Origin: a virus
DNA: 20,456 nt
Direction: 5' to 3' (one strand)
Virus record (IMG/VR): IMGVR_UViG_3300022750_000035
Coordinates: 1 to 20,456 of that record
Below are positions 1-20,456 of this stretch, in pieces; positions within the stretch are counted from its first letter, which is position 1, and each line of letters opens with the position of its first letter. The translations under genes and the position numbers were made by a program. The notes beneath the pieces were generated by a model, which worked only from the letters and a program-made list of their open reading frames with translations, was not told the DNA's origin and made no database searches.

Positions 1-1
1 A

Positions 2-85
2 ATGCAAGGCTTACGTAAAATAAGACAGGATTATATTAACCAATACAACGGCAGGGGAACCCGATTAGTTGGAGGAAATCTTTAA
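2..85 (+). CDS. C-terminal end of an upstream phage gene (partial)
   Basis: An open frame enters from the left edge and ends at TAA 83-85, nine bases before the portal ATG. The visible residues are basic and Gly-rich near the end (ending RLVGGNL). An ATG happens to lie at position 2, but the gene more likely continues leftward. By analogy with lambda-type gene order, the gene before a portal is often a small gpW-like head-tail joining protein or the large terminase. The fragment is too short to decide. Confidence 0.5.
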   Translation: MQGLRKIRQDYINQYNGRGTRLVGGNL

Positions 86-94
86 AAAAGCGAT

Positions 95-1732
95 ATGAAA
101 ATACTAGGATATGAAATTGGATTTAAGAAAACTGAAAGTTTAGCTACTCCTTCGCAGCCAAAAAGCACAGTTTATTTGGAAAATGATTTTGCTATGGGGC
201 ATAATTATCCGGTGGTAAATGTTAAGTGGGATGGGGAGAAAAATCTTGGAGAGCTTGGCGTTGTAACCAGAACCATTCCGGATTATGCCAAGTTGAGGTT
301 GAGAATGTATAGTGCTTATGCTACTATTGACACGATTAAAATAATTGCTTCAAAGTTCTTTTATTGGACCATTGGATCAGGACTTAAACTGCAGGCAGAA
401 CCTAATAGAACTGTTTTAGAAACAGAGGGAATTGTAAACGACGAGAAAGTTTATACTAAATTTCAGAAATCAGTAGAGGCCAGATTTCAGCTTTACGCTA
501 ATTCAAAACAAGCTGATTATAAAAAGCAAAATAGCCTTCATGATTTAGCACTTGAGGCTTATCAGGGTGAATTTTTGGGAGGTGATATGTTATGCATCGT
601 TAGGTTTGATGAAACCGGTCCAACCATGCAGGTAGTTTCCGGAGAGCACGTTTGCGATCCAGATTTGGAATACATTGAAACTGCAAAAAAGAAAAACAAT
701 CGAGTTGAACACGGAATTGAGATTGATTTAAAAGGTGCTCATGTTGCTTTTTATGTACGAACAATTAAAGAGGATCTGACTTATAGTTTTGAAAGGATTC
801 CGGCCATTGGAGAAAAATCAAAGAAAAGATTGGCGTGGATGGTTTCCGGAAAGAAAATTAGTCCTGATCATATTCGTGCTGTTCCTCAAATGTCTCAGTC
901 TCTTGAAAAAGTAAATAAATTGGATAGATATTCTGAGGCTGTAGTGACTAAGGCAGAACAGGGTGCAAAAATTGTATATACTGTAGAGCATCAAGAATTT
1001 TCTACGGGAGAAGATCCATTGAAAGGCATTGTTGCTAAGAAGAGGGGAGATGTTATCACGGGTTCAGCCGATGTGGAAAGCAACAGAGCTTTGGCTGATG
1101 GACTTGTAAACAAACTTAATCAGACTGCCGGAGGAATGGCTTATAACCTTCCAAATGGTGCTTCATTAGAATCATTTCAATCGGAAGCAGAAGGAGATTA
1201 TCCTGCTTTTAAAAAGGCTGTTTTTGAAGAAATTAGTGCAGGTTCAGATGTTCCACCAGAAGTTGCAATGCAACAATACAACTCAAATTATTCTGCATCG
1301 AGAGCTGCCATTAATAGTTTTGGTTATATCATTGTGATCAACAGAACAAAATTCTCAAATGATTTCTATGCTCCATTTTATGAACTTTGGTTGTATTGGG
1401 AGATTTTGATGAAAAAAATTAGTGCTCCTGGATATTTAGAAAACATCAACAATTTCATGGTGACTGAAAGTTATTCTCAATGTAGATTTACAGGTAAAAA
1501 CATGCCTCATATCGATCCATTAAAAGAAATAAAAGCAGTTCGTGAGATGTTAGGATTATCTGATACCACACCATTAATTTCAAGAGAACAGGCTGCTGAG
1601 ATGTTGGGTACAGGACAATGGGATGAGAATTTCTTAAAGAACTTAGAAGAGGCAAAATTGATTCCAAAAGAAATGTTGGAGCCAGAAAAAACCGGAACAG
1701 AAATTAAAAACAAAAACGATGGCAAAAAGTAA
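95..1732 (+). CDS. Phage portal protein, lambda family
   Basis: Portal proteins form the dodecameric ring at the capsid vertex through which DNA is packaged and ejected. The 545 aa length fits the lambda gpB/PF05136 family. Features seen: an N-terminal stretch with the RLRMYSAYATIDTIK segment; the GEFLGGDMLCIVRF strand; HIRAVPQMSQSLEKVNKLDRY, matching the family's RGvP region; and PPEVAMQQYNSNYSASRAAI, matching the family's characteristic NYSSaRA motif (about residues 387-406). The C-terminus is polar and Lys-rich. The start at 95 follows the previous stop by nine bases. The next gene starts inside this one with a 14-base overlap. The head protease and major capsid genes that usually follow a portal are absent here. 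Confidence 0.9.
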   Translation: MKILGYEIGFKKTESLATPSQPKSTVYLENDFAMGHNYPVVNVKWDGEKNLGELGVVTRTIPDYAKLRLRMYSAYATIDTIKIIASKFFYWTIGSGLKLQAEPNRTVLETEGIVNDEKVYTKFQKSVEARFQLYANSKQADYKKQNSLHDLALEAYQGEFLGGDMLCIVRFDETGPTMQVVSGEHVCDPDLEYIETAKKKNNRVEHGIEIDLKGAHVAFYVRTIKEDLTYSFERIPAIGEKSKKRLAWMVSGKKISPDHIRAVPQMSQSLEKVNKLDRYSEAVVTKAEQGAKIVYTVEHQEFSTGEDPLKGIVAKKRGDVITGSADVESNRALADGLVNKLNQTAGGMAYNLPNGASLESFQSEAEGDYPAFKKAVFEEISAGSDVPPEVAMQQYNSNYSASRAAINSFGYIIVINRTKFSNDFYAPFYELWLYWEILMKKISAPGYLENINNFMVTESYSQCRFTGKNMPHIDPLKEIKAVREMLGLSDTTPLISREQAAEMLGTGQWDENFLKNLEEAKLIPKEMLEPEKTGTEIKNKNDGKK

Positions 1733-4406
1733 ATTAATACTTGAAAATTCTTCCTTAAATTGGGATGCTAGACGAAGATACAAAGTGAATTCTGTTGTGT
1801 CTCATTTAGGGCAGAATTGGCAAAATTTGACAGGTGAAAATTCGGAGCCTGGCGTTGGACCTGATTGGTTTAATAGTTCATCAAAGTCTAATTTTAATTT
1901 AGCAGGAACATCTACTGATGCAGGAGGAAATAAAACTGATGCTATTGAAAGAACTGGAACTGTTGGGGGAGCACCTGCAACAGCTCCAAATCATTTTGTT
2001 ACTAAATCTCAAGTAGATGTAGAAGAAGATACAGGAACAGTTATTGAATTAAATAGAAATATAGGCACATATTATAATATGTATTCTGCAAATTCAGCAA
2101 CGGTATATACATTTGATAATGAAATATTAGGAGGAAAAGCAATTGTTTTGATAAATTCATCCTCAAAGCCAACGGTTACAGGTGCAACAAATATACACGG
2201 AGATACATTTGAGCCAAACGTAAATATGTATATGACGGTTTGGAACAATGGAAACAGAGTTGAGTATTATTTTACTAAAATATCATCTACATCAACCGCA
2301 CCACCTACGTTTTTAAACTATACCGATTTAATGATTAATGGAGCTGTATTGACATGGCAAAACAATTCTGTTGAGATTGATTTTTCAATAGAAAGATCAT
2401 TGGACGGTATTGCCTATTCAGAAATTGGAACTTCTACAGTTACAACCTACACAGATACAACAGCGATTGCAAATACACATTATTATTATAAAGTAAAAAT
2501 AAAAAATGAAGAATTTGAATCTAGTTATTCAAATATCATTTACTTAAAAACAACTAACACGAAATCAGAGGTATTATTTTCAAAAATGTTAGCTGCCGGA
2601 AATGCCGCGCCTGCATTTAATAAATCGGTTTATGATAGTGGATTGCAAAAAATGGATACTGCAGGAATTATTTCTGTTGCTGACTTTTTTAATTTATTCG
2701 CTTCTCATGGCGAAGTATCTGCATTATTAAACTGGATTTCGACAAGTTTTAATTCTACAAAAGGAGGTACGCCGGCGTTTACAGCAAATAGAGGGTATAA
2801 AGGAAACGGAACTAATGGATATATTGTAACTGCTTATAATCCTTTAGTAGATCATGTAAACTTACTTGAAAACAATGGTATGGTTTCTGTATTTACATTA
2901 GATCACACCACAGAAAACCCTGCGTTGTTTGAGGCTAATTCTGATGCTTATGCAAAGAGGATTTTAGTAAATCCTAAAAATGCCTCAAATTTATATTCTG
3001 TAAAGTTTAATACTACTTCGGCAAATACGGGAACGCCTCCGGTAAATACAATAGGTTTGCATACATTGATTAGAACATCTAGTACAGCATTTTCATATTA
3101 TTTTAACGGTGTTTTAGTTCAAACATTTACCAATACATCTGCAGGATTGCCAAATGGTCAATTTTATTCATTAGCTAGTGAGTTGGCTGGATCAATTAGT
3201 ACATTTTCAACAAGACAGGTGTCTATGGTTTTTGCAGGAAGTGGATCAATTACACCACCAACATTATACAACGCAATTAAAGAAATGATGATGGTAGGAT
3301 CTGGGTTTAGCCCTATAGTATGGAGTGGATCTACATCTGGAAATTATACAGCGTTAAGTGGTGTTAGCCAAACGTTTGTTACAACATTTGCACCTACAGC
3401 CGTAAATGATAAAGCTTATAACCACCATCCTTTTATTATAGAACATGGTGGAGCAATTCATTTAATGTATTCAACAGGTAACACAAACGAAGAAGAAAGC
3501 GGTCAATATGTTCGCTATCAAAAATCAATAGATGGCGGTGCCACTTTTAGCACACCTGTAACACTTGTTGTACCACAAGATATTACAGGCGGTTATTTAG
3601 TTAGGAGAGTTTGTTTACCGTCATTCTTTATAGTTGTTGAAGGCAGTTTATACGCTATCGTAGATGTAAATACAAGAGCATCAGGTTCTGCAGGAACTAG
3701 AACAGGGGTAGGAACATTGGCGGTAAAAGTAAATTCCAATGCAACTTTTGAAACTCCTTTTTGGATAATAAATCCGGCAGGAAACACAACGGCTCCAACT
3801 CCTATACTGGGATTTCCTGCATATCAGTTTAATACATTTTTAGGAAGTAAAATTTTAAACGCTATACTTGATTCAGAAAGAAGACCTTCTTTCTTTTACT
3901 CATGCCCTGTAAGTAATCCTTTATATACGGTTTCTGCTTTTAAAACCGTTAGAATGGAAGAGCCGACAGTTACAAAGCTATCCAATGGGTTATGGATTAG
4001 ATTATGGAGAATATTAGATACTACTTATAAAAAAATAGCTCAGTACTCTTTTGATGGGTCAAACTGGGGAGGATTAAATACTACTGAAATTCCAGATTGG
4101 GCCTCTAGAAGTGAGTTTTTAAAATGCTCCGATGGTAGAATTATTTTAGTTGGAAACAACAATACACCTACAAATAGAACGCCTTTGTTTTATGCTCAAT
4201 CAGCAGATGGATTAGAGTATAAATCAGGTAATATTTTTAATATAGATACCGAAACAACTGGACCTGTCTATCCTGGAACCTACAAAGAAACAGGAGTACA
4301 ATACCCACACCTTACAGAATTATCTAACGGTAAAATAGCTGTTGCATACTCTGTGAATAAAGAACAAATAAGAGTATCAATATTTAACAAGCCTACTTTA
4401 GTATAA
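1719..4406 (+). CDS. Multidomain tail fibre / receptor-binding protein
   Basis: This 895 aa protein has no signal peptide and is built from modules expected on a virion surface. Residues about 15-52 resemble a chitin/carbohydrate-binding module (RRRYKVNSVVSHLGQNW, then a GPDW Trp). Residues about 192-277 form a fibronectin type III domain (VLTWQNNS, then ERSLDGIAYSEIG, ending YYYKVKI). Residues about 337-520 look like a concanavalin/LamG-type sandwich (GLHTLIRTSS, YYFNGVLVQTF). Residues about 566-895 resemble a sialidase-type beta-propeller with Asp-box-like turns (SIDGGATFS, SFDGSNWG). These folds suggest binding of host surface glycans. Its ATG lies in the last codons of the portal gene, so the two are probably translationally coupled. 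It is followed by a strong terminator. Domain order is inferred by eye; the exact receptor is unknown. Confidence 0.7.
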   Translation: MAKSKLILENSSLNWDARRRYKVNSVVSHLGQNWQNLTGENSEPGVGPDWFNSSSKSNFNLAGTSTDAGGNKTDAIERTGTVGGAPATAPNHFVTKSQVDVEEDTGTVIELNRNIGTYYNMYSANSATVYTFDNEILGGKAIVLINSSSKPTVTGATNIHGDTFEPNVNMYMTVWNNGNRVEYYFTKISSTSTAPPTFLNYTDLMINGAVLTWQNNSVEIDFSIERSLDGIAYSEIGTSTVTTYTDTTAIANTHYYYKVKIKNEEFESSYSNIIYLKTTNTKSEVLFSKMLAAGNAAPAFNKSVYDSGLQKMDTAGIISVADFFNLFASHGEVSALLNWISTSFNSTKGGTPAFTANRGYKGNGTNGYIVTAYNPLVDHVNLLENNGMVSVFTLDHTTENPALFEANSDAYAKRILVNPKNASNLYSVKFNTTSANTGTPPVNTIGLHTLIRTSSTAFSYYFNGVLVQTFTNTSAGLPNGQFYSLASELAGSISTFSTRQVSMVFAGSGSITPPTLYNAIKEMMMVGSGFSPIVWSGSTSGNYTALSGVSQTFVTTFAPTAVNDKAYNHHPFIIEHGGAIHLMYSTGNTNEEESGQYVRYQKSIDGGATFSTPVTLVVPQDITGGYLVRRVCLPSFFIVVEGSLYAIVDVNTRASGSAGTRTGVGTLAVKVNSNATFETPFWIINPAGNTTAPTPILGFPAYQFNTFLGSKILNAILDSERRPSFFYSCPVSNPLYTVSAFKTVRMEEPTVTKLSNGLWIRLWRILDTTYKKIAQYSFDGSNWGGLNTTEIPDWASRSEFLKCSDGRIILVGNNNTPTNRTPLFYAQSADGLEYKSGNIFNIDTETTGPVYPGTYKETGVQYPHLTELSNGKIAVAYSVNKEQIRVSIFNKPTLV

Positions 4407-4411
4407 ACTAA

Positions 4412-4437
4412 AAAACCCCTCAATAATGAGGGGTTTT
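4412..4437. terminator. Bidirectional rho-independent terminator
   Basis: A perfect 11-bp stem (4412-4422 with 4427-4437) closes a 4-base loop (ATAA). The C4/G4 core is flanked by A-runs on the left and T-runs on the right, so it can terminate transcription from either side. It sits between the convergent ends of the fibre gene (4406) and the minus-strand gene ending at 4442. Confidence 0.9.
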
Positions 4438-4441
4438 ATTT

Positions 4442-4663
4442 TTACAATAACGAAGCCGGATTTACATCTAACTCGCTAAAATAATCTTCGGTCATTTCGT
4501 AAGATTTGGCAAGATCATCCAAATAAGAACTATCTCCCTCCTTACATTTTTTCTCTGCTGATTCAATCTTTTTGTGAATCATTTTTATCGCAGTCAACTC
4601 ATCCAAGTCAACAGGATGCTTTTGAAAAAAGACTTTCATGACGTTATCGTGTACGATATTCAT
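4442..4663 (-). CDS. Small acidic helical protein, unknown function
   Basis: A 73 aa protein read from ATG 4663. This start was chosen because it overlaps the end of the preceding minus-strand gene by only 20 bases; the frame is open back to 4750 but that would overlap more. The sequence is helical and charged, with a Glu/Lys-rich middle (IHKKIESAEKKCKEG) and an acidic C-terminus (MTEDYFSELDVNPASLL). No recognised domain. It is the last gene of a three-gene minus-strand group and ends at the bidirectional terminator. An alternative start lies at 4639. Confidence 0.6.
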   Translation of the reverse strand: MNIVHDNVMKVFFQKHPVDLDELTAIKMIHKKIESAEKKCKEGDSSYLDDLAKSYEMTEDYFSELDVNPASLL

Positions 4664-5063
4664 TATTATAACCCTGTCTGCTTTCTCCTCTTGTGCCTCC
4701 GGAACCACCTTCATTGAAAAAGGGATAGTAAGGTGGATAATAAGGAACATAACCTATATGTCCTCGAATATCTCTGCCTCTATTCGGCATTTGTGGATAT
4801 TCCGGATAATCAGTATATCGATTATCAAAAAAAGCTTGTTGTCCTTGTGGATTTCCTTGCACGTTTTGATACTGCATAGGTTCAAATTTATGACCTTTTG
4901 CCTCGTTTGTGTACTGTTCAATCATTTGCATGATTTCTTTTAATTCTTCCAAATGTCTATCGTCACCTGAAAGAAGCATCTCCTCAGCCTGGTGAATTTT
5001 ATGAATCAATTGATTCATATATTCACGATATTTTGAAGATCCGCTTTGTTTAAAAGGAGCCAT
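4644..5063 (-). CDS. Unknown protein with helical N-terminus and Tyr/Pro/Gly-rich C-terminus
   Basis: A 139 aa protein. Residues about 10-55 are predicted amphipathic helix (YREYMNQLIHKIHQAEEML, HLEELKEIMQMIEQY). From about residue 60 the composition changes to low-complexity Gln, Tyr, Pro and Gly, including GYVPYYPPYYPFF and GGSGGTRGES. No signal peptide, membrane segment or catalytic motif is visible. It lies two bases downstream of the 333 aa repeat protein and overlaps the next gene, so the three are likely co-transcribed. Such composition fits a structural or scaffold-like protein, but that is inference. Confidence 0.65.
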   Translation of the reverse strand: MAPFKQSGSSKYREYMNQLIHKIHQAEEMLLSGDDRHLEELKEIMQMIEQYTNEAKGHKFEPMQYQNVQGNPQGQQAFFDNRYTDYPEYPQMPNRGRDIRGHIGYVPYYPPYYPFFNEGGSGGTRGESRQGYNNEYRTR

Positions 5064-5065
5064 GA

Positions 5066-6067
5066 CTATTGAGCGTTTTTAGAATTAACATTAGTCGCAC
5101 TAGAGGTTTGATTACCAGAAGCAGCCATTGTTCCGAAATTAATAACATCATTTTGGTTTTTAGCCACTTGTGTAACTTGGCTAAACAAGTTATCAAATCT
5201 ACGGTTATGCTCGTAATCTCTTACAAGTTGTGCCTGAGCTTGAGCTTGCAATTGAGCTTGAACATTTGTGTTAGTATTGATATTGTTGATTTCAATTTCT
5301 CTACTATCAAATCTTCTACGGTGATCATCAAGATCTCTTTGAATTTGCAATTGTTGTTGTTGTTGGAATTGAGCAGCAACAGCAGTATTGTTATTTTCAA
5401 TTCTGATTTCTAAATCTCTACGATCTAAACCTCTTCTAGATTCATGCAACTCATCACGTAGTCTTTGAGTTTCAGAATCATTGATTCTGGACAAAATAAG
5501 AGCAGTTTCATTTGCACTTTGATCTTTAATAGACTGAGTATTGTTAGCTGCTTGGATGGCACTTGCATAGAACTGTTGCAGTGTCGTTTTCTCGGAATCA
5601 CATATTGCAGCAGATAAAGCTCTGGCTTCTGCAACCGTTGTGTCTTTATTATTTGCAAGTCCGGCTAACACTGCTCGACCTTCTGCCACAGTAGTTTCTT
5701 TTGCTCCGGCAATAGCGGCTAAAATAGCTAATCCATTATCGTTGTCATTGTCTTTGCATGGATTAGGAAATGGAAAAGGGAAATTTGGATGATCGTGATT
5801 ATTACCTCGATTGCCAAAACCATTTCCACCTAAAATACCAAATAATAATGCAGCTTCAAGAATTCCACCGTTACCTATACCTCCAAAACCTCCAAAACCA
5901 CCACCGAAACCAGGTATAACCGGAGCGACAGGAGGGGCAAATCCATAAGGCTGTGAAGGAGTTGATACAAACGTAGGAGCAATTACAGGAGCACCGCCAT
6001 AACCTCCTCCTCCAAGTCCAACTTCTTGTGGACTGTAATTCAAATCATTTTGATTGTTACGAAACAT
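5066..6067 (-). CDS. Gly-rich, repeat-containing coiled-coil protein, unknown function
   Basis: A 333 aa protein in three parts. Residues about 1-95 are rich in Gly, Pro, Phe and Asn (GFGGGFGGFGGIGNGG) around a short hydrophobic patch ILEAALLFGILGG. Residues about 110-175 carry degenerate repeats around KETTVAEGRAVLAGL and KDTTVAEARALSAAI. Residues about 200-305 hold longer repeats with the pattern RD..(4)..RR..D.R..EI..N.NT, followed by Gln-rich blocks (QFQQQQQLQIQ, QLQAQAQAQLV); these should form coiled coils. No enzyme motif is visible. It is the first gene of the minus-strand group, about 30 bases from a -7-like element. A virion or surface-associated role is possible but not shown. Confidence 0.7.
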   Translation of the reverse strand: MFRNNQNDLNYSPQEVGLGGGGYGGAPVIAPTFVSTPSQPYGFAPPVAPVIPGFGGGFGGFGGIGNGGILEAALLFGILGGNGFGNRGNNHDHPNFPFPFPNPCKDNDNDNGLAILAAIAGAKETTVAEGRAVLAGLANNKDTTVAEARALSAAICDSEKTTLQQFYASAIQAANNTQSIKDQSANETALILSRINDSETQRLRDELHESRRGLDRRDLEIRIENNNTAVAAQFQQQQQLQIQRDLDDHRRRFDSREIEINNINTNTNVQAQLQAQAQAQLVRDYEHNRRFDNLFSQVTQVAKNQNDVINFGTMAASGNQTSSATNVNSKNAQ

Positions 6068-6095
6068 AACTTTAAATTTTAAGATTAATAAGAAT

Positions 6096-6103
6096 CAAAA
6101 TTA
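6096..6103 (-). promoter_or_regulatory. Probable minus-strand promoter (-7 element TAATTTTG)
   Basis: On the minus strand the sequence TAATTTTG matches the Bacteroidetes -7 consensus TAnnTTTG, and lies about 29 bases upstream of the 6067 start codon. No clear -33 TTTG is present at the usual distance, so this is a moderate call. Confidence 0.45.
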
Positions 6104-6143
6104 TATTGCTTAAAAGGATATTATATTATCGGTTTTTACTTAC

Positions 6144-6151
6144 TATATTTG
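6144..6151 (+). promoter_or_regulatory. Probable plus-strand promoter (-7 element TATATTTG)
   Basis: TATATTTG is an exact match to TAnnTTTG, about 30 bases before the XRE gene at 6182. Its surroundings, CTATATTTGACATGT (6143-6157), match those of the promoter at 17952-17966 at 14 of 15 bases. No good -33 element is seen. A second, weaker TAATTTTG lies at 6159-6166. Confidence 0.55.
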
Positions 6152-6181
6152 ACATGTTTAATTTTGTAATCTGCTATTGTT

Positions 6182-6439
6182 ATGAAAAATCTATGCGAGG
6201 TTTCTGAAAAAGAAATTGCTTCTAAAACTCAATTGTTAATGGAGACTTTGGGTAGAAATATTAAAAAAAAGCGGATAGAAATTAAATTAAAACGGGTGGA
6301 GTTGGCCTTTTACGCTAGTACAACAGAAAGTATGATATGTAATATTGAGAATGGTAAAAAGCCTGGAATATCAATTTATACATTGGTTAAAATTTCATCT
6401 GTTTTAGAAATTACCTTAGACGATCTGTTTTGTGAATAA
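6182..6439 (+). CDS. XRE/Cro-family helix-turn-helix regulator
   Basis: An 85 aa protein with one HTH_3-type domain at about residues 22-84. Its order is typical: LGRNIKKKRIEIKLKRVELAF (helix 1 and start of HTH), STTESMICNIENGKKPG (recognition helix and the conserved E-x-G-K/R turn), then YTLVKISSVLEITLDDLF, which matches the family's ..l.kia.aL.v..d.Lf end. It is expected to bind DNA as a dimer. It is transcribed away from the minus-strand group and precedes the lysis genes. It may control the divergent promoters or the early promoters further right; the target is not shown by sequence alone. Confidence 0.85.
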   Translation: MKNLCEVSEKEIASKTQLLMETLGRNIKKKRIEIKLKRVELAFYASTTESMICNIENGKKPGISIYTLVKISSVLEITLDDLFCE

Positions 6440-6445
6440 ATTTCT

Positions 6446-6453
6446 TAATTTTG
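6446..6453 (+). promoter_or_regulatory. Possible promoter for the lysis cassette (TAATTTTG)
   Basis: TAATTTTG matches TAnnTTTG and lies 23 bases before the ATG at 6477, in the short gap after the XRE gene. The nearest upstream TTTG (6429-6432) is only 13 bases away, shorter than usual, so this is a weak call. Confidence 0.3.
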
Positions 6454-6476
6454 TTGAAACATAAACAAAATATAAA

Positions 6477-6893
6477 ATGGAGTCAGTAATTCACGTATTA
6501 GTAGGTTTAGGAGCTGTATTGCTTCATTGCTTACGGAAATTAGCATCTTTAAAGAGAAGTGCCAAAGTATTAAAAATTCAATTTGGATTGAAAGAATATT
6601 TAAATGAAGAATGGCCAACAATTATGATTTCAATCATCCTTGTTTTTATGTGGCCATTTTTATTTGATGAGGCAGCCCAAAAATATTCATACTTAGAATT
6701 TTGGGTGACGTGTAGTTTTGCAGCAGTTGGTTTTTTTGGTTCTTATATCCTTCAAGCTGTTTCCGGACGTGGAGAAAAAATAATCAGGAATGCTATTAGT
6801 GAGAATAGTGATAAAGCTGAGATAGCGGATAAGATTTTACAGGCAGAAGTTCCAGAGGATGAATTTATAGGTAAACGTCCTGATGATAGATAG
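6477..6893 (+). CDS. Membrane protein, first gene of the lysis cassette
   Basis: A 138 aa protein with a weakly hydrophobic N-terminus (residues 3-18), a strong membrane segment at about 50-66 (IMISIILVFMWPFLF) and another at about 74-96 (EFWVTCSFAAVGFFGSYIL). A charged cytoplasmic tail follows, ending in Asp/Lys/Arg-rich sequence. The position upstream of two more membrane proteins and an endolysin suggests a holin, antiholin or lysis accessory protein. No holin family motif is certain. The next gene starts 11 bases before its stop. Confidence 0.7.
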   Translation: MESVIHVLVGLGAVLLHCLRKLASLKRSAKVLKIQFGLKEYLNEEWPTIMISIILVFMWPFLFDEAAQKYSYLEFWVTCSFAAVGFFGSYILQAVSGRGEKIIRNAISENSDKAEIADKILQAEVPEDEFIGKRPDDR

Positions 6894-7230
6894 AATATTA
6901 ATTGGTGTCACTATATTGGTAAGTATAGTGACATATTTGTTTTGGGAAGTTATCAAAGAAAAAACAGGAATCAGAATATTTTATATTGGAAATGCCATTT
7001 CTGTTTTCTTAATGGCTATAGTTATTTTTAAACAAATTCCAGAAACATTCGTTTCTTTTTTCTTACTTTGTATAACCGCTCAGAATTTATTGGATGAATT
7101 GGCCTTTAATCCAACATTCCTTTCGATTTCAGAAGTGTCATTGCTAATAATCCTGCCAATTATTTGGCTTACAAAAAAACACAAATTATGCCTGATAAAT
7201 TGGTTCAACAGGAATATTCGGAACTTGTAA
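6883..7230 (+). CDS. Four-helix membrane protein of the lysis region
   Basis: A 115 aa, very hydrophobic protein with likely membrane segments at about 5-22, 32-50, 55-70 and 82-97, and a basic C-terminus. The start overlaps the previous stop by 11 bases, and the next reading frame starts about 40 bases before its end, so the genes are tightly coupled. A perfect 10-bp inverted repeat sits within its first codons (6906-6933). Function is unknown; a holin-related role is inferred from position only. Confidence 0.65.
   Translation: MIDRILIGVTILVSIVTYLFWEVIKEKTGIRIFYIGNAISVFLMAIVIFKQIPETFVSFFLLCITAQNLLDELAFNPTFLSISEVSLLIILPIIWLTKKHKLCLINWFNRNIRNL
6906..6933. repeat. Perfect 10-bp inverted repeat near a gene start
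   Basis: TGTCACTATA (6906-6915) and TATAGTGACA (6924-6933) are exact reverse complements separated by 8 bases. The repeat lies 23 bases after the ATG at 6883. It could be an operator or an mRNA hairpin affecting translation, or a chance arrangement in coding DNA. Confidence 0.5.
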
Positions 7231-7538
7231 CAAAAATTCTTTTACCTGCATTCATAACGGTGGCGGTAGGAGTTGCAGTTGAGATGAAAAATAACAGAAG
7301 CAAAGTATCGATGTTGAGTGCAGTCCTATCTTTTGTGATAGGAGTTGGAGGAGCTTATATTGTTTCGGGCGTACTGCAGGAATATTTTAAAGGAGGTTGG
7401 TACACCGTATTTTTATGCACCGCAACTCTGTTGTCTGAAAAGACTATAAAATATATAATTAACGAATTTAAGTTTGATCTTTTCTTAACGGCAATTGCCG
7501 AGTATGCATATCAAAAACTAAAAAGCTTATTAAAATGA
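7188..7538 (+). CDS. Putative holin
   Basis: A 116 aa protein with likely membrane segments at about 14-31 (ILLPAFITVAVGVAVEM), 40-63 (VLSFVIGVGGAYIVSGVL) and a weaker one at about 70-85, plus a Lys-rich C-terminus. Size, topology and position directly before the endolysin (ATGA overlap at 7535-7538) fit a class I or II holin, which forms inner-membrane holes that release the endolysin. The frame is open to an ATG at 7164 (124 aa); 7188 was preferred because it shortens the overlap with the preceding gene from 67 to 43 bases. The call rests on context rather than a diagnostic motif. Confidence 0.6.
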   Translation: MPDKLVQQEYSELVTKILLPAFITVAVGVAVEMKNNRSKVSMLSAVLSFVIGVGGAYIVSGVLQEYFKGGWYTVFLCTATLLSEKTIKYIINEFKFDLFLTAIAEYAYQKLKSLLK

Positions 7539-8140
7539 AGTTGTACGAAAAATATAAAACACTGCTTAAAAATGCTAAAATAACAGCAGTTTTAAGGCTT
7601 GCACATTTCATGACTGAAATACACCATGAATCAGGGTTGGAGCCAATTAACGAAAGTCTTAATTACTCTGTTGAAGGTTTAATTAGTGGTTTTGGCAGGC
7701 ACAGAATAAGCATTTTAGATGCCAAGAAATATGGAAGAACGGCTACTCAAAAAGCCAATCAGGAAATGCTTGCTAACATTCTATATGGTGGCGCATGGGG
7801 AAAAATAAACTTAGGAAATTTATTTGTTGGTGATGGTTGGAAATACAGGGGGCGTGGATTTAAACAAATAACAGGACGTGCCAATTATGAAGCTCTTTCA
7901 AAAGACACCGGAATTGATTACGTTAATAATCCTGATTTACTTTTGAACGAAGCCGATGCGATGAACTCAGCAATATGGTTTTGGAAAAAACACAACTTAA
8001 ACAAATATGCTGACTTGGATGATTTAGATTCAATTAGAGATATAATAAATTTGGGTCACTTAACAAAACAGGAAGGTGATGCAAAAGGATATGACAAATG
8101 CGTAATATTACTTAAACAATATAAAAAAGAATTATCATGA
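7535..8140 (+). CDS. Endolysin, GH19 chitinase-like (peptidoglycan hydrolase)
   Basis: A 201 aa protein made of one glycoside hydrolase family 19 domain, which in phages cleaves the glycan strand of peptidoglycan. Seen in order: HFMTEIHHES (residues 24-33), where Glu32 matches the family's catalytic acid; the NESLNYSVEGL block with Glu40; and GDGWKYRGRGFKQITGRANY near residues 99-118, the signature G-R-G-x-x-Q-x-T-G-R-x-N-Y motif. No signal peptide is present, so release needs a holin. It overlaps the preceding holin candidate by ATGA and the following spanin candidate by four bases, as in a classical lysis cassette. Confidence 0.92.
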   Translation: MKLYEKYKTLLKNAKITAVLRLAHFMTEIHHESGLEPINESLNYSVEGLISGFGRHRISILDAKKYGRTATQKANQEMLANILYGGAWGKINLGNLFVGDGWKYRGRGFKQITGRANYEALSKDTGIDYVNNPDLLLNEADAMNSAIWFWKKHNLNKYADLDDLDSIRDIINLGHLTKQEGDAKGYDKCVILLKQYKKELS

Positions 8141-8709
8141 AACGATTAAACTTAAAGGACATTGGAATTGCATTAGTATTGTTTGTTTACATTTCTCTAA
8201 TTGCTCTGGGAATGATGAGCTGCTCGGCCAGAAAAACCCAAACCGAAATCAATAAAGAAGAGAAAAAGGAAGTTGTTGTTGATAACTCTGTTCTGGAAAA
8301 AAAATCAGAAACCAACGTGAAGGAAACTATCACCAATAAAGTTGATGATAAAAACGAAACCGTTACCGAGGAAACTGTTTATGAACCAAAAGATGAATCA
8401 AAAGAATCTTTTATCATTGAAAAAGATGGAACTAAAACTATTTTAAACAATGCAAAAAAGACGGTTAAAAAAACCACTCAAAAGAACAACACTCAGTCTG
8501 AATCCAAAGTAGATTCTGAAATAACGCAAAAGGAGGCTTCTAAGGACAAAAAAGCAATTAAACTAACTGACGAGTCTAAAACTTATAAAAAGCAAAAGGA
8601 AACGAAAAAAGAAGCTTTTCCGTGGTATTATTGGGTGTTAATTGCCGGAGTAATTGCCACTGCCATTTGGTTACTGAATAAGTACAAGGATAAAATTTGG
8701 TGGTTTTAG
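8137..8709 (+). CDS. Probable unimolecular spanin (lipoprotein with C-terminal membrane anchor)
   Basis: A 190 aa protein. The N-terminus has a basic start, a hydrophobic stretch (residues 9-25) and Cys29 in GMMSCSA, a loose Bacteroidetes-style lipobox. A long Lys/Glu/Thr-rich stretch (30-160) would cross the periplasm. A membrane segment lies at about 163-184 (WYYWVLIAGVIATAIWLL), followed by a basic/aromatic end. An outer-membrane lipid anchor and an inner-membrane segment in one chain is the layout of u-spanins, which fuse the two membranes in the last step of lysis. The ATGA overlap with the endolysin gene supports this. The lipobox match is imperfect, and an o-spanin-like lipoprotein with an accidental TM is the alternative. 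Confidence 0.72.
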   Translation: MKRLNLKDIGIALVLFVYISLIALGMMSCSARKTQTEINKEEKKEVVVDNSVLEKKSETNVKETITNKVDDKNETVTEETVYEPKDESKESFIIEKDGTKTILNNAKKTVKKTTQKNNTQSESKVDSEITQKEASKDKKAIKLTDESKTYKKQKETKKEAFPWYYWVLIAGVIATAIWLLNKYKDKIWWF

Positions 8710-8721
8710 AAAAATAATAAG

Positions 8722-8750
8722 ACTTTTGTTTTGTTATTAAAAACTTTTGT
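8722..8750. promoter_or_regulatory. Tandem operator-like boxes, 21 bp apart (AC-TTTT-GT)
   Basis: ACTTTTGT occurs at 8722-8729 and 8743-8750, starting exactly 21 bp apart. The second box ends one base before the -7 element at 8752. The same AC-N4-GT boxes at the same 21-bp step occur at the 17953 promoter. The AC/GT ends are palindromic, as expected for a dimeric regulator. Confidence 0.55.
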
Positions 8751-8759
8751 CTATATTTG
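8730..8759 (+). promoter_or_regulatory. Strong Bacteroidetes-type promoter of the early operon
   Basis: TTTG at 8730-8733 and TATATTTG at 8752-8759 are separated by 18 bases, a good match to the -33 / -7 (TAnnTTTG) arrangement. Transcription should start near 8765-8767, giving a leader of about 120 bases before the ATG at 8890. Confidence 0.75.
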
Positions 8760-8765
8760 CCCTAT

Positions 8766-8889
8766 AAGTTTGAAAGCTCTAACCGATCAAACTCTCCATA
8801 AGAAACTAGCAAAATGCTATTAGGGGATATCGAGGTTAGAGCCGATGGAACCTTTTAGCATTTTCTCATTTTAATCAAAAACTATAATT
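8766..8889 (+). ncRNA. Structured leader RNA with interlocking pseudoknot pairings
   Basis: Three exact long-range pairings are visible. S1: AGTTTGA 8767-8773 with TCAAACT 8787-8793 (7 bp). S2: GCTCTAACC 8776-8784, lying in the S1 loop, with GGTTAGAGC 8834-8842 (9 bp), making an H-type pseudoknot. S3: AAAATGCTA 8811-8819 with TAGCATTTT 8856-8864 (9 bp), which interlocks with S2. S3 competes with a local hairpin TAGC/GCTA (8807-8810 with 8816-8819). S1 begins at about the expected transcription start. The last pairing ends 25 bases before the ATG of the next gene. The layout suggests a cis-regulatory RNA or riboswitch-like element. It does not match any riboswitch or ribozyme class I recognise, and no ligand can be inferred. 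Confidence 0.55.
8814..8858 (+). CDS. Possible 14-residue leader peptide
   Basis: ATG 8814 opens a short frame ending at TAG 8856-8858, encoding MLLGDIEVRADGTF. The start codon lies in the 5' strand of pairing S3 and the stop codon in its 3' strand, so translation would disturb the fold. An A-rich stretch precedes the ATG. It may be chance; short frames of this size are common. Confidence 0.2.
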   Translation: MLLGDIEVRADGTF

Positions 8890-9096
8890 ATGAAATCAAA
8901 ACTTAAATTACCCGTTGTTGAGACCAATAGGCTAAACGAAGCTTTTAAAGAAGCAAATGTTCAATGTAAATCTTTGTCTAAAGCTTTGCGAAAAAATGAT
9001 CCGAGATCATGGTTCGAAAAATTCTATGATTCAGTAACCAACTTTCTGAGCGGAGGAAAGTCTTTTGCTCCTAATGAATTAAAACCTCTTAGATAA
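8890..9096 (+). CDS. Small basic protein, first gene of the early operon, unknown function
   Basis: A 68 aa basic protein (KSKLKLPVVETN at the start, helical middle NRLNEAFKEANVQ, WFEKFYDSVTNFLSGG near the end). No recognised domain, signal peptide or membrane helix. It follows the structured leader and is the first gene under the strong promoter at 8730-8759, so it is probably made early and abundantly. Its stop overlaps the next ATG by one base (TAATG). Confidence 0.65.
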   Translation: MKSKLKLPVVETNRLNEAFKEANVQCKSLSKALRKNDPRSWFEKFYDSVTNFLSGGKSFAPNELKPLR

Positions 9097-9602
9097 TGGA
9101 AAGAAGAGCATTTATAAAAATGAGGTTTTATGAATATCCATCGAATAAATTTTATTATGATGTGGATGATATGTTTAAAAATCCATCTGTAAAACCTTCT
9201 GAATTGTTAAGCGGAAATGATTCATATATCAAAATGGATTTTTACGCTTACGAAAAAGAAGAGTTTACGGGAAAAGAAATTTATCAGGGCGATATTGTTG
9301 AGGCTTTAGTTGATATTCCTTCATCTCCAAATTATCACGGAAACAATAAACAATCATATAAAATTTATGGTTTAGTTGTTTTTGACCACAGAGGATTTGG
9401 AATTTTAAACCTTAAAAAAGGAAAAGGAAGAAACAATTGGCACAGAAAACAAATGGGAAGTATTGGGCAAAATTACATTCATACTTTTAAAATAATTGGA
9501 AATCAGTACCAAAATCCTGAGTTAGTAAATCCAGAGTTGCCAAAGCCAGAATATTTAGGTGATGATGATGGCTATTATGCTGACAATTACATTGGGTTAT
9601 GA
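9096..9602 (+). CDS. YopX-like phage protein
   Basis: A 168 aa protein whose layout matches the YopX family (PF09643), widespread in phages of Firmicutes and Bacteroidetes. Residues about 55-68 read EEFTGKEIYQGDIVEAL, matching the family's D-x-x-G-x-E-I-Y-E-G-D-I-V motif. A middle block (YGLVVFDHRGFGIL) and the C-terminal HTFKIIGNQYQNPELV match the family's ieViGNiyEnPEL ending. Function of the family is unknown. The C-terminal tail is acidic (GDDDGYYAD). The gene sits between the operon's first gene and the run of tiny membrane proteins. Confidence 0.75.
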   Translation: MERRAFIKMRFYEYPSNKFYYDVDDMFKNPSVKPSELLSGNDSYIKMDFYAYEKEEFTGKEIYQGDIVEALVDIPSSPNYHGNNKQSYKIYGLVVFDHRGFGILNLKKGKGRNNWHRKQMGSIGQNYIHTFKIIGNQYQNPELVNPELPKPEYLGDDDGYYADNYIGL

Positions 9603-9697
9603 AAAAACAAAATAACAACATAGCCAATTGGTGCTTATTAATTGTATTTGCAATATGTGCCTTTATAACAATAGGAACTAAATTAGGATGGTTTTAG
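9599..9697 (+). CDS. Tiny single-span membrane protein (32 aa)
   Basis: ATG 9599 overlaps the previous stop (ATGA). The product has a polar start (MKKQNNNIANW) and one membrane helix (CLLIVFAICAFITIGTKLGWF). No family recognised. It is the first of three consecutive micro-membrane-protein genes before the replication genes. Support comes from tight packing and a clean hydrophobic helix. Confidence 0.5.
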   Translation: MKKQNNNIANWCLLIVFAICAFITIGTKLGWF

Positions 9698-9699
9698 CA

Positions 9700-9837
9700 A
9701 TGAACAGACTACAGAGAAAAAAAAGGAAAGATAAACGGTGTGCTAATATCGTTTCTTACGCAACAGTTATAATTATATCGCTTATGTTCATCGGGTGGGT
9801 TTCTTTTATAATTTACGTAATAAAGCAAAATTCATAA
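9700..9837 (+). CDS. Tiny single-span membrane protein (45 aa)
   Basis: The start lies two bases after the preceding stop. The N-terminus is strongly basic (MNRLQRKKRKDKR) and is followed by one membrane helix (ATVIIISLMFIGWVSFIIYV), which by the positive-inside rule places the N-terminus in the cytoplasm. Function unknown; candidates include superinfection exclusion or inhibition of a host membrane protein, but nothing in the sequence decides this. Confidence 0.5.
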   Translation: MNRLQRKKRKDKRCANIVSYATVIIISLMFIGWVSFIIYVIKQNS

Positions 9838-9870
9838 ATTAATTAATCAAATTTTAAGACCAGAAACATT

Positions 9871-10002
9871 ATGAAAGATTCAGACAAACCATTGATGAGG
9901 TTTATAATCGTCACATTAATTTTAGGATTTATAGCTTGGATAGCCATTGGAGGACTATTGGTTTATTGGCTTTATGGTTTAATCTTAAAAATAACATCAT
10001 GA
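9871..10002 (+). CDS. Tiny single-span membrane protein (43 aa)
   Basis: A short polar start (MKDSDKPLMRF) is followed by a long hydrophobic helix (IIVTLILGFIAWIAIGGLL and beyond). Its stop overlaps the next gene's ATG (ATGA, 9999-10002), which supports translation and helps fix the start of that gene. No family recognised. Confidence 0.5.
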   Translation: MKDSDKPLMRFIIVTLILGFIAWIAIGGLLVYWLYGLILKITS

Positions 10003-10409
10003 GCCAGTTAAAGAAACTGCAGTCTTGGTTAAGTGCTTACAAAAAAGCAAATGACCGTTTTCCGGAAGAGAAGGAGATTGCCTTCAAAATTAAAGAATTG
10101 CTGAAAGAGGATTCCATTGAGGTAAAATCTAAATCAAAGCAGATTTACTTTCGGGAAAGTCAATGGTGTGATTATCGAACGTTAGCATTAGAGCTTGCAA
10201 AAAACAAAAAGTTTGTGAAGGAATATGCAGGAGTTGATTTAAGAGCTTATATTGAAAGCATGTTGGCTTGGAGTGAGAAGGGAAATACTTCTACTGATTT
10301 AGGTTGGAAATTAGCAATTCAGAATTGGATTCGTAGAGCCAAACAAGACGGTAGAATGATTATGAAGCCTGTTTTGGAGAATAAAGAAAAAGGATATGTA
10401 AATCATTAA
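9999..10409 (+). CDS. Replication-associated protein preceding the helicase, unknown family
   Basis: A 136 aa basic protein. The frame is open back to 9936, but ATG 9999 is preferred because it forms an ATGA overlap with the preceding gene and begins MSQLKKLQSWLSAYKKA. The C-terminal half (YIESMLAWSEKGNTSTDLGW, then LAIQNWIRRAKQDGRM) has the conserved Trp-rich look of the ends of phage replication-initiation proteins. It lies nine bases before the SF4 helicase gene. It may be a helicase loader or DNA-binding partner; this is inferred from position and composition. Confidence 0.65.
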   Translation: MSQLKKLQSWLSAYKKANDRFPEEKEIAFKIKELLKEDSIEVKSKSKQIYFRESQWCDYRTLALELAKNKKFVKEYAGVDLRAYIESMLAWSEKGNTSTDLGWKLAIQNWIRRAKQDGRMIMKPVLENKEKGYVNH

Positions 10410-10418
10410 TAGTGTCAT

Positions 10419-11405
10419 ATGATTGATAAAAGGTTTGAAATTGCTACGTATGATAATACTCGTGATTTAATGTATAAATACAGAGAGCAGGGAGCCTTAA
10501 GAGGTGTTTATTTAGGGTTTCCTGAACTTCATGAAATTTATACAATGTCATTGCCAGGTTGTACCGAGTGGACAGGAACGCCTCAGTCAGGTAAAAGTGA
10601 AGTTCTTTTGGAAAAGCTTTTAAATACTTCATTGTTTTATGGGTGGAAACACTTACTATATGTACCTGATATTGGTAGAAAAGAAGTAGTTATTGCAAAA
10701 TTGATTCATAAAATATCTGGTAAAACTTTTGACAAAAGATATATAAATTCAAACTACATATCAGAAGCCGAAATAGAAAGGCATCTACAGTGGATTTTAG
10801 AGCACTTTTTTATATTAACTAGAAAAGATACTAAAAAGAAAATAACGCCTTATGAGTTTTGGGATTTGGCGGTTCAGATGAAGTACGACATGGGGCTGCA
10901 TACTGCTACAATTGATAGTTGGAAAGATATGAAGCGTTATGTTGGAAGAGACGGAGAACCAATTCATAGAGATGATTTGTATTTAGAAGATGTTTTAGAG
11001 TATAGAAATACACTTTCAGAGGAACACAATTTACATTTTCACATTATCATACATCCTCTTAAAACAGAGTTTGATTCTACAGGAAAGAGGAAGCCTCCTC
11101 ATCCTTATGATCTAAAAGGCGGTACTACTTGGTTTGATTCTGGAAAATGCCAAGTGACAATTCACAGAATTGATGGAAGTCCAAATGGCTTTAGATTTAT
11201 AGTCTATAAAGGAAAACCAGAAACAGTAGCTAAAATAGGTGAATGTATAATGTATTATGATGCTACAAAATCTAGGATTTATACAGATGGACCAGAAGGC
11301 AAGAAGTATGCTAATGCAAAATACATTGCTCCTAAAGCTAGTTTACTTGAAAAACAATCGTTACACGAGGATGATGATGAAGAAGATCCTGAATTACCAT
11401 TTTAA
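10419..11405 (+). CDS. SF4 (Twinkle/DnaB-like) replicative helicase ATPase domain
   Basis: A 328 aa RecA-fold ATPase expected to unwind the phage replication fork. Visible: GVYLGFPELHEIYTMSLPGC (29-48), the usual lead-in to the fold; Walker A GTPQSGKS (53-60); Walker B-like TATID (162-166); HIIIHPLK (208-215), matching the sensor/His motif; and DLKGGTTWFDSGKCQVTIHR (231-250), matching the Twinkle motif ending in the arginine finger. In the H1a position, where these helicases usually have Glu, the sequence is YVPD (Asp84). There is no primase domain, so it equals only the helicase half of T7 gp4 or Twinkle. The tail ends in an acidic stretch and PELPF, like an SSB C-terminal tip. An alternative is a RecA/RepA-type ATPase. 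Confidence 0.8.
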   Translation: MIDKRFEIATYDNTRDLMYKYREQGALRGVYLGFPELHEIYTMSLPGCTEWTGTPQSGKSEVLLEKLLNTSLFYGWKHLLYVPDIGRKEVVIAKLIHKISGKTFDKRYINSNYISEAEIERHLQWILEHFFILTRKDTKKKITPYEFWDLAVQMKYDMGLHTATIDSWKDMKRYVGRDGEPIHRDDLYLEDVLEYRNTLSEEHNLHFHIIIHPLKTEFDSTGKRKPPHPYDLKGGTTWFDSGKCQVTIHRIDGSPNGFRFIVYKGKPETVAKIGECIMYYDATKSRIYTDGPEGKKYANAKYIAPKASLLEKQSLHEDDDEEDPELPF

Positions 11406-11414
11406 AATTAAGCC

Positions 11415-11840
11415 ATGAAAAAAGAAGAAATATCGTTAGCAAAATGGCATGTAGATAAAATGAAGGAAAACCGAAAGTATTTTGAATATTCTGATTTATC
11501 TCAAAACATTTTAGAGCAACAGAAAGATGATGATTTGCTTTTACTTGGAGACTGGCTTACAGAGGTTCATTCTAAATTAAAGCCAGATGATAAAAGACGG
11601 CATGAGGTTTTTCTTTTAATTCAGGGATTGTGGAGAGTAGAAAAGTATTGTGGTGGTTTGGAGACAATTGCAAAGTCCAGTACAGTTAGGCTTATGAATG
11701 CCATGAAAAGAAACGAGGAATTGGAATCTCAACTAAAGTTGGCACAATATCAAATAATTCAGGATAAGGCAAAATATGATTTGGAAGTAAAAAGTCTAAA
11801 AAATCAAATTGAGTTCATGGAGAAAAACAGTAAAGCGTGA
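11415..11840 (+). CDS. Coiled-coil protein next to the helicase, unknown function
   Basis: A 141 aa charged protein with a coiled-coil C-terminal third (about residues 95-137, RNEELESQLKLAQYQIIQ and a Lys/Glu heptad pattern). The N-terminal part contains WLTEVHSKLKPDDKRRHEVF. No recognised domain. It starts nine bases after the helicase stop and is probably co-translated. Parts of it resemble ordinary phage hypothetical proteins of replication modules. Confidence 0.65.
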   Translation: MKKEEISLAKWHVDKMKENRKYFEYSDLSQNILEQQKDDDLLLLGDWLTEVHSKLKPDDKRRHEVFLLIQGLWRVEKYCGGLETIAKSSTVRLMNAMKRNEELESQLKLAQYQIIQDKAKYDLEVKSLKNQIEFMEKNSKA

Positions 11841-11844
11841 TATT

Positions 11845-12114
11845 TTGGCAAAGAAAACAATTTCGTCAATTAATAAAGATCCGGCCAAATTGTATTTCGT
11901 TTCAAAGCATGGGATTTCAATATATCCTATTCCAGAATCAGAATATAAAAGCCGGAGAGGATCTTATGCTTCAAAAAGCAATAAATGGTATATTGAAGTG
12001 AATAACAACGGTAAAATTAAAACATTTGATAAAGTGGTTCCAGAGCCAGAACTTACAGAGACAATCTGGAAAACAATAAATTATTATTATAAACTTTTAA
12101 CTGAAAAAAAATGA
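11845..12114 (+). CDS. Small protein with KLYFVSKHG motif, unknown function (TTG start)
   Basis: The frame has no ATG near its start. TTG 11845, four bases after the previous stop, gives an 89 aa product beginning MAKKTISSINKDPAK. A TTG at 11809 is possible but would overlap the previous gene by 32 bases. The segment PAKLYFVSKHG resembles PGKLYFVIKHG at the end of the ASCH protein (13168-13524), with 15 identical bases (11887-11901 and 13480-13494). The rest (NKWYIEVNNNGKIKTFDKVV) looks like a small beta-rich protein. Its end overlaps the next gene by ATGA. Confidence 0.55.
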   Translation: MAKKTISSINKDPAKLYFVSKHGISIYPIPESEYKSRRGSYASKSNKWYIEVNNNGKIKTFDKVVPEPELTETIWKTINYYYKLLTEKK

Positions 12115-12335
12115 GTATAGAAATTGGAAACGTTTTTAAAACGCAGGCAGGGAATTATTTAAGACTTGAAAAAATAGTTGGAATATTATTCCATTTCATA
12201 TTGGTGACTAAGGACAATGAGCCAATTCCGGAGGAGTTAAATTTCGCAGGAAGAGTAGTGGTTAGAAGTAAGGTTTCTTACACGGAGGAGACAGTATCAA
12301 GTTTTAAAAAGCAAAAAATACAATGGCAAAAATAG
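12111..12335 (+). CDS. Small beta-rich protein, unknown function
   Basis: A 74 aa basic protein beginning MSIEIGNVFKTQAGNYLRLEK, with alternating hydrophobic residues suggesting a small barrel (GNVFKTQAGNYLRL, ILFHFILVTKD, GRVVVRSKVSY). No recognised family. It is tightly packed, with four-base and 13-base overlaps with its neighbours. Confidence 0.6.
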   Translation: MSIEIGNVFKTQAGNYLRLEKIVGILFHFILVTKDNEPIPEELNFAGRVVVRSKVSYTEETVSSFKKQKIQWQK

Positions 12336-12535
12336 AATTAACTCAGGAGCAAAAGGATTTCAAATTGGACTCATTAACCCTTAATCGAGATTTTGATTAT
12401 TGGCTTACAAAAGCTAAGTGCATGTGGAATCTTAAGCAGACGAACCAGAAGTATAATGAGCTTCGACTTACTCTGGATCACGCAATGGCAATGGAGGCAT
12501 TGAAGCGACAAATGTATAGTAACGCATTAAAATAA
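12323..12535 (+). CDS. Small helical protein, unknown function
   Basis: A 70 aa protein, predicted mostly helical (ELTQEQKDFKLDSLTLNRDF, then YNELRLTLDHAMAMEALKRQ). It starts 13 bases before the previous stop and ends six bases before the RusA-like gene. No domain recognised. Confidence 0.6.
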   Translation: MAKIELTQEQKDFKLDSLTLNRDFDYWLTKAKCMWNLKQTNQKYNELRLTLDHAMAMEALKRQMYSNALK

Positions 12536-12541
12536 TTTGCT

Positions 12542-13075
12542 ATGGAAAACGAAAATTATAAGTTGATAAAGGAAATTGTGATTTTAGATCCCCCAACTCA
12601 TTACGATGTTCCTTACAAGAAGCCAAAGTATGATAAAGACGGAAAGCTTATTGAGAAAATAAGATACTATCTTACAGGGAATTTGTTCTATTCAGATGCA
12701 GGTTCAATTCATACGGTTAGAAAAATCATTCAGGAGACAAAGGAATTTTTGTTTCAATATTTAAAAGGCATTCCTCCTCTTGACAAAATGAGATTTGAAT
12801 TTGAGTATCATCACATGAAAACAATCGACTTAGATAATAAATTTTCGTTCTGGGGGAAAGTGTTTCTGGACATACTTAAAACTCCAACCCAAAAGCAAAT
12901 AAACCGCGCTCTTTTATATAAAAAACCTGTTATAACAACTAACACTATCCCTGATGATAATAGTAAGCACATGGACGGATTTAGCTGTAAGTTTATCTCA
13001 GGCGAACACAAAATGGTTTTCAGAATTTATGGTAGAGCAAAATCGGAACAAAAAACAATATTCTTTGATAGCTAA
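12542..13075 (+). CDS. RusA-like Holliday junction resolvase (divergent)
   Basis: A 177 aa protein. RusA enzymes cut four-way DNA junctions and debranch replication intermediates. The signature is visible: TIDLDNKFSFWGKVFLDIL (95-112), with Asp96, Asp98 and Asn99, a Lys (106) and Asp110, matching D-x-D-N-(x)n-K-x-x-x-D. This is followed by PDDNSKHMDG (137-146), where Asp138/Asp139 match the later acidic residue of the active site. The N-terminal stretch (VPYKKPKYDKDG) and the C-terminal beta strand (HKMVFRIYG) fit. It is longer than E. coli RusA (120 aa), with extra sequence at both ends. Context with helicase, NinG-like and exonuclease genes agrees. Confidence 0.72.
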   Translation: MENENYKLIKEIVILDPPTHYDVPYKKPKYDKDGKLIEKIRYYLTGNLFYSDAGSIHTVRKIIQETKEFLFQYLKGIPPLDKMRFEFEYHHMKTIDLDNKFSFWGKVFLDILKTPTQKQINRALLYKKPVITTNTIPDDNSKHMDGFSCKFISGEHKMVFRIYGRAKSEQKTIFFDS

Positions 13076-13085
13076 AACTAAAAAA

Positions 13086-13187
13086 ATGGAACATTTAATA
13101 TTAATCGTATTTTGGATAGGAGTTGCAATTGGAATATGGGCCGGAAAAATAGCATACAAACCAATAGATGAAAAAAATGAAAAATAA
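13086..13187 (+). CDS. Tiny single-span membrane protein (33 aa)
   Basis: ATG 13086 begins a product of one hydrophobic helix (HLILIVFWIGVAIGIWAG) followed by KIAYKPIDEKNEK. The frame is open further left but would overlap the RusA gene, so the internal ATG is preferred. The end overlaps the next gene by 20 bases. Function unknown. Confidence 0.45.
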   Translation: MEHLILIVFWIGVAIGIWAGKIAYKPIDEKNEK

Positions 13188-13524
13188 CCTTCAAATGTCA
13201 TTAAAACGCAAATGGTTTGAAATGACAAAAGCCGGAATAAAAAAAGAGGATTATCGTGAAATAACAAAACATTGGATTTCTAGGTTGACAAAAGGAAAGA
13301 GTTTTTCTGTTGTCCATAATGAAGATGGTATTGAGATTGACGTTGTATTTAAAAAATTTGATTTTAATATAATGACTTTAGGTTATCCAAAATCAGGAGA
13401 TACGGAAAGAATTTTAAAGTTACAACACGCAGGTATCGAGATACGCAACGGAAATCCTGAATGGGGAGCAGAGCCAGGTAAATTGTATTTCGTTATAAAA
13501 CACGGAGAGGTTATTAACAACTAA
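13168..13524 (+). CDS. ASCH-domain-like protein
   Basis: A 118 aa protein with the layout of phage ASCH proteins, a PUA-like fold linked to RNA or nucleotide binding. Seen: LKRKWFEMTKAGIKKEDYRE (residues 11-31 region), matching the family's sLkkewFdmIlsGeKkeEYRe start; HWISRL; the GYPKSGDTERILKL block; and the C-terminal PEWGAEPGKLYFVIKHG, which is highly characteristic. ATG 13168 is used; ATG 13195 (MSLKRKWFEM) would place the domain right at the start and avoid the 20-base overlap. The target nucleic acid is unknown. Confidence 0.72.
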   Translation: MKKMKNNLQMSLKRKWFEMTKAGIKKEDYREITKHWISRLTKGKSFSVVHNEDGIEIDVVFKKFDFNIMTLGYPKSGDTERILKLQHAGIEIRNGNPEWGAEPGKLYFVIKHGEVINN

Positions 13525-13535
13525 AATAGATAAAA

Positions 13536-13844
13536 ATGAGCGCAGTAGAATTAATCGCCATTGAGCGAAACGAAAAACAGATTCTTAAACATGGATTTAC
13601 GGCAGAGCATCACGCTTCTCATCCTGAATGGTATGATAAAGGTCAGCTTGTTGAGGCTGCCAACACTTTAACCATGACAGAAATAAAAGGATGTTTGGTT
13701 CCTTTTAATTGGAATGCAGAATGGTTTTCTGATTTATGCACAAGGCCATACCAAGAAAGATTAATCATTGCAGCAGCTTTGATTGCTTCTGAATGGGATC
13801 GCCTAGATTATCTTCAAAAAAACAATACTGGTGACAGGGTTTAA
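13536..13844 (+). CDS. Conserved phage protein with ALIASEWDRL ending, unknown function
   Basis: A 102 aa protein with a pattern I associate with a widespread phage hypothetical family: ERNEKQILKHGFTAEHHASH near the start, LVEAANTLTM, then PFNWNAEWF and RLIIAAALIASEWDRLDYL. The His- and Trp-rich spacing suggests a helical fold that may bind metal or nucleotide, but no function is established to my knowledge. It is followed after 27 bases by the acyl carrier protein gene. Confidence 0.65.
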   Translation: MSAVELIAIERNEKQILKHGFTAEHHASHPEWYDKGQLVEAANTLTMTEIKGCLVPFNWNAEWFSDLCTRPYQERLIIAAALIASEWDRLDYLQKNNTGDRV

Positions 13845-13871
13845 TTATTAATCAAAATAAAAACAATAAAA

Positions 13872-14120
13872 ATGGGTAAATTAAGCGAAAGCCAAAGAGT
13901 AGAGATTAAGGAAATGATTGCAGACAAATTGTGTGTTGATCTGGAAGAAGTAAATGATGATTCAATTTTTGTAAAAGATCTGGGAGCAGACAGTTTGGAT
14001 GAGGTAGAGTTGATCATGGAAGTTGAGAAAATGTTTGACATTTCTATTCCGGATGAGGTTGCAGAAGAAGTCAAAAATGTGACTCAATTGTTTGAAGTTG
14101 TTGAACGTTATATCCAATAG
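13872..14120 (+). CDS. acpP: Acyl carrier protein
   Basis: An 82 aa acidic protein with the full ACP fold. The phosphopantetheine attachment site is Ser41 in LGADSLDEVELIMEVEKMF (the DSL motif). The loop and helix III region reads DISIPDEVAEEVKNVTQLFE, close to bacterial fatty-acid ACP. After modification by a host phosphopantetheinyl transferase it would carry acyl chains. It lies in the middle of the phage early operon, three bases before the exonuclease gene. No fatty-acid synthesis enzyme is visible here, so its partner must be a host or phage protein elsewhere. The symbol reflects similarity to fatty-acid ACP, not proven orthology. Confidence 0.9.
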   Translation: MGKLSESQRVEIKEMIADKLCVDLEEVNDDSIFVKDLGADSLDEVELIMEVEKMFDISIPDEVAEEVKNVTQLFEVVERYIQ

Positions 14121-14123
14121 GCC

Positions 14124-14681
14124 ATGAGTAAGATTTTGATATTAGATTTGGAGACTACAGATTTCCTTAATAAAAATGGAAAGATTGTTGAAATTGGTGC
14201 TGTAGAGTTGGATTTGAGTAATGGAAATAGAAAGATTATTTATAATCAGGTTTGCCATGAAAAAGGAATTACTTTAGAGGAAGTTTCTAAGTCTTGGATT
14301 ATTGAAAACTCTGATTTAACCGTAGAGCAAATTAAATACTCTCCAAGTTTAGATTCTATTAAAAAGACAGTTCAAAAAATATTAGATGATTATCCATTGG
14401 GAGCTACTGCATTTAATAATCCTTTTGATTTTGGCTTTATGGAAAACAGAGGCTTTGTATTTCCTAAAAAATTAGCATGTCCAATGCTTCTTTCTACCGA
14501 TATTTGCAAACTACCAAGTCCAAGAGGTTCTGGTTACAAATGGCCTAAAGTTCAGGAAGCGTATGATTTCTTTTTCGGTAAAACGGATTACATTGAGAAG
14601 CATCGTGGTGCTGATGATGCCTATCACGAAGCAGAAATCGTTTATGAACTTTATAAGCGAGGAATTTTTAAGTTGAATTAA
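14124..14681 (+). CDS. DEDDh 3'-5' exonuclease (DnaQ-like)
   Basis: A 185 aa protein with the three Exo motifs. Exo I: ILDLETTDF, with Asp8 and Glu10. Exo II: TAFNNPFDFGFM, with Asp102. Exo III: EKHRGADDAYHEAEIV, with His160 and Asp164/165, the DEDDh type. It has no polymerase domain, so it may act as a proofreading subunit, a repair exonuclease or an RNase T-like enzyme. It is three bases downstream of the ACP gene and in the same operon as the RusA-like and NinG-like genes, which supports DNA metabolism. Confidence 0.88.
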   Translation: MSKILILDLETTDFLNKNGKIVEIGAVELDLSNGNRKIIYNQVCHEKGITLEEVSKSWIIENSDLTVEQIKYSPSLDSIKKTVQKILDDYPLGATAFNNPFDFGFMENRGFVFPKKLACPMLLSTDICKLPSPRGSGYKWPKVQEAYDFFFGKTDYIEKHRGADDAYHEAEIVYELYKRGIFKLN

Positions 14682-14697
14682 TTTTAAATAAATAGTT

Positions 14698-15348
14698 ATG
14701 GGTAAAGTAGTGCAAGTTAAGGACTTCGAATTACAGAAGGTAAAGTTCGAAGGTAAAAAAGGGTTGTATTTTGAGTTTTTTGATATTAGTCAGCCAGACT
14801 TTCTTTGGAAGGGAAGTGCGGACCAGATACCAAGCGAGGAGTATGTCGCAGCTCTTAACGAATTAAAAGAAGTTTTAGCCTATTCATTAGGACTTTCTGG
14901 GGGATGGGATTTTGCTAGAGAGCATAATCGTAAAAACGATGAGCAACTTAGAAAAGCTAAATTGTTTTGGGCAGAAGAAATTGCTCGTTGTAATGTAACC
15001 GGAATTACGGTTGTCGGATCAGAAGAAAACGAAAACAAAGGAATTAAAATTTCAGGATCTCTTCAAACAGATTTGGGAGTTGTAGGTTTGGCCTCTCCAA
15101 TCATTCGTTTTGATGATTCGTTTAACAATTCAGTTGATGAAACAATCATGATCGGAGATTTAGCAGAGCTTGCTTTCAAAAAAATTCAGGAAGAAGTTTG
15201 GATGTTTATCTTCAAAGGTAAAAGAGGTGGAGGCCAGATAAACTTTCCTGATGGAAACGAGGTAGCAGATATGGAAGTGGAAAAGGTTGAAAAACCAACA
15301 AGCGGACTGAACATTGCTCCTGTTCATAAAATGGAGAAGGTTGGCTAG
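14698..15348 (+). CDS. Unknown phage protein of the recombination module
   Basis: A 216 aa protein without a recognised motif. The first half has KVVQVKDFELQKVKFEGKKG and a helical middle (VAALNELKEVLAYSLGL, then LRKAKLFWAEEIARCNVTGI). The second half appears beta-rich (GIKISGSLQTDLGVVGL, PIIRFDD), then a helix (LAELAFKKIQEEVWMFIFKG) and a Gly/Lys patch KRGGGQ. The tail is flexible. It lies between the exonuclease and the HNH/NinG-like gene; a DNA-binding or recombination role is a reasonable but unproven inference. Confidence 0.65.
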   Translation: MGKVVQVKDFELQKVKFEGKKGLYFEFFDISQPDFLWKGSADQIPSEEYVAALNELKEVLAYSLGLSGGWDFAREHNRKNDEQLRKAKLFWAEEIARCNVTGITVVGSEENENKGIKISGSLQTDLGVVGLASPIIRFDDSFNNSVDETIMIGDLAELAFKKIQEEVWMFIFKGKRGGGQINFPDGNEVADMEVEKVEKPTSGLNIAPVHKMEKVG

Positions 15349-15793
15349 TTTCAAACTAAAAGTTTGTGCAGATAAGGACTGTTGTAATGAGTTTAAGCAA
15401 TACAATAGCTTGCAAAAGTACTGCAGTCCTGCCTGTACAAATAAGAACCGGAAAGTGAATCTAAAACTAAAAAAAGTTTATGAAATTCCAAAAGTAGGTG
15501 CTAAAAGGAAAGCATTAATTCCGGTTTACGAAAAAGTCAGAATTGAAGTTTTAACTGAGGCTAATTTCAAATGCTTTATTGATGGATGCACAAACGTAGC
15601 CAATACCTGTGAACACACTCGTGGCCGTGTAGGATATGCCGATGAGTGGGCGAGGGAAAACAACATTACTTTGTATGTGGACAAAAGATTTTTACAAGCA
15701 TGTTGTCTGCATCACAACGGAGAGCTTGAGAATAATCCAGAACTTTCAAAACAATATCAATTATCAAAGATTCACGGAGGAAAAAAGACATGA
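15341..15793 (+). CDS. NinG-like HNH recombination protein (TTG start)
   Basis: A 150 aa protein. TTG 15341 is used because it begins MASFKLKVCADKDC and overlaps the previous stop by only eight bases; the frame is open to ATG 15314. The N-terminal Cys cluster CADKDC...QKYCSPAC resembles the lambda NinG zinc region (C..C...C...C). The second half is HNH-like: CFIDGCTNVANTCEHTRGR, then a YVDKRFLQACCLHHNGEL block with conserved Cys, His and Asn. NinG/Rap promotes recombination by cutting branched DNA. The stop overlaps the methyltransferase start (ATGA). An HNH restriction endonuclease is an alternative because of the neighbour. Confidence 0.7.
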   Translation: MASFKLKVCADKDCCNEFKQYNSLQKYCSPACTNKNRKVNLKLKKVYEIPKVGAKRKALIPVYEKVRIEVLTEANFKCFIDGCTNVANTCEHTRGRVGYADEWARENNITLYVDKRFLQACCLHHNGELENNPELSKQYQLSKIHGGKKT

Positions 15794-17118
15794 TAAAAAT
15801 AGGAACCGATTTTTCAGGAGTAGGAGCATTCGAACAGGCATTGATTCGTATGGAAATAAAACACAAAACTGTTTTCTCTTGTGATGAGGATAAATATGCC
15901 AGGCAAACGTATGAATTGAACTTTGGAATTCCTGAGTATTTTCCAAAAGATGTTTATGACAGGATTGTTCCAGAAAAACCATTAGATATTTACGTTACTA
16001 CTCCTCCATGTCAAAGCTTTAGTTTATCCGGAAAGCGAAAAGGAGAAGCCGATAAAAGAGGAATTTTATTTTATAACTCACATGAGTTCATTCAGAAAAA
16101 CAAACCACGTTATTTCATATTTGAAAATGTGAAAGGATTGCTGAGTGATGATGAAGGAAAAACATTCCAAAGATGGATTGATTATTTGGGAGGCAAATCA
16201 GTAAATGGGAATCCGGTTATATTTCCACATGAAGAAAGTGTTCCATACCATGTCTACTATCAGGTTTTAAATGCTAAAAATTACGGAGTTCCACAAAACA
16301 GAGAGCGTATTTTTATAATCGGAATCCGTGATGATTCAGATAACAATTTTAGTTTTCCAAAACCTTTTCACTTGGAAAAAAGACTTAAAGATGTTCTAGA
16401 ACCAGAAGTGGATGAAAAATATTTTTTGTCTGAAAAAATGATAGAAGGTTTGATAAGTGATAAAGGAAAAAAGTATATTAATCAAAACACTCAAGCTTCA
16501 CAAGTTTTTCCTGAAAGTGGAACGGCACCAAATATTTGTGCCGGAACTCATGGTTATGCTAATGGCTATGTTGAAACCGATGGATTAAACCATTTTTTGA
16601 ATCCAGAAGGAATAGGAAAGAGCATTCGTTGTTCAACAGGAGTTAGTTTGACTAAAAAACATTCTTATGATGTTGTTGATTTAGGAGAAACCAAAGCAGG
16701 TAGAATAATTGGTAGAAATCCTGAAAACCCCAAAAGCCGTGTATCTGGTTTGGAAACTAAGCAAATAGTTGAAATTAACGAAAATGATCAAATAACCAAC
16801 ACTCTTACTACAGTTCAAAAAGATAATGTTGTTATTGGAACATGGCGAACGCATGAGGACGGTAGAGGATTCAGAGGAACTGAGGATAATATGTGTCCAA
16901 CTATTCCGGCCAGAGCAAGAGAGGATGGCAGCGGACAGCCAGTAATAAGATACAATAAAAGAATCAGAAGGCTTACTCCCACGGAATGTTTCAGACTCAT
17001 GGATTTCAATGAAAATTTCAAATGGAATGTTTCAGACTCGCAGGCTTACAAGCAGGCCGGAAATTCAATTGTAGTGAATTGCTTTGTGGAGATATTAAAA
17101 AAATTAAACTTAAATTAA
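15790..17118 (+). CDS. C5-cytosine DNA methyltransferase
   Basis: A 442 aa protein with the full motif order. Motif I: TDFSGVGAFEQAL (6-18). Motif IV: TTPPCQSFSLSGKRKG (70-85), with catalytic Cys74. Motif VI: FENVKG (111-116). Motif VIII: PQNRERIFIIG (168-178). Motif IX: RRLTPTECFRLMDF (393-406). Motif X: QAYKQAGNSIVVNCF (418-432). It transfers methyl from S-adenosylmethionine to cytosine in DNA. The target recognition region (about 200-388) is long and built of repeat-like segments. No restriction enzyme with a clear motif is beside it except the coupled HNH/NinG-like gene. Most likely it protects phage DNA from host restriction. Confidence 0.93.
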   Translation: MIKIGTDFSGVGAFEQALIRMEIKHKTVFSCDEDKYARQTYELNFGIPEYFPKDVYDRIVPEKPLDIYVTTPPCQSFSLSGKRKGEADKRGILFYNSHEFIQKNKPRYFIFENVKGLLSDDEGKTFQRWIDYLGGKSVNGNPVIFPHEESVPYHVYYQVLNAKNYGVPQNRERIFIIGIRDDSDNNFSFPKPFHLEKRLKDVLEPEVDEKYFLSEKMIEGLISDKGKKYINQNTQASQVFPESGTAPNICAGTHGYANGYVETDGLNHFLNPEGIGKSIRCSTGVSLTKKHSYDVVDLGETKAGRIIGRNPENPKSRVSGLETKQIVEINENDQITNTLTTVQKDNVVIGTWRTHEDGRGFRGTEDNMCPTIPARAREDGSGQPVIRYNKRIRRLTPTECFRLMDFNENFKWNVSDSQAYKQAGNSIVVNCFVEILKKLNLN

Positions 17119-17124
17119 AAAACA

Positions 17125-17499
17125 ATGGAAATAGTAGGTAAAATAGAATACATTGGTCCAGACCAAACGGTATCAGATAAATTTAAAAAGAGAGAGTTAG
17201 TTGTTGCAACTGACGAACAATATTCATCTCCAATACTCATAGAATTCCACCAAGACAAAACAGAATATTTGGATGGATATAAAAATGGAGAATCTGTAAA
17301 GGTTTCCATTAATATCAGAGGGAGAAAATGGGTTTCGCCTCAAGGAGAAACAAAATACTTCAACACGATTCAGGGTTGGCGTATTGAGAGACTTCAAGTT
17401 CAAGGACCGGCTCCGGCAGAACCACAGGCGAGTACTCAGCAGTTTACTCCGGCTACGAATACGAATGAAGATGAGCCAGACGATTTGCCATTCGGATAA
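17125..17499 (+). CDS. DUF3127 single-stranded DNA-binding-like protein
   Basis: A 124 aa protein with the OB-fold-like pattern of DUF3127 (PF11325), common in Bacteroidetes and their phages. Seen: MEIVGKIEYIGPDQTVSDKF at the start; KRELVVATDEQYSSPILIEF; VKVSINIRGRKWVSPQGETK; and YFNTIQGWRIERL. A flexible Pro/Gln/Ala linker follows and then an acidic end NEDEPDDLPFG, like the C-terminal tip by which SSB recruits partners. It probably coats single-stranded DNA during phage replication and recombination. Neighbours are the methyltransferase (six bases upstream) and the papain-like protein (two bases downstream). Confidence 0.82.
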   Translation: MEIVGKIEYIGPDQTVSDKFKKRELVVATDEQYSSPILIEFHQDKTEYLDGYKNGESVKVSINIRGRKWVSPQGETKYFNTIQGWRIERLQVQGPAPAEPQASTQQFTPATNTNEDEPDDLPFG

Positions 17500-17501
17500 T
17501 T

Positions 17502-17879
17502 ATGAGAAAGTTAATTCAAACAAGATTTCATAATCCTCCTGAAAGTAGAGGAAACTGTTTTCCAACAGTTATAGCTTGCTTTATGGATTTAGAATCAGGC
17601 GAAGATGTTTTACAGGTTCAGGAGCTTTATGATAAAGTGGAAGATTGGCGTGGAGATTTATTGGAATGGTTAAGTATACGTAATTGGGAGTTAGGAGGAT
17701 TGCGAGGTCATTTAGATACAGATGAATTTTATTTGGTTAGTGGTATAAGTCCAAGAAATCCTAAAGTGTATCATGTGTGTATTTATCATAAAGGTAAATT
17801 GTGGCACGATCCTCATCCAGATGGAACTGGAATACTTACGGAAGAGTATTTTGAATATTTAGAAAAAACCAATCCATAA
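17502..17879 (+). CDS. Papain-like Cys-His-Asp protein (C39/BtrH-like), unknown function
   Basis: A 125 aa protein. A candidate catalytic triad is visible: Cys19 in SRGNCFPTVIAC, His91 in KVYHVCIYHKG and Asp103 in WHDPHPDGTG. The combination GNCF near the start, YHVxIY, and DPHPxGxG near the end is typical of a widespread phage protein family that I associate with papain-like or peptidase C39/BtrH-like folds. Such enzymes act as proteases or acyltransferases. The activity is not established. It is the last gene of the operon; its stop codon lies in the loop of the terminator. Confidence 0.65.
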   Translation: MRKLIQTRFHNPPESRGNCFPTVIACFMDLESGEDVLQVQELYDKVEDWRGDLLEWLSIRNWELGGLRGHLDTDEFYLVSGISPRNPKVYHVCIYHKGKLWHDPHPDGTGILTEEYFEYLEKTNP

Positions 17880-17894
17880 TCGGATTGGTTTTTT
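17863..17894 (+). terminator. Rho-independent terminator overlapping a stop codon
   Basis: A 13-bp stem (17863-17875 with 17882-17894) with a 6-base loop and a T-run. The TAA stop of the 17502 gene lies in the loop. The stem's A-run and T-run flank the CCAATCC/GGATTGG core. It closes the long operon starting at 8730. Confidence 0.88.
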
Positions 17895-17901
17895 ATTTTA
17901 T

Positions 17902-17972
17902 ACAAAAGTCAAAAATAAATTGACAAAAGTTTTTATATTCAAAACATTTGTCTATATTTGTCATGTAAAAGT
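17902..17972. promoter_or_regulatory. Four phased operator-like boxes at 21-bp steps
   Basis: ACAAAAGT at 17902-17909 and 17923-17930, ACATTTGT at 17944-17951, and a weaker GTAAAAGT at 17965-17972 start exactly 21 bp apart. The first three share AC-N4-GT. They overlap the promoter, with the third box ending one base before the -7 element. The same boxes occur at 8722 and 8743. Confidence 0.55.
17953..17960 (+). promoter_or_regulatory. Promoter of the second early operon (-7 element TATATTTG)
   Basis: TATATTTG is an exact TAnnTTTG match, 36 bases before the ATG at 17996. TTTGTCTATATTTG (17947-17960) is identical to 8746-8759. There is no TTTG at the usual -33 distance, so the promoter may depend on bound regulators. 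Confidence 0.65.
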
Positions 17973-17995
17973 TTTTAACTAATAAGTAAATAATT

Positions 17996-18256
17996 ATGGC
18001 ACAAAAAAAAGAGGCTACAGAAAAATTAGAGATCAAAGATGTTTTCTTTGATTTTGACAACGTTATGGCTATCGCTCTTAAGCGAGGAGTTTTAAAAACT
18101 GAGAAGTCCATTGCTCAGGAGATTGGTTATAGTAATGATGGGTATAAGAAGTTGAACCGTAAAGCACCACAAGCTGTTGCCACGTTGGTTGCTTTTTTAA
18201 AGGCCAACGATTTAAAGTTGGAGGATGTTATTAAGGAGTGTGAATCAAAAAAGTAA
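17996..18256 (+). CDS. Small HTH (Cro-like) DNA-binding protein
   Basis: An 86 aa protein with a helix-turn-helix-like block at about residues 38-81: KSIAQEIGYSNDGYKKLNRK, then LVAFLKANDLKLEDVIKEC. This matches a short XRE-type domain, where ..A.e.G.s...y..l.. is followed by the l..fl...dl.ledli end. Residues 1-20 are polar. It is the first gene after the promoter with four phased boxes, so it may regulate its own transcription; this is inference. It could also act as an antirepressor-like partner. Confidence 0.7.
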   Translation: MAQKKEATEKLEIKDVFFDFDNVMAIALKRGVLKTEKSIAQEIGYSNDGYKKLNRKAPQAVATLVAFLKANDLKLEDVIKECESKK

Positions 18257-18261
18257 GTGAT

Positions 18262-18549
18262 ATGAACTCATCAAATAGAATCTCAGATTTAAGAAAACAA
18301 ATTGAAGCAGAAGAGTCTAAAATAAAAAGTTGCGTTCATGTTTTCAAAGATCCTGTTTTTGATCCTGAAACTATCAAAGTACAAGATGATAGAGCCGGAT
18401 ATGAAACTCATGGAGTTGATCGATGGCCTGTTCCTTCTTATCATGATGAAACAAAAAACAGATGGAGTAGAGAATGTAATAAATGCGGACTAAAGCAATA
18501 TACATATACCCAAGAACCTGTTGTTTCTGCTTATAAACCTAAATTCTAA
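18262..18549 (+). CDS. Small zinc-ribbon-like phage protein
   Basis: A 95 aa protein. A short coiled start (ISDLRKQIEAEESKIKSC) leads to CVHVF and later RECNKCGLKQYTYTQE; together Cys-x-His and Cys-x-x-Cys give four candidate zinc ligands. The spacing resembles a phage protein type with C.H at the start and CxxCG..eyT at the end. Function unknown. It follows the HTH gene by five bases. Confidence 0.6.
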   Translation: MNSSNRISDLRKQIEAEESKIKSCVHVFKDPVFDPETIKVQDDRAGYETHGVDRWPVPSYHDETKNRWSRECNKCGLKQYTYTQEPVVSAYKPKF

Positions 18550-18550
18550 A

Positions 18551-18697
18551 ATGATGAGCATATTTGAATCACTGCAAAAGAAAAGACCTGACGGTTATCC
18601 AAAAGTAAGTGAGATAAAGGTTAGGCGCAAGTTTAAAAGCAATGCGAAGGAGTCTGATTACAATCGGCCACTTTCTGAGTTGGAAAAGGAGTATTAA
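18551..18697 (+). CDS. Short basic protein (48 aa), unknown function
   Basis: The frame from ATG 18551 starts one base after the preceding stop and ends at TAA 18695-18697. The product starts MMSIFESLQKKRPDGYPKV and has a basic middle (KVRRKFKSNAKE) and an acidic end (LSELEKEY). Support is from tight packing and its position in the run of genes; no domain recognised. Confidence 0.5.
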   Translation: MMSIFESLQKKRPDGYPKVSEIKVRRKFKSNAKESDYNRPLSELEKEY

Positions 18698-18714
18698 CAA
18701 AAAAACAAGAAACA

Positions 18715-18933
18715 ATGAGCAAAAGTTCAGGCAGTTCCGGAATTGGAACGTTAGGAGTATTAGGGTTACTTTTTATTACTCTAAAATTAACAAAAGTTAT
18801 TGATTGGAGTTGGTGGTGGGTTTTGTCTCCTTATTGGGGAGGAATAGCATTAGCAATTATAATCGTTTTAATTGCGTTCATATTTTCAGAAATCTCACAA
18901 AGAAATTTCAGAAAAAGATTTAAAAATAAGTAG
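18715..18933 (+). CDS. Small two-span membrane protein (Fragile-X-F/Tmemb_185A-like)
   Basis: A 72 aa protein. After a Ser/Gly-rich start the sequence GTLGVLGLLFITLKLTKVID and WSWWWVLSPYWGGIALAI matches a phage family often annotated as transmembrane Fragile-X-F-associated protein (the pattern lgLLf..LKL..vI.WsWwWVLsPlW). A second membrane helix follows and the tail is basic (RNFRKRFKNK). The cellular role is not known. Confidence 0.7.
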   Translation: MSKSSGSSGIGTLGVLGLLFITLKLTKVIDWSWWWVLSPYWGGIALAIIIVLIAFIFSEISQRNFRKRFKNK

Positions 18934-18973
18934 AAACAAAAAAACAATAAGGAAACTTTAAAACCATAGGGAT

Positions 18974-19543
18974 ATGAAAATTAATGTAACAGTAGATTTA
19001 GAAGATTTATACGAAGAGTTTTACGAGGGAGATAGTTCAGGCGAGTCTTTTAACAGACAAATTTTAGACAACATTCGCCATGAGGTAAAACGCTCTATTT
19101 GGAGTGAGTTCCAAAAAACAACTTTAGATCAATTTAAAGCTAAAATTGATTCAGAACTTTCAAAGGAAAAGGATGCTGAGATTACTCGCATTGTTCAAAA
19201 GGTTTTTTCAGAAAGAAAGATTAAAATCAAAGAAGAAACTAAAAATAATCCAGAGCCAGAAATGGTTACTTTGTTTGAATATATTCAAGACAAAATTGAG
19301 AAAGATTATTTTTCAATGGGAATGACTGCAGAAACTTTGCTAAGTGGTAAATTCAGAGATCTACAAACTTCTGTAGAGAAAAGTGTTTCCTCAAGTGCAG
19401 AACTTATGTCGTCTGAAATTAAACAGCGATATGATTTGCTTTTCGCTTCACAATTGGTTTCTAAAATGAACCAAGCAGGAATGCTAAAAGACGATGTAGC
19501 TAAATTATTAATCGACCAAAACAACCAGACAAATGATCAATAA
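18974..19543 (+). CDS. Helical phage protein, unknown function
   Basis: A 189 aa, highly charged, mostly helical protein. Seen: MKINVTVDLEDLYEEFYEGD at the start, then long amphipathic helices (VKRSIWSEFQKTTLDQFKAK, ITRIVQKVFSERKIKIKEET) and a Gln/Asn-rich end. No recognised domain. It overlaps the next gene by 11 bases and follows the small membrane protein by 40 bases. Neighbouring DUF1351-like and recombination genes suggest it belongs to a recombination or replication accessory module. Confidence 0.6.
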   Translation: MKINVTVDLEDLYEEFYEGDSSGESFNRQILDNIRHEVKRSIWSEFQKTTLDQFKAKIDSELSKEKDAEITRIVQKVFSERKIKIKEETKNNPEPEMVTLFEYIQDKIEKDYFSMGMTAETLLSGKFRDLQTSVEKSVSSSAELMSSEIKQRYDLLFASQLVSKMNQAGMLKDDVAKLLIDQNNQTNDQ

Positions 19544-20456
19544 GCAAAAAGAAAAACCAGAAGTGGTTCACGAAGCAGAACCAATTAATGCATTGTCCAC
19601 GATTAAAGCATCTGCACTTATAGATGTTTCTGCCTGGAAAAAGAAGCAACAAAAATTGGTTTCCGAGAATAAGTTTTTTAAAATTACAGATAACAAAACT
19701 TATGAAGCTGCAAAAAAATGTAGAACCAATGTTGTTAAAGGACGAACTGAACTTGTTAACCAAGATAAATTGGTTGCTTCTAAGTTTGCTACAATTAGAA
19801 AAGAAGTTGGAACTGAAACGGAAACTCTAATTCAGATCACTAAACCTCTTGAAGATAAGTGGCAGGATGAGGTTAAGGCGTGGGAGGATCGAAAAGAGCG
19901 TGAGAAAGAGGAGGCTGACAAGGCAGAGGCACTTCGAGTAAAAACCATCACGGATAAAATCGAGGCTTTTGAAACTGATTCGTACACCATCATTCAGAAA
20001 ATGACTTATGACGAAATAATTTCAAAAAGTGCTGAGTTATCTGCTTTGGATGATGCAGAATTTGATTATGAGGAGTATGACATTCTTTATGATCAGGTTA
20101 AGGACAGAATCACGGCTGCTTTGGAGGCTAAGGTTAAAACTCTTACTGACAACGAAAACCAAAGATTGCGTAATCTGGAATTGGAAAAGGAAAATGCTGA
20201 GGCAAAAGCAAAAGCAGATTTACAAGCTGCACGTCTTACAGAGATTATGCCTTACGTAGCTTTTGGAGTAGCTATTGATTTGACAAAGTTGTCTGAAATG
20301 AAGGATGATGAGTACGCAGGTCATTTATCCTCTAAAAAAGGCTTATTTGAAGCCGATGCTAAATTAAAGGCAGATGCTGAAACTGAACGATTAGCAAAAG
20401 AGGATCAGGAAAAAGAAGCTGTTTATGAAATTCGTGCTAAACGTCTTGAAGAAGCC
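19533..20456 (+). CDS. DUF1351-like coiled-coil protein (partial, runs off the right edge)
   Basis: The frame from ATG 19533 is open for 308 codons to the window end. The sequence is rich in Lys, Glu and Ala with long coiled coils. Visible order resembles DUF1351 proteins found beside phage recombinases: YEAAKKCRTNVVKGRTELVN, then KFATIRKEVGTETETLIQIT, KPLEDKWQDEVKAWEDRKER and further Glu/Lys helices, with a later block around RLTEIMPYVAFGVAIDLTKL. Its function is unknown; the family often accompanies RecT-type or exonuclease genes, which would be expected just to the right. The C-terminus is missing. Confidence 0.7.
   Translation, partial: MINKQKEKPEVVHEAEPINALSTIKASALIDVSAWKKKQQKLVSENKFFKITDNKTYEAAKKCRTNVVKGRTELVNQDKLVASKFATIRKEVGTETETLIQITKPLEDKWQDEVKAWEDRKEREKEEADKAEALRVKTITDKIEAFETDSYTIIQKMTYDEIISKSAELSALDDAEFDYEEYDILYDQVKDRITAALEAKVKTLTDNENQRLRNLELEKENAEAKAKADLQAARLTEIMPYVAFGVAIDLTKLSEMKDDEYAGHLSSKKGLFEADAKLKADAETERLAKEDQEKEAVYEIRAKRLEEA

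Follow-up and report, generated by a model that had tools for sequence, protein, structure and literature searches.

What is the role of a short non-coding leader in which several complementary segments interlock just ahead of a phage operon? The question arises from a viral DNA of 20,456 nt (IMG/VR record IMGVR_UViG_3300022750_000035, positions 1 to 20,456; this whole stretch is referred to as the window), in which an earlier note, made from the letters alone, had picked out three exact pairings between 8766 and 8889 and had suggested a phage-encoded cis-regulator, a ligand sensor or a stable small RNA. To our knowledge, little is known about gene timing in phages of Bacteroidota. Several questions have to be answered. 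Could the pairings have arisen by chance? In what topology would they fold? Is the fold kept in relatives, and is it kept as RNA? Which step of gene expression would it influence? The answer reached here is that the leader is, as far as sequence comparison can tell, a real control RNA that is apparently undescribed and whose exact job is unproven. No published description of it was found in the open-access literature, supplement-only candidate lists lying outside the search.

Architecture of the leader

All elements of the leader lie on the + strand. The promoter, read from the sequence, consists of TTTG at -33 (8730-8733) and TATATTTG at -7 (8752-8759) with 18 nt between them; we take 8730-8759 to be of the Bacteroidota type from its established consensus, and its position predicts a transcription start at about 8765. 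Homologous leaders likewise lie directly 3′ of similar promoter elements. At the predicted start of the transcript, AGUUUGA (8767-8773) forms an exact run with UCAAACU (8787-8793) to give the hairpin P1, all six modelled pairs of which covary, and its loop L1 (8774-8786) contains GCUCUAACC (8776-8784), one half of a loop-loop pairing, or kiss. A 17-nt linker (8794-8810) leads to P2, an exact run of AAAAUGCUA (8811-8819) with UAGCAUUUU (8856-8864) that is present in both the MFE and the centroid folds, is supported by covariation in subtype A and, judging from its hairpin energy, closes a terminator-like hairpin. P2 encloses a further hairpin, P3, composed of UAUCG (8828-8832), the outermost pair being U-G, and CGAUG (8843-8847), which was found in the centroid fold and by a descriptor and shows covariation. 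The 10-nt loop of P3, L3 (8833-8842), holds the other half of the kiss, GGUUAGAGC (8834-8842); exact complementarity, covariation and permutations support both halves. A 25-nt spacer with no SD and a weak U-tract (8865-8889; T-score 4.22) then separates P2 from the first gene of the operon (8890-9096), which encodes a 68-aa protein of unknown function without a Pfam or PHROG match.

The three pairings of the earlier note, P1, the kiss and P2, are the only Watson-Crick runs of at least 7 bp in 8766-8889 (7, 9 and 9 bp), and its judgment that chance is an unlikely origin was borne out: among 5000 dinucleotide-preserving shuffles, one 9-bp run occurred in 4.6% and two in 0.06%, and two such runs with a further run of at least 7 bp in none. 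It had also correctly placed the 5′ strand of the second pairing in the loop of the first, and the whole between the neighborhood of the predicted transcription start and a point 25 nt before the gene. The interlocking that it had described as crossing pairings is real, but the topology is one of kissing hairpins, the middle 9-mer linking L1 and L3; P3 (TATCG/CGATG in the DNA) had been overlooked, leaving its list incomplete. A nested-only fold of the leader contains P1, P2 and P3 and beats shuffles (z -2.1). Read from the sequence in this way, the predicted fold is two hairpins, P1 and P3, joined by a loop-loop kiss, with P3 inside P2.

One alternative pairing exists, between UAGC (8807-8810) and GCUA (8816-8819), and is kept in subtype A7, the nearest to the window. 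This hairpin overlaps the P2 5′ strand and is thus mutually exclusive with part of P2. Spanning 8807-8819, and GAAA-looped in locus L132, it is a possible switch in the subgroup of the window only.

A family of leaders

Direct BLAST of the leader matched only the promoter in other phages, and a scan for the pattern TCGAGG...CCGATGGA gave chance matches apart from L001 and L002, the loci of the two near relatives of the 68-aa protein. Relatives of the second gene led to one distant locus only, and genome contigs yielded one relative of a helicase-like protein encoded in the operon at 10419-11402 (phrog_5482). Through phage relatives of this protein, about 120 loci, some of them overlapping, were collected and searched with a descriptor comprising promoter, P1, kiss, P2 and P3. 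At a cut-off score of at least 38, it gave 64 matches, of which 63 lie on the strand of the operon and a single one on the opposite strand, versus 3 in Markov shuffles, these counts including duplicates of one leader; other viral contigs (2.05 Mb, both strands) gave 3. By the strict descriptor rule, the leader is present in 31 of the 52 loci whose sequence extends 3 kb or more upstream of the helicase. This is a lower bound, as at least L187 and L237 were scored negative yet have a leader by covariance model, and L179 also has one, at 2106.

In total, one architecture is shared by 49 non-redundant leaders, drawn from cultured phages and from phage contigs of the Flavobacterium type: a promoter and P1 come first, then a linker, P2 with P3 inside it and, in many cases, a U-tract, and a start codon lies about 20 nt further on. 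Cultured phages with the leader include FCL-2 (37487-37582), FCV-1, which has two (35875-35971 and 40365-40450), and Tenacibaculum phage Gundel_1; Mumin- and Lillamy-type LMO phages have two leaders each. The weaker entries L150, L174, L181, L222 and L228 parse imperfectly and were excluded from the linker, rod and terminator-score statistics. A perfect 8-bp kiss is present in L246 (GCUUCCAC/GUGGAAGC), which the descriptor had missed, and also in the Gundel_1 leader, located by DNA search. L260 was rejected as a member, being an ordinary hairpin with a U-tract, and an R2 scan of 396 genomes from one order gave no convincing match.

Covariation and the private kiss

Because MAFFT misplaced P1 when divergent leaders were aligned, an in-register seed served as the starting point for covariance models, which were built up in two rounds on P1, P2 and P3 only. 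The kiss was left unscored, although the seeds had been chosen by the kiss-based descriptor. In 19 of the 21 first-round matches, L1 and L3 of the same leader are complementary over 7-10 contiguous bp; mismatched loops average 4.3 bp, and the observed total was reached in 0 of 20000 permutations. When an alignment of subtype A and its near relatives also included the kiss, both partners changed in 28 of 29 pairs (249 cells, which count sequences rather than independent events; 0 of 500 shuffles), among them 7 of the 8 kiss pairs, one kiss pair, A-U, being invariant. Paired cells amount to 95.9%, versus 60.4% when shuffled and 37-45% when slid, and all slid versions collapse.

The earlier note had proposed a structured leader RNA before an early operon and had named the absence of compensatory changes in relatives as its refutation. 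Such changes are present: the leaders of L001 and L002 retain P1, P2, P3 and the kiss, the last with two double changes (C-G to A-U and A-U to G-C), and many more occur in more distant leaders, across dozens of them. For the structure, covariation is decisive. It establishes that 8766-8864 encodes a conserved structured RNA, in which the P1 loop is predicted to kiss, over 8-9 bp, the P3 loop atop P2.

What is conserved is the match and not the letters. There are 36 different kisses among 44 leaders, and related LMO phages differ by matched kisses, GUGGAACG/CGUUCCAC and GUGAGACG/CGUCUCAC. In six two-leader phages, the self-pairing energy of the kiss is -10 to -14 kcal/mol, and that of cross-pairing between leaders 0 to -6 kcal/mol.

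The leaders fall into groups. In subtype A, the kiss in L1 directly adjoins the 5′ strand of P1 and is followed by 5-6 nt (often ANUAA), that in L3 is preceded by 2 nt, and UGAA/GGAU forms the internal loop. Subtype B mirrors this arrangement, with 2 nt 5′ of the kiss in L1, 4-5 nt 3′ of it in L3 and the internal loop GGA/AAA, and a third group has AGUA/GAA. The group of the window is closely related to subtype A and has, in addition, the UAGC/GCUA hairpin as a competitor of part of P2. The total stacked length varies little (31-38 bp), and linkers range from 9 to 23 nt; linker length and rod length showed no correlation, although one would be expected if the linker spanned the full rod. By rough geometry, linkers of 9-11 nt, as found in some members, are too short to bridge a P1-kiss-P3-P2 rod that is straight and about 34 bp long, so the kiss and the full P2 may compete, with an effect of unknown sign.

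Genes behind the leader

Each of the 48 leaders with an identified ORF has a co-directional start codon 3′ of P2, usually within 34 nt (median about 21 nt). The first genes are diverse, encoding NUMOD4-HNH and HNH-AP2 endonucleases, KilA-N, HTH/DnaD-like and DUF6291 proteins and small unknowns, and the leader-bearing Mumin-type LMO phages are described as virulent (PMC7077304). An element that is gene-agnostic, co-directional and TSS-proximal and that occurs in virulent phages is best read as a cis-acting early-operon leader, which favors the cis-regulator among the options of the earlier note. That it acts in cis on early (replication/recombination) operons, whatever the first gene, is an inference with good support.

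Some further observations concern the genes themselves. Homing-type endonuclease genes, NUMOD4-HNH or HNH-AP2, directly follow many leaders (L140, L137, L158, L164, L185, L243 and L252). The first gene of the window carries, within 9030-9096, a C-terminal motif, GKSFAPNE(L/T)K, common to otherwise different small phage proteins, found in L003-L008, that appear to have an N-terminal membrane segment. A second promoter block of the early type lies at 17911-17968, with 76% identity to 8710-8767, before a gene at 17996 and has no kissing leader. Elsewhere in the window, an acyl carrier protein (13872-14120; PF00550, E 4e-12) is encoded in the early/replication cluster directly before a DnaQ-like exonuclease, and an 895-aa protein with BNR-repeat and CBM5/12-like matches (1719-4406) is likely a tail or carbohydrate-binding protein.

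How might the leader act?

The role that we judge most likely, while stopping a little short of even confidence, is control of transcription through the terminator-like P2 hairpin; it is inferred without transcript data. The leader would then be a built-in transcription attenuator with the kiss as a structural lock. In the nascent RNA, P1 would fold first, P3 and the kiss next, and P2 as the polymerase arrives at the U-tract, and the way in which the kiss and P2 form would decide how many polymerases stop and how many read through, with a phage or host protein, polymerase speed or ribosomes as conceivable modulators. The letters of the kiss would be free as long as they are matched, and would differ between the leaders of one phage so that cross-pairing does not occur. 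The transcription start, the termination, the direction of the effect and the modulator are all inferred.

The P2-P3 hairpins of the leaders have a mean ΔG of -18.7 kcal/mol, and the tail behind them has a mean T-score of 5.24, versus 3.30 at the equivalent place before other FCV-1 genes (p = 5e-16). A terminator score of the classic type is positive (d > 0) in 33 of 39 leaders; the window and the related L001 and L205, all with a weak U-tract, score below zero, and L143, one L190 leader and L255 also fail. No TANNTTTG element separates P2 from any of the start codons inspected, so read-through seems to be needed. No mutually exclusive antiterminator was found to be kept in every subtype, and searches for infection RNA-seq or other transcript data for leader-bearing phages found none. 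Like known attenuators and intrinsic terminators, the leader has a stable stem, with a U-tract in most members, before the first gene of an operon; unlike them, it has a hairpin whose cap loop kisses a hairpin at the 5′ end. No peptide, tRNA or ligand signature was seen in it.

Since the U-tract of the window is weak, two other explanations remain alive. It is possible, if unlikely, that the leader stabilizes the mRNA or insulates its translation, the 5′-terminal fold blocking 5′-dependent decay and keeping an SD-less start region open. P1 at the extreme 5′ end, the near-constant distance of about 20 nt from P2 to the AUG and the weak U-tract in the group of the window would all fit, as would initiation in Flavobacterium without SD and tuned by mRNA structure, as has been reported (PMC6847099). 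The U-tract of most members and the retention of a covarying, private kiss would be left unexplained.

Rather doubtful is a processive antiterminator like put of phage HK022, for which antitermination via the zinc-binding domain of the RNA polymerase beta′ subunit is characteristic; in this reading, the folded leader would bind the elongating RNA polymerase so that later terminators of the early operon are ignored. The leader resembles putL and putR as a cis-acting RNA element on early operons, one or two per phage directly after early promoters (predicted and not mapped in the case of the leader); putRNA has two stem-loops in about 70 nt (PMC9378689), and the leaders have the recurring purine-rich internal loops UGAA/GGAU, GGA/AAA and AGUA/GAA. 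However, put requires specific bases (PMC9378689), which contact RNA polymerase, whereas the leader keeps its shape and not its letters, with a single invariant kiss pair, freely varying stems and three interchangeable types of internal loop, and membership of put by conserved sequence was rejected for this reason. The loop-loop kiss and terminator-like stem also set it apart, and an antiterminator would not need the usual U-tract after the stem.

A small RNA freed by termination at P2 and acting in trans, as an sRNA, a decoy or a packaging-type RNA, with the operon placement secondary, would account for a compact RNA of about 100 nt delimited by a promoter and, at its far end, by a terminator-like stem. 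We consider it improbable in view of the start codon directly behind each of the 48 leaders, the near-exclusive location of high-scoring matches on the operon strand and the lack of conservation of the exposed loop letters. The packaging case has a precedent in phi29 pRNA, also a phage RNA of about 100 nt or more with two complementary loops that differ between phages. Those loops kiss between molecules in the packaging motor, whereas the leader is the 5′ UTR of an early operon; the portal of the window is lambda-type (PF05136) and FCV-1 has terminase and portal, and pRNA was rejected on these grounds, intermolecular pairing being untested.

Still less credible is an antisense immunity RNA by which loops would pair between leaders and early genes would be shut off. 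P4 CI and P1/P7 C4 are structured RNAs of early-operon leaders with complementary segments, and the hypervariable complementary segments of the leader also lie upstream of early genes. These RNAs act in trans, whereas the leader holds both partners of a private pairing in one molecule, the Rfam C4 family is unmatched, and the phages that carry it include ones reported to be virulent (PMC7077304), in which lysogenic immunity is not its role. Inverted repeats acting as DNA operators, which would also keep complementarity, can hardly be entertained, since all three stems contain G-U pairs (21/276, 60/509 and 8/189) and the + strand folds better in 37 of 44 leaders, which favors RNA, and fixed loop registers and nested stems with a kiss also speak against them.

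Relation to known RNAs

The earlier note recognized no known RNA class, and an Rfam 15 search agrees: there was no gathering match in the window and nothing relevant at relaxed E in 13 leader and analogue loci. Its ligand-sensor option is unlikely to hold, with almost no invariant nucleotide across three internal-loop subtypes. A riboswitch was rejected in the absence of a conserved ligand-binding core, the internal loops being interchangeable and the loop roles swapped. We have filed the leader as a structured phage leader of a new kind, distinct from put, C4/CI, pRNA and riboswitches.

Of the three control matches, one was informative, revealing a leader of analogous design in unrelated phages whose promoters are TATAAT-like (L261, L263, L264 and L265). 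There, 10-12 bp form between a 5′ segment and the inner part of a stem of 13-15 bp that ends about 20 nt before the gene, the matched letters differing per lineage. L263 and L264 have no clear U-tract, which cautions against assuming termination. The gene behind the analogue encodes a 270-aa protein without a Pfam match; in L263, the analogue is at about 1360-1500. We propose, only tentatively, that these RNAs belong to a new and widespread class of RNA-only switch, in which a hairpin at the 5′ end is joined by a private kiss to the loop that caps a terminator-like stem, the two loops can swap roles (subtypes A and B) and a comparable design recurs in unrelated phages with sigma-70-type promoters (L261, L263-L265).

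Implications

The leader is a conserved RNA element on early promoters of cultured virulent phages of flavobacteria and is therefore directly testable. It offers a natural collection of matched loop pairs, about 36 of them different, that should be useful for studies of RNA structure and for the design of insulated regulators. If termination is controlled, the leader would provide a protein-free design alongside put; if it is not, the leader would represent another way in which a leader shapes early expression.
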